A stretch of DNA of 64,000 bases from Acetivibrio saccincola (GTDB lineage: Bacteria; Bacillota; Clostridia; Acetivibrionales; Acetivibrionaceae), in NCBI RefSeq assembly GCF_002844395.1, contig NZ_CP025197.1, positions 744,001 through 808,000 of the forward strand, written 5' to 3'. Each line of letters begins with the position of its first letter. The first letter of the stretch is position 1. Shown here piece after piece: positions 1 through 64,000 of the stretch. Position numbers and translations under genes: made by a program. The notes under the pieces were generated by a model. That model had not been told where the DNA came from. It worked only from the letters and a program-made list of their open reading frames with translations, and searched no databases.

Positions 1-555
1 AGCATATTTGGACAAGAAGGTGTTTTTTATGCATCCATGTATTTAATTGTTTTTAATATAGTAATGTGGACGTATGGAATGGTAATTTTTAGTGGAAAAT
101 CTGATTTTAATATAAAAAAAATGCTGACCACACCTGCAATGGTGGCAGTGTATTTAGGGATCATAGTGTTTTTATTTCAAATTAATGTACCATTCCCAAT
201 TAAAAATGCTGCACAAATGATTGGGAATATGACAACTCCTCTGTCCATGATTATAATAGGAGCTATAATTGAAAGTGCTAATTTAAAAGATGCTTTATCG
301 GATTTACAAGCTTATGTTTTGAGCGCCATGCGTCTGCTTTTAATGCCGCTTTTAGCATATTTTTTAGTTATGTTCATAGATATACCAAAGATAGCTTCTG
401 ATATATGTATTGTTGTACTGGCAATGCCCATGTCGGTAAATGCTGCAGTTTTTGCGGAAAGATTTGAAGCTGAGCCGCTTTTTGCTTCAGAAGTGGTGAC
501 GGTATCCACATTGCTGTCCATGCTTACAATTCCTATTATACTGCGGTTGCTATGA
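1..555 (+). CDS. AEC (auxin efflux carrier) family transporter, C-terminal part
   Basis: The reading frame is open from base 1, so the gene begins before the window; the Met at base 37 is internal. The visible 184 residues are hydrophobic, with about five membrane segments, and carry the family-typical stretch MTTPLSMIIIG and the C-terminal AMPMSVNAAVFAERF stretch. Members of this family export small organic anions through the inner membrane. The substrate cannot be told from sequence. It ends 41 bp before the esterase start. Confidence 0.8.
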   Translation, partial: SIFGQEGVFYASMYLIVFNIVMWTYGMVIFSGKSDFNIKKMLTTPAMVAVYLGIIVFLFQINVPFPIKNAAQMIGNMTTPLSMIIIGAIIESANLKDALSDLQAYVLSAMRLLLMPLLAYFLVMFIDIPKIASDICIVVLAMPMSVNAAVFAERFEAEPLFASEVVTVSTLLSMLTIPIILRLL

Positions 556-596
556 AGAAAGTTTGCTAAACTTTTAAAATGGCAAGGAGGATTTTC

Positions 597-2471
597 GTGG
601 CAAATAACATAAAACTATCACCGTTAATTAGTGACGGAATGGTTTTACAGAGGGATGCACAAGTTAAAATATGGGGAAATGCCATACCTGACGAATGTAT
701 AACTTTAACTTTTATGGACAAAGCATACAGCACAAAATGTGATAAAGACGGGTATTTTGAAATAGTGCTGAATAATTTACCCCCTGGTGGTCCTTATAAT
801 ATGACAATAAGCTGCAAGGACGTGCAAAAGGAGATAAAGGATGTATTGGTTGGGGATGTATGGGTTTTAGGTGGTCAGTCAAATATGGAATTGCCTATTT
901 TAAGGACTTTGGATTTATATGAGGATGAAGTTAAAAATTCAGAAAACCCGGATATCCGCCATTTTATTGTTCCTCTTTCATATAACTTTCATAAGCCACA
1001 GGAGGATATAAGCGGTGGCAATTGGATTTCAGTAAACCCTGAAGATGTATATGAATTTAGTGCAGTAGGGTATTTTTTTGCTAAAATAATTAATGAAAAA
1101 TATAAAATTCCCATTGGTTTAATCAGAACTGCAGTTGGAGGAACGCCTGCAGAAGCATGGCTTAGCGAAAAGACTGTCAGTAAGTTTGAGAGGTTTCTTT
1201 CTTCTTTAAATAGATGTAAAGATGATGACTATGTTAAAAACACAATAGATACGGAACAACGCCGGTATAGTGACTGGTATAAGAGATTAGATGAAAAAGA
1301 TAAAGGCCTTTGTGAAAAAACTGTTCCCTGGTTTAGTGAAGAGTACGATGACAGAAACTGGAATACCATTTATTTGCCCAGAAGCTTTAAAGGTACTGAA
1401 CTTGAAAAGATAAAAGGTTCTATTTGGTTTAGAAAAGAGATATATTTAGATGAAAAACCTTCTAAAGAAAAAGTGAAGTTGATTCTTGGAACTTTAGTTG
1501 ATGCAGATGAAACATATGTTAATGGTATGATGGTCGGCAATACAGAGTACCGCTATCCTCCAAGGAGGTATACATTTCCGGCGGATGTTCTGAAAAAAGG
1601 CAAAAACATTATAGCTGTAAGGTTGATTGTTACACACAACATTGGTTCTTTCATTAAGGATATGCCGTATAAACTGGATTTGGGAGGATGCAAAATAGAT
1701 TTAACCGGTCAGTGGAAATATTGTGTAGGTACAGAAATGGAAAGACTTGAGGAATTTACATTTTTTCAATATAAACCTACCGGCGTGTATAATGCCATGA
1801 TTTACCCCTTACGCAAATACAGTATAAAAGGTATACTGTGGTATCAGGGAGAATCTAATACAGGATACCCTTATGATTATAAAGAAATTTTTGAAGCGGT
1901 TATAGAAGATTGGAGAAATACTTGGAATATGGGGGAAATACCTTTCTTATATGTCCAATTGGCAAACTATGAAGATCCAAATGGCGGCAACGGCTGGTGT
2001 CATTTAAGAGAGAGACAGAGAAGGGCGCTGGAGATACCTAATACAGGAATGGCAGTGACAATTGATGTGGGAGGGTATAATGAACTGCATCCCCAGAATA
2101 AAAAAGCCGTGGGTGAGAGACTTGCCCTTTGGGCAATGAATAAAGCATATGGCGAAAATTTAGTTTGCAGCGGGCCTATTTATAAAAGTCATAAAGTACT
2201 TGGAGATAAAATCCAACTATTTTTTGATTATGTGGGAAGCGGACTTGTGTGCAAAGGTGACAAATTATGTGAATTTACCATATGCGGAGAAGACGGAAAG
2301 TTTGTAGAAGCTGATGCTGTAATAGAGGGTGATACAGTGGTTGTCAGCAGCGGTAAAGTTGATAACCCGGTGCATGTGAGATATGCGTGGTCTAACAGCC
2401 CGGACAGGGCAAACCTATACAACAAAGAAGGATTGCCTGCATCACCTTTTACAACGGAGGAGCTGGAGTAA
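597..2471 (+). CDS. Sialate O-acetylesterase-like SGNH esterase
   Basis: The protein has about 624 residues and belongs to the sialate O-acetylesterase/acetylxylan esterase SGNH family, which removes O-acetyl groups from sugars. The N-terminus reads LSPLISDGMVLQ, the nucleophile serine lies in GGQSNMEL near residue 95, WYQGESNTG is the second block, and the likely catalytic His is in NELHPQNK near residue 500. A jelly-roll-like insert separates the blocks. I chose GTG at 597 because AAGGAGG (584-590) sits 6 bases before it; the ATG at 579 overlaps that site. No signal peptide is visible, so it probably acts on imported glycans in the cytoplasm. Confidence 0.85.
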   Translation: MANNIKLSPLISDGMVLQRDAQVKIWGNAIPDECITLTFMDKAYSTKCDKDGYFEIVLNNLPPGGPYNMTISCKDVQKEIKDVLVGDVWVLGGQSNMELPILRTLDLYEDEVKNSENPDIRHFIVPLSYNFHKPQEDISGGNWISVNPEDVYEFSAVGYFFAKIINEKYKIPIGLIRTAVGGTPAEAWLSEKTVSKFERFLSSLNRCKDDDYVKNTIDTEQRRYSDWYKRLDEKDKGLCEKTVPWFSEEYDDRNWNTIYLPRSFKGTELEKIKGSIWFRKEIYLDEKPSKEKVKLILGTLVDADETYVNGMMVGNTEYRYPPRRYTFPADVLKKGKNIIAVRLIVTHNIGSFIKDMPYKLDLGGCKIDLTGQWKYCVGTEMERLEEFTFFQYKPTGVYNAMIYPLRKYSIKGILWYQGESNTGYPYDYKEIFEAVIEDWRNTWNMGEIPFLYVQLANYEDPNGGNGWCHLRERQRRALEIPNTGMAVTIDVGGYNELHPQNKKAVGERLALWAMNKAYGENLVCSGPIYKSHKVLGDKIQLFFDYVGSGLVCKGDKLCEFTICGEDGKFVEADAVIEGDTVVVSSGKVDNPVHVRYAWSNSPDRANLYNKEGLPASPFTTEELE

Positions 2472-2541
2472 AAAAATTATAATTATTGCGTGTTTACATT
2501 TAAAGTTATGGGGTATAAATACACTCGGAGGTGTTAATTTT

Positions 2542-3051
2542 ATGGAGAAAATAAAAGATATTCTTAAGTTTGCCATGAAAATGGAAAAGGATGCAGAAAA
2601 TTTTTATAATTACTACATGGATAGGGTGGAGTCAGAGTCTATAAAAAATATGTTTAGTGAGCTGTCTAAAATGGAAAGGGAGCACTATGAGATTTTAAAG
2701 GATAAATTTGAACAGTTGGAATTTAAAGAACCGCCTTTAACAATTTCCTGGGTGGTGGATGATGATTCTAGAGTGGTAGACCCTTCAATTATTCACTTCA
2801 ACTCTGATTTAATAGGGGAAGATGAAAAGGAAATGTCAGATCTTACAATTATAAGAATGGCATATCATATGGAAAACGATTTTGTAATGTTTTATAAAAA
2901 TGCAGCAGCAGAGGCAGAAGATGCAGAAGCAAAGAAGTTTTTAGAAGAGATTGTAAAGTGGGAAGAAAGTCACAGAGACATTTTTCAAAAAAAGTATGAG
3001 GAACTTATAAAGAAACATTGGAAGAATATAACTAACATTATTTTCAAGTAA
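2542..3051 (+). CDS. Ferritin-like (rubrerythrin-type) diiron domain protein
   Basis: This 169-residue helical protein has two helix-pair blocks with acidic and His residues spaced as in ferritin-like diiron proteins: MEKDAENFYNYY, then MEREHYEIL, later MENDFVMFY and WEESHRDIF. The reading frame is open upstream to 2383 inside the esterase gene, but GGAGG at 2527-2531 fixes the start at ATG 2542. There is no C-terminal rubredoxin domain, so it is not a full rubrerythrin. A role in peroxide or iron handling is family knowledge, not shown here. A terminator follows at 3208. Confidence 0.75.
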   Translation: MEKIKDILKFAMKMEKDAENFYNYYMDRVESESIKNMFSELSKMEREHYEILKDKFEQLEFKEPPLTISWVVDDDSRVVDPSIIHFNSDLIGEDEKEMSDLTIIRMAYHMENDFVMFYKNAAAEAEDAEAKKFLEEIVKWEESHRDIFQKKYEELIKKHWKNITNIIFK

Positions 3052-3207
3052 CATTATGCTGAAATAATCTATATATACAAATAAAACCATGTATGAGAAA
3101 GTGAGTAAACAGGCAAAAATCATACAAAGCAAAACCCAAAAAGCAAAGAGCTAAAAAAGCAAAATTTAAAAAATAAAAACTAAAGAAACTAAAAACCCAC
3201 TAAAAAG

Positions 3208-3236
3208 AGTCCTCTATTAACAGGAGGGCTTTTTAT
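3208..3236 (+). terminator. Rho-independent terminator after the ferritin-like gene
   Basis: A 7-bp stem (AGTCCTC with GGAGGGCT, one G-T pair) and an 8-base loop are followed by a T run. Confidence 0.7.
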
Positions 3237-3426
3237 TAAAGGCCTGTGGAAAATGTCAAAAATCATTAAAAAACCATAATGTTTTGGATATATTTCAGGT
3301 AGTTATTTTTGAAACAAAATATTATAATTATAATAAGTCTAATTAAATATATATGTAATTTGACATAAATTTGAATATGGCATGTATAAAAGACACATAG
3401 AATATATTAAAAAAGGGATGATTGAC

Positions 3427-4728
3427 ATGAAAGAAAAGAGAACTATAGCAGAAAAAATTTTTGATGCCCACAGGGTGGATATGCCCTTTCCGGACACTCA
3501 TGTACTAAAGCTTGATGCGGTATTTTGTCATGAAATTACTACGCCTATAGCTATAACTGATTTACAGAAAAGAGGAATGGACAGGGTTTTTGATGCAAGT
3601 AAAATAAAAGCAGTGATTGACCATGTATCCCCTGCAAAGGACAGTAAGACTGCAGAGCAGGGAAAAATACTCCGTGAATGGGCCAGAAGACATGGCATCA
3701 AGGACTTTTTTGATATCGGACGCAATGGTGTGTGCCATGCTTTATTCCCAGAAAAGGGGTTTGTAAGACCCGGGTACACGGTAATAATGGGGGACTCTCA
3801 TACTTGTACTCATGGGGCTTTTGGAGCTTTTGCCGCAGGAGTTGGGACTACGGATTTAGAAGTTGGGATACTAAAAGGTGTATGTTCATTTCGTACCCCT
3901 AAAACCATAAAAATAGTACTAAATGGAAAGCTAAGACCCGGTGTTTATGCAAAAGACGTCATCCTATTTATAATAAAGGAGTTGACTGTAAACGGTGCAA
4001 CAAATAAAATTATAGAGTTTACAGGTCCTGTTATTGATGAAATGTCCATGGAGGCCAGGATGACTTTGTGCAACATGGCAATAGAAGCCGGCGGTACATG
4101 TGGAATTTGCTATCCGGATGCTACAACTGTGGACTACCTTTGGGAGTTTATAAAAGACGAGTTTGAGACAAAAGAAGATGCACTAAAAGAATATTCCAAA
4201 TGGATATCAGACGAAGGCGCTGAATATGAAAAAGTATATGAATATGATGTTTCAGATTTAGAGCCAATGGTTACCTTTGGTTATAAGCCGGATCAGGTTA
4301 AAACAGTGCGGGAAATGGAAGGAACAAAAGTTGACCAGATTTATATCGGAAGCTGTACAAATGGAAGAATTGAAGACCTTAGGGTTGCAGCTGAAGTCCT
4401 AAGGGGTAAAAAAATCCATGATAATGTACGTGGAATAGTAAGCCCTGCTACTCCGGCTGTATACAGTGCTGCACTTAAGGAAGGGATTATAGAAATTTTC
4501 CAGGATGCAGGCTTTTGTGTAACAAACCCCACTTGTGGTGCTTGCCTTGGCATGAGTAACGGCGTATTAGCCGAAGGTGAAGTATGTGCCTCCACTACAA
4601 ACAGGAACTTTAACGGACGTATGGGGAAAGGTGGAATGGTTCACCTAATGAGCCCTGCAACTGCTGCGGCTACAGCAATTAAGGGAAGTATCACCAATTC
4701 TCGTTTATTTGAGGAAGGAGGGGTATAA
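3427..4728 (+). CDS. leuC: LeuC-type dehydratase large subunit (3-isopropylmalate dehydratase/homoaconitase family)
   Basis: About 433 residues of the aconitase superfamily. It isomerises a 2- or 3-hydroxy acid through a [4Fe-4S] cluster; the cluster Cys are visible in GSCTNGR and in the TCGACLG block near the C-terminus, and MGDSHTCTHGAFGAF is the family substrate/cluster loop. Its length fits the archaeal-type large subunit (about 420) better than the long E. coli LeuC. The ATG at 3427 is preferred over 3382 because AAAAAGGG lies about 9 bases before it. Its TAA overlaps the ATG of the small subunit (TAATG), so the two are translationally coupled. No leuA or leuB is nearby, so the exact substrate (isopropylmalate, methylmalate or dimethylmalate) is open. 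Confidence 0.85.
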   Translation: MKEKRTIAEKIFDAHRVDMPFPDTHVLKLDAVFCHEITTPIAITDLQKRGMDRVFDASKIKAVIDHVSPAKDSKTAEQGKILREWARRHGIKDFFDIGRNGVCHALFPEKGFVRPGYTVIMGDSHTCTHGAFGAFAAGVGTTDLEVGILKGVCSFRTPKTIKIVLNGKLRPGVYAKDVILFIIKELTVNGATNKIIEFTGPVIDEMSMEARMTLCNMAIEAGGTCGICYPDATTVDYLWEFIKDEFETKEDALKEYSKWISDEGAEYEKVYEYDVSDLEPMVTFGYKPDQVKTVREMEGTKVDQIYIGSCTNGRIEDLRVAAEVLRGKKIHDNVRGIVSPATPAVYSAALKEGIIEIFQDAGFCVTNPTCGACLGMSNGVLAEGEVCASTTNRNFNGRMGKGGMVHLMSPATAAATAIKGSITNSRLFEEGGV

Positions 4729-5252
4729 TGAAAACTTTTGGTGGGAAAGTACTGTTTTTAGACAGGGATGATATAAATACCGATGAAATAATTCCTGCAA
4801 AATACCTAACTGAGATTACCAAGGATGCCTTAAAACCATATCTTTTGGAGGATTTGAGATTAGAAGGCTTTGACTCAAAGAGGGATATTGAAGGCAAATC
4901 AGTTATAGTTACCAGGGCAAATTTTGGGTGCGGTTCATCAAGGGAGCATGCGCCCTGGGCTTTGGAGGTAAACGGAATTAATGTTGTAATTGCTGAAAAC
5001 TTTGCAAGGATATTCAGGCAAAACATGTACAACTGCGGGATGTTTGCCATTGAACTGCCAAAAGAAAAAATTGACTATCTTTTTGACACTTACAAAGATA
5101 AAGACACCACAATAGAAATTGATGTAGATAATGACAAAATTATCATTTCATCAGAGGGCAAATGTGAAGAAATTGATTTTACCATTGGGGAATTTGACAA
5201 AGCCCTTATAAAAGAAGGCGGCTGGGTAGGCTACGCTGATAAACATTATTAA
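4728..5252 (+). CDS. leuD: LeuD-type dehydratase small subunit
   Basis: The 174-residue small 'swivel' subunit pairs with the large subunit just upstream. It carries DDINTDEIIPAKYL near residue 15 and the substrate-binding FGCGSSREHAPWAL near residue 65. The specificity loop after DEIIPAKYL reads YLTE, different from loops I recall for methanogen isopropylmalate or homoaconitate enzymes, so the substrate is not settled. It overlaps leuC by one base and ends before a strong bidirectional terminator. Confidence 0.85.
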   Translation: MKTFGGKVLFLDRDDINTDEIIPAKYLTEITKDALKPYLLEDLRLEGFDSKRDIEGKSVIVTRANFGCGSSREHAPWALEVNGINVVIAENFARIFRQNMYNCGMFAIELPKEKIDYLFDTYKDKDTTIEIDVDNDKIIISSEGKCEEIDFTIGEFDKALIKEGGWVGYADKHY

Positions 5253-5261
5253 TAAAGGATG

Positions 5262-5301
5262 TAAAAACTTGCCCGTCAAGGTTTTATTTGACGGGCATTT
5301 T
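5262..5301. terminator. Bidirectional terminator between leuD and hemZ
   Basis: A perfect 10-bp stem (5270-5279 with 5288-5297) has T residues after it on the plus strand and A residues before it, so it can serve both converging genes. The stop codon of the minus-strand hemZ gene lies inside the stem. Confidence 0.85.
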
Positions 5302-6784
5302 GATTATATGGAAAATTTTTTACCAATAGTTTTTTCCTCATTATCATTTCATCAACATTTTTTATATAAAGCTCTACACTTTTTACATTAAAAGCTCTTT
5401 TTACACTGCTATCTTCCGGAGAAACCACTTTGCTTATCCCACCGGCACCAAGGGCTATTATAGATTGTTTTTCCTCCATAATCTGGACATTATATATGCC
5501 CTCAAATCCTTTTTTGCAGTACCCGACATTTTCAAGATTTTCAGCCATTTTTTTCTGTCTGTATAGATAATAGGGATGCATATTCATTTTCTTAGCATAT
5601 TCAGATGCTAAGTCTATCATTAAAGAAGCTTCTTTATTTGGGGCAAAGTCAAATTTTGCATTCTCTGTTAATTTTGATGCTCTTTTAACTGCCATTGTAT
5701 GAACGGTAAAACTTTCAGGATTAAGGGTTTTAATATAATTCATTGTATTTTCAAAATCCTTTATATTTTCACCCGGAAGGCCGGCGATTACGTCCATGTT
5801 GATATTTCCAAACCCCATTTCCCTTGCCATGTAGAAGCAGTTAATTATATCCTGTGAAGTGTGTTTTCGGCCAATTAATTTTAGAGTTTTATCCTTCATA
5901 GTCTGGGGATTTATACTTATACGGTTTACGCTAAAGTTTTTAATTAGGGAAAGCTTTTCTTTAGTAATTGTGTCAGGCCGTCCGGCTTCTAAAGTATATT
6001 CTCCAATGCTTTCAAAATCAAAAGTTTTTTCTATTTCAGTTAAAAGTACTTCTAAGTTTTTTTCATCAATTGCAGTGGGTGTGCCTCCTCCGATATAAAT
6101 GTTTTGAATTTTATACCCTTTTTCTTTGATTATCTGCTGTACCCCTTTAATTTCAGTTTTTAAAGCTTCTATATAACCTAAAACAAAATCTTTGTACTTG
6201 TCAATAGAATTAGAAGTAAAAGAACAGTATAAGCACCTTGATTTGCAAAAGGGAATTCCAATGTATATGCTTATCATATGAGGTTTTGTGTTATCGAGGA
6301 TTTCCTTTTCACTTTTTGCTACATCAAAGAGAAGCTTAAGTTTTTCCTTTGATACAAAATAATAATCTTGAAGTATTCCCCAAATCTTTTCATAACTAAG
6401 CCCCCGGCTTAATAGTTTATGGACAAGTTTTACAGGTCTTATGCCGGTTAAAAAGCCCCAGGGAAGCTTTTTATTTGTAAAATTTGAAAGTGCAATATAA
6501 ATTTCTCTTTTTACTTCTCTTTTTATAGTTTTTTCTTCAGGTTCATCTAAATAAGAAAAAGGCTTAAAGTGATGAATATTTTTATAACAGCAAAAACCAT
6601 CATTTAAAATAACGGTTTCAATTTCAAAACAGATATTTCTTTTCCTAAGTTCTGTATATATAAAAATTCCCTTCTTAACTTCAAAATCTGATTTTTCTTT
6701 TACAATATCATTTTCAAAAAATAGTTTTATAATATCTTTTACCTGATATAAATAATCATGTCCTTTAAGTTGCACAAAAATCAT
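5276..6784 (-). CDS. hemZ: Coproporphyrinogen III oxidase-like radical SAM protein HemZ
   Basis: A 502-residue protein of the HemN/HemZ group. The radical SAM cluster motif CKSRCLYC is at residues 180-187, and YIGGGTPTAI and VIAGLPGE follow as in HemN-like enzymes. The N-terminal 170 residues form the extra domain typical of clostridial HemZ. Family members perform oxygen-independent coproporphyrinogen oxidation or related radical chemistry; several HemN-like proteins instead handle heme, so the reaction is inferred. It converges with leuD and stands alone, with no other heme genes in view. Confidence 0.85.
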   Translation of the reverse strand: MIFVQLKGHDYLYQVKDIIKLFFENDIVKEKSDFEVKKGIFIYTELRKRNICFEIETVILNDGFCCYKNIHHFKPFSYLDEPEEKTIKREVKREIYIALSNFTNKKLPWGFLTGIRPVKLVHKLLSRGLSYEKIWGILQDYYFVSKEKLKLLFDVAKSEKEILDNTKPHMISIYIGIPFCKSRCLYCSFTSNSIDKYKDFVLGYIEALKTEIKGVQQIIKEKGYKIQNIYIGGGTPTAIDEKNLEVLLTEIEKTFDFESIGEYTLEAGRPDTITKEKLSLIKNFSVNRISINPQTMKDKTLKLIGRKHTSQDIINCFYMAREMGFGNINMDVIAGLPGENIKDFENTMNYIKTLNPESFTVHTMAVKRASKLTENAKFDFAPNKEASLMIDLASEYAKKMNMHPYYLYRQKKMAENLENVGYCKKGFEGIYNVQIMEEKQSIIALGAGGISKVVSPEDSSVKRAFNVKSVELYIKNVDEMIMRKKLLVKNFPYNQNARQIKP

Positions 6785-7005
6785 TTTAGCCTCCTATAAT
6801 TATACCTAATGAAAAGCAACAAAAAAGTAACAAAAGCAACTAAACAAAAGCAACTAAAATATTATATCGGTTATAAAATAATCATAATGATAAAACAAGC
6901 ATATTATAATTATTTTTATCAGTCAACAGACTTTTAAATTATTATAAAAACCAACTTTATAAATTATTATAAAATTAAGCTAAAAATAAAGGCGCTTTGT
7001 AGTCC

Positions 7006-7073
7006 TTGAAGTTATTTTAACTCTCGTGTAGAATTAACATATATAATAGCAATTGTTACAGCAATAACTTCAA
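7006..7073. promoter_or_regulatory. Inverted repeat around a candidate promoter of the isomerase gene
   Basis: An 11-bp perfect inverted repeat (TTGAAGTTATT at 7006-7016, AATAACTTCAA at 7063-7073) brackets a TATAAT box at 7042-7047. It lies in the otherwise featureless, AT-rich 335-bp gap between hemZ and the isomerase. Spaced half-sites suggest a looping or two-site repressor; no regulator gene is adjacent. Confidence 0.4.
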
Positions 7074-7120
7074 CAAAAAATAAGGTTAGCACATTAATAA
7101 AAAATGAAGGAGGTCAAAAA

Positions 7121-8611
7121 ATGAACAATATGCCTGAGGTTAAAATTGGTATTGTAGCAGTTAGCAGGGATTGTTTTCCGGAGGAATTATCTGTAAACAG
7201 AAGAAAAGCACTGGTGGAAGCCTACAAGAAAAAATATAACGAAGATGACATATATGAATGTCCAATTTGTATTGTTGAAAGTGAAATTCATATGGTGGAG
7301 GCTTTAGAAGATATAAAAAAAGCAGGGTGTAATGCCCTTTGTGTGTACCTAGGAAATTTTGGTCCTGAAATAGCTGAAACATTGCTTGCAAAACACTTTG
7401 ACGGTCCTAAAATGTTTATAGCAGCAGCAGAAGAAACATCAAAGGACGGCGGGCTTATCCAGGGACGCGGGGATGCATATTGTGGTATGTTAAATGCAAG
7501 CTACAATTTAAATTTACGCAATGTAAAGGCGTATATCCCTGAATATCCTGTGGGTACGGCAGAAGAATGCGCAGATATGATTCATGAGTTCCTTCCAATT
7601 GCCCGTGCAGTTTATGGACTGAATAATTTAAAAATTATAAGTTTTGGACCTCGTCCGTTAAACTTTTTAGCTTGTAATGCGCCAATTAAACAGCTTTACA
7701 ATTTGAATGTGGAAATTGAGGAAAACTCTGAATTAGACCTTTTTGAAGCTTTTAATAAGCATGAAGGGGATAAAAGAATCCCAGAAATTGTTAAAGAAAT
7801 GGAAATAGAACTAGGAGAAGGTAACGAAAAGCCGGAAATTCTTGAAAAACTTGCCCAGTATGAATTAACACTTCTTGACTGGATAGAAGAACACAAGGGG
7901 TATAGAAAATATGTGACAGTTGCGGCAAAATGCTGGCCTGCATTTCAAACCCAGTTTGGCTTTGTTCCATGCTATGTAAACAGCCGTTTAGCTGCAAAGG
8001 GTATCCCGGTTTCTTGTGAAGTGGATATTTACGGGGCATTAAGTGAATTTATAGGAACAGTTGTATCCCAGGATGTGGTGACTCTATTAGATATAAACAA
8101 CACCGTTCCTTATGATATTTACAATGAAGATATAAAAGACAAATTTGACTATACAGCTACAGATGTATTTATGGGTTTTCACTGCGGCAATACAGCAGTA
8201 TGTAAATTAACATCCCATGAAATGAAGTACCAGATGATAATGGCAAGAACCCTTCCTGAGGAGGTAACCCAGGGAACTCTTGAAGGGGATATAATTCCGG
8301 GAGATATTACATTTTTTAGAATTCAAAGTACAGCTGATTCCAAGTTACGTGCTTATATAGCTAATGGTGAAGTTCTTCCGGTGCCTACACGCTCATTTGG
8401 GGGAATTGGTATTTTTGCTATTTCGGAAATGGCAAGGTTTTACCGCCATGTATTGATTGAGAAGAATTTCCCTCACCATGGGGCGGTTACATTCGGTCAC
8501 TTTGGAAAACCTCTTTTTGAAGTGTTTAAATATATAGGAGTTCCTGTTGAAGAGATATACTTCAACAGACCAAAGGGGATGCTTTATCCTACAGAAAATC
8601 CTTTTAAATAA
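7121..8611 (+). CDS. L-fucose/L-arabinose isomerase family protein
   Basis: The 496-residue protein resembles the fucose isomerase superfamily: an N-terminal Rossmann-like part (VKIGIVAVSRDCFPEEL), then CWPAFQTQFGFVPC, a GFHCGN block and a C-terminal HHGAVTFGHFG stretch with likely metal or substrate ligands. Family members interconvert aldoses and ketoses. The specific sugar is unknown. It has its own promoter region and a strong terminator, so it is probably a single-gene unit. GAAGGAGG lies just before the ATG. Confidence 0.75.
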   Translation: MNNMPEVKIGIVAVSRDCFPEELSVNRRKALVEAYKKKYNEDDIYECPICIVESEIHMVEALEDIKKAGCNALCVYLGNFGPEIAETLLAKHFDGPKMFIAAAEETSKDGGLIQGRGDAYCGMLNASYNLNLRNVKAYIPEYPVGTAEECADMIHEFLPIARAVYGLNNLKIISFGPRPLNFLACNAPIKQLYNLNVEIEENSELDLFEAFNKHEGDKRIPEIVKEMEIELGEGNEKPEILEKLAQYELTLLDWIEEHKGYRKYVTVAAKCWPAFQTQFGFVPCYVNSRLAAKGIPVSCEVDIYGALSEFIGTVVSQDVVTLLDINNTVPYDIYNEDIKDKFDYTATDVFMGFHCGNTAVCKLTSHEMKYQMIMARTLPEEVTQGTLEGDIIPGDITFFRIQSTADSKLRAYIANGEVLPVPTRSFGGIGIFAISEMARFYRHVLIEKNFPHHGAVTFGHFGKPLFEVFKYIGVPVEEIYFNRPKGMLYPTENPFK

Positions 8612-8663
8612 TTTTAATTTTTTATACTTTATTTAAAATTTAAAGATCAAATGCAAAAAAACA

Positions 8664-8705
8664 GGTAATCGAAAGAAAAAGTCCTTCTTTCGATTACCAT
8701 GTTTT
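8664..8705 (+). terminator. Strong terminator after the isomerase gene
   Basis: A perfect 13-bp stem (8664-8676 with 8686-8698), loop of 9, is followed by ATGTTTTTT; upstream A residues extend the pairing. Confidence 0.85.
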
Positions 8706-8732
8706 TTACAACAACATACGGGGTTTGATGCT

Positions 8733-9698
8733 ATGAACAAATATTTTGAGAAAGTAATTTTAAAGTCAACAAATTCAAAGGAAATAGTTGAAATACATGA
8801 AATACAGGACCTTTGGGGTGGCTATGGCAAAATATTTCGATGCATACTCAGCCGTTCACTTTTAAAAAGTGTAATAGTTAAAAATGTCCGTTTACCTGAT
8901 AAAAGAAGTAATCAGGATTCAGATATATCTTACAGGAGGAAGCTAAAATCCTACAAGGTGGAGATGGAATTTTATAAAAATTGGAGTAAAAAGTGTAATG
9001 AAGATTGCAGGGTTGCTGACTGGTATGCATTTGAGTGGCAAAACAATGAGTTTTTAATGGTATTTGAAGATCTTGATTTGGCAGGGTTTAAAGGGAGAAT
9101 GTCAAGTGTAACCTGGAATGAAGTAAAACTGTGTTTGAAGTGGCTTGCAAATTTTCATGCTGCCTTTATGGGTGAGAAGCCTGAAGGGTTGTGGTCAAAA
9201 GGTACATATTGGCATTTGGAAACCAGACCGGATGAATTAAAAGCCCTAAGGGATATGAGACTTAAGAATGCAGCTAAAAAGATGGATGCAAAACTTGACG
9301 GATGCAAATTTAAAACTTTTGTTCATGGGGATGCAAAGATTGCAAACTTTTGTTTTTCTGAAGACAGAAGCAGAGTGGCGGCAGTGGATTTCCAGTATGT
9401 CGGCGGTGGCTGCGGCATGAAGGATGTTGCTTACTTTATAGACAGCTGCCTATATGATGAAGAATGTGAAGCTTTAGAAGGAGATATTTTGGATTTTTAC
9501 TTTGGCGAGCTTGAAAAAGCATTGAAAATAAGGGGAAAAGATATTGATTTTGATGCCCTAGAAAAAGAATGGCGGGAATTATATTATGTTGCATGGGCTG
9601 ATTTTTACAGATTTTTTAAGGGCTGGGCTTTAGGGCATTATGAAGGAAAATATAGTGAACGTGTTATAAACAAAGTAATTGAAAGTTTAAATATGTAG
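8733..9698 (+). CDS. Phosphotransferase of the CHK/ecdysteroid kinase-like group
   Basis: A 321-residue protein with aminoglycoside phosphotransferase-type kinase fold: the catalytic loop [11 protein letters not shown] around residue 200 and the metal-binding VDFQYVGGG at residue 218. The wording of these motifs (HGDAKxxNF, DFQ) is closest to the ecdysteroid kinase-like/CHK group, which phosphorylates small hydroxyl compounds. The substrate is not deducible. It lies between a terminator upstream and a converging gene downstream, apparently alone. Confidence 0.7.
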
Positions 9699-9778
9699 TT
9701 TTACATTAACGATACTGTATTTGTTTTTACATTCATATTTGATTTTCACTGATTTGTTTTTATGCTGATAAAAGATTA

Positions 9779-11134
9779 TTAATATTGGCTGTTTTTATTA
9801 GAAAGCTTTCTGGTTAGATATAATATGCCCAAAACTACAGGGATTAGCAGCAGGGCATATATATTGCCTGAAAACATTTTTACAACCCATGTACGCAGTA
9901 CATTTCCACCATCAATAAAACTTGTAAATACACCGTCATAACCGGCCGGCTTAAAATCAACGCTTTCTGCAAGGTTTGCATATAAATGGGCGGTGTTTGA
10001 AGCTAAATAAAGATGGAGAATAACTATTGGTATTCCAATAATATAAGAGCGGACCACATTTCCCTTTGTGGCAACACAGAGAAAGGAAGTGACCACCACT
10101 AAGTTTACCAAATCACCTAAGGGTATAAACTTTACTCCTGGAAAAATAAAGGCCAAAACCAGTGAAGTGGGTATAAGGAGTATTGAGGTTACAACAACTG
10201 AAGGAAGACCTATTATTACAGCCACATCAAGACCAATATAAGTTTCCCCGGTTTTGGGAAAATGTTTTTTTATAAAATCCTTCATACCTTCAGATATGGG
10301 AATTAAAGAATTCCCCACTATGCTCGCCATTTTTGGCAGTATGTATATTGCAGCTGCAATACCAAAGGCCAGCTCTATAATTTCTTTTACATTGTAGCCT
10401 GTACCAATTCCAAGGAAAAGTCCAAATATAAAACCAATAATCATTGGCTCACCTAAAAGCCCCATTTTCTCTTTCATTTTTTCAGGATTAGCGTTAATTT
10501 TATTAATAAAAGGTATGCGGTCAATTAGCTTGTTGCCTAAAACGCCGAAAGGAAAGCAAACTACAGCAGAAAGAGTGGGAACGGAAATTCCCTTTAGGTC
10601 TGAAAACTTACGAAGAAGCGGGGCACTCCAGTCTGCCAGCTTAATTGTAATTATAAATAGTATTGCGCTGGCAAAGGTAGATAATAAAATGTTGTTTGTT
10701 ATATTGTAAACCAATGCACCTGCAAATATAAAATGCCAATAATTCCAGATGTCTATATTAATTGTTTTGGTTAACCTTGCTGTAAGCAAAACAATGTTTA
10801 AAAGCATTAATATAAGCAAAATAAGGGGTGCAAAGGAAAAAGCCCAGGTCATGGCAGCTAATGGAGGCCACCCTGCATCTAAAATATCAAGCTGAAGACC
10901 GGCTCGGGATATAAGTTTTTGAATAACAGGGTTGATTATTGAAACAAAATAATCAAATATTACAAATATTCCTATAAACCCAATGCCTATAGTGAAGGCT
11001 GATTTTATTCCTGTAGAAAACTTAATTCTAAAAATTATTGCTAAAATCAAAATAATAAAAGGCAGCATTACATAAGGTTCAAAACTAAGAAGATACATGG
11101 CTGCATTTTTTATAAGTTCCATTTCTTTCTCCAT
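9779..11134 (-). CDS. PTS galactitol-type transporter subunit IIC (GatC family)
   Basis: A 451-residue, very hydrophobic protein with about ten membrane segments. It matches the GatC family in its N-terminal YLLSFEPYVMLPFI region, the AGWPPLAAMTWA block, and the GEPMIIGFIFGLFLG segment. GatC is the sugar channel of a PTS and needs IIA and IIB. None are adjacent, so it must borrow them or work differently. It converges with the kinase gene and is divergent from the GDT1 gene. Confidence 0.8.
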   Translation of the reverse strand: MEKEMELIKNAAMYLLSFEPYVMLPFIILILAIIFRIKFSTGIKSAFTIGIGFIGIFVIFDYFVSIINPVIQKLISRAGLQLDILDAGWPPLAAMTWAFSFAPLILLILMLLNIVLLTARLTKTINIDIWNYWHFIFAGALVYNITNNILLSTFASAILFIITIKLADWSAPLLRKFSDLKGISVPTLSAVVCFPFGVLGNKLIDRIPFINKINANPEKMKEKMGLLGEPMIIGFIFGLFLGIGTGYNVKEIIELAFGIAAAIYILPKMASIVGNSLIPISEGMKDFIKKHFPKTGETYIGLDVAVIIGLPSVVVTSILLIPTSLVLAFIFPGVKFIPLGDLVNLVVVTSFLCVATKGNVVRSYIIGIPIVILHLYLASNTAHLYANLAESVDFKPAGYDGVFTSFIDGGNVLRTWVVKMFSGNIYALLLIPVVLGILYLTRKLSNKNSQY

Positions 11135-11306
11135 TCCCCGGTGATTATAGTAGTTTAAAAAACAAATAAATTAATTAACAAAACTAATTATAGCTTGTAG
11201 TACTGATGATATCAAGAGTTTAGGTGATTTTTTAAATTACCTGTTGATTTTATATTGATTTTGTGAAAAAATATTATCTTAAGTGCTGTATTAAGGTGTG
11301 GATATT

Positions 11307-12419
11307 ATGATATTGGAAATGCTGAAAGCTTTTTTTCTTATTTTTATAGCTGAGATGGGGGACAAGACCCAGATACTTGCAATGGCCTTTGCCACAAAAT
11401 TTCCGGTTAAGAAGGTGCTGACTGGTGTTTTTATAGGAGTGCTTTTAAATCACGGCTTAGGCGTGATTGTGGGAAAATATATTTCCGGAATTATACCGAC
11501 AAATATAATTCAGGTAGTTGCAGGCTTTGCTTTTCTTTGCTTTGCTTTTTGGACTTTAAAAACAGAAGATGATGAAGAAGAGGGGGAAGAAAAATATAAA
11601 TTCGGACCTGTATTAACGGTAGCACTGGCATTTTTTATAGGAGAGTTGGGGGACAAGACTCAATTAACAGCAATAACTTTAGCAACTAACACTTTATATC
11701 CTTTAGCAATACTTGGGGGAACTGTTTCAGGAATGATAATGACCTGTTCTGTAGGTATTTTCATAGGCAAAAAGCTAGGGGACAAAGTTCCGGAGCTTGT
11801 GATTAAAATAATGGCATCCCTTGTATTTATGATCTTCGGAATAGCTAAACTCTACAGCAACCTGCCTAAGAAGTATATTAATTTTCAAAATACCTCTATA
11901 TTTATAGGAATAATACTGGTTATTTTTGCAGTAATGCTAAAATCAATGTTAGAGTCAGAAAGAAAAGGTGCATCTAAATTTAAGCAGATATCAAAAGAGT
12001 TATTTGACTATTATAATAAAGCTAAGGAAGATATTGAAAAAATATGTTTAGGGGAAGAAAAATGCGGTAAATGCCAAGGGGACCGGTGCATAGTGGGATA
12101 TACAAAAACCCTGATAAATACTGCTTTAGAAGAAGGAGTGCTGCCAAAACGGAAAGTTTTTATGCATGGCAAAGAGGACATTGATAAACCTTTTGAAAGA
12201 GAACAAATTATAAATATGTTAAAAACAACACTTGAGCTTATAAAAAATAACGGTACTCTGGTTAAGCGCCCGGAAATAAATCAGATAAGAAAGAATTTAG
12301 AAAAAATGCTTTTAGGAAGAAGCATTGAAAGAATAGACAACTGGGAAAATTATGTGAATTATATGTATGAGATTGATGAAGTTGTTGCAAAAATAATTTT
12401 TAATAGCTGTAATCCTTAA
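11307..12419 (+). CDS. GDT1/TMEM165 (UPF0016) cation transporter with a cysteine-containing C-terminal extension
   Basis: The first 200 residues have six membrane segments and two copies of the family signature: AEMGDKTQ at residue 15 and GELGDKTQ near residue 113, separated by an acidic loop (EDDEEEGEE). The family moves Mn2+ or Ca2+. The last about 170 residues are unusual: after the final membrane segment comes a soluble part with CLGEEKCGKCQGDRC, then a helical tail. I chose ATG 11307 over GTG 11298 because AAGGTG (11293-11298) gives a 9-base spacing. A terminator overlaps the stop codon. Confidence 0.85.
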   Translation: MILEMLKAFFLIFIAEMGDKTQILAMAFATKFPVKKVLTGVFIGVLLNHGLGVIVGKYISGIIPTNIIQVVAGFAFLCFAFWTLKTEDDEEEGEEKYKFGPVLTVALAFFIGELGDKTQLTAITLATNTLYPLAILGGTVSGMIMTCSVGIFIGKKLGDKVPELVIKIMASLVFMIFGIAKLYSNLPKKYINFQNTSIFIGIILVIFAVMLKSMLESERKGASKFKQISKELFDYYNKAKEDIEKICLGEEKCGKCQGDRCIVGYTKTLINTALEEGVLPKRKVFMHGKEDIDKPFEREQIINMLKTTLELIKNNGTLVKRPEINQIRKNLEKMLLGRSIERIDNWENYVNYMYEIDEVVAKIIFNSCNP

Positions 12420-12436
12420 AATTAAGGATTTTTTAT
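12411..12436 (+). terminator. Terminator overlapping the end of the GDT1 gene
   Basis: AATCCTTA and TAAGGATT form an 8-bp stem around a 4-base loop, followed by TTTTTAT. The stop codon is in the stem. Confidence 0.7.
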
Positions 12437-12872
12437 AATTTTGGTCATTTCAAATTTTTAAAATTATTGCATAATAAATATATAATATGTTATAATGAAA
12501 CTGGAATCTATTGTATTATTTTGGGTAAGTTTTTTATCTTTTTAGAAATATTTGTGGTAATAATCCTTGTTCTTATCATACAATAATAAATATTAACTTA
12601 CTTAAGATAATTTTGTATAAATATATGCAAAAGACTGTTGCTGTATTTGTAAGGTGTAGTTATTGCTTTTTTTTAGATAGTTTTTTGTATTATGTTGCAA
12701 AATTAAATATATTTGCAAACAAATATGTAAACATAAGCTATAATATGTAATCATATTATGCTTAATTTTATGCAGAAAAATAATTTTTTATTATAAATAT
12801 ATTACAATTTACATAATATTATTTTATATTATTTTATATTTGATGTAATTTATCTCAAGGGAGGATTAATGT
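12437..12872. other. AT-rich gap, no gene seen
   Basis: This 436-bp stretch is extremely AT-rich, with repeated TATATT/ATATTATT tracts and no credible reading frame. It probably holds the promoter of the pilin-like gene. I saw no riboswitch fold that I could defend. Confidence 0.5.
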
Positions 12873-13367
12873 ATGACAAAGAAAATGATAAAAGTAATTA
12901 GAAACAAAAACGGATTTAGCCTTGTAGAATTACTTATAGTGATTGCATTATTGGGAATAATTGCAGCCATTGGATTTTTGACTTTAACAGGGGTACTTAA
13001 CAGCAGCCGTCAAAAAGTTGATTACCAGAATGCGGATCTTATTGAAAGAGCAATTGAGGCATATATGTTTTTGACGGAAGATGGCGAATTAAAGCACCTC
13101 ACAAATAGTAGTAATGATAAAATAAATAACGGCGATGATTCAGAGAAATTGATTTTGATTTTGCAAGACAAAATTATTAATGCAAAAAACGGTGAAGAAC
13201 TTGAGCCCCTGCTTGTTCCTAAAGAAGGAAAAGCGCCTTCAGCAGACAACTTTGCAACACAGTGGGAAGAGCATAAAGGCTACAAAATTGAAATTTATTC
13301 TGATAATATGACTTGTGATGTTTATCCGGTAAAGGATGTCAATGATGCAAAAATAAATATAAACTAA
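12873..13367 (+). CDS. Type IV pilin-like protein with prepilin N-terminus
   Basis: A 164-residue protein with a classic class III-type start: short basic leader, the cleavage site NGFSLVELLIVIALLG, and a long hydrophobic helix. Prepilin peptidase would cut before the Phe and methylate it. The rest is a small acidic globular head without cysteines. Strong GGGAGG lies before the ATG. No pil assembly genes are nearby, so it could be a pilin or a pseudopilin encoded away from its machinery. Confidence 0.85.
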   Translation: MTKKMIKVIRNKNGFSLVELLIVIALLGIIAAIGFLTLTGVLNSSRQKVDYQNADLIERAIEAYMFLTEDGELKHLTNSSNDKINNGDDSEKLILILQDKIINAKNGEELEPLLVPKEGKAPSADNFATQWEEHKGYKIEIYSDNMTCDVYPVKDVNDAKININ

Positions 13368-13372
13368 TGCTT

Positions 13373-13600
13373 TTAACAGAAGTGGCGGTGGCAGCTGTAA
13401 AGGATTACTGACAGTCCAAGTACCATCATAAATGCAGCTGCAATTGCCAAAATTGTTTTAATGCCTATCTTCCTTTTAGAAGGAATGTCAATTTCGTAGC
13501 CTATTTTAAGGTCTTGAGGATTTTTAATCATCAGGAACTGTCCCTTACTGTTTAGCACTATTGCATATTCTTTTTCCTTTTCAACAACTATACCTTTCAC
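13373..13600 (-). CDS. Short RsgI-type anti-sigma factor (N-terminal domain and one membrane segment)
   Basis: The protein begins KGIVVEKEKEYAIVLNSKGQ, the RsgI N-terminal anti-sigma signature, and ends after one membrane helix (about residues 50-70) with CHRHFC. I chose GTG at 13600 because CGGAGGC lies 7 bases before it; a longer frame starts at 13645 without a good site. In cellulolytic clostridia, RsgI proteins bind SigI inside and carry a sensory domain outside. Here the outer domain is missing (about 75 residues in all) and no sigI gene is adjacent. Confidence 0.7.
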   Translation of the reverse strand: MKGIVVEKEKEYAIVLNSKGQFLMIKNPQDLKIGYEIDIPSKRKIGIKTILAIAAAFMMVLGLSVILYSCHRHFC

Positions 13601-13938
13601 AGGGTGTGCCTCCGTTTCTAAATACTTTTTCAAATGTGAATACACATATTAGAAACTCTTTTGAAGCTTTTTAAGATTGGAAGTTTTACCGCAGTGGTAT
13701 TTAACCTTATTTCAGCCTTACATAGTAAGTATTCGGCTTATTAGCTCTTTTTTTGGGGTATATTTTTTAAAAAAATATGAAAAATAAAAAAATATATAAT
13801 TAAATATATTTTAAGTGAAAAAACTGATAAAGTCAAAAAACAGTACTAATCAAGTATTTGGTGCCCATTGTACATAATTATATGTATATAGTATAATATT
13901 AAAAGATTTATTATTACAGAAGATTTGAGGGGATGGGT

Positions 13939-14976
13939 ATGAGATATTTAGTTACAGGCGGTTCTGGTTTTTTGGGGATAAACCTTATACGGTTTTTAGT
14001 TAAAAAGGGTCATGAAGTAACTTCCCTTGACATAATGGATTTTGATTATGAGGACATGAAAGATAAAATCAGGATAGTAAAAGGCGATGTAAGAGACCGG
14101 GAAGCAGTTTTAAAGTCTTTAGAGGATGTTGATATAGTGGTGCACGGTGCAGCTGCACTGCCCCTTTATTCAAAGGAAGATATATATTCCACGGATGTTG
14201 ACGGGACTGAAGTAGTTTTGTCAGAATCTTTTAATAAAGGCATAGAAAGAGTAATATATATTTCTTCCACTGCTGTTTACGGGGTTCCGGACCATCATCC
14301 ATTGGTGGAAGAGGATGAATTGGTTGGAGTAGGTCCCTATGGGGAGGCAAAAATAGAGGCTGAGAAGATTTGTGAAAAATACAGAGATAAGGGTATGTGT
14401 GTTCCTGTTATCAGACCAAAATCATTTATCGGACCGGAAAGATTAGGTGTTTTTGCTCTATTGTATGACTGGGCAAGCAGCGGAAAGAATTTCCCCATGA
14501 TTGGCAGTGGTAAAAACAGATATCAGCTTTTAGATGTTGAGGATTTATGTGAAGCTATTTATTTAACAGCTACTTTAGAACGTGAAAAAGTTAACGATAC
14601 CTTCAATATAGGTGCTGAAGAGTTTACAACAATGAGGGAAGATTATCAGGCGGTTTTAGATAAAGCCGGATTTGGAAAAAGAATAATTGGATTTCCTGCA
14701 AAGCCTGCTATTTTAGCGTTAAGGATTTTAGAATTTTTAAAAATTTCTCCTCTATATGCATGGGTGTACGAAACTGCCGGAAAAGATTCTTTCGTTTCAA
14801 TAGAAAAGGCCAAGAGGGTTTTAGGATTTAAGCCAAAGTATTCAAACAAAGATGCCCTTTTGAGAAATTACCAGTGGTACTTAGATAATTTGGACAGTTT
14901 TAAAGGTAAATCAGGAGTAAACCACAGAGTTCCTTGGAAGCAGGGTTTTTTGGGTATTATAAAGTGGTTTTTTTAA
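13939..14976 (+). CDS. NAD-dependent epimerase/dehydratase (extended SDR)
   Basis: A 345-residue extended short-chain dehydrogenase. The nucleotide-binding motif is GGSGFLG near residue 8, the active-site Ser lies in ISSTAVYG, and the YxxxK pair is in [11 protein letters not shown]. These enzymes modify nucleotide sugars or related substrates. The second ATG (13939) is chosen because TGAGGGG ends 6 bases before it. Monocistronic, with a terminator at 15003. Confidence 0.8.
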
Positions 14977-15002
14977 CTTTTTTAGAAAATCATCAATTTA
15001 TT

Positions 15003-15025
15003 GGAGCCTACGGGCTCTTTTTTTT
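15003..15025 (+). terminator. Terminator after the epimerase gene
   Basis: A 5-bp GAGCC/GGCTC stem with TACG loop and eight T residues. Confidence 0.7.
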
Positions 15026-15048
15026 GTGCTTTTTTTGCTTCCTCCCAT

Positions 15049-15086
15049 TTAACACAGATTTAACATAAGCTTAACACAACTTAACA
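15049..15086 (+). promoter_or_regulatory. Pho box (PhoP-type direct repeats) upstream of pstS
   Basis: Four TTAACA repeats start at 15049, 15060, 15071 and 15081, that is with 11, 11 and 10 base periods. This matches the TTAACA-type tandem repeats bound by PhoP in gram-positive bacteria and fits the phosphate-binding protein encoded just downstream. Confidence 0.8.
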
Positions 15087-15170
15087 AAGACCTAATAAAA
15101 CTTTAAACTTGCTGGTTTAATATCTAAATTGTAAACATCTAAAAAATCTAATTTTAAGGGAGGAAATTAA

Positions 15171-15755
15171 ATGAGTAAGTTTTTTAAAAAATTAGTACTG
15201 TTTATTATTATACCTTTAGCAATAGGGAGTGTTCTTGCAGCATGTGAAAACAATGACAATCCGGCAAGTGCAAAGAACGACGCTAAAAAAGAGGTAAGGG
15301 AGGAGACTCGGCAAGAAGAGATAAAGGAAGACAGCCTGCAAGAAGCAGCGGATTTAAGCGGACATATAAGCATAGTTGGTTCAACTTCTGTCCAGCCGTT
15401 AGCACAGCTATTGGCAGATGCTTTTACAGATATAGAACCTGAAGTTGTAATAGATGTACAGGGTGTTGGTTCTTCTGCCGGGATTAAGGCTGTAAATGAC
15501 GGAAGTGCAGATATTGGTATGGCATCAAGGGAGTTAAATGAGGAAGAGAAGACATGGGGAATTACAGAAATCCCTATAGCTGTTGATGGAATAGCAGTAA
15601 TAGTAAATCCAAATAACCCGGTAAACAATTTAACATTAGAGGAAATAGCCAAAATATACAAAGGTGAAATAACAAACATTTCCTTGGGATATGTTGATGA
15701 CAGCGTAAAAGCCATTTGGGAGATTCTTACCGCAATGTACCTGCAAAAGAAATAA
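15171..15755 (+). pseudogene. pstS: Phosphate-binding lipoprotein PstS, internally deleted and truncated
   Basis: The start is intact: RBS GGGAGG, lipoprotein signal with lipobox LAAC, then the phosphate-binding fold (IVGSTSVQPLAQLL, GVGSSAGIKAV, DIGMASRELN). At about 15,675 the text jumps from KGEITN directly to ISLGYVDDSVKA, which in PstS proteins normally lies many residues later, so a central piece is missing in frame. At 15717 the sequence changes to a copy of the surface-protein gene at 38,548 and the frame soon stops. No pstCAB genes follow. The product cannot be a working phosphate receptor. Confidence 0.75.
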
Positions 15756-16282
15756 AAGATACAAGCAGTATTTTAGGAGTATCTGAGAGCACATTGAGAA
15801 ATCAAGATGCATACACCGGCTGGTACGGAAGGATTGTACTGTCCTGGAAGTCAAGGACCTTTGTAGGAGATGATACAAATCTGCCATATGGAGTTGACAG
15901 TGAGAAAGCAAAGAAATCTGTACAAAAATGGTACGGTGAATACGGAATACCTAATGCAGTGTATGTATGTGAAGCAGGAAGGGATGTTATAAAAGAACTG
16001 TCTAAGACGGGTAAAAGCATAGAAGAGTATGACGGATGGCTAAAGGACGGATACATAGTTGTAAACTTTAATATTGAAGTTCAAAGAAGAATAGTGGGAA
16101 GAGACGGAAATTACGACATAGAATTACTAAGCTATTCTTCAGAAAATTGCAATATGTGGGAAATAGAAGGTCTAAAGGACAGAAAGGTTGACAGCGCAGG
16201 AAAAGGCTTTGATATTAAGCCGGGAGATGTAGTATTTTACTACACGGATGAGAGGTCTACAGATGACTACGAGGTAAGGTAA
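15717..16282 (+). pseudogene. 3' fragment of the large surface protein (copy of 38,548-39,113)
   Basis: It encodes the last about 188 residues of the large exported protein ending at 39,113, nearly identical at DNA level, and has no start of its own. It is out of frame with the pstS remnant before it. It marks the left edge of a 2.6-kb duplication. Confidence 0.8.
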
Positions 16283-16304
16283 AGTGTCAAAAAATAAAAA
16301 ATGA

Positions 16305-16372
16305 TGCAATTCATCCCAAAAATCGTGCAATTCGTCAGGAAATCCGTCGGGGGTGAAAAAATTTATTATAAT
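16305..16372 (+). promoter_or_regulatory. 21-bp-period direct repeat and -10 box, module A
   Basis: TGCAATTCATC (16305) and TGCAATTCGTC (16326) are spaced exactly 21 bp; a TATAAT box follows at 16367-16372. No good -35 hexamer is present at the expected place, so the promoter probably needs an activator bound at the repeats. Confidence 0.6.
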
Positions 16373-16413
16373 ATACACATAAAATAAATTACAAAAATAA
16401 GGGGGGTAAAAAA

Positions 16414-16722
16414 ATGAGCAGAGCAATTACAGTTACACCGGAGGAGTTGACAAGGACAGCCAATTCAGTAGAAGGTAAGACAAAGGAGTATGTTAGTTTA
16501 TATAATAAACTTTACAGTGAAGTGGATTCAATGTCAAAAAGCTGGTCCGGGGAAGCAAACAGGGCTTATGCAGGACAGATAGAAGGATTCCGTAAGGAGT
16601 TTGAAAATTTAAAAAAAGTCCTTGAAAACTACACAGCACTATTAAGAGAATCAGCAAGGGTATATGGACAGACAGAGACAAACATAAGAGACAGTGCTAA
16701 AAAACTTATAACAGGAAGATAG
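16414..16722 (+). CDS. WXG100 family protein (Esx-like), module A first
   Basis: A 102-residue, all-helical protein with the WXG turn as SWSGEAN in the middle (about residue 44). Proteins of this type are type VII secretion substrates or partners. RBS GGGGGG lies just before the ATG. It is the first gene of the module and one of four near-identical copies (21,543; 39,245; 44,351). Unlike single-copy Esx proteins, it is repeated with each effector, which suggests a dedicated partner or chaperone role. Confidence 0.85.
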   Translation: MSRAITVTPEELTRTANSVEGKTKEYVSLYNKLYSEVDSMSKSWSGEANRAYAGQIEGFRKEFENLKKVLENYTALLRESARVYGQTETNIRDSAKKLITGR

Positions 16723-16922
16723 TCAAAAAAAGGCAATAGGATAAGAAGAAACAGAAGAAGAAAGATAAAAAAAGGCAATAACAAGACAATAACAAGATAA
16801 GGACAAGGCAACAGCAAGGAAATAGTAAGATAATAATAAGATAAGAACAAGGGAAAGAGTAAAGTTAAAAACAAGAGTAAGCATTTTAAATTATGAAAAA
16901 TAATACAAGGGGGGAATAAAAA
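16723..16922 (+). other. Purine-rich spacer between the two WXG100 genes
   Basis: About 150 bases consist mainly of degenerate AACAAGATAA-like units with very few T-rich or C-rich stretches on this strand. The transcript would be mostly unstructured. Equivalent spacers lie in modules B (shorter), E and F. No gene is supported here. Confidence 0.5.
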
Positions 16923-17222
16923 ATGGCTGAATTTAAAGTTACGCCGGAAATGCTAAAATCAACATCATCAAGTTTAAAAAATATAAATTCAAGATTCAGA
17001 TCCGTAATGGAAGGTATAGAAACAGATATGAGAGCTATGAAGCAAAAGTGGGACAGTGAGGCTGCAGATACATTCTTAGCAAAGTTTGAAAAATTTAAGA
17101 GCAATCTTGAAGGTTATTATCAGGTGGTGGAATCATATTCAAAATTCTTAGAAGAAACAGCACAAGCATACTCAGAATCTGATAAATCAATTAATAATTT
17201 AACTGCAAACCTTTTTGCATAA
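16923..17222 (+). CDS. WXG100-like protein, module A second
   Basis: A 99-residue helical protein beginning MAEFKVTPEMLKST. The turn motif is KWDSEAA, so Gly is replaced by Ser (WDS). It sits after the first WXG100 gene with RBS AAGGGGGG. Two different small helical proteins ahead of one effector resemble the paired partners of LXG effectors. Near-identical copies are at 21,985, 39,756 and 44,862. Confidence 0.85.
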   Translation: MAEFKVTPEMLKSTSSSLKNINSRFRSVMEGIETDMRAMKQKWDSEAADTFLAKFEKFKSNLEGYYQVVESYSKFLEETAQAYSESDKSINNLTANLFA

Positions 17223-17275
17223 AATATGCTATATATATAATATATCCTTTACTTCCATTAAATATTGTATTTTAA

Positions 17276-17310
17276 AACACAAGTCCTGCCAAAGAGGCAG
17301 GTTTTGTGTT
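17276..17310 (+). terminator. Hairpin between WXG100 pair and effector, module A
   Basis: AACACAA/TTGTGTT and CCTGCC/GGCAGG pair around an AAAGA loop with a 2-base internal loop. It looks like a leaky terminator or attenuator. A second small hairpin (17321-17342, GAAG loop) follows before the effector RBS. Confidence 0.55.
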
Positions 17311-17368
17311 ACTATTTTCATTTAATGGTGAAGACCATTAAAAAAACGCAAACTAAGGGGGGATAAAT

Positions 17369-19564
17369 ATGTCATACATGTCTATTGATATTAATTCTTT
17401 AAAAGATATAGAAAAAAGGGTTAATTCTCTTTCAAAAAGCATTGAAAAGATAAAGAGCAGTCTTTCTTCCGTAAGAAGCAATATAGATTCGACAGTTCGG
17501 AACAGAAGCGGGATAGACAGCAGTATGTCAAGCCTTATCAGAGAAGTTGGCGAAAGAGAACGTATAATGAATAATGTAAAGCAATTTTTAAATGAAGCGG
17601 TTAAACAATATGAAGATATGGAAAAAGAACTTAGAAGAGAATCAGACAGAATAATTGAAAACAGCACTCCAAAGACCGGTATAATAAAAAGCATATTAAA
17701 CGGTTTAAAATCAATTGGTAAAAAACTAGGAAATCTTTTAAAGACAATTGCAAAAAATTCAATACTTTTAAGTCCTATAATAATTGGAACGGCAGTCCGT
17801 TCAATAGGAAAAATGCTGATAGAGAGAGGTTTTATAATAACCAATAAACCAATTGAAATTGTAAAAAGAGATGATATAGGTTTACCGATATTAAACGGAA
17901 TATTAAGTTATAATCCGGATGAGTATAGCCCATATGTGGTACTTTTGCAGAAAAGATTAATTGAGCTGGGGTATGGGGACGGTCTTGAAGTCAATGGTAT
18001 ATTTAATTCAGATACACTTGAGGCGGTAAACAGGTATAAAGAGGATTATGGGCTTTGGAACTTTGGTGAGTATGAAGGTAAGGTGGGGGAAACTACCTGG
18101 AATCATTTATTTAATAATCAGAAGGTACCTTATCTTACAATTGACAATGTAGAAAGAGATAGCATGGGTATACCGGTTTTTAACAGCATACTAAGCTATA
18201 ATCCATGGGAATATAACATTTATGTAGTATTTCTGCAAAAAAGGTTAATTGAATTAGGATACGGAGATGATATAGAAGTAAATGGAATATTTGACTCAAA
18301 GACACTTGAAGCGGTAAACAGATATAAAAAGGATTATGGGCTTTGGAATTTTGGTGAATATGAAGGCAAGGTGGGAGAAACTACCTGGAACCATTTATTC
18401 AATAATCAAAAAGTACCGTATGTAGCAAACTCTACACAGAACAATATTCCGGTTTCTGATGAAATGAGAACTTATGTGATACCTATAAGCCTTGATCAGG
18501 CAGTGAAAAATGAATATAATGCAAAATGGGTTTCAAATACTGGTGAAATAACTTATGCATGTGTAAAAAGCGGAGGCGACAAGTGGGTAAGAGCTTCAGA
18601 AGATGATATAAGGTATTATCTGGATCCTAAAAATTTTATAAATCACGATGTTTATAAATACCAATTTTTAGTATTGGAAAACGTACCGGGCATGGAAATA
18701 ACCGATGAAAACAGGACTAGATTAATAGATGAAATTAATAAAATATTAGAGGGTAAAGGTGTATTGCACGGTATGGGTGCGGCTTTTGTAAGAGCTGCGG
18801 AGGAAACGGGGCTTGCACTTCCTTACCTTGTTGCGCATTGTATTCTTGAGACAGGATGGGGGACAAGCAAATTAGCACGTGGAATTGACGCAAACGGTAA
18901 TTATACCGGATATCACAACATGTATGGAATAGCGGCATATGATAATGCACCTTTAACAAACGGTTTAAATAAGGCCAGAAGTTCTAATTGGAATTCAGTT
19001 GAAGAAGCCATTGTCGGAGGTGCTCATTGGATTAAAGATAATTATGCGGGAAATCCCAATAAAAATACTATATATAAAATGAAATGGCAGCCAACTGATC
19101 CGTTAGGATTAGGCCAATATGCTACTGATGTTGCTTGGGCGGTAAAACAGTGTGAAGTTATTAAAAAATTGTATGAGTTATTTCCAGATGCAGAATTAAG
19201 ATTTGAAATACCTCAATATGTGGACAGTAAAAGTGGTGATAATGTCGGGCAGCCGGTGCAACAATCAACACCTTCCGGAAATGGTGTTTCAAAAACAACA
19301 AATGTAATAGAATATGTAGTAAAGAGTGGTGATACATTAACTAAAATAGCAAAAATGTATAATACAACTGTTGAAGAATTGGCTAAATTTAATAATATAG
19401 AAAATGTAAATTTGATTATTGTAGGGCAGGTAATAAAAATACCGGTTAAAACAGCAGATACTTCTTTGCCTACAAGTCAGGGAGGAACTGCAACAAAAAA
19501 AGGATGCAGAACAAGCAAAAGCACCAATTTCAAGTTCAAGTGGTTCCGGTGGACTTTCATATAA
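17369..19564 (+). CDS. Effector A: T7SS-type N-terminus, PG-binding repeats, GH73 glucosaminidase, LysM (frameshifted)
   Basis: Residues 1-95 form a helical, WXG/LXG-like domain with no Sec signal; a hydrophobic segment lies at about 125-155. Two peptidoglycan-binding repeats follow (about 170-250 and 255-340), each ending [19 protein letters not shown]73-type glucosaminidase is at about 465-610 with the Glu in [11 protein letters not shown], then LysM (about 648-692, [16 protein letters not shown]). The frame is lost in an A7 tract (19495-19501); in the shifted frame a Ser/Gly linker leads into the next entry. The intact protein would have about 928 residues. It would cut the glycan chains of cell wall. 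Confidence 0.8.
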
Positions 19565-19577
19565 TTCTAATTATAAT

Positions 19578-20156
19578 TTGACAGAAACAAGAGCATGGGT
19601 TCCTTTACAGCCTAAAATAGTAAATAGTGGTGTGAGAAGCCGGGAAAACTATGATGCAGTTATTAACCAGTTTGATGTGGAAAACAACGAAAGGTACAGA
19701 CCATATAGAAGAAAAAATTCAGGTGAAATAACTTGGAGTGACACCTATTGCAATATTTTTCTTTGGGATGTTACAAGAGCAATGGGAGCTGAAATACCTC
19801 ACTGGGTGGATATAAATACCGGGGAACCAAGGGAGTATCCTAATGTAACGAATGCTAAAGAATTAGATGCTAACGGTATTGCAACCTGGTTAGATACTAA
19901 AGGCAAAGAATATGGATGGAGAGAAGTTACAGCGGAAGAAGCACAAGCCAGAGCAAATGAAGGTAAGCCCACTGTTGGTGTATGGAAGAATCCAAATGGT
20001 ATAGGACATGTGGTAGTTGTAAGACCGGCACCGGATAATGCTAATAGTGGAGAAGTATATTTGGCACAAGCGGGATCGAAAAATTTCAATTGTGGTAAGC
20101 TTTCTCAACAGGGACAAAATTTTATAAACGGTGTTAAATTTTATACACATGACTAA
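19578..20156 (+). CDS. Effector A, detached C-terminal papain-like domain
   Basis: This frame is open from 19500 and continues effector A after the A7 frameshift. The domain has a Cys in TYCNIFLWDV and a His in GIGHVVVVRP, the order expected of NlpC/P60- or CHAP-like cysteine peptidases or amidases; this assignment is inference. The same domain ends effector F (about 47,030-47,657), including the final KFYTHD. No RBS precedes the TTG at 19578, so by itself it is probably not translated. Confidence 0.65.
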   Translation: MTETRAWVPLQPKIVNSGVRSRENYDAVINQFDVENNERYRPYRRKNSGEITWSDTYCNIFLWDVTRAMGAEIPHWVDINTGEPREYPNVTNAKELDANGIATWLDTKGKEYGWREVTAEEAQARANEGKPTVGVWKNPNGIGHVVVVRPAPDNANSGEVYLAQAGSKNFNCGKLSQQGQNFINGVKFYTHD

Positions 20157-20247
20157 GAAAATATGTATAATAGAATTTGAGAATAAGTTAAAACATTAGA
20201 ATTAAAGTTTAAAAATTGCGAATAATTTACAGAAGGGATGGATAGAT

Positions 20248-21399
20248 GTGATTAATATTACAAAAGTAAAATGTTTAGGTATATTTATTATACTGACTTT
20301 TGCTTTATTTGCATCCTGTGCGGCAAATGATACAGGAGACGGTATTAAGCACGGTTCTGATACAAAGCAGGAAACAAATAAAAATATTAAAAATGATTTG
20401 AAACGGGACATAACTGAAAAAATAGGTGCTGTAGATAATGACACTATAGATAATTATGCAGTAGATTATGAAGATATAAATACACAGGAAGCTATGCTTG
20501 GTTTAAAGGAGATTACACGTGAAGAAGCAGGATTGAAGGATGTAAAATTTTTAGAATCAAATAAATTCAACTTAAATAAAAAAATTCACAAGCTGCTGGA
20601 AGAAGGGGAATATTCCCCAAAATATTATCAAGAAGGGATTATACGGGAAAATGGCTGTTATATAATAACAAGAAGGTTTTCAGAAAATGTTATTGAAAAT
20701 TTAAATGCAAATTCAAGCATTAATGATGTCATAAAAATATTAGGAGAACCGGCTTATAACATTGATACTTCATACTATTATATAACTAAAGAATTATATA
20801 TTGGATTTGATGAAAATGGTTTTATAATTATCAGGCCTTTTAAATTTAAAGAATATTCTAAATATGAAAAAGATATATTGACAGAAGTTCTTCCTAAACT
20901 GCAAAAGTATGGATTAAGAAGCGGGGAACATAGTAATTTTGATGGGTTTAGCAATAATTTTTTACATGGAGGAGGAGTTATTGCAAAGTCTCCTTTAGGT
21001 ATTGAAATTATAGATTTTTTTGATGATAGAAAAGTAACTGTTTATGCTAATTTTAGAGGAAGGCTTTTTGAATATAAAGATCCAAATGCTTCATTTCAAA
21101 TTTCATACGTGAATGAGGATAAAAATGTATCTGAGATGAATAGTACTCTTCAAACCATTAAGTATTATGAAAAAAGATTTGAAGAAGAAGGAAAACTTTC
21201 TTTAGGAGGTTCATATAAAGCAATTTATGAATGGGTAAATAGTTCTGATTACTATTTTATAATAAGGAAAATGGACTATAGTCAGCCGGATTTTAAAATT
21301 ATTGCTCCGGCCGGCGATTATAAATGGATAAGTGATACGGAAATATCTTATACAGATATATTTACTCAAGAAACAAATGTAATTGATATAGCTAGGTAA
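20248..21399 (+). CDS. Lipoprotein, candidate immunity protein of module A
   Basis: A 383-residue protein starting at GTG (RBS GAAGGG) with a signal peptide and lipobox LFASC, then an acidic linker. A central part (INDVIKILGEPAY, then a beta-rich stretch) recalls small SmpA/BLIP-like domains; no family is recognised with confidence. It directly follows effector A. Its signal region resembles that of the module E lipoprotein (42,851), while the rest differs. Confidence 0.6.
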   Translation: MINITKVKCLGIFIILTFALFASCAANDTGDGIKHGSDTKQETNKNIKNDLKRDITEKIGAVDNDTIDNYAVDYEDINTQEAMLGLKEITREEAGLKDVKFLESNKFNLNKKIHKLLEEGEYSPKYYQEGIIRENGCYIITRRFSENVIENLNANSSINDVIKILGEPAYNIDTSYYYITKELYIGFDENGFIIIRPFKFKEYSKYEKDILTEVLPKLQKYGLRSGEHSNFDGFSNNFLHGGGVIAKSPLGIEIIDFFDDRKVTVYANFRGRLFEYKDPNASFQISYVNEDKNVSEMNSTLQTIKYYEKRFEEEGKLSLGGSYKAIYEWVNSSDYYFIIRKMDYSQPDFKIIAPAGDYKWISDTEISYTDIFTQETNVIDIAR

Positions 21400-21434
21400 A
21401 ATCATACATAAAAGCAAAGAAATAGAATTAAAAA

Positions 21435-21502
21435 TGCAATTCATCCCAAAAATCGTGCAATTCGTCAGGAAATCCGTCAGGGGTGAAAAAATTTATTATA
21501 AT
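21435..21502 (+). promoter_or_regulatory. 21-bp-period direct repeat and -10 box, module B
   Basis: TGCAATTCATC (21435) and TGCAATTCGTC (21456), with TATAAT at 21497-21502; same layout as module A. Confidence 0.6.
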
Positions 21503-21542
21503 ATACACATAAAATAAATTACAAAAATAAGGGGGGTAAAAA

Positions 21543-21851
21543 ATGAGCAGAGCAATTACAGTTACACCGGAGGAGTTGACAAGGACAGCCAATTCAGTAG
21601 AGGGTAAGACAAAGGAGTATGTGAGTTTATATAATAAACTCTACAGTGAAGTGGATTCAATGTCAAAAAGCTGGTCCGGGGAAGCAAACAGGGCATATAC
21701 AGGACAGATAGAAGGATTCCGTAAGGAGTTTGAAAATTTGAAAAAAGTCCTTGAAAACTACACAGCACTATTAAGGGAATCAGCAAGAGTGTATGGACAG
21801 ACAGAGACAAATATAAGAGACTGTGCAAGAAAGCTTGTAACAGGAAGATAA
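21543..21851 (+). CDS. WXG100 family protein, module B first
   Basis: 102 residues, almost identical to the module A copy. It differs by a Thr in RAYTGQ and by the C-terminal CARKLVTGR, which introduces a Cys. RBS GGGGGG. Predicted Esx-like partner of effector B. Confidence 0.85.
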   Translation: MSRAITVTPEELTRTANSVEGKTKEYVSLYNKLYSEVDSMSKSWSGEANRAYTGQIEGFRKEFENLKKVLENYTALLRESARVYGQTETNIRDCARKLVTGR

Positions 21852-21984
21852 TTAAAAGAGGCAAAAAAATAAGAAAAAAGGCAATAACAAAATAATAACA
21901 GGCTAAGAACAAGGGTAAGGGTGAAGATAATAACAAGAGTAAGGATTATAATAAGGAAAAACAAGACAAGGGGGGGAATAAAAA

Positions 21985-22284
21985 ATGGCTGAATTTAAAG
22001 TTACTCCGGAAATGCTAAAATCAACAGCATCAAATTTAAAAAATATAAATTCAGGATTCAAATCCGTAATGAAAGGTATAGAAACAGATATGAGAACTAT
22101 GAAGCAAAAATGGGACAGTGAAGCCGCAGATACATTTTTAGCAAAGTTTGAGAAGTTTAAGAGCAATCTTGAAGGATATTATCAGGTGGTAGAATCATAT
22201 TCGAAATTCCTGGAAGAAACAGCACAAGCATACTCAGAATCTGACAAATCAATTAATAATTTGACTGCAAACCTTTTTGTATAA
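21985..22284 (+). CDS. WXG100-like protein, module B second
   Basis: 99 residues with the WDS turn. It is the most diverged of the four second copies (SNLKNINSGFKSVMKG, C-terminal FV). The spacer before it is shorter (about 130 bp) than in other modules. Confidence 0.85.
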   Translation: MAEFKVTPEMLKSTASNLKNINSGFKSVMKGIETDMRTMKQKWDSEAADTFLAKFEKFKSNLEGYYQVVESYSKFLEETAQAYSESDKSINNLTANLFV

Positions 22285-22366
22285 AATATGCTGTATATTT
22301 ATAATATATCCTTTACCTCCATTAAATACAGAAAAAGGTACAGAAAGAAAAAAGATTATATTTTAA

Positions 22367-22401
22367 AACACAAGTCCTGCCAAAAAAGCAGGCTTTGTGT
22401 T
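22367..22401 (+). terminator. Hairpin between WXG100 pair and effector, module B
   Basis: AACACAA/TTGTGTT with CCTGC/GCAGG and an A-rich loop, as in module A. Confidence 0.5.
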
Positions 22402-22471
22402 AAAATTTTATATTACAATTTTCATTTAATGATGAAAACCATTAAAAACATAAAGCAAGGGGGGTATAAAT

Positions 22472-24808
22472 ATGTCATATATGTCTATTGACCTTAATTC
22501 TTTAAAAGATATAGAAAAAAGAGTGGGTGCCCTTTCAAAAAGCCTTGAACAGATAAAGAGCAGTCTTTCTTCCGTAAGAAGCAACATAGATTCGACAGTC
22601 CGGAACAGAAGCGGGATAGACAGCAGTATGTCAAGCCTTATCAGAGAAGTCGGCGAAAGAGAGCGTATAATGAATAATGTAAAGCAATTTTTAAAAGAAG
22701 CTGTTAAGCAATATGAAGATATGGAAAAGGCTCTTAAGGGAGAATCAGACAGAATAATTGCAAACAGCGCTCCAAAGACTGGTATAATAAAAAGCATATT
22801 AAACGGTTTAAAATCAATTGGTAAAAAGCTGGGAAATCTTTTAAAGACAATTGCAAAAAATTCAATACTTTTAAGTCCTGTAATAGTTGGCACGCCGGTT
22901 GTTATAATAGGAAAGATACTGGCTGAAAGAGGCTTTATAGTGACTAACGAGCCAACTGAGATTATAAAAAAGAATGATAAAGGTATACCAATATTAGAGG
23001 GTATATTGAGTTATAGTCCGTTTGAGTTTAACCCGTATGTAGTACTTTTACAGAAGAGATTAATTGAACTGGGTTATGGAGACGGTATAAAAGTAAACGG
23101 CAGATTAGATTCTAAAACACTTAAGGCTGTAAATAAATACAAAGAGGACTACGGCCTTTGGAATTTCGGTGAGTATGAAGGCAAGGTGGGGGAAACTACC
23201 TGGAATCACATGTTTAACAATGAGAAGGTGCCTTATATAGGTGATTTTGAACCAACTGATGATTTGATTTCTGATGATGTGCCGCCTCTTAGCGGTATAC
23301 TGAGTTATAATCCTAATGTATACAGCGAAGAGGTTTTGATGATGCAAAGAAGGCTGAACGAAATATATGCGGGAGTAAGTGGGTATACGAAGATAAAGGA
23401 AGACGGCTACTTTGGATCGGAGACCTTAGCGGCAGTGAACAGATACAAAGAAGAGCATGGATTGTGGAACTTCGGGGAATACGAAGGCAAAGTAGGGGAA
23501 ACGACATGGAATCATATGTTTAGTTTAAATATTGGAGGAAAAGATAGTCAACAAGGGACAAATACTACAACTGCCCAAACAAATAATCGGGTTTCTGTAA
23601 ATAATAATGGGACGATTGGTGGACTTGGCGGCAGTAATCCTTATGATATTTATGAGAACAGGTATAATATGGTATGCCAAAATGCTCAGGAATTTCTTAT
23701 GAAACTCGGATATAATGTGGGTAAAACCGGTGCAGATGGAAAATGGGGACCGAATACCAAAGCTGCAGTGAACTCGTTCCAAAGGGATAATAATTTACCC
23801 GAAACGTTGTATTTGGATGAGAGGACATATAATCTCCTTTTTGAAAAATGGATGCAGGCAGGAGGAGATATCAGTGATTTTTGGGCAGAAAGGGTCAATA
23901 CATGGATTAGTCCTTTAAAAGGTAGCTGTACCATGGATTTGGAAATAGACGGAAGAGGATTCGGAGCTTCCAGAAGCAATGGTACTAGAGCTCATGCAGG
24001 AATTGACTACCTGGCTGAGCCGGGAAGAGAAGTAGTAGCGGTGACAAGTGGAACGGTAAGGTATGTTGATAAGAATTTTTACGCGGGAACTCAAGCTATC
24101 GACGTTGAAAATGATGATGGTACATGGGTTCGATATACAGAAATTTTAGTTAATTCAAATATTTCTGTAGGAACAAGGTTGAAGCAGGGAGATGTAGTTG
24201 GCATAGTTATACCAAACAATGAAAGCGGAAGCAGTATGTTACATTTTGAGGTGTATCAGGGTATAGATAAAAAAGGAAATGATTTATCCGGCTATTTAAC
24301 AGATAGGTCTAATACGGCATATGATTATGTAGATGGTACAAAATATCAGAGGCGGCGTGATTTGATTGATCCTACCGGATCGAGATACTTAACGGTACTA
24401 AGTAATAGTCCGGCAACAGGTCCAAGTATCACAAGTGACTTATATAAGAATGTTGATGTTTCAGGTTTAGGTGCCCCAGTTTCATCAGTGGAAGAACTTC
24501 GAAAGCTCAGTGAACTGGATGTTTTAGCAAGAACTATTTATGGCGAATGCTGCAGTGGCGCAGGTGATTATGGACAAGAATCTGTAGCATGGACATTAAT
24601 AAACAGGAAGAATAGTGGTAGTTGGGGCAACGATTATAAAAGTGTTGCTCTGGCGTCCGGTCAGTTTGAGGCTGTCACAGGTTCATTGGACAGAACAAAA
24701 TTAGCAAGAAATCCGGATACATCATCAAATGAATGGAAGAAAGCAGTCTATATTGCCAGGCTGATACTTGACGGTAAAACTATATATATTGACTTGATAA
24801 TGATATAA
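22472..24808 (+). CDS. Effector B: T7SS-type N-terminus, three PG-binding repeats, M23 peptidase, SleB hydrolase (cut by an insertion)
   Basis: Residues 1-95 are the shared helical export domain, with a hydrophobic segment near 130-155. Two peptidoglycan-binding repeats (about 175-350) are followed by a third, different one (about 390-463). An M23-like endopeptidase domain spans about 476-620 (NGTRAHAGIDY and MLHFEVY). A SleB/Hydrolase_2 domain starts near 680 (VLARTIYGE, SVAWTLINR). The frame ends at a TAA inside a 66-bp insertion (24,751-24,846), so the last SleB strands are lost. M23 cuts peptide bridges and SleB-type domains cut glycan. Confidence 0.8.
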   Translation: MSYMSIDLNSLKDIEKRVGALSKSLEQIKSSLSSVRSNIDSTVRNRSGIDSSMSSLIREVGERERIMNNVKQFLKEAVKQYEDMEKALKGESDRIIANSAPKTGIIKSILNGLKSIGKKLGNLLKTIAKNSILLSPVIVGTPVVIIGKILAERGFIVTNEPTEIIKKNDKGIPILEGILSYSPFEFNPYVVLLQKRLIELGYGDGIKVNGRLDSKTLKAVNKYKEDYGLWNFGEYEGKVGETTWNHMFNNEKVPYIGDFEPTDDLISDDVPPLSGILSYNPNVYSEEVLMMQRRLNEIYAGVSGYTKIKEDGYFGSETLAAVNRYKEEHGLWNFGEYEGKVGETTWNHMFSLNIGGKDSQQGTNTTTAQTNNRVSVNNNGTIGGLGGSNPYDIYENRYNMVCQNAQEFLMKLGYNVGKTGADGKWGPNTKAAVNSFQRDNNLPETLYLDERTYNLLFEKWMQAGGDISDFWAERVNTWISPLKGSCTMDLEIDGRGFGASRSNGTRAHAGIDYLAEPGREVVAVTSGTVRYVDKNFYAGTQAIDVENDDGTWVRYTEILVNSNISVGTRLKQGDVVGIVIPNNESGSSMLHFEVYQGIDKKGNDLSGYLTDRSNTAYDYVDGTKYQRRRDLIDPTGSRYLTVLSNSPATGPSITSDLYKNVDVSGLGAPVSSVEELRKLSELDVLARTIYGECCSGAGDYGQESVAWTLINRKNSGSWGNDYKSVALASGQFEAVTGSLDRTKLARNPDTSSNEWKKAVYIARLILDGKTIYIDLIMI

Positions 24809-24846
24809 TGTTATAATATTGCCAGGCTGATACTTGACGGTAAAAC
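24751..24846 (+). repeat. 30-bp duplication with AT-rich insert in effector B
   Basis: A 30-base segment starting TATTGCCAGG occurs at 24751-24780 and again at 24817-24846, with 36 AT-rich bases between. The net gain is 66 bp, a multiple of three, but it brings in a TAA stop (24806-24808). The insert contains TTGACT, 17 bases, TATAAT (24789-24817), a good promoter by sequence. Confidence 0.85.
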
Positions 24847-25051
24847 AGCGGATATTCCGAATAAAATAGGTTCAGGTCAGTTTTTCTATACATCGGATTG
24901 GTTTGTGCCTAGGCTTAACGAGAATTATGTTAAATTTGTTAACGGACATTATGAGGTTAAAGTATTTAGGAAAGACGGAAGCTACTATTGGGCTGCAATA
25001 AAGGATGTTCAGATGTTTGGAGGAAATACATTCTTCAACTTTGCAAATTAA
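24817..25051 (+). pseudogene. C-terminal remainder of the effector B SleB domain
   Basis: The same frame as effector B reopens after the insert and ends with GGNTFFNF before TAA at 25049, the expected end of a SleB-type hydrolase. Without the 66-bp insertion it would complete effector B at about 837 residues. Confidence 0.7.
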
Positions 25052-25074
25052 TAATCGCTATTTAGAGTGGATTC

Positions 25075-25106
25075 AAGAGAAGGTGTGGCGAAGACACCTT
25101 CTCTTT
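25075..25106 (+). terminator. Terminator after effector B
   Basis: A perfect 11-bp stem (25076-25086 with 25094-25104) and 7-base loop; only a short T run follows. Confidence 0.6.
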
Positions 25107-25204
25107 GAGCAAAGATTTATATGGAGCAATAATATTGATTATTGAAGTCTATGTTTGATAAAGTACAAAATACTGTTATTATCTATACGAGGTGGATTGG
25201 GGAA

Positions 25205-26743
25205 ATGAAAGTTTATAAAATACTAGCTTTAATTCTGATTGCAGCTCTGTTAATTGTGAATGTATCATGCTCAAAAGGCTCGGGTGGGGGTTCGGTAATC
25301 CCTACTGACAATATAGAAATACCGAAGCAAATCGATATTGAGCTTATGGCTATAACTAAAAATATTACTACCGCAATAAATGATGATATTTGGTATAAGG
25401 GTACTTTTTCATGGTTTAAAAATTTAGAAAAACAAGAATTGCCCGTGGAAATATTTAGAAAACATAATAATATTTATGTATTGCTTGAGAAAACAGTAAA
25501 AGTTGCAGATGATGAAGTATACATTGCTATTGAATTTTTATCGGTTAATAATGAATATTCAAATAAAATGTCAAGTTTCATAATAGATGCAGATATAAAT
25601 AAAGTGAAAATGCAGTTGGACTCTAAGGGTTATAAATTATATAAAAAGGCAGAGGTCGAATTGGATGAGGCAATTCAGCCTGAATATCCTATTACTACAG
25701 ATGAAAGAAAAAAGATAATCGAAGTTATTGAAAAGGAGCTAATTAGAAGCCTAAAGGAAGATACACTTTTCCCCAAAGGAGCTTATAAAATTTATATAAG
25801 GAATTTCAGGGATAATGACTTTGGAACCAAGGCAGTAATTGAAAGTTTAGAAGGCGAGACATGGTTAAGAGACGTTAGTATAGACAGTGAGAATAGAATT
25901 GCATTAGGGAGAGTGTATACCGGTAATGAACTGAAGTCTATGGAATATGAAGTAAGCCAATATAAAAAGGTTGCTATATTAGAGATGAAAGTAAATTCTG
26001 AAGATATGTCAAATTCAACTCAGGACGTAAATAAAATTGGGGATACAAATGTCAATCAATATCATCCGGTGATCATTGCCCGCAAACGATCGGGAGGAAG
26101 TTTCTCCGAAGCTTATGTAATAGGAGGCTCAAAAGACGGCAAGTGGTATAAATTGAGTGATTTCAATTTCCCGGAAGATTCGTTTGATAAGGTTTATGTC
26201 GATATTGATTTGGTAAAGGGAGGAGAGACATATAAACTTTATTCATCCGAGAAATTAATTGCAACAGTCAAGGGAGAAAAACCGACATACATGATTTCGG
26301 CTGCTAGTGGAAATCAGTTATTGCAGGTAAAAATGGGTTCGTTAAATATTGAGGACAATTTTTTTATTGGAGTAAATGGGGATTGGAACGCATTGCCGAG
26401 GGCTTTAAATGTAATTGAGAGTAATGTATATTCTGTAGATTTGGATAACGATGGTAAAGAGGAAATTTTACGTTTAACGGAAACTCCAAGTAATGAAGCA
26501 AATTCCTCAGATTCTAAAGATGTTCAGCTAACTGTTGAAGCGGACGGTAAGTCTGTTATTGTAGGGCAGGAGACGGTTGACGGTATATATGTATCGGATT
26601 ATTTGGTATTTGCCATAGACCTAAATGGAGATGGAAAGCTTGAAATAATTATAGCTGCACTTGGTCACAACACAAGTTTAGCTGTAATAGAATTTGCAGA
26701 TGGTCAATTTAATGAGGTTTTAAATTTTTATAACGGGGATTGA
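25205..26743 (+). CDS. Lipoprotein with DxDxDG repeats, candidate immunity protein of module B
   Basis: About 512 residues starting at ATG 25205 (GGATTGGGG before it; a longer frame from 25142 has no signal). A lipobox VNVSC follows the signal peptide. The C-terminal third has two FG-GAP/VCBS-like calcium loops (VDLDNDGKEE and IDLNGDGKLE). It follows effector B after a hairpin. A similar DxNxDG loop occurs in the lipoprotein at 33,352. Function not recognised. Confidence 0.6.
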   Translation: MKVYKILALILIAALLIVNVSCSKGSGGGSVIPTDNIEIPKQIDIELMAITKNITTAINDDIWYKGTFSWFKNLEKQELPVEIFRKHNNIYVLLEKTVKVADDEVYIAIEFLSVNNEYSNKMSSFIIDADINKVKMQLDSKGYKLYKKAEVELDEAIQPEYPITTDERKKIIEVIEKELIRSLKEDTLFPKGAYKIYIRNFRDNDFGTKAVIESLEGETWLRDVSIDSENRIALGRVYTGNELKSMEYEVSQYKKVAILEMKVNSEDMSNSTQDVNKIGDTNVNQYHPVIIARKRSGGSFSEAYVIGGSKDGKWYKLSDFNFPEDSFDKVYVDIDLVKGGETYKLYSSEKLIATVKGEKPTYMISAASGNQLLQVKMGSLNIEDNFFIGVNGDWNALPRALNVIESNVYSVDLDNDGKEEILRLTETPSNEANSSDSKDVQLTVEADGKSVIVGQETVDGIYVSDYLVFAIDLNGDGKLEIIIAALGHNTSLAVIEFADGQFNEVLNFYNGD

Positions 26744-26852
26744 TACGAGTATTGTTTTTTCAGCATTTTTATTCCGGAATATAATGGAGATTTTCAAAGT
26801 AGAAGAGATAAAACCAGTGGACTTGAAAGGTAAAATATAGAAAAATAATGTC

Positions 26853-26917
26853 TTTTGTCCAATGAAATGTACCATTTGTCAAAAACTATTGTAATCGAGA
26901 AGCCAATAAAATATAAT
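26853..26917 (+). promoter_or_regulatory. 21-bp-period direct repeat and -10 box, module C
   Basis: TTTTGTC (26853) and ATTTGTC (26874) are 21 bp apart; TATAAT lies at 26912-26917. The spacing matches modules A, B, E and F although the rest of the sequence is unrelated. Confidence 0.5.
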
Positions 26918-26964
26918 AAATTCCAAATTGGTTACAATAGGATTGCAAAGGGGGGTGATTTTCA

Positions 26965-27150
26965 ATGTCACTAATTTCTGTAGATACAGAAGCATTAAAA
27001 GATATAGAGAAAAAGTTTGGTACTCTATCCCAAAAAATTGGTCAAACAGAAAGCAACCTTAAATCCATTAGAAGCAACCTGGATTCGGATATAAAAAAAC
27101 AGAAACGGTATAGACAGCAAACTGCAAAACCTAATCAAAGAATTGGATGA
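26965..27150 (+). CDS. Effector C, N-terminal fragment (frameshifted)
   Basis: It starts MSLISVDTEALKDIEK, the second type of helical export domain. An A7 tract (27093-27099), which is A6 in the otherwise identical module D copy, shifts the frame and the fragment ends at 27150. Strong AAGGGGGG lies upstream. No WXG100 genes precede modules C and D. Confidence 0.75.
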   Translation: MSLISVDTEALKDIEKKFGTLSQKIGQTESNLKSIRSNLDSDIKKQKRYRQQTAKPNQRIG

Positions 27151-29128
27151 AGAAGAGAGGGTTTTGAACCAAGCAAAGCAATTTTTAAGCAAAACAATAA
27201 AGCAGTATCAGGATCTTGAGAAATCGATGCAAAACAAAGTAAACGAAATAAACGGAGATACTAAACCCAAAAAGAATATATTCTCAAAGATATTTGATGC
27301 TGTGACATCACCAATAAAGAAGAATATCGAAATTATTCAAAAGATAATATCGTTACCGGTGATAATCGGCAGTACCATAATCGGCAATACAGTGATAAAA
27401 GGAGTAGGGGATATATTATCTGAAGAGGGAAGTAAGGTTACCAACGAGCCTCTTGAAGAGAAAAAGGAGAAAAACGAAAACAGTTCAATACCGCCGCTTA
27501 GCGGGGTATTGAGTTATAATCCCAATGTATACAGCGAAGAGGTATTGATGCTGCAGAAGAGGCTGAACGAAATATATGCGGGAGTAAGTGGGTATAAGAA
27601 GATAAAAGAAGACGGTTACTTTGGACCGGAGACCTTAGAAGCAGTGAACAGGTATAAAGAAGAGTATGGGTTATGGAATTTTGGAGAATACGAGGGCAAA
27701 GTAGGGGAAACAACATGGAATCATTTATTTAAAAATGAAAAAGTTCCGTATACTCCTCCGGTTGTTCGATCAAATGATAATATTACAGTGTCTACGTACA
27801 AAATACCTATATCCTTTGAGGAAGCAGTAAAAAATGAATATAATGCGAAATCGAAAAATCCAATAACAGGAAAGGACGAATATGCTTGTGTTAAAAGCCA
27901 AGACGGTAAATGGGTAAGAGCAACAGAGGCTGAGATAAGGTATTACATGGATCCGAATAACTTTGTGAATGATCCGGTTAACAAATATCAATTTTTGGTA
28001 TTGGGCAATGTAGGAGGTTTTGAGATAACGCCACAAAACAGAGAAGAAATAATTAACAGATTAAATGACTTGTTAAAAGGTCGCGGTGTATTGGACGGTA
28101 TGGGAGAAGCATTTGTGAAGGCATCAGAAGAGACAGGGATTGCACTTCCGTATCTTGTTGCTCACTGTGCTCTTGAAACAGGTTGGGGAACAAGCGATTT
28201 GGCAAAAGGTTTGGATAAGAACGGGAACTATACAGGATACTACAATATGTTCGGAATATGTGCATATGACAGTGATCCTGTAGCAAACGCTATAAACAAA
28301 GCTAAGAGTGAGAACTGGAATTCTGTTGAAAAGGCGATTATAGGAGGAGCCCAATGGATAAAAGAAAATTATATTAGCAATCCGGAAAAGAATACATTGT
28401 ATAAAATGAGATGGCAGCCGGTCAGTCCGCTGGGCAACCAATATGCAACTGATATTGCATGGGCTATAAATCAATGTTCTACAATAAAAGAAGTATATGA
28501 ATTATTCCCTGAAGCTGAGTTAATATTTGATATACCGGAATATGCTTTTAGTGAAACTCCAAAAGTATCGAACAATTCAGGGGTTTCGATAAATTCGGGT
28601 AATAAAGATGTTGATAGAATGTTATCAATAGCTACTGAGCAATGGGGTTATAGGGAAAAGGGAGAAAATTTAACACCATATGGCGAGTGGTATGGTATGA
28701 ATGGGCAACCATGGTGTGTTATGTTTATATCTTGGTGTGCAGACCAAGCGGGGATACTCGGCACGGTTGTTCCAAAGGAAGCACATGCTTTTTATATGAA
28801 GCAGGGATACATAAAAGATGGCAGATATAGAGAAAGAGAATCGGGCTATATTCCACGTGCCGGAGATACTATAATATTTTCAAAAGGAGTGACGGGAACA
28901 GATCCTGTATCAAGAGAAAATAAAGAATATTATCACGGTGCCATAGTGGTGGGTTATGACCCTGAAACCGAGACAGTATATACAATTGAAGGAAACAAAG
29001 GAGATGAGGTTAGATATTGTGCATACAATTTAAGATTTGTAGAGATTGATGGTTATGGAATAAATGGGGGGACTACAAATGGCTTTATTCCTGAAAACAT
29101 ATATTCTTATAAAGCAAGTACTTATTAA
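27143..29128 (+). CDS. Effector C main part: PG-binding repeat, GH73 glucosaminidase, CHAP amidase
   Basis: It continues effector C after the A7 shift. A peptidoglycan-binding repeat spans about residues 114-200, a GH73-type glucosaminidase about 313-460 ([11 protein letters not shown], close to effector A), and a CHAP-type domain from about 486 to the end, with the Cys in QPWCVMFISWCAD and a His in YYHGAIVVGY. The CHAP domain is closely similar to the one ending effector E. Together the domains would cut both glycan and peptide bonds. Only the A-tract stands between this and a full protein of about 721 residues. Confidence 0.75.
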   Translation: MDEEERVLNQAKQFLSKTIKQYQDLEKSMQNKVNEINGDTKPKKNIFSKIFDAVTSPIKKNIEIIQKIISLPVIIGSTIIGNTVIKGVGDILSEEGSKVTNEPLEEKKEKNENSSIPPLSGVLSYNPNVYSEEVLMLQKRLNEIYAGVSGYKKIKEDGYFGPETLEAVNRYKEEYGLWNFGEYEGKVGETTWNHLFKNEKVPYTPPVVRSNDNITVSTYKIPISFEEAVKNEYNAKSKNPITGKDEYACVKSQDGKWVRATEAEIRYYMDPNNFVNDPVNKYQFLVLGNVGGFEITPQNREEIINRLNDLLKGRGVLDGMGEAFVKASEETGIALPYLVAHCALETGWGTSDLAKGLDKNGNYTGYYNMFGICAYDSDPVANAINKAKSENWNSVEKAIIGGAQWIKENYISNPEKNTLYKMRWQPVSPLGNQYATDIAWAINQCSTIKEVYELFPEAELIFDIPEYAFSETPKVSNNSGVSINSGNKDVDRMLSIATEQWGYREKGENLTPYGEWYGMNGQPWCVMFISWCADQAGILGTVVPKEAHAFYMKQGYIKDGRYRERESGYIPRAGDTIIFSKGVTGTDPVSRENKEYYHGAIVVGYDPETETVYTIEGNKGDEVRYCAYNLRFVEIDGYGINGGTTNGFIPENIYSYKASTY

Positions 29129-29215
29129 TTATTGTATGGATTTCAGTTATGTAAAATGATAAAGTAAATCCCAAGTTGATACATGATTAAAATAAATGAA
29201 CAGGGGGCAGATAGC

Positions 29216-29929
29216 GTGAAAAAATGTCTTATAATAGCGACTATGGTAATATTTTTAGCGGGATGTATTTATGATGTTCCACGAAATGCAGAGCCGACGA
29301 ATATTGAGGATATATGGTCTACAGATATTGAGCCGACAAATGATTTGAATGAAAAGGTCAAAGATACTGAGCCTACAAATGAGTTACAAGAAAAAGATGA
29401 AGATGTTCAACCGACAAGCGATTCAGGTGAAGAAGTTGAAGATATTCAATCAACGAATGAGTTAGAAGAAAGAGAAGTAATTATTGATGAATTAAATGCC
29501 ACAGAAAGCGGAATTATTTACTTAGGTATGACAATGGATGAATTTTGGAATGCCTTAGAAATTGCAAACATAGATAGGAACAAGTTGGGAGAGATTGAGA
29601 TAACTGACCATCCGGATTCATGGCACTATGGAAACAAATATTTTGACTTTGTAGGTGGTGGTTTTGAGTTCAATAAAGAAAACAAACTTCATTCTATAAG
29701 AATAAGAAGATATATGCCGGGTGAAGGAAAATATATTCCTACCAAGCTTGGCTTAGAAATTGGTGATTCAATAGAGAAGATGGAACAGCTTTATGGTACA
29801 GAATATGAGAAAAGTATCAGAGGTGATAATGAGATTGGTTTTTCATATGACATGGGGGAATATATCTTTTGGGGAATATTTGAAGATAATGAACTGATCT
29901 TATGGGAAGTAATCACAAAGATAGAATAG
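29216..29929 (+). CDS. Lipoprotein with LGM domain, candidate CHAP-effector immunity protein (module C)
   Basis: 237 residues from GTG 29216 (CAGGGGG before it) with lipobox LAGC. An acidic linker carries about four EPTN/QPTS-type repeats (residues 20-90). The C-terminal domain (about 100-237: IYLGMTMDEFWNAL, ITDHPDSWHYGNK, KLGLEIGDSIEKMEQLYG) is clearly related to the C-terminal domain of the module E lipoprotein (42,851). Both follow effectors with the same CHAP domain, so it may block that domain at the cell surface. Confidence 0.65.
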   Translation: MKKCLIIATMVIFLAGCIYDVPRNAEPTNIEDIWSTDIEPTNDLNEKVKDTEPTNELQEKDEDVQPTSDSGEEVEDIQSTNELEEREVIIDELNATESGIIYLGMTMDEFWNALEIANIDRNKLGEIEITDHPDSWHYGNKYFDFVGGGFEFNKENKLHSIRIRRYMPGEGKYIPTKLGLEIGDSIEKMEQLYGTEYEKSIRGDNEIGFSYDMGEYIFWGIFEDNELILWEVITKIE

Positions 29930-30093
29930 AACTAGAGGATGCGTTAGATGTAGAAAGTGACAAGTATATCAATAAGGCTGCGAGCTTTAAAGGGAAAATA
30001 GAAAAGGAGAAAGCAATTGAAATTTTGGACAGGAAGGAATGTAAGCCTGGTGAATTACCAAATATCCATGTATATGAATTAATAAAAAATTAG
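29902..30093 (+). CDS. Small unknown reading frame
   Basis: 63 residues, charged, no recognised domain. It overlaps the end of the lipoprotein gene by 28 bases and has a weak start site. It could be a fragment of a longer gene. Confidence 0.25.
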   Translation: MGSNHKDRIELEDALDVESDKYINKAASFKGKIEKEKAIEILDRKECKPGELPNIHVYELIKN

Positions 30094-30113
30094 ACATAAA
30101 AAGGTGAATTCAT

Positions 30114-30905
30114 ATGAAAAGATTAATGATAGCAATAGTTGTAATGACAATGCTGGTGACAGTAATAGGCGGAGTATTATTGGTAAATGCCAATGCAGAT
30201 GTAAGTGTAACGGTAGATGGCAGGAAAGTGGTATTTCCTGATGCGAAGCCGTTTATAGATGAAAATGGCAGGACATTGATACCGGTAAGGTTTGTAACGG
30301 AGGATTTGGGAGCAACGGTTGAGTGGAATGCACAGGACAGGGAAGTGTATATAACAAAAGACGGAGTATATATAATGATAAGAATAGGCCAGGAGATAAT
30401 ACTGGTAAACGGCAGAACAAAGGCAATGGATACAAAGGCGATAATAAAAGAGGACAGAACATATGTGCCGATAAGGTACGTGGCAGAAGAGTTGGGAGCG
30501 ACAGTAGGCTGGGATGCAAGCACAAGAACTGTAATTATAACGACAGATAAGGATGTAGAGCCAACTCCGACACCTGTAAAAAAACCTTCAGCTGCTCCGA
30601 CGAAAGACCCTGTAACGGGATGGATTACAATTAGGGAAGATAGAACGTGGGTAGAATATTCTATGTCAATACGTTGGAACTCAGATAATGAGTTATTAAA
30701 TAAAAGATATGATGCAGTAGAAAAAATGTTTGCAGAAAGATATGGAGAAGATATTGCAAAAGAAATATTTGCCTATGTCAGATTAAAACAGACTAGAGAG
30801 TATGTATTGGAATATAGGGAGTTTAAAATGAATAATCAAGTTATAACTGTAGCCGGAAAAGGAGTAGGTCTTGATATTTATGTGTGGAAAGAGGGAGCAA
30901 TTTAA
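30114..30905 (+). CDS. Exported protein with copper amine oxidase N-terminal-like (stalk) domain, copy 1
   Basis: 263 residues: a signal peptide, then two repeats of the stalk-type domain (GRTLIPVRFVTEDLGATVEW and RTYVPIRYVAEELGATVGW), a Pro/Thr linker, and a C-terminal domain of about 100 residues I do not recognise. The stalk domain is a beta module common on clostridial surfaces. A close paralog is at 34,791. RBS AAAAGGTG. Confidence 0.75.
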   Translation: MKRLMIAIVVMTMLVTVIGGVLLVNANADVSVTVDGRKVVFPDAKPFIDENGRTLIPVRFVTEDLGATVEWNAQDREVYITKDGVYIMIRIGQEIILVNGRTKAMDTKAIIKEDRTYVPIRYVAEELGATVGWDASTRTVIITTDKDVEPTPTPVKKPSAAPTKDPVTGWITIREDRTWVEYSMSIRWNSDNELLNKRYDAVEKMFAERYGEDIAKEIFAYVRLKQTREYVLEYREFKMNNQVITVAGKGVGLDIYVWKEGAI

Positions 30906-31035
30906 ATGAAAAGGGTTGTTTTATTTATCCTAAAATAATAGGACATTTCATACTACCATATTCTCTTGTTGCAGCAGATGCAGAAGATATTCCAAGACCT
31001 GAATTAGTGAAGATTGCAAATGAAGAGTTGACTTC
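30906..31035 (+). pseudogene. 5' remnant of the surface-protein gene
   Basis: This stretch matches the first about 45 codons of the gene at 35,585 (MKRVVLF, then EDIPRPEL and ANEEL) but has stops and a shift. It is cut at 31,036, where the module D repeat begins. It shows that the stalk/surface-protein pair once existed here too. Confidence 0.65.
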
Positions 31036-31931
31036 GAAAGGTAAAATATAGAAAAATAATGTCTTTTGTCCAATGAAATGTACCATTTGTCAAAAACTAT
31101 TGTAATCGAGAAGCCAATAAAATATAATAAATTCCAAATTGGTTACAATAGGATTGCAAAGGGGGGTGATTTTCAATGTCACTAATTTCTGTAGATACAG
31201 AAGCATTAAAAGATATAGAGAAAAAGTTTGGTACTCTATCCCAAAAAATTGGTCAAACAGAAAGCAACCTTAAATCCATTAGAAGCAACCTGGATTCGGA
31301 TATAAAAAACAGAAACGGTATAGACAGCAAACTGCAAAACCTAATCAAAGAATTGGATGAAGAAGAGAGGGTTTTGAACCAAGCAAAGCAATTTTTAAGC
31401 AAAACAATAAAGCAGTATCAGGATCTTGAGAAATCGATGCAAAACAAAGTAAACGAAATAAACGGAGATACTAAACCCAAAAAGAATATATTCTCAAAGA
31501 TATTTGATGCTGTGACATCACCAATAAAGAAGAATATCGAAATTATTCAAAAGATAATATCGTTACCGGTGATAATCGGCAGTACCATAATCGGCAATAC
31601 AGTGATAAAAGGAGTAGGGGATATATTATCGGAAGAGGGAAGTAAGGTTACCAACGAGCCTCTTGAAGAGAAAAAGGAGAAAAGTGAAAACAGTTCAATA
31701 CCGCCGCTTAGCGGGGTGCTGAGTTATAACCCCAATGTATACAGCGAAGAGGTATTGATGATGCAGAGAAGGCTGAACGAAATATATGCGGGAGTAAGTG
31801 GGTATACGAAGATAAAGGAAGACGGCTACTTTGGATCGGAGACCTTAGCGGCAGTGAACAGATACAAAGAAGAGCATGGATTGTGGAACTTCGGGGAATA
31901 CGAAGGCAAAGTAGGGGAAACAACATGGAAT
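31036..31931 (+). repeat. Direct repeat, copy 2 (partner 26,825-27,720)
   Basis: See partner. This copy has the A6 form of the tract and keeps the effector frame open. Confidence 0.85.
31064..31128 (+). promoter_or_regulatory. 21-bp-period direct repeat and -10 box, module D
   Basis: TTTTGTC (31064) and ATTTGTC (31085), TATAAT at 31123-31128; identical to module C. Confidence 0.5.
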
Positions 31932-32492
31932 CATATGTTTACTTCTGAGCCTAAAGTAAATTCTACAGGCGGTCAAGGGAATGATAAACCGGTTATTGCA
32001 AACTCTCAGGGGTCAGGGAATGGTTTAACTGATGCACCTATAGAATTGCTTGGGCAAGCTCAAGTTTATGCTGAGTTCGGCGGAGCACGGCGAATCGTGT
32101 CTTTGACAGATTTGCAGTCAGGGAAGACTTTTAATATTTCTTGGGCGTCTTCACCGGGTTATCATACAGACTGGTCACCTGCTACTGCAGAAGATGTTGA
32201 GATTATAAAAAGCATCCTTCCAAATGGAGAGTGGTCATGGGATCCACGCCCTGCTGTTGTTACTATAGATGGCAGGCAAATAGCTGTTGGTATTCATTTA
32301 CGTCCCCATGCACAGAATTTTGCACCAGGTAATGGCTTGCCTAGTGCAAGTAATGAAAGACCAAAAGATGGTTGGGGTCCGGGAGGACACATGTGTATGT
32401 ATTATGGAGATTCTCCTCCTAATAATTCTGACTGGGATAAAAGAATGAATGAGGCAGCTAGAATAGCATTTAATTGGGGAAAAGGAGAATGA
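31176..32492 (+). CDS. Effector D: T7SS-type N-terminus, PG-binding repeat, unrecognised C-terminal domain
   Basis: 438 residues, frame intact. Residues 1-95 are the helical export domain, a hydrophobic segment is at about 125-150, and one peptidoglycan-binding repeat at about 175-255. The C-terminal about 155 residues carry HLRPH and GGHMCMYYGDS, which recalls an H..PH/GHxCxH-type pattern seen in some clostridial wall proteins and suggests a metal- or Cys-dependent enzyme. I cannot name the family. It is the only effector of the array that is short, with a single catalytic candidate. Confidence 0.75.
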   Translation: MSLISVDTEALKDIEKKFGTLSQKIGQTESNLKSIRSNLDSDIKNRNGIDSKLQNLIKELDEEERVLNQAKQFLSKTIKQYQDLEKSMQNKVNEINGDTKPKKNIFSKIFDAVTSPIKKNIEIIQKIISLPVIIGSTIIGNTVIKGVGDILSEEGSKVTNEPLEEKKEKSENSSIPPLSGVLSYNPNVYSEEVLMMQRRLNEIYAGVSGYTKIKEDGYFGSETLAAVNRYKEEHGLWNFGEYEGKVGETTWNHMFTSEPKVNSTGGQGNDKPVIANSQGSGNGLTDAPIELLGQAQVYAEFGGARRIVSLTDLQSGKTFNISWASSPGYHTDWSPATAEDVEIIKSILPNGEWSWDPRPAVVTIDGRQIAVGIHLRPHAQNFAPGNGLPSASNERPKDGWGPGGHMCMYYGDSPPNNSDWDKRMNEAARIAFNWGKGE

Positions 32493-32497
32493 ATATT

Positions 32498-33235
32498 ATG
32501 AGAAGAAATATTTTTAAATTTTCGCTGTGTTTCATGTTGCTCATGTTTGCTTTGGTACATAGCGGCTGCTGTAATAATCTTAAACCTTCATCGACATCTC
32601 AACCGACAGGACAATTGACACCGGAAAGTGCGACGCCGGAACCCATGGTGAAAGAACATGAAACGCCGGAAAATCCGGAAGAGATTTTAGAAGTTAAAGA
32701 AACGATTCTTTCGGCTGAAGAGGCAGAAGTTATTTTAAATAAGAAATTCGAAGAGGACTACAAAATATCATATCTGCCGGACATTAACAAGTACGAAGAA
32801 GGGATTCTGCATTACGGTTTTTTATTGGATTATTCTGATTGGGAATCAAACGTTGAAAATGCATTTGTGTATGTTTGGATAAACTCGGCTACAGGGGAAA
32901 TAAGTAGTATTAAAGAGAAGGAATTATACGCTAATATACCTGATCCTATGTTTCCCGTCCCAATGTTAAATGGTACGGTTATTCCCTATGATTATTTTTC
33001 GCCTCCCGGTTATGCCTGGAGAGGAGGCTATGTGTTTTCGGATAAAAGTGTAATGGAAGCATATCAGGCACAGCTTAGGGAAGCAGGATTTGTTGATCAG
33101 GGAGAGGTTATGTCGGTGGATTCGTTGTGGTTATACGAGAGGGATACGGATGGTGCAACGCTTATGGTTGAGTTTCGTTGTGGAGAGGAAGGAAGTCTTA
33201 GTATATGTATGTCCGTCAGCTACAAGGATAGGTAG
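32498..33235 (+). CDS. Lipoprotein, candidate immunity protein of module D
   Basis: 245 residues from ATG 32498 (AAAGGAG 10 bases before; earlier in-frame ATGs overlap the effector end). Signal peptide with SGC lipobox, a Thr/Pro/Glu linker (about 25-60), then a globular part with PPGYAWRGGY near residue 170. No family recognised. It begins 6 bases after the effector D stop, so the two are surely co-transcribed. Confidence 0.65.
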   Translation: MRRNIFKFSLCFMLLMFALVHSGCCNNLKPSSTSQPTGQLTPESATPEPMVKEHETPENPEEILEVKETILSAEEAEVILNKKFEEDYKISYLPDINKYEEGILHYGFLLDYSDWESNVENAFVYVWINSATGEISSIKEKELYANIPDPMFPVPMLNGTVIPYDYFSPPGYAWRGGYVFSDKSVMEAYQAQLREAGFVDQGEVMSVDSLWLYERDTDGATLMVEFRCGEEGSLSICMSVSYKDR

Positions 33236-33281
33236 AATAGGATGTTTTATTCGATTCTAATATATTTTGCACTACTTTATT

Positions 33282-33310
33282 TTGAATGACTCATATATTT
33301 ATGTTATAAT
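33282..33310 (+). promoter_or_regulatory. Sigma-A promoter of the 33,352 lipoprotein
   Basis: TTGAAT (33282), 17-base spacer, TATAAT (33305-33310); 42 bases before the ATG. This gene has its own promoter, unlike the other candidate immunity genes. Confidence 0.7.
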
Positions 33311-33351
33311 TGGAAAACAAAATAAAAAGAATTTGCATTCTTGGAGGAATT

Positions 33352-34608
33352 ATGAAGAAGTTTATTTTGTTAACCCTAATATTCTATATGCTTATTACAA
33401 CTACAGGTTGTAAAAATGACGTTCATATTTCAAATAGTGGATCTCAACAAGGCATTCAAAACACTATGAATGAAAATGAATATTTAATTAAAGTCAAGTC
33501 ATTTCAAGATGAAATATCTAAATATAATTCAGATTTACAACCAAATCAAATAACGGAAATTTGCCACTCAGCAAGTGAAGAACTTGTGGATATTCTCCTG
33601 CAAAAAGATAGTATCTCGTCAGATTTAGTAAGTATTTTAGGAAATGAATCCGAATTCTACATAAAAATTAAAAATGATAATACGTTAAACAAGCTAAATT
33701 GTAGAATTGTTGAGTTTGGAACAAAACAATCTGTCATGGGAGGAGTTGTAAAACTTTATATCCAGTCTTGGAATGACAGTATACCTCAAGTTCAGGAAAT
33801 CTATTCAGCCGTTATAGGTGAAAATATTGCGAAAATAATAGATTATTCTATAGTTTTACAGGACAATGATTACTATTTTGTTATAATTGATAAACTTTAC
33901 GGACCTGAAAGCATATATGTGAGAATTGACACAAAAAAATACATTAATAGTGAGTGGATTCCATGTTCCGAGCTTATTGAGACAAATATAAAGGGGTGGA
34001 ATATTGAGAGTGAAGGGTTAATTATATTAAATAGCCAAAAGATATCTTTTAACAATGAAAATGATTATGAAGTCAAGCTGAATGAGAATATATGTGAAAT
34101 AGACGTTGTAGATGTAAATAAAAATATTATTGACACGCTGAATATTAGATTTGAAGATGGGAAATGGCAGATTGGTTTTGAAAGCAAAGGGGAGAAAGAT
34201 GTTAAATGGTTAAGATTCTCGACATCCGATTTTACTAATGAAAGAGAACTGATAAAAAAATATAGAGAAAAAGAAATAAAAGATATTGAAGAGGGTAAAA
34301 TGGGCAGTGATACAGTGGTTAAAATAGGGATAGCGTTAGCTGACGTCAATAATGACGGCGAAGATGAAATAATTGCCTTATTATCTCATAAATATTATAG
34401 TTCTTCTCAATCAAATGCAGTTTTAGGGATTTATTTTATCAGTAATGGAGAAGTTAATAGGTACGTTCCCTTACCTAGTGTATTTGTTGATACTGGAAAT
34501 TTGGAAAAGCAGAACGAAATTGGCTATATAGATAATGAAGGAAGTTCATGGGTTGATTTTATTGTTAATGGTAAAAAATACACATGGGACGGGAATATAT
34601 ACAATTAA
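33352..34608 (+). CDS. Lipoprotein with a C-terminal calcium-loop motif
   Basis: 418 residues from ATG 33352 (TTGGAGG before it). Signal peptide with lipobox TTGC. Near residue 330 there is DVNNDGEDEI, an FG-GAP-like loop similar to that in the module B lipoprotein. No catalytic motif was seen. It has its own promoter and may be an extra (orphan) immunity gene. Confidence 0.65.
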   Translation: MKKFILLTLIFYMLITTTGCKNDVHISNSGSQQGIQNTMNENEYLIKVKSFQDEISKYNSDLQPNQITEICHSASEELVDILLQKDSISSDLVSILGNESEFYIKIKNDNTLNKLNCRIVEFGTKQSVMGGVVKLYIQSWNDSIPQVQEIYSAVIGENIAKIIDYSIVLQDNDYYFVIIDKLYGPESIYVRIDTKKYINSEWIPCSELIETNIKGWNIESEGLIILNSQKISFNNENDYEVKLNENICEIDVVDVNKNIIDTLNIRFEDGKWQIGFESKGEKDVKWLRFSTSDFTNERELIKKYREKEIKDIEEGKMGSDTVVKIGIALADVNNDGEDEIIALLSHKYYSSSQSNAVLGIYFISNGEVNRYVPLPSVFVDTGNLEKQNEIGYIDNEGSSWVDFIVNGKKYTWDGNIYN

Positions 34609-34790
34609 ATATAATGAAAAATAGCTCAAAAGATATAATGATTATGTGAGTATTTTTATAAATTATTGAGCCGTTCTATACATTAATTATAAATATATAT
34701 AAGATTGTGGGCATTGAAGAATTCCTGTCAAATATATATGTGTATTAATAAGATAGCATTAATAATATTAAAAAAATAATGGGTGATTTT

Positions 34791-35588
34791 ATGAAAAGAT
34801 TAATGATAATATTGATTGCAATAGCAATGCTGGCGACCTTGATAGGCGGAGCATTGACGGCAAGTGCTGATACAGATGTTAGCGTAACGGTAGATGGCAG
34901 GAAAGTGGTATTTCCTGATGCAAAGCCCTTTATAGATGAAAACGGCAGGACATTAATACCTGTAAGATTTGTAACTGAGGATTTAGGAGCGACTGTAGAA
35001 TGGAATGCAGAAGACAGAGAAGTGTATATAACAAAGGATAAATCAAATGTATTGATAAGAATAGGGCAGGAGAGGATATTAGTAAACGGTATAACCAAAA
35101 CAATGGATACAAAGGCAATAATACGGTATGACAGGACATATGTGCCCATAAGGTATGTGGCAGAAGGACTTGGAGCAACAGTAGGCTGGGATGCAGGTAC
35201 AAGAACGGTGATTATAACAACAATAAAGGATGTAGATCCAACTCCGATACCTACCCTAACACCTTCAGCAACACCTGAAAAGGATCCTGTAACTGGATGG
35301 ATTACAGTTAAGGAAGATTTGACTTGGGTGGAATATTCCATGTCAATTAATTGGACAGTTGATAATGAGTTATTAAATAAAAGATATGATGCAGCAGAAA
35401 AAATGTTTGCAGAAAGGTATGGAGAAGATATTGCAAAAGAAATATTTGCCTATGTCAGATTAAAACAAACCAGACCGTATGTATTGGAATATAAGAGATT
35501 TAAAATGAATAATCAATTTATAACTGTGTCTGGAAAAGGAGCGGGTCTTGATATTAAGGTATGGAAAGAGGGAGTAATTTTAAAATGA
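34791..35588 (+). CDS. Exported stalk-domain protein, copy 2
   Basis: 265 residues from ATG 34791 (the frame has an earlier ATG at 34779, but the paralog at 30,114 begins MKRLMI as here). Signal peptide, two copper amine oxidase N-terminal-like repeats, Pro/Thr linker, and the same C-terminal domain as the paralog (YSMSI, NELLNKRYDA). It overlaps the next gene by 4 bases (ATG 35585, TAA 35586-35588), so it is coupled to the surface protein. Confidence 0.75.
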   Translation: MKRLMIILIAIAMLATLIGGALTASADTDVSVTVDGRKVVFPDAKPFIDENGRTLIPVRFVTEDLGATVEWNAEDREVYITKDKSNVLIRIGQERILVNGITKTMDTKAIIRYDRTYVPIRYVAEGLGATVGWDAGTRTVIITTIKDVDPTPIPTLTPSATPEKDPVTGWITVKEDLTWVEYSMSINWTVDNELLNKRYDAAEKMFAERYGEDIAKEIFAYVRLKQTRPYVLEYKRFKMNNQFITVSGKGAGLDIKVWKEGVILK

Positions 35589-35800
35589 AAAAGGTTGTCT
35601 TATTTATTGTAGTAATAGGATATTTAATTTTACACTGTTCTATTGTTGCAGCAGCAGGAGAAGATATACCAAGACCTGAATTGGTAAGGCTTGCAAATGA
35701 AGAGTTGATAAGAAAAGGGCTAAGAAGGACCGATTATTTTAGTGACAAAAAAATCACGGTGGAAGGGATTTATCCACCAACCCGCATCTGGAAGGTATGA
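35585..35800 (+). CDS. Large surface protein, signal-peptide fragment (first frame)
   Basis: 71 residues: signal peptide (MKKVVLFIVVIGYLI, AAAG cleavage region) and EDIPRPELVRLANEELIRKG. The frame is lost near a CCACCAACCC stretch (about 35,780-35,790); in the next frame the sequence continues HLEGMRNLIVYGDPHG. I take 35,585-39,113 as one exported-protein gene broken into three frames. Confidence 0.6.
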   Translation: MKKVVLFIVVIGYLILHCSIVAAAGEDIPRPELVRLANEELIRKGLRRTDYFSDKKITVEGIYPPTRIWKV

Positions 35801-35997
35801 GAAACTTAATAGTATATGGGGATCCCCACGGAACTTTTTCACAGGACCGTTACCGCTACTTAGGCTATACCATGGACAATGATTTTTTTACTAATTATTT
35901 ATTCAGAAATGATGCTACAGGCAATGCACCATTGATAGACAGGAACTGGCAGCCAGATCCAAAAAAAATCCAAAAACACGCCATATGCCTCAATTAG
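35797..35997 (+). CDS. Large surface protein, second fragment
   Basis: 66 residues with YGDPHGTFSQDRYRYLG. The frame ends because of an A8 tract (35961-35968); adding one A would run it straight into the third fragment. Alone it has no signal peptide. Confidence 0.55.
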   Translation: MRNLIVYGDPHGTFSQDRYRYLGYTMDNDFFTNYLFRNDATGNAPLIDRNWQPDPKKIQKHAICLN

Positions 35998-38900
35998 AAA
36001 ACTCACAAGGTGATTTTAATAATAATCCGGATTTTGAAGAAAGCATCCGAGAAGGCTTAAAGCTTATATCACGCATAAGAAACGGCGAAATATATGATTT
36101 CCCGGAGCATAGGCTGGATGAAAGAGAGTGGCATCAATACGTACACGTATATCAGCCGCCTACAAGTGTAAGCTGGGGCAGCGGGATTATGTTTCATATG
36201 ACAAGTGACGGACGTATTTGGTATCTTTCGGTGCCAATGGCACCTTTAGAACCGGATGAACTACCTCCACCGGATACAGGCTCTATAAACGCAAGCCTTA
36301 GGGTTGTCAATGTAACTCCCGAAAGGCTTGCAGACGGGGAAAGAGGTGTGAGGGTCACCCTTGATTCAAGCGGTTCAACGGCTGTATTAAATGACGAAAA
36401 CGTAGCAATAACAGCCCGTAGATACTTTGATGATTTTGGCAATGAATATCCTACAACCAATAATACATTTGTTTTTCCCGTTGACTATGCACAGCCGGGT
36501 TCATTTATAACCCTTAAGGTAAGGGTATTCAGCCAGGATTTATATAATGCTGGACTTAGGGCAGAAGATGAAACAAGTGTAACCATACATATCGGAAGAG
36601 AAAGAGAAATTGAAATTGATGGCAGAGGTGTATTGGCTGCTGATGTAAGGGGGAGCGAAAAGTTTGATGTACTAAGGGGAATACCCGGTACAGAAAGCCT
36701 TTACGCAAATATCACAGATGTTCCGGCATATTTGGCGGATGTGGAATACAGGCCGGTAAGTGATAAAGTTGAATACACAGTGGAAGTAAGGCGTACATAC
36801 AATCTACGCTGGGAAGTTGACAATGGACATTACAGAAATATTCGTGACGAAAACGGATTTATTGTAAGACAGGAATGGATTCCAAACTGGGTGACCAGAA
36901 CTGACAGCCAGACCATTACAAGGACATATACAGTTGAAAGGGAATATCTGTACTATTTAATTGACCATTTGGAGGTTTACGGTCTTGAAAATGCGGTAAT
37001 CAGAAACGGATGTTTGCCTAACGGTTCTATTACCCTTACACCAAGAGGATATGCTCCTCCGAAAGTTGAAATTGACAGGAACAATTCAAACTATTTTACA
37101 AATGCATCAACAAGAAAGTCAGCTTTGCCTGACGGTGCCACCATGAGACTGAGGCCGGATGGACAGAGCAGCAATGTTACCGTTAACAAAAACAGTTCAA
37201 GGGACTATGTAATTGATCCTGGTTACACAATTGTAATTGAGTTGCCGGATGTTTCACTAAACGGTGGAAGAGGAGGAAGGCCAAGTACTCCTTATATTTC
37301 TCAAAATGAGTGGAGAGGAATAGCAGAAGGAGCCATTTGGTATGTAAGAGTTAGAAATGACAAGTTGGTAATTGACGGACATACCGTTTCAGACAACAGA
37401 TGGAGAAACGGATTTACAGATGAACCTGCGGAACTTCCTTCTGCAGGCAGTATAGGAAAAGATGTTTTATTTGAACACAAAGGAACGGTTCCAAACAAAG
37501 AACTTACAATAAAAGCTAATACACCAAACGGTGTGTATGAGAGCAGCGGAGAAATAAACTATGTGAGAGTTACAAACATAAACGGCAGCAGAGAAAGAAT
37601 AACAAATGAAATTGATGTAAATCCGGTAATAGTACATACTCCTGTTGAATGTGCTCCTGCCGTAAAAGATGACAGAGGTTTTAACCAGGAGATAAATGCT
37701 GATAGAAGCAGATCGTCTTTAATACTTGGAAGACCGTCAACCCTGACAATCCCAATAGTGGGAAGATACATGAATTTGCCGGGGTATAATAGAAATTATG
37801 CAAACTACATAAGGGAGATACAGGTAAGATTCCCCTTTGACATTTATTTAGGTCAAAATAAAAACGGAACTTACTTAAAAGCAGGTACGTGGCATACCAT
37901 AAGGGAAAGTCAGATAGACGGCTCCGGAAATGAAGTTAGATTGGACTTTTTCCTTCCTGAATGGGTGGACGAAGGAAACTACAATGTTGAAGTAAAAGTG
38001 TTTGCAGTAAATTCAGAACCTGATGACGGAAGGGTTCAGAGAAGGGAAAATTCAGAAAGAAGAAATAACGTACCGGTAAACTATGTAGCGGAAAATACCG
38101 TTCCGGTAAGAGTCATAGGCCGTGTTTACGGATTTAGGATAACAGATATAAATGACTATCCAAGATGGAGGGAAGTATTTAGAACAGGTCAAAATACATC
38201 AGAGCACACAGGCAACTACTACAGTGCCGGTGATAATGACGAAAACGGCAGGAAGAAGAGGGATGCAGGAAGATTTACACTGCCTATACTAAACGGAAGC
38301 CACACAGGTGCCGTTAATTTAGGAGTGCTAAAATCAGGATATAAATTCTATTTTGAGCTTAACACAGTAGGCAATCACTTTACGGAAGATGATTTTGTAA
38401 GCATAATACCGGAGTTTAGGTATGTGAAAAAAGACGGAACGGGATGGAAGAGGGTAGACCTTTGGTACATGCAGAGAATTGACGGAAAGGACAAGTTTAT
38501 AAAAGTAGGAAGTGAGGAAGACCGGAAAAACAGAAAGACAATGCAGCTGGGAGATTCTTACCGCAATGTACCTGCAAAAGAAATAAAAGATACAAGCAGT
38601 ATTTTAGGAGTATCTGAGAGCACATTGAGAAATCAGGATGCATACACCGGCTGGTACGGAAGGATTGTACTGTCCTGGAAGTCAAGGACCTTTGTAGGAG
38701 ATGATACAAATCTGCCATATGGAGTTGACAGTGAGAAAGCAAAGAAATCCGTACAAAAATGGTACGGTGAATACGGAATACCTAATGCAGTGTATGTATG
38801 TGAAGCAGGAAGGGATGTTATAAAAGAACTGTCTAAGACGGGTAAAAGCATAGAAGAGTATGACGGATGGCTAAAGGACGGATACATAGTTGTAAACTTT

Positions 38901-39113
38901 AATATTGAAGTTCAAAGAAGAATAGTGGGAAGAGACGGAAATTACGACATAGAATTACTAAGCTATTCTTCAGAAAATTGCAATATGTGGGAAATAGAAG
39001 GTCTAAAGGACAGAAAGGTTGACAGCGCAGGAAAAGTCTTTGATATTAAGCCGGGAGATGTAGTATTTTACTACACGGATGAGAGGTCTACAGATGACTA
39101 CAGGGTAAGGTAA
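35985..39113 (+). CDS. Large surface protein, main part
   Basis: 1042 residues, beta-rich, with repeated Ig/PKD-like strands, many Asn/Gly turns and no hydrolase motif that I recognise. It resembles large exported proteins that I recall as Athe_2463-domain proteins of thermophilic clostridia (from memory, unverified). It lacks its own signal peptide, which lies in the first fragment. Its last about 188 residues are duplicated at 15,717. It stands between the stalk gene and module E. Confidence 0.6.
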   Translation: MPQLENSQGDFNNNPDFEESIREGLKLISRIRNGEIYDFPEHRLDEREWHQYVHVYQPPTSVSWGSGIMFHMTSDGRIWYLSVPMAPLEPDELPPPDTGSINASLRVVNVTPERLADGERGVRVTLDSSGSTAVLNDENVAITARRYFDDFGNEYPTTNNTFVFPVDYAQPGSFITLKVRVFSQDLYNAGLRAEDETSVTIHIGREREIEIDGRGVLAADVRGSEKFDVLRGIPGTESLYANITDVPAYLADVEYRPVSDKVEYTVEVRRTYNLRWEVDNGHYRNIRDENGFIVRQEWIPNWVTRTDSQTITRTYTVEREYLYYLIDHLEVYGLENAVIRNGCLPNGSITLTPRGYAPPKVEIDRNNSNYFTNASTRKSALPDGATMRLRPDGQSSNVTVNKNSSRDYVIDPGYTIVIELPDVSLNGGRGGRPSTPYISQNEWRGIAEGAIWYVRVRNDKLVIDGHTVSDNRWRNGFTDEPAELPSAGSIGKDVLFEHKGTVPNKELTIKANTPNGVYESSGEINYVRVTNINGSRERITNEIDVNPVIVHTPVECAPAVKDDRGFNQEINADRSRSSLILGRPSTLTIPIVGRYMNLPGYNRNYANYIREIQVRFPFDIYLGQNKNGTYLKAGTWHTIRESQIDGSGNEVRLDFFLPEWVDEGNYNVEVKVFAVNSEPDDGRVQRRENSERRNNVPVNYVAENTVPVRVIGRVYGFRITDINDYPRWREVFRTGQNTSEHTGNYYSAGDNDENGRKKRDAGRFTLPILNGSHTGAVNLGVLKSGYKFYFELNTVGNHFTEDDFVSIIPEFRYVKKDGTGWKRVDLWYMQRIDGKDKFIKVGSEEDRKNRKTMQLGDSYRNVPAKEIKDTSSILGVSESTLRNQDAYTGWYGRIVLSWKSRTFVGDDTNLPYGVDSEKAKKSVQKWYGEYGIPNAVYVCEAGRDVIKELSKTGKSIEEYDGWLKDGYIVVNFNIEVQRRIVGRDGNYDIELLSYSSENCNMWEIEGLKDRKVDSAGKVFDIKPGDVVFYYTDERSTDDYRVR

Positions 39114-39135
39114 AATGTGGAAAAATAAAAAATGA

Positions 39136-39203
39136 TGCAATTCATCCCAAAAATCGTGCAATTCGTCAGGAAATCCGTCGGGGGTGAAAAAATTTATTAT
39201 AAT
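39136..39203 (+). promoter_or_regulatory. 21-bp-period direct repeat and -10 box, module E
   Basis: TGCAATTCATC (39136), TGCAATTCGTC (39157), TATAAT at 39198-39203. Confidence 0.6.
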
Positions 39204-39244
39204 ATACACATAAAATAAATTACAAAAATAAGGGGGGTAAAAAA

Positions 39245-39553
39245 ATGAGCAGAGCAATTACAGTTACACCGGAGGAGTTGACAAGGACAGCCAATTCAGT
39301 AGAAGGTAAGACAAAGGAGTATGTTAGTTTATATAATAAACTTTACAGTGAAGTGGATTCAATGTCAAAAAGCTGGTCCGGGGAAGCAAACAGGGCTTAT
39401 GCAGGACAGATAGAAGGATTCCGTAAGGAGTTTGAAAATTTAAAAAAAGTCCTTGAAAACTACACAGCACTATTAAGGGAATCAGCAAGAGTGTATGGAC
39501 AGACAGAGACAAACATAAGAGACAGTGCTAAAAAACTTATAACAGGAAGATAG
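39245..39553 (+). CDS. WXG100 family protein, module E first
   Basis: 102 residues, protein identical to the module A copy. SWSGEAN turn; RBS GGGGGG. First gene of module E. Confidence 0.85.
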   Translation: MSRAITVTPEELTRTANSVEGKTKEYVSLYNKLYSEVDSMSKSWSGEANRAYAGQIEGFRKEFENLKKVLENYTALLRESARVYGQTETNIRDSAKKLITGR

Positions 39554-39755
39554 TAAAGAAAAGGTAAAAGGATAAGAAGAAACAAAAGAAGAAAGATAAA
39601 AAGAAAGGCAATAACAAGACAATAACAAGATAAGGACAAGGCAACAGCAAGGAAATAGTAAGATAATAATAAGATAAGAACAAGGGAAAGAGTAAAGTTA
39701 AAGACAGCAGTAAGCATTTTAAATTATGAAAAATAAGACAAGGGGGGAATAAAAA

Positions 39756-40055
39756 ATGGCTGAATTTAAAGTTACGCCGGAAATGCTAAAATCAACATCA
39801 TCAAGTTTAAAAAATATAAATTCAAGATTCAGATCCGTAATGGAAGGTATAGAAACAGATATGAGAGCTATGAAGCAAAAGTGGGACAGTGAGGCTGCAG
39901 ATACATTCTTAGCAAAGTTTGAAAAATTTAAGAGCAATCTTGAAGGTTATTATCAGGTGGTGGAATCATATTCAAAATTCTTAGAAGAAACAGCACAAGC
40001 ATACTCAGAATCTGATAAATCAATTAATAATTTAACTGCAAACCTTTTTGCATAA
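39756..40055 (+). CDS. WXG100-like protein, module E second
   Basis: 99 residues, identical to the module A copy, WDS turn. It is separated from the first gene by the 200-bp purine-rich spacer. Confidence 0.85.
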   Translation: MAEFKVTPEMLKSTSSSLKNINSRFRSVMEGIETDMRAMKQKWDSEAADTFLAKFEKFKSNLEGYYQVVESYSKFLEETAQAYSESDKSINNLTANLFA

Positions 40056-40116
40056 AATATGCTATAGCTATATATATATAATATATCCTTTACTTCCATT
40101 AAATATTGTATTTTAA

Positions 40117-40151
40117 AACACAAGTCCTGCCAAAGAGGCAGGTTTTGTGTT
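40117..40151 (+). terminator. Hairpin between WXG100 pair and effector, module E
   Basis: Same stem as in module A (AACACAA/TTGTGTT, CCTGCC/GGCAGG). Confidence 0.55.
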
Positions 40152-40209
40152 ACTATTTTCATTTAATGGTGAAGACCATTAAAAAAACGCAAACTAAGGG
40201 GGGATAAAT

Positions 40210-42015
40210 ATGTCATACATGTCTATTGATATTAATTCTTTAAAAGATATAGAAAAAAGGGTTAATTCTCTTTCAAAAAGCATTGAAAAGATAAAGAGCA
40301 GTCTTTCTTCCGTAAGAAGCAATATAGATTCGACAGTTCGGAACAGAAGCGGGATAGACAGCAGTATGTCAAGCCTTATCAGAGAAGTTGGCGAAAGAGA
40401 ACGTATAATGAATAATGTAAAGCAATTTTTAAATGAAGCGGTTAAACAATATGAAGATATGGAAAAAGAACTTAGAAGAGAATCAGACAGAATAATTGCA
40501 AACAGTGCTCCAAAGACCGGTATAATAAAAAGCATATTAAACGGTTTAAAATCAATTGGTAAAAGACTAGGAAATCTTTTAAAGACAATTGCAAAAAATT
40601 CAATACTTTTAAGTCCTATAATAATTGGAACGGCAGTCCGTTCAATAGGAAAAATGCTGATAGAGAGAGGTTTTATAATAACCAATAAACCAATTGAAAT
40701 TGTAAAAAGAGATGATATAGGTTTACCGATATTAAACGGAATATTAAGTTATAATCCGGATGAGTATAGCCCATATGTGGTACTTTTGCAGAAAAGATTA
40801 ATTGAGCTGGGGTATGGGGACGGTCTTGAAGTCAATGGTATATTTAATTCAGATACACTTGAGGCGGTAAACAGGTATAAAGAGGATTATGGGCTTTGGA
40901 ACTTTGGTGAGTATGAAGGTAAGGTGGGGGAAACTACCTGGAATCATTTATTTAATAATCAGAAGGTACCTTATCTTACAATTGACAATGTAGAAAGAGA
41001 TAGCATGGGTATACCGGTTTTTAACAGCATACTAAGCTATAATCCATGGGAATATAACATTTATGTAGTATTTCTGCAAAAAAGGTTAATTGAATTAGGA
41101 TACGGAGATGATATAGAAGTAAATGGAATATTTGACTCAAAGACACTTGAAGCGGTAAACAGATATAAAGAGGATTATGGACTTTGGAATCATGACGAAT
41201 ATGAAGGCAAGGTAGGAGAAACCACCTGGAATCATTTATTTAAAAATCAGAAGGTACCTTTTATAGGTGGAATAAATGAACATGATTCAAATAAAAATCA
41301 AAATATAGATGTAAGTGAAACACTTGAGTTTATAGAAACAGCGGCAAAGATAATAAGTGAAAATGAAAGTCGTGGGTACGGAACTGTTAACCGTAAAGAC
41401 GGGACCGGTTCACCATCAGCACCGTATTCCTTGAGTATTGGTAGATTACAATGGTATGGTGTAAGAGCACATGATTTACTGAAAAAGATAAAAGACAAAA
41501 ATCCAGAACAGGCTAAACAAATTTTAACAGGTACTACTATTTATGAAGAACTTATGCAGGACAGGAGTGTTTTTATAAGCCGTCCTTTAAATGAAAAAGA
41601 AGCTGAGGCAGTTTCAAAATTATTAACTACTCCTGAGGGAATAGAAGTTCAAAACGAAACAATGATTAATGATGTGGGCGATTACATTAGGGTCGGAAAA
41701 AATTGGGGAATAACTGATGCAAGAGCTTTATTGTATTTTGCAGATTTATACAATCAAAGCCCGAAAAGTACTAAAGCAATTGTAGAAAAAGTCCAAGCTA
41801 ATGGAGAAGTTACTTTAGAAGCCCTTCATAAAGCAGCACTGGAAGACAGCACAATGGGTGTGTATAAGGAAAGAAGAAATGTAACTTATGAAAAAGCTTT
41901 ACTGTATGATGGTGCAGGAAATAAGTCTGAAGTAGGAGCTATTAGTAATAGCAACAAAAACAAACAGCAGGAAACGTCTTCGGGAAATGATACAGCAAGT
42001 GTGCAGCTAATATAA
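40210..42015 (+). CDS. Effector E: T7SS-type N-terminus, two PG-binding repeats, lysozyme-like domain (frameshifted)
   Basis: The first 340 residues are almost the same as effector A (export domain, hydrophobic segment, two peptidoglycan-binding repeats). Residues about 363-575 form a lysozyme-superfamily-like domain: a candidate catalytic Glu in ISENESRGYG and SIGRLQWYG, an order seen in chitosanase/lysozyme-like enzymes; the exact family is uncertain. The frame stops at 42015. A duplicated GT at about 42,009 explains the shift: without it the sequence runs on as [11 protein letters not shown] into LysM. Confidence 0.75.
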   Translation: MSYMSIDINSLKDIEKRVNSLSKSIEKIKSSLSSVRSNIDSTVRNRSGIDSSMSSLIREVGERERIMNNVKQFLNEAVKQYEDMEKELRRESDRIIANSAPKTGIIKSILNGLKSIGKRLGNLLKTIAKNSILLSPIIIGTAVRSIGKMLIERGFIITNKPIEIVKRDDIGLPILNGILSYNPDEYSPYVVLLQKRLIELGYGDGLEVNGIFNSDTLEAVNRYKEDYGLWNFGEYEGKVGETTWNHLFNNQKVPYLTIDNVERDSMGIPVFNSILSYNPWEYNIYVVFLQKRLIELGYGDDIEVNGIFDSKTLEAVNRYKEDYGLWNHDEYEGKVGETTWNHLFKNQKVPFIGGINEHDSNKNQNIDVSETLEFIETAAKIISENESRGYGTVNRKDGTGSPSAPYSLSIGRLQWYGVRAHDLLKKIKDKNPEQAKQILTGTTIYEELMQDRSVFISRPLNEKEAEAVSKLLTTPEGIEVQNETMINDVGDYIRVGKNWGITDARALLYFADLYNQSPKSTKAIVEKVQANGEVTLEALHKAALEDSTMGVYKERRNVTYEKALLYDGAGNKSEVGAISNSNKNKQQETSSGNDTASVQLI

Positions 42016-42023
42016 CTGAATAT

Positions 42024-42740
42024 GTGGTAAAAAGCGGAGATACTTTAAGTAAAATAGCAAAAATGTTCAATACAAGCGTAGAGGAATTAGCAAGATTTAA
42101 TAAAATACAAAATGTGAATTTAATTGTTGTAGGGCAAGTAATAAAAATACCAAAAGCCAACAGTGCTCCGGTTAATAATACACTAACCGACAATAATTCA
42201 ATATCAACCGGAAATGTAAATGTTGATAAATTCCTTTCTATAGCTTCCGGTGAATTTGGATATGCAGAGAAAGGAGTGAATATAACAAAATATGGAGAAT
42301 GGTATGGCATGAATGGTGAAGCTTGGTGCGTTATGTTCATATCTTGGTGCGCAGACCAGGCAGGTATCCTGGGAGATGTTGTTCCAAAAGCGGCCCATGC
42401 CTTTTATATGAAATGTGGATACATGGATAAAGGAAATTACAGGACAAGAGAATCCGGATACATTCCTAAAGCAGGAGATACAATTATATTTTCAGAAGGA
42501 CTTGAGCATGTGGATAATGTATCTCAAGAAAAGAGAAATTACAAACATGGTGGAATAGTGGTGGCATATGATCCTGAAACGCAAACAGTATATACTATTG
42601 AGGGGAATGCAGGCAATGAAGTAAGATATAGAGCATATAACTTAAATCATATTGAGATTGATGGATATGGAATAAACGGAGGAACTACATATGGACAGAT
42701 ACCTTCTAATGTATCAATTGGTTATATGGGAACGCAGTAA
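42024..42740 (+). CDS. Effector E, detached LysM and CHAP domains
   Basis: 238 residues: a LysM repeat (KSGDTLSKIAKMFNTS) and a CHAP amidase-type domain with Cys in EAWCVMFISWCAD and His in YKHGGIVVAY. The CHAP part is closely similar to that of effector C. No good RBS is at 42024, so it is probably only made if the shift is repaired or read through. Confidence 0.7.
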   Translation: MVKSGDTLSKIAKMFNTSVEELARFNKIQNVNLIVVGQVIKIPKANSAPVNNTLTDNNSISTGNVNVDKFLSIASGEFGYAEKGVNITKYGEWYGMNGEAWCVMFISWCADQAGILGDVVPKAAHAFYMKCGYMDKGNYRTRESGYIPKAGDTIIFSEGLEHVDNVSQEKRNYKHGGIVVAYDPETQTVYTIEGNAGNEVRYRAYNLNHIEIDGYGINGGTTYGQIPSNVSIGYMGTQ

Positions 42741-42783
42741 TTATAAAAATTTAATTTTATAAAAAATTGATGTTAAAATGTAT

Positions 42784-42810
42784 TTCATTCTAAAAATCGT
42801 GCGTTTGTCA
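42784..42810 (+). promoter_or_regulatory. Degenerate copy of the module repeat before the module E lipoprotein
   Basis: TTCATTCTAAAAATCGTGCG then TTTGTCAG aligns with the 21-bp repeat of modules A, B, E and F. It could give the lipoprotein its own regulated start; no clear -10 box was found. Confidence 0.3.
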
Positions 42811-42850
42811 GAAAACATACAATAGATTTTAGAAAGGAGTTTGATTAAAG

Positions 42851-44137
42851 ATGATAAAAATTATAAAGAAGAATTGTTTGATTATATTTATTATATTGGC
42901 TTTAGCTTTATTATCATCTTGTGTTGCAAAAAATTCGGAAGATGTTGATGATGCAGGAGATGTTAAATATAATAATGATGCAGAAAAGGATGTTACAGAT
43001 AAGGACAGTGAGTATGACAGGAACACAGAAGCAAATGCAGGAGATGAAGAAAAAATTAACAGTGAAGAACTTGCATTTACTGAAGTTAACGGCAAAGAAG
43101 TGAAAGATATTTTAGTAGAAAATGCCGGTGCACTTTTAAATGACTATACTAAAATACAGTTGCCGGAAGAATACTCAATTTTTGATGTTTCAAAGGGTAT
43201 TTTAAACAATGATGATGTTTTGGACATCGCTGTTGTCGTTGAAAAAACTCCGGGTTTAACATATGAAGACAGGCAGCTTTATGTGTTATTATCTAATGAA
43301 CAAAATGGATATGATATTTTAATTGATAAAAATGATCTGGTATTAGGCAGTGAAGATGGTGGCCCATTTGGTGACCCATATAGTGGAACAAAAATAGAAA
43401 ATAAAACATTAGAAATTAAAAATTATGGAGGAAGTTCGGATAGGTGGGGTACTACAGAAAAGTTTAAAATGATTGACGGAAGACTGAAACTTGTAGAAGA
43501 ACGAATATTAGCATATTCTAATACAACAGCCAGCGGAGAAATAAAAATTATTGATTTTTTAGAAAAAACCAGCAAAACTTATTCAGTTTCAGAGACAAAT
43601 AAAGACGGGGAACATTTATTAGATTCAAAATCCATAAGAGTGATAGAAGATGTTTATTTTGATGAAAAAAAGCCTGAAAAATACTATGAAATTATCAATG
43701 AGAAAGTTTTTTTTAATAAAGCTGAATATGGGGAAAAAGGTGCATTGTATTTAGGGATGCCTATGGAGGAAGTTGAGAGGGTATTAAATGAAATGAATGT
43801 TGAAATTTTAAATGAAATAGAGATTACCTCTCATCCCGATGATTGGAATTATGGAAATAAAGAGTTTTGGATGAAGGATTACCATATAGAATTTGACAAG
43901 AAAGACAACATCTACGAAATATATGTACATGGAAATATTCCCACAGAACGCGGATTAAAAATCGGAGACCCAATAGAAAAAATGGAAGAACTTTATGGGG
44001 AAAACTACAAAAAATCCACAGATGGCGGAGAGACACGTTTTAGATATGATATGGGCGATTATAAATTTTGGGGGATTTTTAGTGAAGATAATAAGCTGAA
44101 AATATGGGCATTGGCCAGAAATTTAGATATTGACTAG
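42851..44137 (+). CDS. Lipoprotein with LGM domain, candidate immunity protein of module E
   Basis: 428 residues, RBS AAAGGAG, lipobox LSSC, acidic linker. Residues about 60-280 form a beta-rich domain (ILNNDDVLDIAVVVEK). The C-terminal about 130 residues (LYLGMPMEEVERVLN, ITSHPDDWNYGNK, GLKIGDPIEKMEELYG) match the C-terminal domain of the module C lipoprotein (29,216). Effectors C and E share their CHAP domain, so this domain is a good candidate for its inhibitor. Confidence 0.65.
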   Translation: MIKIIKKNCLIIFIILALALLSSCVAKNSEDVDDAGDVKYNNDAEKDVTDKDSEYDRNTEANAGDEEKINSEELAFTEVNGKEVKDILVENAGALLNDYTKIQLPEEYSIFDVSKGILNNDDVLDIAVVVEKTPGLTYEDRQLYVLLSNEQNGYDILIDKNDLVLGSEDGGPFGDPYSGTKIENKTLEIKNYGGSSDRWGTTEKFKMIDGRLKLVEERILAYSNTTASGEIKIIDFLEKTSKTYSVSETNKDGEHLLDSKSIRVIEDVYFDEKKPEKYYEIINEKVFFNKAEYGEKGALYLGMPMEEVERVLNEMNVEILNEIEITSHPDDWNYGNKEFWMKDYHIEFDKKDNIYEIYVHGNIPTERGLKIGDPIEKMEELYGENYKKSTDGGETRFRYDMGDYKFWGIFSEDNKLKIWALARNLDID

Positions 44138-44241
44138 ATTATAGGAATATACAAGGGAAGTAGGCAACACAGGTTGTTTTAAGTTAAACGGAATAGAATA
44201 TGAAGCAGGAATCGAATATAAGTGTCGAAAAATAAAAAAAG

Positions 44242-44309
44242 TGCAATTCATCCCAAAAATCGTGCAATTCGTCAGGAAATCCGTCAGGGGTGAAAAAATT
44301 TATTATAAT
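44242..44309 (+). promoter_or_regulatory. 21-bp-period direct repeat and -10 box, module F
   Basis: TGCAATTCATC (44242), TGCAATTCGTC (44263), TATAAT at 44304-44309. Confidence 0.6.
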
Positions 44310-44350
44310 ATACACATAAAATAAATTACAAAAATGAGGGGGGTAAAAAT

Positions 44351-44659
44351 ATGAGCAGAGCAATTACAGTTACACCGGAGGAGTTGAAAAGGACAGCCAA
44401 TTCAGTAGAGGGCAAGACAAAGGAGTATGTGAGTTTATATAATAAACTCTACAGTGAAGTGGATTCAATGTCAAAAAGCTGGTCCGGGGAAGCAAACAGG
44501 GCTTATGCAGGACAGATAGAAGGATTCCGTAAGGAGTTTGAAAATTTAAAAAAAGTCCTTGAAAACTACACAGCACTATTAAGAGAATCAGCAAGAGTGT
44601 ATGGACAGACAGAGACAAACATAAGAGACAGTGCTAAAAAACTTATAACAGGAAGATAG
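44351..44659 (+). CDS. WXG100 family protein, module F first
   Basis: 102 residues, near-identical to the other three first copies (one Lys for Thr in EELKRTAN). SWSGEAN turn. Confidence 0.85.
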   Translation: MSRAITVTPEELKRTANSVEGKTKEYVSLYNKLYSEVDSMSKSWSGEANRAYAGQIEGFRKEFENLKKVLENYTALLRESARVYGQTETNIRDSAKKLITGR

Positions 44660-44861
44660 TAAACAAAAGGTAAAAGGATAAGAAGAAACATAAGAAGAAA
44701 GATAAAAAGAAAGGCAATAACAAGACAATAACAAGATAAGGACAAGGCAACAGCAAGGAAATAGTAAGATAATAATAAGATAAGAACAAGGGAAAGAGTA
44801 AAGTTAAAGACAGCAGTAAGCATTTTAAATTATGAAAAATAATACAAGGGGGGAATAAAAA

Positions 44862-45161
44862 ATGGCTGAATTTAAAGTTACGCCGGAAATGCTAAAATCA
44901 ACATCATCAAGTTTAAAAAATATAAATTCAAGATTCAGATCCGTAATGGAAGGTATAGAAACAGATATGAGAGCTATGAAGCAAAAGTGGGACAGTGAGG
45001 CTGCAGATACATTCTTAGCAAAGTTTGAAAAATTTAAGAGCAATCTTGAAGGTTATTATCAGGTGGTGGAATCATATTCAAAATTCTTAGAAGAAACAGC
45101 ACAAGCATACTCAGAATCTGATAAATCAATTAATAACTTAACAGCAAATCTTTTTGCATAA
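44862..45161 (+). CDS. WXG100-like protein, module F second
   Basis: 99 residues, same protein as in modules A and E, WDS turn. Confidence 0.85.
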   Translation: MAEFKVTPEMLKSTSSSLKNINSRFRSVMEGIETDMRAMKQKWDSEAADTFLAKFEKFKSNLEGYYQVVESYSKFLEETAQAYSESDKSINNLTANLFA

Positions 45162-45217
45162 AATACGCTGTATATATATAATATATCCTTTACTTCCATA
45201 AAATATTGTATTTTACA

Positions 45218-45252
45218 AACACAAGTCCTGCCAAAGAGGCAGGTTTTGTGTT
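45218..45252 (+). terminator. Hairpin between WXG100 pair and effector, module F
   Basis: AACACAA/TTGTGTT and CCTGCC/GGCAGG stem as in module A. Confidence 0.55.
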
Positions 45253-45308
45253 ACTATTTTCATTTAATGGTGAAGACCATAAAAAAACATAAAAAAGGTG
45301 GAATAAAT

Positions 45309-47657
45309 ATGTCATATATGTCTATTGACTTAGATTCTTTAAAAGATATTGAGAAAAGAGTCGGTTCCCTTTCAAAAAGCCTTGAACAGATAAAGAACAG
45401 TCTTTCTACCGTAAGGAGAAATATAGATTCGACAGTCCGGAACAGAAGCGGGATAGACAGCAGTATGTCAAGCCTTATCAGAGAAGTCGGCGAAAGAGAA
45501 CGTATAATGAATAATGTAAAACAATTTTTAAAAGAAACAATTAAGCAATATGAAGATATGGAAAAGGAGCTTAGAAGAGAATCAGACAGAATAATTGAAA
45601 ACAGCACTCCAAAGACCGGTATAATAAAAAGCATATTAAACGGTTTAAAATCAATTGGTAAAAAACTAGGAAATCTTTTAAAGACAATTGCAAAAAATTC
45701 AATACTTTTAAGTCCTATAATAATTGGAACGGCAGTACGTTCAATAGGAAAAATGCTGATAGAGAGAGGTTTTATAATAACCAATAAACCAATTGAAATT
45801 GTAAAAAGAGATGATATAGGTTTACCGATATTAAATGGAATATTAAGCTATAATCCGGATGAGTATAGCCCATATGTGGCGCTTTTGCAGAAAAGGTTAA
45901 TTGAACTGGGCTATGGGGACGGTCTTGAAGTCACCGGTAAATTTGACTCAAAGACACTTGATGCGGTAAACAGATATAAAGAGGATTATGGACTTTGGAA
46001 TTTTGGTGAGTATGAAGGCAAGGTGGGAGAAACTACCTGGAATCATTTATTTAAAAATCAGAAAGTACCTTATCTTACAATTGACAATGTAGAAAAAGAT
46101 GGTATGGGTATACCGGTTTTAAGCGGCATACTAAGCTATAATCCATGGGAATATAGCATTTATGTAGTATTTTTACAAAAAAGATTAATTGAATTAGGGT
46201 ATGGAGACGGTTTAGAGGTAAATGGAATATTTGACTCAAAAACACTTGAAGCGGTAAACAGATATAAAGAGGATTATGGACTTTGGAATCATGACGAATA
46301 TGAAGGCAAGGTAGGAGAGACAACCTGGAATCATTTATTTAAAAATCAAAAAGTTCCGTATATAAAAGGAACAAATGAATTTTATCCTGCAGAAAATTCT
46401 ACTCAGAATAACAGTGTTTCAAACAGTTTTAAATATAACTGGACCGGTAAGTGCGTTACTGAAGAGTTTAAAGAAAAGGTTCTTGAAATAAGCAAAAAAC
46501 TAAAAATTAATCCGGATGATTTAATGGCAGTTATTGCTTTTGAATCTAACTTTGATCCATCAGCTCGTAATCCTGCTTCAGATGCCACCGGGCTGATTCA
46601 GTTTATACCTTCAACAGCTGAGAGATTAGGAACAACGGTAGAAGAACTGAAGAATATGTCAGCAATTCAACAGTTGGATTATGTATATGAGTATCTAAAG
46701 ACATACTCAGGAAGAATGAATGATATATACGATGTTTATATGGCTGTATTTTTGCCTATAGCAGTTGGAAAAGACAATAATTATGTACTTGGAGTTAAAG
46801 GTTCAGAAGAGTGTTTTCCCGGTACAGACTTAACAAAAGGTAAAGTTTATAAAAACAATTCAGGTTTAGACATTAACAAGGACGGTATTATAACGAAAGA
46901 AGAAGCAATTCAAAGGGTGATAGCTAAAAGGAATCAATATGAAATAATAAATTCTGTAAATGAACCAACCGGAAATGACAGTAGAACAGGGGATACAAAA
47001 ATAAAAGAAAACTCAAATTATAATGTTACAAATACTGTAGCATATCAAGCGGTAGTGCCAAAATATGTATATGAATCAGGAGAGAGGACACCGGAAGCAT
47101 ATAATTTATTGATAGATCAGTTTATGGTTGAAACAAATCCCAGATATAAACCAAGAAACGGAGCTACGTTCTGCAATATATATGCATGGGATGTTTCAGT
47201 TGCAATGGGAGTCGAATTGCCAAGGTTTGTAGAAATTAATGAAATAGGAAATTTGGAGGATGCAACCGGTAAAGCTATTGGACGAAACCTTGGCAGTGGA
47301 TATATATTATATCAAGATGTTGCAAATGCAAATGCGACAGAGCTTGATGCAAATAGGCTGGCAACTTGGTTAGATGCTCAGGGTGCAAATTATGGATGGA
47401 GAGAAATCAGTGCAGAAGAAGCTCAAAGAAGGGCTAATCAAGGATATATGACAATATCAGTAGTAAAAGAACCAGGAGGCATAGGTCATGTTCAAGTAGT
47501 CAGACCTACTCCGGACGGAAGTGATTATGATCCGAGCAAAGGAGTTTATATATCGCAGGCAGGTGGAAGTTCAGCAATTAAAAACGGTGTTTATTTTCTT
47601 GAACATTATAAAAGTGAGAGTTATTATAATAGATATAAGTTTTATACACATGATTAA
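45309..47657 (+). CDS. Effector F: T7SS-type N-terminus, two PG-binding repeats, SLT transglycosylase, papain-like domain
   Basis: 782 residues from ATG 45309 (AAAAAGGTGG before it; the open frame begins at 45,246), the only long multi-enzyme effector with an intact frame. Export domain 1-95, hydrophobic segment, peptidoglycan-binding repeats about 174-350, then an SLT-type lytic transglycosylase from about 376 (AFESNFDPSAR with the Glu, TGLIQFIPST). A Ca-type loop DINKDGIIT lies near 520. The C-terminal domain (about 574-782) has a Cys in TFCNIYAWDV and a His in GIGHVQVVRP and matches the detached domain of effector A. It would cut glycan and probably peptide. Confidence 0.8.
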   Translation: MSYMSIDLDSLKDIEKRVGSLSKSLEQIKNSLSTVRRNIDSTVRNRSGIDSSMSSLIREVGERERIMNNVKQFLKETIKQYEDMEKELRRESDRIIENSTPKTGIIKSILNGLKSIGKKLGNLLKTIAKNSILLSPIIIGTAVRSIGKMLIERGFIITNKPIEIVKRDDIGLPILNGILSYNPDEYSPYVALLQKRLIELGYGDGLEVTGKFDSKTLDAVNRYKEDYGLWNFGEYEGKVGETTWNHLFKNQKVPYLTIDNVEKDGMGIPVLSGILSYNPWEYSIYVVFLQKRLIELGYGDGLEVNGIFDSKTLEAVNRYKEDYGLWNHDEYEGKVGETTWNHLFKNQKVPYIKGTNEFYPAENSTQNNSVSNSFKYNWTGKCVTEEFKEKVLEISKKLKINPDDLMAVIAFESNFDPSARNPASDATGLIQFIPSTAERLGTTVEELKNMSAIQQLDYVYEYLKTYSGRMNDIYDVYMAVFLPIAVGKDNNYVLGVKGSEECFPGTDLTKGKVYKNNSGLDINKDGIITKEEAIQRVIAKRNQYEIINSVNEPTGNDSRTGDTKIKENSNYNVTNTVAYQAVVPKYVYESGERTPEAYNLLIDQFMVETNPRYKPRNGATFCNIYAWDVSVAMGVELPRFVEINEIGNLEDATGKAIGRNLGSGYILYQDVANANATELDANRLATWLDAQGANYGWREISAEEAQRRANQGYMTISVVKEPGGIGHVQVVRPTPDGSDYDPSKGVYISQAGGSSAIKNGVYFLEHYKSESYYNRYKFYTHD

Positions 47658-47692
47658 AAATCAATTTTATTGTACGGAAAGGAGAAATATAC

Positions 47693-48742
47693 ATGTTCAA
47701 AAAGTGTATATTATGTTTCGCAACACTTATCATAGGAATGTTTATTGGCATAGCAGGAAGTCAGCTATATGAAAATTCAAAAAGACCCGTAATGATTACC
47801 GGTGAAAATGAAAGAACAGGAGAAAAGGAAGATGTACCGGGGGAAAATGAAAATATTTTAACCCCGGATGAAAATGATTTAGAAAATGATTTATTAGATG
47901 AAAATAAAAATGAAAGGGAAAAATACAGAAAAATTTTAGTAGGTGCAGGTGGCTGGCATAGAAGCCCTTCTATGACGGCAGCATATGGTGACTACTACAT
48001 TTTTTCTGAAGACGGTACTTTTATATTTAAATACAGCTTAGCAGATGAGGAAAGACGTGTTATTGACATTTCAGGAAATTGGGAAATTATAAACGGCGAT
48101 TTATTACATTTAACCATTATGAAAAAAACAATTAGGGAAGGTGGTGAATTTATACCAGGAAGTCCGTCTTCATTAACGGGGTATTCTTTGGTTAATTCCA
48201 CCACTGTAAAAGTGGATGTGGAACCGTATGAAGAAGTTATATACCCGTTGAGAGACTTGGAAATTGATGAACCTTCTCCTGCTCCGTTAATGCTTAAAAT
48301 AGGAGGGGTGCAGTATTGGAAATGGGGCGGTACAGCTGATGAAACATTAGTCATGGAACAAACAAATGAAGAACCAGATATTGACTCAGAAATACAAGTG
48401 TGGGAAGGTGTACTTGAGTTTTCTGAATCTGCTCCTCCCGACCAAAGTTTGTTTTACACAATAAAGATTTACAAAGAAAATAATGAATATTATGGCGATA
48501 TAAGTATTGACGGTTTTCAAACAATGAATAGGATAAGAACAAAAGCGGTAGGGGATAAAAATTCTGTTAATCTGGTATTTGACACATACTTACCCGACAA
48601 TGTGGGTGAAAGGTATGAAAAAGGGGATATTTTGCTGAGTTTGGAAAGAAAGGATCAGAAAGTTTATACTTCATGGGGAAAGTTACAGCCAATGTTTCAG
48701 GAAAATAAACAATCGGGAGAGGTTTATTTTGAATATCGATAA
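47693..48742 (+). CDS. Membrane-anchored protein, candidate immunity protein of module F
   Basis: 349 residues, RBS AAAGGAG. One N-terminal membrane segment (MFIGIAGSQL) without a clear lipobox, an acidic linker, then a domain with GDYYIFSEDGTF and a second with DILLSLERKDQKVYTSWG. The gene stops at 48742, but one missing base near 48,736 would extend it by 37 residues to a TAA at 48,849 (sequence SITESTLRAEGDS), so its C-terminus is probably frameshifted. Function unknown. Confidence 0.6.
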   Translation: MFKKCILCFATLIIGMFIGIAGSQLYENSKRPVMITGENERTGEKEDVPGENENILTPDENDLENDLLDENKNEREKYRKILVGAGGWHRSPSMTAAYGDYYIFSEDGTFIFKYSLADEERRVIDISGNWEIINGDLLHLTIMKKTIREGGEFIPGSPSSLTGYSLVNSTTVKVDVEPYEEVIYPLRDLEIDEPSPAPLMLKIGGVQYWKWGGTADETLVMEQTNEEPDIDSEIQVWEGVLEFSESAPPDQSLFYTIKIYKENNEYYGDISIDGFQTMNRIRTKAVGDKNSVNLVFDTYLPDNVGERYEKGDILLSLERKDQKVYTSWGKLQPMFQENKQSGEVYFEYR

Positions 48743-48896
48743 CAGAAAGTACATTAAGAGCTGAAGGAGATTCTTTAGTAGTAGAGTATGTAGATTGGCT
48801 GGGAGAAATAATAAAAATTAAATTTAATAAACCGGAGAAAGATAATTAAAAAGACTAAAAGTCAGGTTGAAAAATAAATATCAGAATACTAAAAAG

Positions 48897-48930
48897 AATG
48901 CCGGAAGGATTTTTTCTTCCGGTATTTTTA
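48897..48930 (+). terminator. Terminator at the end of the effector array
   Basis: An 11-bp stem (48897-48907 with 48916-48926, one G-T pair) followed by TTTTT. Marks the right edge of module F. Confidence 0.8.
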
Positions 48931-49101
48931 AATATTAATGATATATATAAAGCTATATAATAAAGCTATATAAAGAAGTGATTTTATATTCTGAGGGGAA
49001 CGTACGTTTGACAAAAAGAGGACGAAAAAATAAAAAAACTATTGGAATAATTTACATATTGTAATATAATGTACTTTAGTGTAAAGTTGATATTTTATAA
49101 A

Positions 49102-49156
49102 GATAGCGTCAATTTATTGTAGGAAAAAGAAAAGTAGATGGCATCCCATTTTTATT
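49102..49156 (+). repeat. Isolated ISLre2-type end, inverted match to 62,174-62,228
   Basis: 55 bases are the exact reverse complement of the right end of the ISLre2 element at 62,174-62,228. No transposase is attached; a group II intron begins 22 bases later. The gap 48,931-49,101 before it is AT-rich with nothing else seen. Confidence 0.8.
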
Positions 49157-49177
49157 GAGAATGTAACAAATTTTGTG

Positions 49178-50305
49178 GTGCGGCCGGGCAAGGCCGTGGA
49201 GTACAGCGGGTGGAAACCCCGCCGAGTAAACCTTAAGCCGAGGAACTCGTAGCGAGTCTTGGAGTATCAGTAGTGATATTGATGCTTAAGCGTAGACAGT
49301 TAGGCAGTAGGCCCGAAGTCCGCAAGGGCGAGTGATTGAGCCTCGAAAATATTACAAAGTCGGGAAGGCCGACTGGCTCACAAACCAGGAAGGCAGCATT
49401 GCACCAAGCGTTAACGGCGAGCGTGATGTGGCTTCCCCGGGGTCAAAGAGCCGGGCATGTTGTACAAAGACTCCACGGTAACCCGGGAGACCCTGACGAT
49501 TCTTGCGAAAGCAAGTATGATGTACAACCGATAAAAAGGAAGGAAGTCAAAAGATTGTCAGGGAGTCGGATAACCTAATAGTATTAATGATGCCGGGTAA
49601 TGCCGGAGGAGAGAAGGAGGTTACGTACAATCGCTCTTGTTAAGGAAACATTAACTACACACAGGGGTAGGGATTGATGGAAACGAAATTGACAAGATAT
49701 GAGCAAGATTTTCTTGACTTTTCTTATGGTTTCAGACCAAACAGGAGCTGTCATGATGCGCTGAGAGCAATAAACAAAACAATTATAAAAGATAAGATAA
49801 ACTATATAGTTGATGCAGATATAAAAGGATTCTTCAACAACGTTGACCATGAATGGATGATGAAGTTTATAGGACACAGGATAGCAAACCCAAACATAAA
49901 AAGGCTGATAGTGAGATTTCTAAAAGCAGGGATAATGGGGAGAGGTAGATTTGAAGCAACAGACAAGGGTACAGCCCAGGGTTCAGTAGTTTCACCGATA
50001 TTGGCAAACATATATCTTCATCACTATTACGGAATTACGGACAATTATCCGATGTTGCAGCAATTTAAATATGAAGTGATAAAGATATTATTTAAGTGGC
50101 TGAACAGAAGGAGTCAAAGGAGAAGTTTTACAAAAGAAAAATTCCAGAAATACCTTAGGTTAAATCCACTTCCGAATCGGAAAATTTATGTGAACATAAT
50201 GGGTTAACAGCGAAAGCGAATGATTGTATGAGGAGCCGTATGCCTTAATTGGGCACGTACGGTTCTGTGAGGGGGCAGATATGGCAAGATATCTGTCTAC
50301 TCGAC
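49178..50305 (+). mobile_element. Degenerate group II intron (bacterial type)
   Basis: The 5' end reads GTGCGGCCGGGCAAGG, as expected for a group II intron boundary, followed by about 480 bases of GC-richer, structured RNA (domain I-IV). A short reverse transcriptase remnant lies inside. Near the 3' end, GAGCCGTATG and CGTACGGTTC form a domain V hairpin, then a domain VI-like stem and the end CTACTCGAC. The element is about 1.1 kb where about 2.4 kb is usual, so most of the ORF is gone. RNA ends may still be folded. Confidence 0.8.
49674..50207 (+). pseudogene. Group II intron reverse transcriptase/maturase, internally deleted
   Basis: It keeps YGFRPNRSCHDAL and FNNVDHEWMM (RT blocks) and GTAQGSVVSPILANIYLHHY, then jumps directly to the maturase tail (LFKWLNRRSQRRSFT, NPLPNRKIYVN). 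The YADD catalytic block and most of domain X are absent, as is the N-terminus. It cannot be an active reverse transcriptase. Confidence 0.8.
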
Positions 50306-50373
50306 TATGGATGAATAATTAAATTCCTTCTTGGCAAGAATTACAAACAATAAAAGCTAAGGAGGAATTTTTT

Positions 50374-51237
50374 ATGTCAACATTATCAAAAGAACAGATA
50401 AAAGCAATAGTTAAGGGAAATAATTTCCAAAGCGTGACTGATGTCACGAACTATCTTAAAGACATTATACAAGAGCTTATGGAAGCTGAATTAGAAGAAA
50501 AGCTTGGTTATGCTAAAAGAAGAACGTAGTGCAAAAAATACCGACAACTGTAAAAATGGTTATTCTACTAAGACTTTAAAAAGAGAATTTGGAGAAGTTG
50601 AGATTCAAATTCCAAGGAACCGTAAAGGAGAGTTTGAGCCTAAAATTATACCTAAATATCAAAGAAATGTTTCCGGCATAGAAGAAAAAATAATACCTCT
50701 ATATGCAAGGGGCATGTCAACCAAGGGATATTGGAGAGCAGCTAAATGAACTTTATGGGGTGGAAATATCCGCAGAAATGGTTAGTAGGATTACCGACCG
50801 TATTATTCCTGAAATAAAAGAATGGCAACAAAGACCCTTAGAACCTATATATACATTTTGTTTTATGAATGCCATTCATTATAAAGTAAGAGATGAAGGA
50901 AGAATATGTAATTGTACAGCCTATGTGGTTATTGGCATTAATGTTGAGGGATATAAAAACATACTGGGTATATGGATTGGAGAAAATGAATCATCAAAAT
51001 TCTGGCTTGGTGTAAGTCTACAAAGCTATTAATGAAGAGGTTGCCTTAGAGAAGCTTTATGAATTAAAGGATAAATGGGGTAAAAGCTATCCTTTTGCGA
51101 TACGGAGCTGGGAAAATAACTGGAATGTACTAAGTCCATTCTATAAGTTCCCGGAAGAAATCCGAAAGATTATCTATACAACTAATGTCATTGAAGGATT
51201 ACACCTTTTAAAGAAATGTTTTTTCCTGAAGTCATAG
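50374..51237 (+). pseudogene. IS256-family (Mutator-type) transposase remnant
   Basis: The start is good (AAGGAGG, ATG 50374, then MSTLSKEQIKAI). The protein then continues in other frames: GYSTKTLKREFGEVEIQIPRN, MQGACQ...GVEISAEMVSRITD, and finally WGKSYPFAIRSW and PEEIRKIIYTTNVIEG. There are at least three shifts, an internal deletion after FWLG, and the first catalytic Asp block reads FMNAIHYKVR with Asn instead of Asp. The 3' end is missing. Dead element. Confidence 0.8.
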
Positions 51238-51561
51238 AGTAAATAAACTCGGTTAGTGTCAAGATCCTTCATTGTGAAAATCAGGTTCCCTGTTGCTTCC
51301 CAGCATTGCAGGTTATCGACAGAGCCGGGCCTCAATAGAATTATTGACAAAAAGCCAATTAAATAAACATTGTACTTTTATGTTTTTACTTTTTTAAATT
51401 TGCTAAACAAATAAGTATTGCCATATTAAAAAATTATGTATAAAACTTCAATAATTGGCATTACTATATAATAAAAAATAGAATACAGTTGTATATTTTG
51501 TAAACTAAAATTAATTAATATTTCTTGTTGAGAGGGATTTACATAAAATCTAAACCCACAA

Positions 51562-51640
51562 AATTGATGCTTAAGCGTAGACAGTTAGGCAGTAGGCCCG
51601 AGGTCCGTAAGGACGATTGATTGAGCCTCGAAAATTTTAG
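51562..51640 (+). mobile_element. Fragment of a second group II intron
   Basis: About 75 bases beginning TTGATGCTTAAGCGTAGACA match 49,280-49,352 of the intron domain I region with a few differences. The flanks (51,238-51,561 and 51,641-51,805) are AT-rich with no gene seen. Confidence 0.7.
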
Positions 51641-51805
51641 AAAGAACGGAGACCGTGTAGCAGTAAGTGAATATACAAATTTCTCTTGTAGTTTTATAAG
51701 TTAGTGATGTATTTTTATAAATTAATGATGCTATCATCAGTTAAGGAATCACACAGCAGAAATTATGAACTTTTTTTTCGTCCAATGGTATTTTTATTAT
51801 TTTCA

Positions 51806-51834
51806 TTGACACATTCATATATTATACATATAAT
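51806..51834 (+). promoter_or_regulatory. Consensus sigma-A promoter of the ferredoxin/ArsR operon
   Basis: TTGACA (51806-51811), 17-base spacer, TATAAT (51829-51834): both hexamers are perfect. Confidence 0.85.
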
Positions 51835-51860
51835 ATAAGTATATTATAAAATACTTATAT
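51833..51860. promoter_or_regulatory. Palindromic operator overlapping the -10 box
   Basis: ATATAAGTAT (51833) and ATACTTATAT (51851) are perfect 10-bp inverted repeats with an 8-base spacer, placed at the -10/+1 region. This is the position of a repressor site; the ArsR protein encoded as third gene is the likely ligand. Confidence 0.7.
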
Positions 51861-51923
51861 ATAATTATTTCCTAATCATTATTCTATATAGACAATAAAT
51901 AACTAACAGAAAGGGGAAATAAC

Positions 51924-52121
51924 ATGAAAAAAGCAGTAGTAAATCAAACAGAATGCGTGGCTTGCGGAGTTTGTGAGAAAGTTTGTCCGCGTCAGGCCAT
52001 AACCATATTTCATGGAATTTACGCAAATGTCAATGAAGATTTATGTGTCGGATGTAAAAAGTGTGAGAAAACCTGTCCTGCTTCAGTAATTCAGGTTTTA
52101 CAAAAGGAGGCTGCGTCATGA
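51924..52121 (+). CDS. 2[4Fe-4S] ferredoxin
   Basis: 65 residues with two cluster motifs: CVACGVCEKVCP and CVGCKKCEKTCP. RBS AAAGGGG. An electron carrier, first gene of the operon; its stop overlaps the next ATG (ATGA), so they are coupled. Confidence 0.9.
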   Translation: MKKAVVNQTECVACGVCEKVCPRQAITIFHGIYANVNEDLCVGCKKCEKTCPASVIQVLQKEAAS

Positions 52122-52723
52122 AAAAATGGAATGAATATTTATGGATATTCTCTGCAGTATATTTGGTTTCAGGTTTTTTCAATATTTTATTTGCCTGGAT
52201 AGGGATGATTTGCTTTGTTACTCCGTTATTGCTTTCCATATTAGGTAAAGGTAAAATATATTGTAACAGCTATTGTGGAAGGGGACAGTTATTTGAATTG
52301 TTAGGAGGCAGGTTAAATCTATCTTCAAATCGCAACATTCCTGCATTTATAAGAAGCAAATGGTTTCGCTACGGCTTTTTAGCATTTTTTATGACTATGT
52401 TTGGTATAATGGTTTTCTCTACCTATTTGGTTTATAATGGAACTAATAACTTGAAAGAAGTTGTTACCCTTTTATGGACAATTAAACTTCCCTGGAATTG
52501 GGCATATACCGGTACGGTATCACCTTGGATAGCCCAATTTGCTTTTGGATTTTACAGTGTTATGCTTACGTCTACAATTTTGGGACTTTTAACAATGTTT
52601 TTCTTCAAACCCCGCTCATGGTGCGTTTATTGTCCCATGGGTACAATGACTCAAGGGATAAGCATGCTAAAGTACAGAAGGATGGTGAATCAAAATGGAG
52701 CAGCAAGCAAAAGAAATAGCTGA
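52118..52723 (+). CDS. NapH-like membrane protein with Cys motifs
   Basis: 201 residues, about four membrane segments. CNSYCGRGQ near residue 49 and CVYCPMGTM near residue 170 are the CxxxC..P motifs of NapH/RnfA-like polyferredoxin membrane proteins, but there are no full ferredoxin domains; these may be supplied by the ferredoxin encoded before it. Together they would pass electrons across or along the membrane. Its end overlaps the arsR-type gene by 29 bases. Confidence 0.75.
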   Translation: MKKWNEYLWIFSAVYLVSGFFNILFAWIGMICFVTPLLLSILGKGKIYCNSYCGRGQLFELLGGRLNLSSNRNIPAFIRSKWFRYGFLAFFMTMFGIMVFSTYLVYNGTNNLKEVVTLLWTIKLPWNWAYTGTVSPWIAQFAFGFYSVMLTSTILGLLTMFFFKPRSWCVYCPMGTMTQGISMLKYRRMVNQNGAASKRNS

Positions 52724-52985
52724 ATTGCTTAAAGTTATGGCAAATCAGCATAGATTAATGATATTATGCTATTTGATAGAAAGACCAATGAATGTTAGTG
52801 AAATACACGAAAAAATACCTGTTATATCTCAATCGGCTTTATCTCAAAATTTAGCCATGCTAAAGGCACACGGTATTTTAGACTCTAACAAATACGGTCT
52901 TCAGAACGTTTATCATATAAAGGATGACAGGATTAAAAAGATTATTCAAGTACTCAGAGAAACCTATTGTAACCCAAAAGTATAA
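52695..52985 (+). CDS. ArsR/SmtB-family repressor, persulfide-sensing (BigR/SqrR/YgaV) type
   Basis: 96 residues, winged helix. A Cys at position 25 in RLMILCYL and another at 92 in ETYCNP match the two-cysteine pattern of BigR/SqrR/YgaV, which form a polysulfide link between these residues; no metal-type CxC is present. DNA recognition helix: SQSALSQNLAMLK. Autoregulation at the operator 51,833-51,860 is likely. Confidence 0.8.
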   Translation: MEQQAKEIAELLKVMANQHRLMILCYLIERPMNVSEIHEKIPVISQSALSQNLAMLKAHGILDSNKYGLQNVYHIKDDRIKKIIQVLRETYCNPKV

Positions 52986-53058
52986 GAGGCAATTCATATG
53001 CTTTTACCTGATAGGAAAGTGAATCCTTAATGGTATAAGTTACTGGGGATAGAATAGG

Positions 53059-53166
53059 TTTAATACAGAGAAAGATGTGGAGTTGGATGAGGTTATTCCG
53101 CCGGAGATATTATGGCACGGTACAGGAGAGAAATACGTAAGTTCCATTGATGTGTGTCAGTGGTAA
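53059..53166 (+). pseudogene. KptA (RNA 2'-phosphotransferase) N-terminal fragment
   Basis: 35 codons encode ELDEVIPPEILWHGTGEKYV and then a stop. IPPE(V/I)LYHGT is typical of Tpt1/KptA. No start and no C-terminal half (catalytic Arg and His) are present. Small remnant between the ArsR gene and the IS4 remnant. Confidence 0.5.
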
Positions 53167-53173
53167 AATTTAA

Positions 53174-53866
53174 TTACCCGGTTTCGGGAAAGAAAATTCC
53201 CCACCTGTTTACAAACTTTTGCTTGTAGATTAACATTATGTTAATCAACTTTCGCAGGAAACAACTGATAGCTTTGCCTTTACGTTTCCTGACAGTTCGG
53301 TATATCTCGCGTAATGATTTCTTTTCACCATTGAACGTGTAGTAAATCTTTGGCGTGTCTTTTAACATGGCTATTACATTAAGATTCATTTTGCAAATCT
53401 TGATAATAGTAGCCGGAAAGGAGAACCAACTGTCAAACAGGACGTATTTTGCCTTAATGCCCACAGACATAGCTTGTTTCAGCATTGAAAGAGCAGATTC
53501 CGGCGAAGTAGTCAAGGCATTTTGACGACGTTTAAACCCAACAGTTCTTTTATCTATACATTGTCTCGCTGGATTGATACGAACCTTTGAATTTGCTGAA
53601 CTTAAGAGGTTAAAGGCTACAGGAACAAATGAATTGCCGTCTGTCCAACCAAGAGTAAGCATACGAAAGCCTTTTTTGTTTTTATTACCGTCAGCATGAT
53701 CTTTGACCCAGCATAGGAGTTCTACTGCTTTGCTTCTTGTCCTGCTAAAGAAGGAATCGTCTATCACAAATGCATCAGCTCGTTCATCTGTTGTTAGTGG
53801 AGCAATATGATGGTTTATAACCTTAGCAGAAAGTAACAAGAGAAATCTCTGCCAGTTGATATGCAT
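53174..53866 (-). pseudogene. IS4-type transposase, main part
   Basis: 230 residues with DDE-type blocks: FVIDDSFFSR and YVLFDSWFSFP. The frame is shifted from its N-terminal part at about 53,870-53,890; the missing join would read TFAKDVAYRFLNSMHI. A short Lys/Arg-rich tail ends the gene. No inverted repeats of the element were found. Confidence 0.7.
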
Positions 53867-53886
53867 AGAATTCAGGAATCTGTAGG

Positions 53887-54069
53887 CTACATCCTTTGCA
53901 AATGTATATCAGAATTTTCGGTTTCATAATTCATAAACAAGTTCATACCTGTAAAAACAAGTTTGAATAATACTTTGAAAACTTTGACACAAGGGACACC
54001 CTTTTCTTTATATGCATTTGCCTGTTTTAGCAATGAGCCTACAGAAAACTTTTTGAAAAAGTTATCAAC
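53887..54069 (-). pseudogene. IS4-type transposase, N-terminal part
   Basis: It encodes DNFFKKFSVGSLLKQANAYK and GMNLFMNYETENSDI, the start of the same transposase. The true start is lost: at 54,070 the sequence becomes the ISLre2 fragment, and an open frame running on to 54,093 is chance. This is a joint between two broken elements. Confidence 0.65.
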
Positions 54070-54667
54070 TAGCATTACAACAAAAAAGCACATTGAGAGA
54101 GAATGAGAAGGGCAAGAGAAATATAATTATGCCAAAACTTGTATATGTGCATGAGGGAATTGACTTTAAAAAAAGTAAATAAGAAGAGAAAAGTATTAAA
54201 GAATGTTCGATATTTTGGGGGTGTGTATAATAATTCAGAAGATTTGTGGCTTGAAGTATCGGAATGTATATATAAACAATATGACGTTGATTTTTTAGAG
54301 ACGGTGTATATATCAGGAAATGGGGCGTCATGGATAAGGCAAGGAGTTAGCTGGCTTTCAAAATGAAAGTAAAATAGAGGCTATAAAAAATGCAAAGCGA
54401 TATATTTTAAATAATTGGGATGGTATAGAAATAAGGTCAAACAGAGGAATAGTGGGTTGTAGTGCTGAAGGTCATGTGAGTCATGTATTTTCATCCCGTT
54501 TAAGTTCAAGACCTAAAGGCTGGTCGAGAAAAGGAATTATAAAAGAAAATAATTGGCTCAACATGATGTAAAAAACTTTCGTTGTTAAGAGACCGTTATT
54601 TGAAATAGCTGCACAAATAAAAAATGGGATGTCATCTATTTTTCTTTTTTCTACAATAAATTGACGC
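54070..54667 (+). mobile_element. ISLre2-family fragment with internal deletion
   Basis: It matches the intact transposase gene from 60,841 (AGCATTACAACAAAAAAG) on, with shifts, then loses about 170 bases (counterpart 61,131-61,300), resumes to about 61,474 (TCGAGAAAAGG), and jumps to the right terminal sequence (counterpart 62,092-62,224), ending TACAATAAATTGACGC. Inactive. Confidence 0.8.
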
Positions 54668-54886
54668 ATCTTTCCAAGTATGGTATTGACACCCCCCCAT
54701 GTCGTATGATAATATATTCGTATGATAATATATGATGATAATACAAAGAACCCAAGCCCAATCTTACCAGCAAAGTAAACGTGGCTTGAGTTCACACAGC
54801 CACTACACAAAGAGAGGTTAATCTCGTTTTACACCTCTTTTAGACAATTGTGAAGGGAAATTTTTTTTGAGGAAGGAGCTGGGAAT

Positions 54887-55914
54887 GTGAAAAAAACTCA
54901 GAAGTTTACTCAGTGTAGTACTATGTTGTATATTAGTTTTAGGTTTTGCAGTTGCAACTAAAAATGTTTTTGCATAAGTTCCTATGGAGCGGAAAATTGT
55001 TGTTTTTAAAAACAAAGTAAATGATACACAAATGGAGTTTGTCCTAAAAAAGCATGGGGCAGTCAAATTAAATCAATTATCCTCTATTAATGGTGTTGTT
55101 GCTAATGCACCTAAAAAAATAAGCTCAAGGATGAGCAAGAAGTATTATACATAGAAAGCGACTATGTCTTGTCCATTGAAGGAAAAAAGCCATCAAAACT
55201 AGGTGTAGTGTCACCACCAGAAGAAGTCATTCCGTGGGGCATTGAATGGATGGGAACACCTGCACAGTGGGATACAAATACAGGTAAAAGCATAAAAGTA
55301 GCAATTATTGATACAGGAATTGATTTAAACCATCAAGACCTAAAAGTAAATATCAAAGGCGGCTTTAATGCTTTTCAAAAAAAAGAAAGCACCAAATGAT
55401 AACAATGGACATGGAACTCATTTAGCAGGAATTGTTGCTGCCGCCCGTAATGGTGTAGGTGTTGTCGGTGTGGCACCTGATGCGGAACTTTATGCGGTTA
55501 AGGTTTTTGATAGTAGCGTAAATGGTTATGTTTCCAATGTGATTGAAGGAATTAATTGGTGTATCAAAAACAAAATAAACATTGCAAATATGAGTTTTGG
55601 TATGCAATCTAGCTCCAATGCAATGCATGACATTATTATTCAGGCAGATAAAGCAGGAATTAAAATGGTTACAGCAGCCGGAAACAACTATGGTGGTACA
55701 GCACTATATCCAGCAGCCTATCCAGAAGTAATATCAGTAGGTGCAATTGATAAGTCTGGCAATGTCGCAGATTTTTCAGTCCAACAAAATATAGATATTT
55801 TTGCATACAGGGATTGATATCTATTCAACCTATAGTAATGATGTCTATTCGAGGATGAACGGTACTTCTATGGCTACACCGCATGTAACAGGTAAGATGA
55901 TACTAAAGCAATAA
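54887..55914 (+). pseudogene. Secreted subtilisin-like (S8) serine protease, multiply frameshifted
   Basis: GTG 54887 with GGAAGGAG upstream. After an A7 tract the shifted frame gives a signal peptide (SLLSVVLCCILVLGF). A propeptide-like part (RKIVVFKNKV, VVANAP) follows, then the catalytic blocks in different frames: IIDTGIDLNH (Asp), NGHGTHLAG (His), GTSMATPHVTG (Ser). At least four shifts separate them; 55,169-55,399 and 55,368-55,817 are the longest open pieces. The triad itself is preserved, so decay is recent. It precedes the C39-like gene. Confidence 0.8.
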
Positions 55915-55955
55915 CAGATTAAGTCGAAATAAATAAAATTTTTGAGGTAATAAAT

Positions 55956-56774
55956 ATGAATAAATTGGTTAAACTCTTAATAGTCTTATGTTGCATTTCT
56001 TTATTAGCTACAAATGTTTATGCAGTTGATTCAAGCGAGGCTACAAACGATGAAATATACACAAATATAAATCAAGGCTTTACAAAACCTACAAAAGAAC
56101 AAATTAAAGAGGAACAAGAAAAATTCAAAAAGGCTGAAAAATATGTAAAAGAGAAAAGGGAAAAACTAAAAAAAGCAAAAGGTGATATTGAAATAGCTGC
56201 AGCTGGAGGAGTAAAAGTAAATGCTGTTGGCACATTCAGGCAGGCTTTATCATATACTTGTGGACCGGCAGCGGCAAGAAATCTTATAAAGGGTTACGTT
56301 GATACAAATAGCTGGGATCCAAATTTTAAGGCAACTGTTCCTACCGAGAGCACATTGAGAAAAGATTTGGGAACTACTACAGCAGGCACTAATTTTGATG
56401 CAACTAAATGGCAAAACACCCTAAACAAATATGTACCTGAAAATGGTTATTTATTATCATGGGGTACCTCTAGCGGTTGGGAAAGTACTTTAGCTTCAAG
56501 AGTTATTTATACAATTGATTATGTATATTATATTACTTGGGGTTATGGTCGTAGCGGGTTTAATGTTATAGGTAATATAAATCATGGTTCAACAACTACT
56601 CCCATACATGATCATTATAAAAATGGAGCAGCCCATTATATATGCATATATGGATATAACGATATAAATAAGATGTATTACATATCAGACTCAAATTCTG
56701 CTGTACCTGTTACGTATAAAGCAAGCTATAGAAACACAGCAAACTCTACACAAGCGAGGGGTATAGTATGGTAG
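55956..56774 (+). CDS. Secreted C39-like cysteine peptidase
   Basis: 272 residues, signal peptide, a charged coiled-coil-like part (about 45-80), then a papain-like domain: Cys in LSYTCGPAAARN (about residue 104), His in AAHYICIYGY, Asp in YISDSNS. The order Cys-His-Asp fits C39-like peptidases. No ABC transporter is fused or adjacent, so it is not a bacteriocin exporter. It overlaps the next gene by 7 bases. Confidence 0.7.
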   Translation: MNKLVKLLIVLCCISLLATNVYAVDSSEATNDEIYTNINQGFTKPTKEQIKEEQEKFKKAEKYVKEKREKLKKAKGDIEIAAAGGVKVNAVGTFRQALSYTCGPAAARNLIKGYVDTNSWDPNFKATVPTESTLRKDLGTTTAGTNFDATKWQNTLNKYVPENGYLLSWGTSSGWESTLASRVIYTIDYVYYITWGYGRSGFNVIGNINHGSTTTPIHDHYKNGAAHYICIYGYNDINKMYYISDSNSAVPVTYKASYRNTANSTQARGIVW

Positions 56775-58063
56775 AAAAAAAACATAGCGACAAATTAGAG
56801 AATAATAAGGGAGATAGACTGACTTTTAAGTCAGTTTATCTACTTTTGTTTTTTGTGATAATATTGGGTGGAGTATTAGTGAATAATTTTAGTGGTTTAT
56901 TTAAAAACAAGCCAGAATTGTTTAAGGATGAGAATGACATAAGCAATGGAGTAAGCTCACACCAGATTGAATCTAGATTGGATAATAAAATAATAGACAT
57001 GATTCCGGACATTTTTATATATGATAAATTAAGAGAAGGCGTTTTTCTTGGAGTTAAGGGAGATTTGAAGGATATATATGCTTATGATATAAATAATAAC
57101 TCTCTAAAAAAAATAATTAGAGTAAAAGATGAAGGCAATTTTATTAAATCCTTATCGTGTAATTCTGATTGGATTGTATGGGTTGAAAATGAAGTTTTAA
57201 TTATGGATACATCAAATAAACCTTTTAAATGGCAGATTGTTGCACAAAATATATTGACAGGGGAACAAATAGTTATTGACAAAAGTCCGTTTTCTAGCAA
57301 TAAGTTTGAAGTGCCTATGCATATTGACTACACACCAAATAAAGTTAGCATTTCTAACGAGGATGTCGTTGTTTACTGTAGAAATGATTTCAGGGGAGCA
57401 AAAATCATAAGCGAATTGATTTGTTACGACATCAAATCAAAAGAAAGAAAGGTTATTGCACAGACAAGTGACGTTATAAAGGAGTTAATAATGGAATGCA
57501 ACATTTACGGTGATAATATTGTGTGGAGCAGATTCAGAGAACTAAATGATGATTATGAGTATAGATTTACAAGGTATAAATATAGTGATTTATATATTTA
57601 TAATATCAAAACAGACAAAACAGAGCAACTTACAAAGGATGATTTCTACCACGATGCTTATATTTTTGAAGATAAAGTAGTTGCAATATATGTACCACCA
57701 AATAAACCAAATCAGACTGCATATAATTCCGAAGTTGTTTTAATGAATTTAAATGATAAAAAATTTAATACTATTGTCCATGAGGATTCACCTTGCTATA
57801 GAAGAAAGGAAGATGAAATGGTTAGGTGTAGCCCGAAAATTGACTCCAAATATATTAGTTGGAGTAATTCAGGAGGTTTTAGTAATCGTTTTATCTATGA
57901 CTATAAAAACAATAAATTTATAGAAATATATGACGGTACAGAGGATACTCATGATAATACCATAGTTATGTATGACAGGTTTAGTAATTATGCTTTGTTT
58001 TATATTGCAGGCACTGATGGTGATATAAAGAAGTTCTGTGTTATTATAAACGATATTAAATAG
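56768..58063 (+). CDS. Membrane-anchored beta-propeller-like protein
   Basis: 431 residues: one N-terminal membrane segment (about residues 18-40), then repeated strands such as DIYAYDINNNSLKK, DWIVWVENEV, DLYIYNIKTDKTEQL, which suggest a TolB-like propeller outside the cell. No enzyme motif. Translationally coupled to the C39-like gene, so it may bind its product or substrate. Confidence 0.6.
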   Translation: MVEKKHSDKLENNKGDRLTFKSVYLLLFFVIILGGVLVNNFSGLFKNKPELFKDENDISNGVSSHQIESRLDNKIIDMIPDIFIYDKLREGVFLGVKGDLKDIYAYDINNNSLKKIIRVKDEGNFIKSLSCNSDWIVWVENEVLIMDTSNKPFKWQIVAQNILTGEQIVIDKSPFSSNKFEVPMHIDYTPNKVSISNEDVVVYCRNDFRGAKIISELICYDIKSKERKVIAQTSDVIKELIMECNIYGDNIVWSRFRELNDDYEYRFTRYKYSDLYIYNIKTDKTEQLTKDDFYHDAYIFEDKVVAIYVPPNKPNQTAYNSEVVLMNLNDKKFNTIVHEDSPCYRRKEDEMVRCSPKIDSKYISWSNSGGFSNRFIYDYKNNKFIEIYDGTEDTHDNTIVMYDRFSNYALFYIAGTDGDIKKFCVIINDIK

Positions 58064-58136
58064 CCATGATAAGAAGAGTTTAATTATTAAAACTGTATTT
58101 TTTACCTTTTTTATATCCCCTGCCCACTGAACCCTC

Positions 58137-59912
58137 GTGAGTGTAGCAAAAATCAAAAATCTACAGAATATTTACCAAAGGGTGTTAGAAGAGATAAAGG
58201 TTAATAAAAATATACCTATAAAGATATGCAAGGTAATAAAAAGTCCTATGGTTCTAGGTTTTTGGAATCCAATTCTTTTATTGCCGGATATAGATTTTAC
58301 AAAGGAACATTTACAAATGATACTGCGCCATGAAGCCATTCATATAAAACGCAGGGATATTTTATACAAGACAGTGATTTTATTTGCCAGGGCAGCTCAT
58401 TGGTTTAATCCTTTAGTACATATTATGTCGGTGGAAGCAAACAAAGATGTAGAGTTATCGTGTGATGCTGCAGTGGTTAAAAACCAAAATGTGGATTACC
58501 GAAAGGACTACAGTGAAGCAATACTTATGTCAGTTTATAGCGGGAACAGGTCAAAGGCTGTTTTTTTAACGTATTTTGGAGGAGGAAAGAAAATGCTAAA
58601 AAAAAGGTTTGCTAGTTTATTTGATTTGCGCAAAAAGAAAAAAGGTGTAATTTCACTGATACTTGTAGTTTTACTCATAGGTATCATGGGATTATGTATA
58701 AGCTGCAGTAAAACAGCGGAAGCAGGAGATGAGACAAAAAACAGAGTAGACGAAAATCATAAAACGGGAGCGGAAAGTGATGGAAATACCGGTGCAGAAG
58801 GTAAACGGACCATAGTTTATGAAAATAAAGTTCTTGGATTTTCATTAGAGCTGCCAGATGAATGGGAGGACAGGTATGTAGTAGAAGAATGGGAAAACAG
58901 TATTGGTTTTTTCAGCAAGAAAGTATACCAGCAATATAATGGTATGGGTCTTTTATTTACCATAGTCAGGGATGTAGGAGAATTAATAACAGAACAAGAT
59001 ATGCAGCAGGCTCCTCAGATGCAGCAAATTCTTCTTCAAGGCAATGGCTATACCTATTATATAAGGTGGCCTTCTGATGTTCAGTCACCTATGGAAGAAG
59101 AATTGAGCGATGATTATATGGCTATGTCCAGACAGGTTTCAAAAGTGGCTAAGAGTATCAGCCTTTTGGGAGATGAAAAGCCAAAGGCGTCAAACGAAGG
59201 ATTTAAGGTAGTGGGTTCAAGTTTCTTTACTGTAGAAATACCGGACAATTGGGATATCAAACAAGAAGCACTGTCTGAACCTAGGTGGTATATTTATGAT
59301 GAGACCGGAAAGGGGGATGTAGGTGCAATTGCTTTAGTTCCATATGACTTTGACGGCAAGTCGGAAGGAAAATATAAAGACAGCTATGGTGAAGTCCCTG
59401 TGCTTTTGTATGATGATGAGACATTAAGGGGAGCTACAATATTTTTTGATGTAAAACGTGTTGATAAGGATATAATTGATAAGATAAAAAACAGCTTTAA
59501 GTTTGTAAGCGGTCCTTTTAATGTAGTTGATTTGCAGACACAAGGGGAACAGTATCTTGCCCGGGGAGGCAAAAAAGTATTCGGAAAGATAGAAGATTTT
59601 GAAATGGAAAAAGGCGAACCTGTGGCTGTTAAAATAAATGTGATGGAGTTTATTCCTGATGGAACAGGCGATAATAATCCTAACGGTTTTCGTATTGAAG
59701 TTTTAAATAAAATTGAAACTTATCCATTGGATATCGGAACGCAAATTGTACCGTTGGTACCTCCAAATAACAGTAACTATGGTTTTTATGAAATGCCGTT
59801 ATTAGACAGTAGCTTTTTAAAAAAATACGATAATTGCAAGCATTTTTACTATGATTTTATTATCGGAAGTGATGGAAAAGTAAAAATTGTTTTTGGACGC
59901 TATGTGCCATAA
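58137..59912 (+). CDS. M56 (BlaR1/MecR1-like) peptidase, N-terminally truncated, with extracellular domain
   Basis: 591 residues. The zinc site HEAIH is in LRHEAIHIKRRD, with CDAAV downstream, and FGGGKKMLKKRF then a membrane segment (about residues 180-197). The extracellular part holds two related domains (GFSLELPDEWEDR and FFTVEIPDNWDI). Normal members have 3-4 membrane segments before HExxH; here only about 50 residues precede it, with a stop just upstream. No blaI-type repressor is adjacent. Probably not functional as a sensor. Confidence 0.7.
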   Translation: MSVAKIKNLQNIYQRVLEEIKVNKNIPIKICKVIKSPMVLGFWNPILLLPDIDFTKEHLQMILRHEAIHIKRRDILYKTVILFARAAHWFNPLVHIMSVEANKDVELSCDAAVVKNQNVDYRKDYSEAILMSVYSGNRSKAVFLTYFGGGKKMLKKRFASLFDLRKKKKGVISLILVVLLIGIMGLCISCSKTAEAGDETKNRVDENHKTGAESDGNTGAEGKRTIVYENKVLGFSLELPDEWEDRYVVEEWENSIGFFSKKVYQQYNGMGLLFTIVRDVGELITEQDMQQAPQMQQILLQGNGYTYYIRWPSDVQSPMEEELSDDYMAMSRQVSKVAKSISLLGDEKPKASNEGFKVVGSSFFTVEIPDNWDIKQEALSEPRWYIYDETGKGDVGAIALVPYDFDGKSEGKYKDSYGEVPVLLYDDETLRGATIFFDVKRVDKDIIDKIKNSFKFVSGPFNVVDLQTQGEQYLARGGKKVFGKIEDFEMEKGEPVAVKINVMEFIPDGTGDNNPNGFRIEVLNKIETYPLDIGTQIVPLVPPNNSNYGFYEMPLLDSSFLKKYDNCKHFYYDFIIGSDGKVKIVFGRYVP

Positions 59913-59999
59913 GGGTTGTTATTCTATCTTGAATTAAGTTTACGGCATATTAAGCCAAAAAACAGTAAGGTACACCTGCTGCAATTAATATAAAAACGT

Positions 60000-60026
60000 A
60001 AAACTCATATGTGCATTTTGAGTTTT
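60000..60026 (+). terminator. Hairpin after the M56 gene
   Basis: AAAACTCA and TGAGTTTT form an 8-bp stem with an 11-base loop and a short T run. Confidence 0.5.
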
Positions 60027-60037
60027 TAGCACACTAA

Positions 60038-60169
60038 ATGCAGTATATGAGAATTTTTTCAAGATATAAACACAGGGAAGAGAACAGTAACGTGTACATT
60101 TACTTCTTAAAGACGGATGATTACGAGGTAATGTTTGAAAGTAAAAACTTTAACCTTGAGTTAGCGTAA
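60038..60169 (+). CDS. Small reading frame ending at an ISLre2 edge
   Basis: 43 codons (MQYMRIFSRYKH, later FLKTDDYEVMFESK) ending at TAA 60167. No RBS seen. The last codons overlap the start of the ISLre2 left end, so it could be the C-terminus of an older gene cut by the element. Confidence 0.25.
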   Translation: MQYMRIFSRYKHREENSNVYIYFLKTDDYEVMFESKNFNLELA

Positions 60170-60280
60170 AGTTATTGTAGGGAATGAGACATAAAATACC
60201 ATATATAATTGAAAAGAAGATGACATCCTGTTAAGATATTAATTAAGCAAAAATAATAAATAGAAAGGATGACATCTTCT

Positions 60281-61720
60281 ATGTATAATAGTATACAACA
60301 TTTTAATGAATTTGGGGTAAAAAGAATTGAAAAAAAGATAAAAAATTTTATTGAAGAAGGAAAAGACTTAGCTGATCTTGTTCTTGGTCTAAAAGAAGAT
60401 TTATTTAAACTTGGACGCGATATACTTAAAGAAGTGCTTGAAGATATGGATGAATATTTCCGTAACTGTGAAATAAGGAAACAGTATTGGGAAATTATAA
60501 GAAAAGATAAAACAGCTATTTTAACGACATTTGGAACACTAAGTTATAACAGGACATATTTTAAGCATAAGGAAAATGGTAATAGACAACACCTAGTCGA
60601 CAGGATTGTAGGTGTAGAACCACATGACAGAGTAAGTGCCGATGTTGTAATTAATGCAATAGATGAAGCAGCTGACAGCAGCTACAGAAAGGCAGGAGAA
60701 AAGGCGACATATATTGATGAAATCAGCAAACAAGCAGTGATGAATAAAATACATAATATTGAAATAGTTGAGCCTGAAATAAAAGTAGATAAAAAGAGAG
60801 AAGTAAAAATATTGTATGTTGAGGCCGATGAGGACCATGTAGCATTACAACAAAAAAGTATATTGAGACAGAATGAGAAGGGCAAGAGAAATACAATTAT
60901 GCCAAAACTTGTATATGTGCATGAGGGAATTGACTTTGAAAAAAGTAATAAGAAGAGAAAAGTATTAAAGAATGTTCGATATTTTGGGGGAGTGTATAAG
61001 AATTCAGAAGATTTGTGGCTTGAAGTATCGGAATACATATATAAACAATATGACGTTGATTTTTTAGAGACGGTGTATATATCAGGAGATGGGGCGTCAT
61101 GGATAAGGCAAGGAGTTAACTGTCTTTCAAAAAGTAAATTTGTACTTGATAGATACCATCTTCAAAAATACGTAAGAGTTGCGACCACACATTTAAATGA
61201 TGAAGCAATAAGCCAAGATTTACAGGAGGCTTTGAATTTATCTGATAAAAAAATGCTAACAAAGGTTTTTAAAAAGATAATTGAAAAGACAGGCGATAAT
61301 GAAAATAAAATAAAGGCTATAAAAAATGCAAAGCGATATATTTTAAATAATTGGGATGGTATAGAAATAAGGTCAAACAGAGGAATAGTGGGTTGTAGTG
61401 CTGAAGGTCATGTGAGTCATGTATTTTCATCCCGTTTAAGTTCAAGACCTAAAGGCTGGTCGAGAAAAGGTGTAGAAAAGATGTCAAAGCTAATAATATA
61501 CAAGAAGAATGGCGGTAAGGTATATGACATAGTTATGGCACAAAAACAAAAAAAGTTAGCATCTAGTAGGCAAGAAATTCAGGAAAAATTAATTAAGGAA
61601 TTAAAGAAGTCATCAAACAGGTATGAGAGTGTATGGAATAGTAATTTAACTGTTATTCATAAGGGGTGTAAAACTGGTTTATATAAAGAATTAAGGCGTA
61701 TTATAGGTATATGCGGATAG
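60281..61720 (+). CDS. ISLre2-family transposase (UPF0236)
   Basis: About 479 residues, intact. Family blocks are YVEADEDHVALQ (near 200), YISGDGASWI (near 270), DRYHLQKYV (near 290) and [18 protein letters not shown] prefer ATG 60281 because the ATG at 60269 overlaps AAAGGA. It moves the element by a DDE-like mechanism (family inference). A decayed copy is at 54,070. Confidence 0.85.
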   Translation: MYNSIQHFNEFGVKRIEKKIKNFIEEGKDLADLVLGLKEDLFKLGRDILKEVLEDMDEYFRNCEIRKQYWEIIRKDKTAILTTFGTLSYNRTYFKHKENGNRQHLVDRIVGVEPHDRVSADVVINAIDEAADSSYRKAGEKATYIDEISKQAVMNKIHNIEIVEPEIKVDKKREVKILYVEADEDHVALQQKSILRQNEKGKRNTIMPKLVYVHEGIDFEKSNKKRKVLKNVRYFGGVYKNSEDLWLEVSEYIYKQYDVDFLETVYISGDGASWIRQGVNCLSKSKFVLDRYHLQKYVRVATTHLNDEAISQDLQEALNLSDKKMLTKVFKKIIEKTGDNENKIKAIKNAKRYILNNWDGIEIRSNRGIVGCSAEGHVSHVFSSRLSSRPKGWSRKGVEKMSKLIIYKKNGGKVYDIVMAQKQKKLASSRQEIQEKLIKELKKSSNRYESVWNSNLTVIHKGCKTGLYKELRRIIGICG

Positions 61721-61861
61721 GGATGAGGTAATAATAAAGCAAAAATTACGGGAAAGTTTACAAGTAAGCCTATCCAATAGGAATTATACATATCTGGAAA
61801 AAAGACAAAGAAAAAGAAAAAACATAAAAAAAGAAAAAGAAAAGAAAAAAGCAAAACTTTA

Positions 61862-61945
61862 GTACCATGACCCGCGGAGCCCTACTACTTGTCAAGGCCG
61901 GGCTTTGCCCGCTTGTTTTAGCCTTGACAAAATGGAAAATGGTAC
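61862..61945 (+). other. Nested hairpin in the ISLre2 3' region
   Basis: An outer stem GTACCAT/ATGGTAC, a middle stem GTCAAGGC/GCCTTGAC and an inner stem CGGGC/GCCCG can form one cruciform of about 84 bases. It is GC-rich compared with its surroundings. Possibly a terminator or an RNA structure of the element. Confidence 0.55.
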
Positions 61946-62244
61946 AATAGAAATACTTTTTTCTTTTAAAAGTAGCGTTAAAATGTGAAGGAACATAGAT
62001 AACAAAACGTACTAATTTGTCACAAGTATTGAGTAAAATGAATTCTTTATAGAAAGAAAGAGTTATATGGTATAATAGACAATAAGTTAGAGGAATTATA
62101 AAAGAAAATAAGGCTCAAAATGATGTAAAACACTTTCGTTACTAAGAGACCGTTATTTGAAATAGTTGCACAAATAAAAAATGGGATGCCATCTACTTTT
62201 CTTTTTCCTACAATAAATTGACGCTATCTAACCTTGACAATAGT

Positions 62245-62273
62245 TTGACAAGGGAAAAAATAAGTTGTATAAT
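62245..62273 (+). promoter_or_regulatory. Consensus promoter of the atp operon
   Basis: TTGACA (62245-62250), 17-base spacer, TATAAT (62268-62273), perfect hexamers, 21 bases outside the ISLre2 right end. A leader of about 140 bases without a gene follows. Confidence 0.85.
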
Positions 62274-62416
62274 CAAATCATGTCAACAAATCGGGGCTAT
62301 CTATGTTCTGATGGGTTGTCTGTTTTTATGCCCATATAGTTGGCAGACCAACTAAATAGAGGATAATTTTTTTACAATATATAAAGATGTATTTATAAGA
62401 AGGGAGGTACTTTAAG

Positions 62417-63265
62417 ATAAAAAATAAAAAAGCAGTAGTTATTGTCGTATGGATATGTGTTATATTGGCCTTGTTTGCAGGGGTTTTACTTACAAACAAT
62501 CAGGCAGAAAAACACGAAACAGTTAAAGAAATGATGCGGGATGCCGTAATGCATGATGTAAATAAAATAAGTTTTTTTGGAATAAAAGATGTTAATCCGG
62601 GACTTATTTCAGCATTTACAGTAACTGCAATTATGCTGACTTTTGCATTAATTGTACGGCTGTTTGCAATTCCTAAATTCAAACGTATTCCCGGCAAATT
62701 CCAATTGATTTTGGAAGAAGTGGTTAGATTGTTTGATAATTTTGCAAAAAAGAACAGTCCGCATCGCAATGGGTTTTTGGGAGCCTATATTTTTGGTGCA
62801 GGTATGTATATATTTTTTGGAACCCTGTTTGAACTCCTTGGCTTTCAAGGGATTACCACAACTGGGCACTCCATTACCCTTCCGGCACCTCTATCAGACA
62901 TAAATGGGGCAATTGCTTTAGGCTTCCTGTCCTATTCAGTGATTTTGTCCGGGGGTATAAGGGCAAATGGCCTGAGAGGACTGGGAACAGCATTAAAAGA
63001 CTTTTCAATGCCTCTTTCTATGAGCTTCCGCCTGTTTGGGTCAATGCTCAGTGGAGTGCTGGTAACCGAGCTGGTTTATTATTATCTGTACCTTAGCTTT
63101 GGTCTACCAATTATAATAGGTGTATTATTCACTTTAGTGCATGCTTTAGTTCAGACATATGTATTGGTTATGCTTACATCCTCTTCCTATGGAGAGGTAT
63201 CAAAACCTAAACAACAAACAAAAAAAGAAATATGCAGGCAAGAGCCTGCTGTTAGGGGGTTATGA
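62417..63265 (+). CDS. atpB: ATP synthase F0 subunit a
   Basis: About 282 residues, six membrane segments. The essential Arg is in SMSFRLFGSMLSG (family-typical RLFGN-like block), and the C-terminal helix VHALVQTYVLVMLT is present. It forms the proton path against the c-ring. Start: no ATG, GTG or TTG lies near the strong GGGAGG (62402-62407); an in-frame ATA at 62417 is 9 bases after it and gives the normal basic start KNKKAVVIVV. The next usual start, TTG 62465, has no ribosome site and would cut the first helix. It overlaps atpE by 4 bases. Confidence 0.85.
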   Translation: MKNKKAVVIVVWICVILALFAGVLLTNNQAEKHETVKEMMRDAVMHDVNKISFFGIKDVNPGLISAFTVTAIMLTFALIVRLFAIPKFKRIPGKFQLILEEVVRLFDNFAKKNSPHRNGFLGAYIFGAGMYIFFGTLFELLGFQGITTTGHSITLPAPLSDINGAIALGFLSYSVILSGGIRANGLRGLGTALKDFSMPLSMSFRLFGSMLSGVLVTELVYYYLYLSFGLPIIIGVLFTLVHALVQTYVLVMLTSSSYGEVSKPKQQTKKEICRQEPAVRGL

Positions 63266-63618
63266 CAATTAAAAGATCAGTTTTTCCAAAAAAAATTTTA
63301 TTCTGCATATTGGTATTATTCGTTATTTCTGTTTCTACTATTGCATATGCTGTTCCAGCTGAAGGGCAAGGTGTGGCAGCAGGGGCAGTGGATTCTACAA
63401 GTACAAAAGCAATTTCTGCTGCTGCTACCATAAGTCTTGGGGCTGTAGCCGCAGCAATTGCCATGGGTATTGCAATTGCAAAATCATCAGAAAGTATTGC
63501 CCGTCAGCCTGAGGCAAGAGACAGTATTAGAACCAGTTTACTTTTAGGACTTATATTTATAGAAACGGTTGTTATTTATGCCTTGGTAATTGCCATCATG
63601 ATTATATTTGTATTGTAG
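63262..63618 (+). CDS. atpE: ATP synthase F0 subunit c with N-terminal leader
   Basis: 118 residues instead of the usual 75-90: an N-terminal leader with a signal-like helix ending IAYAVPAEG precedes the two c-subunit helices. The polar loop is ARQPEA and the ion-binding Glu is in IFIETVVIY. In the first helix the position of the Na+-liganding Gln of Na+-type rings is a Met, which suggests H+ coupling. ATGA overlap with atpB. Confidence 0.9.
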   Translation: MTIKRSVFPKKILFCILVLFVISVSTIAYAVPAEGQGVAAGAVDSTSTKAISAAATISLGAVAAAIAMGIAIAKSSESIARQPEARDSIRTSLLLGLIFIETVVIYALVIAIMIIFVL

Positions 63619-63631
63619 GAGGTGGCATAAA

Positions 63632-64000
63632 TTGAAAATTCCTTTAAATATAGATTGGCAGCAAATACTTTTACACTTGTTAAACTTTTTAATATTAACT
63701 TTAGGACTGTATTTGTTGCTATATAGCCCTGTTAAAAAATTCATGGATGAAAGGGCGGGGTATTATAACAAATTAGACAGCGAAGCATTAGAGAAATTAA
63801 AACAAGCCGGTGATTTAAAGGCATCTTACCAAGAACGTTTGGAAGGTATAGAAAAAGAGATTGAAGAAAAAAAGGCATGTGCTGTTAAAGAGGCAAAAGA
63901 AGCAGCTGATAAACTTTTGCAAGAAGCTGAAATCCAGGCTGAAAAACTAATTTCAGATGCCAAAGAAGCAGCACGGCAAGAGCGTGCTAAAATTTTAGAA
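63632..64000 (+). CDS. atpF: ATP synthase F0 subunit b, partial
   Basis: TTG start at 63632, 6 bases after TAGGAGGTGG. One N-terminal membrane helix (WQQILLHLLNFLILTLGLYL is the start of it), then a long charged coiled coil (stator stalk) that runs past the window end. 123 codons visible. Confidence 0.9.
   Translation, partial: MKIPLNIDWQQILLHLLNFLILTLGLYLLLYSPVKKFMDERAGYYNKLDSEALEKLKQAGDLKASYQERLEGIEKEIEEKKACAVKEAKEAADKLLQEAEIQAEKLISDAKEAARQERAKILE

Follow-up and report, generated by a model that had tools for sequence, protein, structure and literature searches.

Which signal does a small ArsR-family repressor of Acetivibrio saccincola answer to, and what do the ferredoxin and the NapH-like membrane protein encoded with it do? 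The three genes lie in a stretch of 64,000 nucleotides (contig NZ_CP025197.1, positions 744,001 to 808,000), henceforth referred to as the window and used for all coordinates below. The original prediction, read from the DNA itself, took the regulator for a persulfide-type ArsR that controls the other two genes, and suggested that these may form a sulfide/persulfide-responsive electron path in an anaerobe. In PMC10509353, persulfide-sensing ArsRs are described beside sulfurtransferases, rhodaneses and sulfur transporters. The elements of the locus are the following:

51806..51811, + strand: -35 hexamer TTGACA, read directly from the sequence; exact in 29 of 32 aligned operator-bearing promoters
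51829..51834, + strand: -10 hexamer TATAAT, after a 17-bp spacer
51833..51860, no strand assigned: putative operator core, a perfect inverted repeat ATATAAGTAT-N8-ATACTTATAT with 10-bp arms and a footprint in relatives
51837..51861, + strand: 25-bp operator match AAGTATATTATAAAATACTTATATA, with 4 mismatches to the family seed
51924..52121, + strand: fdx, a 65-aa ferredoxin with two C-x2-C-x2-C-x3-C motifs and Pfam 4Fe-4S domains
52118..52723, + strand: NapH-like membrane protein, 201 aa, PF12801, with CX3CG (Cys49, Cys53) and CX2CP (Cys169, Cys172)
52695..52985, + strand: arsR, a 96-aa regulator of the predicted BigR/SqrR class, with Cys25 (alpha2) and Cys92 (just after alpha5 in the model)

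The reading frames overlap by 4 nt (fdx and the NapH-like gene) and by 29 nt (the NapH-like gene and arsR), which fits a single operon. Pfam places HTH_5 in the regulator and Fer4_5 (PF12801) in the membrane protein, the latter at 30.5 bits against a cut-off of 22. The predicted TTGACA-17-TATAAT promoter is present upstream of fdx. This upstream region is AT-rich (23% GC). We estimated chance expectations from 2000 dinucleotide-preserving shuffles of positions 51650-51923. A TTGACA-N16..18-TATAAT arrangement arose in 3 shuffles and a perfect palindrome with 10-bp arms in 39 (~2%), so the palindrome becomes persuasive only through its footprint across species. It had been predicted to cover the -10 region. 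The perfect arms are there, but the palindrome shares just the last two bases of the hexamer, and most of it is on the downstream side. Unlike in the window, the -10 lies inside the motif (TTGACA-N17-TATATT) in many of the more distant relatives.

A search of genome contigs for relatives of the NapH-like protein gave at least 586 matching stretches, and we retained the best 80. Together with four loci from relatives and the window itself, these make up a set of 85 loci (L numbers below). The best 80 of the at least 586 include Clostridioides difficile, Butyricicoccus (B. pullicaecorum), Blautia and Clostridium species. In the taxonomy of the tree, all kept loci are from Bacillota except a Synergistaceae MAG (L081) and a record without a taxonomic name (L124). 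A ferredoxin match lies beside the NapH-like gene in every locus except L085, and the two genes are fused in L059 and L108, where a single reading frame encodes both proteins. The two C-x2-C-x2-C-x3-C motifs occur in 84 out of 84 ferredoxins, and CX3CG plus CX2CP in 85 out of 85 NapH-like proteins. The latter family is very strongly conserved, with 58 invariant columns across 51 sequences. The ferredoxin and NapH-like genes are a widespread clostridial pair. Its distribution is patchy, as the NapH-like gene was found in 33 out of 291 sampled genomes of the class (E ≤ 1e-30); 29 of these matched at E ≤ 1e-84 and the other four were weaker or cut by a contig end. The clade of the window regulator, searched at ≥49% identity, was detected in 9 of 99 other genomes, where it adjoins the NapH-like gene in seven and ccdA-tlpA in two.

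The family shares PF12801, membrane helices and the presence of two Cys motifs with NapH, NosR and RdhC (PceC), a module that transfers electrons to extracytosolic partners (PMC5928378, PMC8238504). These proteins have two CX3CP motifs according to PMC5928378. This mark does not occur in our family, which has CX3CG and CX2CP instead and thus represents a separate branch from NapH, NosR and RdhC. The known proteins also have an FMN domain and/or C-terminal 4Fe-4S sites, whereas here there is a separate upstream ferredoxin gene. Neither an FMN-binding domain nor a C-terminal 4Fe-4S pair was matched by Pfam in the 201-aa window protein at E 0.1. The structure model of this protein was poor (pLDDT 63) and yielded no usable fold match in Foldseek.

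We then assessed the sensor class of the regulator. The protein has exactly two cysteines, at positions 25 and 92. Its seven best distinct sequences in the PDB are HlyU (3JTH, 4K2E, 5ZNX), SqrR (13CT, 6O8K), YgaV (3CUO) and BigR (3PQJ), with E values from 3e-15 to 1.1e-11, and the eighth is NolR. Both cysteines were aligned with cysteines in all five PDB alignments inspected. In the AlphaFold2 model (pLDDT 90.6), Cys25 is in helix 18-29 and Cys92 comes right after helix 78-91. A Cys in alpha2 together with a Cys in alpha5 marks the persulfide-sensor cluster of ArsRs (cluster 4 of the SSN, comprising SqrR, BigR, YgaV and HlyU), as stated in PMC10509353, and the modelled window protein has this alpha2/alpha5 arrangement. 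The 11 best structural matches to the model are SqrR, including its tetrasulfide state, HlyU, YgaV and BigR (Z 15.2-16.1), the best being SqrR of Rhodobacter capsulatus in the tetrasulfide (6O8N, Z 16.1) and reduced (6O8K, Z 15.9) forms. The zinc sensor CzrA comes next in a tie at Z 15.1, so the fold alone is undecisive and the sequence carries the class assignment. The best-scoring NCBIfam model was the BigR equivalog NF040642, at 69.4 bits against a cut-off of 155, which indicates that the regulator is not BigR itself. All 24 family ArsRs scanned matched this model, and five other ArsR models too.

The Cys pair is present in 35 out of 35 linked ArsRs (33 distinct sequences), in which Tyr91 before Cys92 is also invariant, and in two further ArsRs of the clade (L016 and L017). 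Among ArsR homologues with lower scores, we examined 23 from the own genome and related ones; none has the pair, and three have the Cys25-position cysteine alone. We note that L043 and L044 duplicate the contigs of L052 and L095; the tallies of 35 ArsRs and 34 loci include them, whereas the promoter alignment does not. The two cysteines had been predicted to lie at the places used by BigR, SqrR and YgaV, and the PDB alignments, the model and the linked homologues all agree with this. Grouping by sequence, by predicted fold and by Cys pair with HlyU, SqrR, YgaV and BigR, the regulator is assigned to the persulfide-sensor type, as predicted, and this assignment is well supported.

A recurring motif similar to AAGTATATTAGTAATTACTAATATA lies upstream of fdx in the arsR-linked loci and, by inspection, is part of a perfect 32-bp palindrome in L066. 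We used this sequence as the seed of a 25-bp match, with thresholds of ≤7 or ≤5 mismatches. Although a seed taken from the arsR-linked loci themselves favours those loci, the unlinked loci and the shuffles reveal how rare such matches are otherwise. At ≤7 mismatches, the motif was found in 32 out of 34 arsR-linked loci, as opposed to 3 out of 52 unlinked loci and 8 out of 680 dinucleotide-block shuffles. At ≤5 mismatches, the numbers were 28 of 34, 2 of 52 and 0 of 680. L085, where there is no fdx match, was left out of this count. The motif is missing from two arsR-linked loci: in L039 the contig stops after 28 nt of upstream sequence, while L054 offers 148 nt upstream but no site. As for the unlinked matches, the contig of L097 ends just past the NapH-like gene, L049 sits in an otherwise arsR-linked tree clade (11 of 12 rows linked, support 100/100) and L060 only just passes, with 7 mismatches.

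We aligned 32 promoters on the motif (30 arsR-linked plus L049 and L097). The operator blocks reach 0.85-1.42 bits per column and the -35 block 0.65 bits, with ≤0.33 elsewhere, part of which is forced by anchoring on the motif. In the three of these motif-anchored promoters that lack an exact -35, it has 1-2 mismatches to TTGACA. The hexamer lies exactly 20 bases ahead of the seed start in 18 of the 32 promoters, a distance that puts the -10 inside the motif. In the clade of the window the distance is mostly 31-32.

We examined 53 rows of the NapH-like tree labelled ArsR or Crp. Linkage to arsR needs six changes on this tree, and none of 500 shuffles was as low, but the well-supported branches force just one change. 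The ancestry-corrected test of operator against arsR, which skipped seven loci with too little flanking sequence, had only two independent supported pairs (eight on unsupported branches), too few for significance. When the own genome was scanned with a 23-mer operator pattern, no site other than the fdx promoter matched at ≤1 mismatch. At 3 mismatches, its mirror register and one other site are added, compared with five sites for the backward control. Across 20 genomes, the pattern had 66 matches at ≤3 mismatches versus 49 for the backward control, so that sites at this threshold are mostly background. No such site (23-mer, ≤3 mismatches) lies beside the rhodanese or CcdA-type genes of the own genome. 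From the footprint we regard the operator assignment as well supported. Because of this footprint and of the single strong site in the own genome, we conclude that the ArsR acts as a local autoregulator of the fdx-NapH-like-arsR operon, and the predicted control of fdx and the NapH-like gene is very probably right.

These features recall the characterized members of the class. BigR (Xylella, Agrobacterium and also Acinetobacter) is likewise a two-Cys ArsR inside the operon that it represses, and acts at the -10 (PMC5823870). Its operon, however, encodes Blh, a sulfurtransferase/sulfur dioxygenase, together with a protein of the TauE type, and so provides an O2-dependent route, whereas the operon described here encodes a ferredoxin and a NapH-like protein and is found in anaerobes. 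YgaV of E. coli is a repressor of the operon that encodes it, acts at the site of RNA polymerase and forms a Cys31-Cys98 tetrasulfide (PMC9774250); YgaP, the enzyme encoded alongside it, is rhodanese-like and neither a ferredoxin nor a NapH-like protein. SqrR is tied to sulfide-dependent photosynthesis in the account of PMC10509353. Its deduced site, ATTC-N8-GAAT as quoted in PMC9774250, is unlike the AGTATATTA-N2-AATTACT found here. In HlyU, persulfide leads to a tetrasulfide and the protein no longer binds DNA (PMC10509353).

The original prediction had proposed a neighbourhood comparison, which we carried out on 447 kb of sequence near the pair and 473 kb at 4-8 kb. A thioredoxin, TrxR, rhodanese, CcdA, TlpA or CoA-disulfide-reductase-like (CoADR-like) gene lies within 3 kb in 21 out of 85 loci and at ≥4 kb in three loci; in 64 loci none of the chosen families lies within 3 kb. 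We note that these families were chosen after their recurrence had been seen, and that a Pfam check of random subsets is less biased. For this check, we drew 148 out of 297 genes at <1.8 kb and 148 out of 364 beyond 4.2 kb (≥95 aa, with proteins of >900 aa not drawn), leaving out fdx, NapH and ArsR. The near genes include 11 Crp-type HTH, 7 thioredoxin, 6 Pyr_redox_2, 4 rhodanese and 3 DsbD_TM matches, counts that are inflated by related loci. None of these five is among the 25 commonest families of the 148 far genes, the last of which has two members.

The association of the pair with thioredoxin, rhodanese, CcdA/TlpA and CoA-disulfide-reductase-like genes was thus recovered, but mainly where arsR is absent: 3 out of 32 arsR-linked loci (L068, L098, L110) have such a neighbour, versus 18 out of 53 loci without arsR. 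By neighbourhood, the link of the ArsR to sulfur enzymes is therefore weak, and the comparison, as an association, would argue for a thiol/sulfur role of the fdx-NapH family more than of the arsR-linked operons. Rhodanese genes are within 3 kb in six of the 85 loci (3/32 arsR-linked and 3/53 others), and the window operon contains neither a rhodanese gene nor any other sulfur enzyme. Among the arrangements seen are fdx-NapH-ccdA-tlpA (L107, L115, L121) and fdx-NapH-trx, towards which a Crp/Fnr gene is transcribed convergently (L065, L087, L104). In L068 and L110, a rhodanese gene comes after fdx-NapH-arsR, and its product in L068 has a start that looks lipoprotein-like. Within 1.5 kb of the pair, a Crp/Fnr gene is found in 22 loci, arsR in 32, both in four and neither in 35. 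With a Crp/Fnr gene in 18 of the 53 arsR-less loci, and neither regulator in 35 of all 85, no single signal governs the pair.

The CcdA/DsbD proteins with TlpA, which occur in some of the same neighbourhoods, belong to another membrane family (PF02683). CcdA and DsbD are fed by thioredoxin and not by ferredoxin. The same ArsR clade heads arsR-ccdA-tlpA in G055 and G056, with an operator-like site of 6 mismatches upstream, and the tie of the clade to thiol/sulfur genes would come mainly from these two cases. We also considered an Hcp/HcpR nitrosative-stress module, suggested by neighbours of ~225 aa (Crp-type) and ~565 aa. This candidate was dropped, as the 565-aa family is CoA-disulfide-reductase-like, with two members that score below the curated cut-offs. 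A search for the CoA-disulfide reductase family in 10 genomes gave a match in all 10 and none over the cut-off, and is uninformative on association. Elsewhere on its chromosome, A. saccincola encodes a 561-aa CoA-disulfide-reductase-like protein with a terminal rhodanese-domain match, and one CcdA-type protein.

The window operon lies between remnants of mobile elements:

49213-49452 and 50231-50305, strand not given: group II intron, Rfam matches
about 50504-51218, strand not given: IS-like debris, from a reading of sequence and ORFs
53174-53866, other strand: transposase-like ORF, from a reading of sequence and ORFs

A 5'-truncated second copy is located 138 kb away (C1:658288). What it retains of the NapH-like gene is the end, followed by a complete arsR, and it is 99.5% identical over 622 bp. 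As this copy lacks the operator promoter, its arsR could add repressor from another promoter. ArsRs of the clade were not found in the four genomes of the same genus that were searched, one of which is just 55% complete.

Gene order, sensor class, Cys pair, operator-regulator linkage, the thiol/sulfur neighbourhood of the pair and the fdx-NapH fusions were computed; the inducer, repression, and the direction and end-point of electron flow are what we infer. Judging from the footprint, an ArsR dimer on the AT-rich palindrome at the -10/start region would block transcription of fdx-NapH-like-arsR. A rise in cellular sulfane sulfur (persulfide or polysulfide) would lead to a polysulfide bridge between Cys25 and Cys92, as in SqrR, HlyU and YgaV, and the bridged repressor, given its class, would leave the DNA. 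The products are a ferredoxin of the 2[4Fe-4S] type and its membrane partner, a small protein of several helices in which two Cys pairs are invariant. These most likely draw low-potential electrons from the ferredoxin pool of fermentation and hand them on, at the membrane or across it, to an acceptor that is either a thiol/disulfide or sulfane sulfur, with proteins of the thioredoxin, CcdA/TlpA or rhodanese type as possible co-workers. The outcome would be reductive clearing of reactive sulfur in an anaerobe, where an O2-dependent persulfide dioxygenase cannot work. We consider it somewhat probable that a BigR/SqrR-type autorepressor governs such a ferredoxin-driven membrane path for thiol or sulfane-sulfur reduction.

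The persulfide-type switch may be right while the ferredoxin and the NapH-like protein feed an unlinked reductase, or mature or repair Fe-S clusters, being induced by sulfide damage to metal centres. NapH-like modules serve many different oxidoreductases (PMC8238504), the window operon includes no terminal enzyme, and the chosen thiol/sulfur genes are close to few arsR-linked loci. We rate this reading as possible. Against it stand the thiol/sulfur neighbours that recur across all loci of the pair, and the arsR-ccdA-tlpA arrangement headed by this ArsR clade. More doubtful is a general dithiol switch, in which oxidant, electrophile or disulfide stress would form a plain Cys25-Cys92 disulfide and the operon would be a thiol-repair or oxygen-damage response. 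The thioredoxin, TrxR, CcdA/TlpA and CoA-disulfide-reductase-like neighbours suit disulfide repair equally, Crp/Fnr genes occur near arsR-less loci, and in vitro the cysteines of BigR can also be modified to sulfenic acid or by glutathione (PMC5823870). PMC10509353 nevertheless describes HlyU, a member of this class, as reactive towards persulfides but not towards H2O2 or glutathione disulfide, and the six nearby rhodanese genes point to sulfane sulfur.

Two further readings are very improbable. In favour of a metal- or metalloid-sensing ArsR/SmtB repressor, the generic metalloregulator model NF033788 is matched above its cut-off (66 versus 55 bits), and the fold is shared with CzrA and SmtB (Z up to 15.1). 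The SmtB-type alpha5 metal site has the pattern D-x-H-x10-H-x2-[EH]. Neither this pattern nor CxC was found in 31 out of 32 linked ArsRs searched, the flagged one (L059) having CxC-spaced cysteines within an over-long N-terminal extension of the called ORF. The window ArsR, with its two cysteines only, does not have the CxC in alpha3 that is a metal-site signature, and the operon targets are not transporters. Metal sensing was set aside on account of the missing metal-site signatures. We consider it equally improbable that the operon is decaying mobile cargo without function in this strain. Such decay would suit the intron and IS-like flanks, the truncated duplicate and the failure to find clade ArsRs in the same genus, but the three ORFs, the promoter and the operator are all intact and the window NapH-like protein keeps the invariant residues of its family.

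Returning to the reading of a persulfide-type autorepressor over a reductive electron path, we tentatively suggest a wider role. The ferredoxin and the NapH-like protein may form an unrecognised ferredoxin-driven membrane thiol/persulfide reductase, which would be the anaerobe's reductive counterpart of the SQR/persulfide-dioxygenase pathway. Electrons would pass via the two membrane-embedded Cys pairs to sulfane sulfur or to carriers of the TlpA or rhodanese type, and across the clostridia the regulator would be either a persulfide-sensing ArsR or a Crp/Fnr protein.

We found no description of the fdx-NapH-like-arsR operon among titles and the starts of abstracts in the open-access literature, and we do not claim that it is unpublished. 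While the sensor is of a known kind, a ferredoxin with a NapH-like membrane protein would be a target of a new kind. Strict anaerobes face much sulfide without O2-dependent clearing, and their handling of reactive sulfur is, in our view, poorly known. The operon, which occurs in many anaerobic clostridia, is probably switched on when its persulfide-type repressor meets reactive sulfur, and it would offer a concrete and conserved candidate module that brings its own operator.

Operons of the order arsR-ccdA-tlpA were found at two of the compared loci:

L045 9109-10722, minus strand, arsR-ccdA-tlpA operon
L046 9987-11599, plus strand, arsR-ccdA-tlpA operon

Both are headed by an ArsR of the window's clade, with Cys25 and Cys92, and an operator-like site lies 5' of arsR; a search for a NapH-like match in these two loci returned none. 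One Crp/Fnr-type regulator family (c3) has a member no more than 3 kb from the NapH-like gene in L069, L074, L078, L079 and 16 more loci, mostly on the strand opposite to the fdx-NapH-like pair. These loci lack arsR, with L098 as the sole exception.

Other features were recorded in the window:

45246-47657, plus strand, 803-aa ORF, read from its translation
49213-50305, plus strand, group II intron with Rfam RF02005 and RF00029 matches
55169-55817, plus strand, subtilisin-like protease in two overlapping frames, read by eye

The intron is apparently a shortened form, and a short reverse-transcriptase-like ORF (177 aa) lies between its two Rfam matches. By eye, the N-terminus of the 803-aa translation looks coiled; the protein also seems to carry repeats of a peptidoglycan-binding-like kind and a stretch resembling a transglycosylase. 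The protease reading frame, also read by eye, is split in two.

The window shares several segments with L006, a second stretch of the same genome:

window 52533-53154, L006 10127-10748 (C1 ~658.1-658.7 kb), truncated duplicate
window 58172-58707, L006 11993-12528, paralogous segment, 90% identical
window 60160-62228, L006 16544-18613, paralogous segment, inverted, 97% identical

The last two are common to the two arsR-bearing regions. By eye, one of them overlaps an M56/BlaR1-like ORF, and a transposase-like ORF pair adjoins the duplicate. The duplicate holds the end of the NapH-like gene and an intact arsR, whose protein is 100% identical to the window ArsR. This copy lacks the operator promoter (the palindrome-bearing fdx promoter), and it is possibly a second source of repressor, independent of that promoter.
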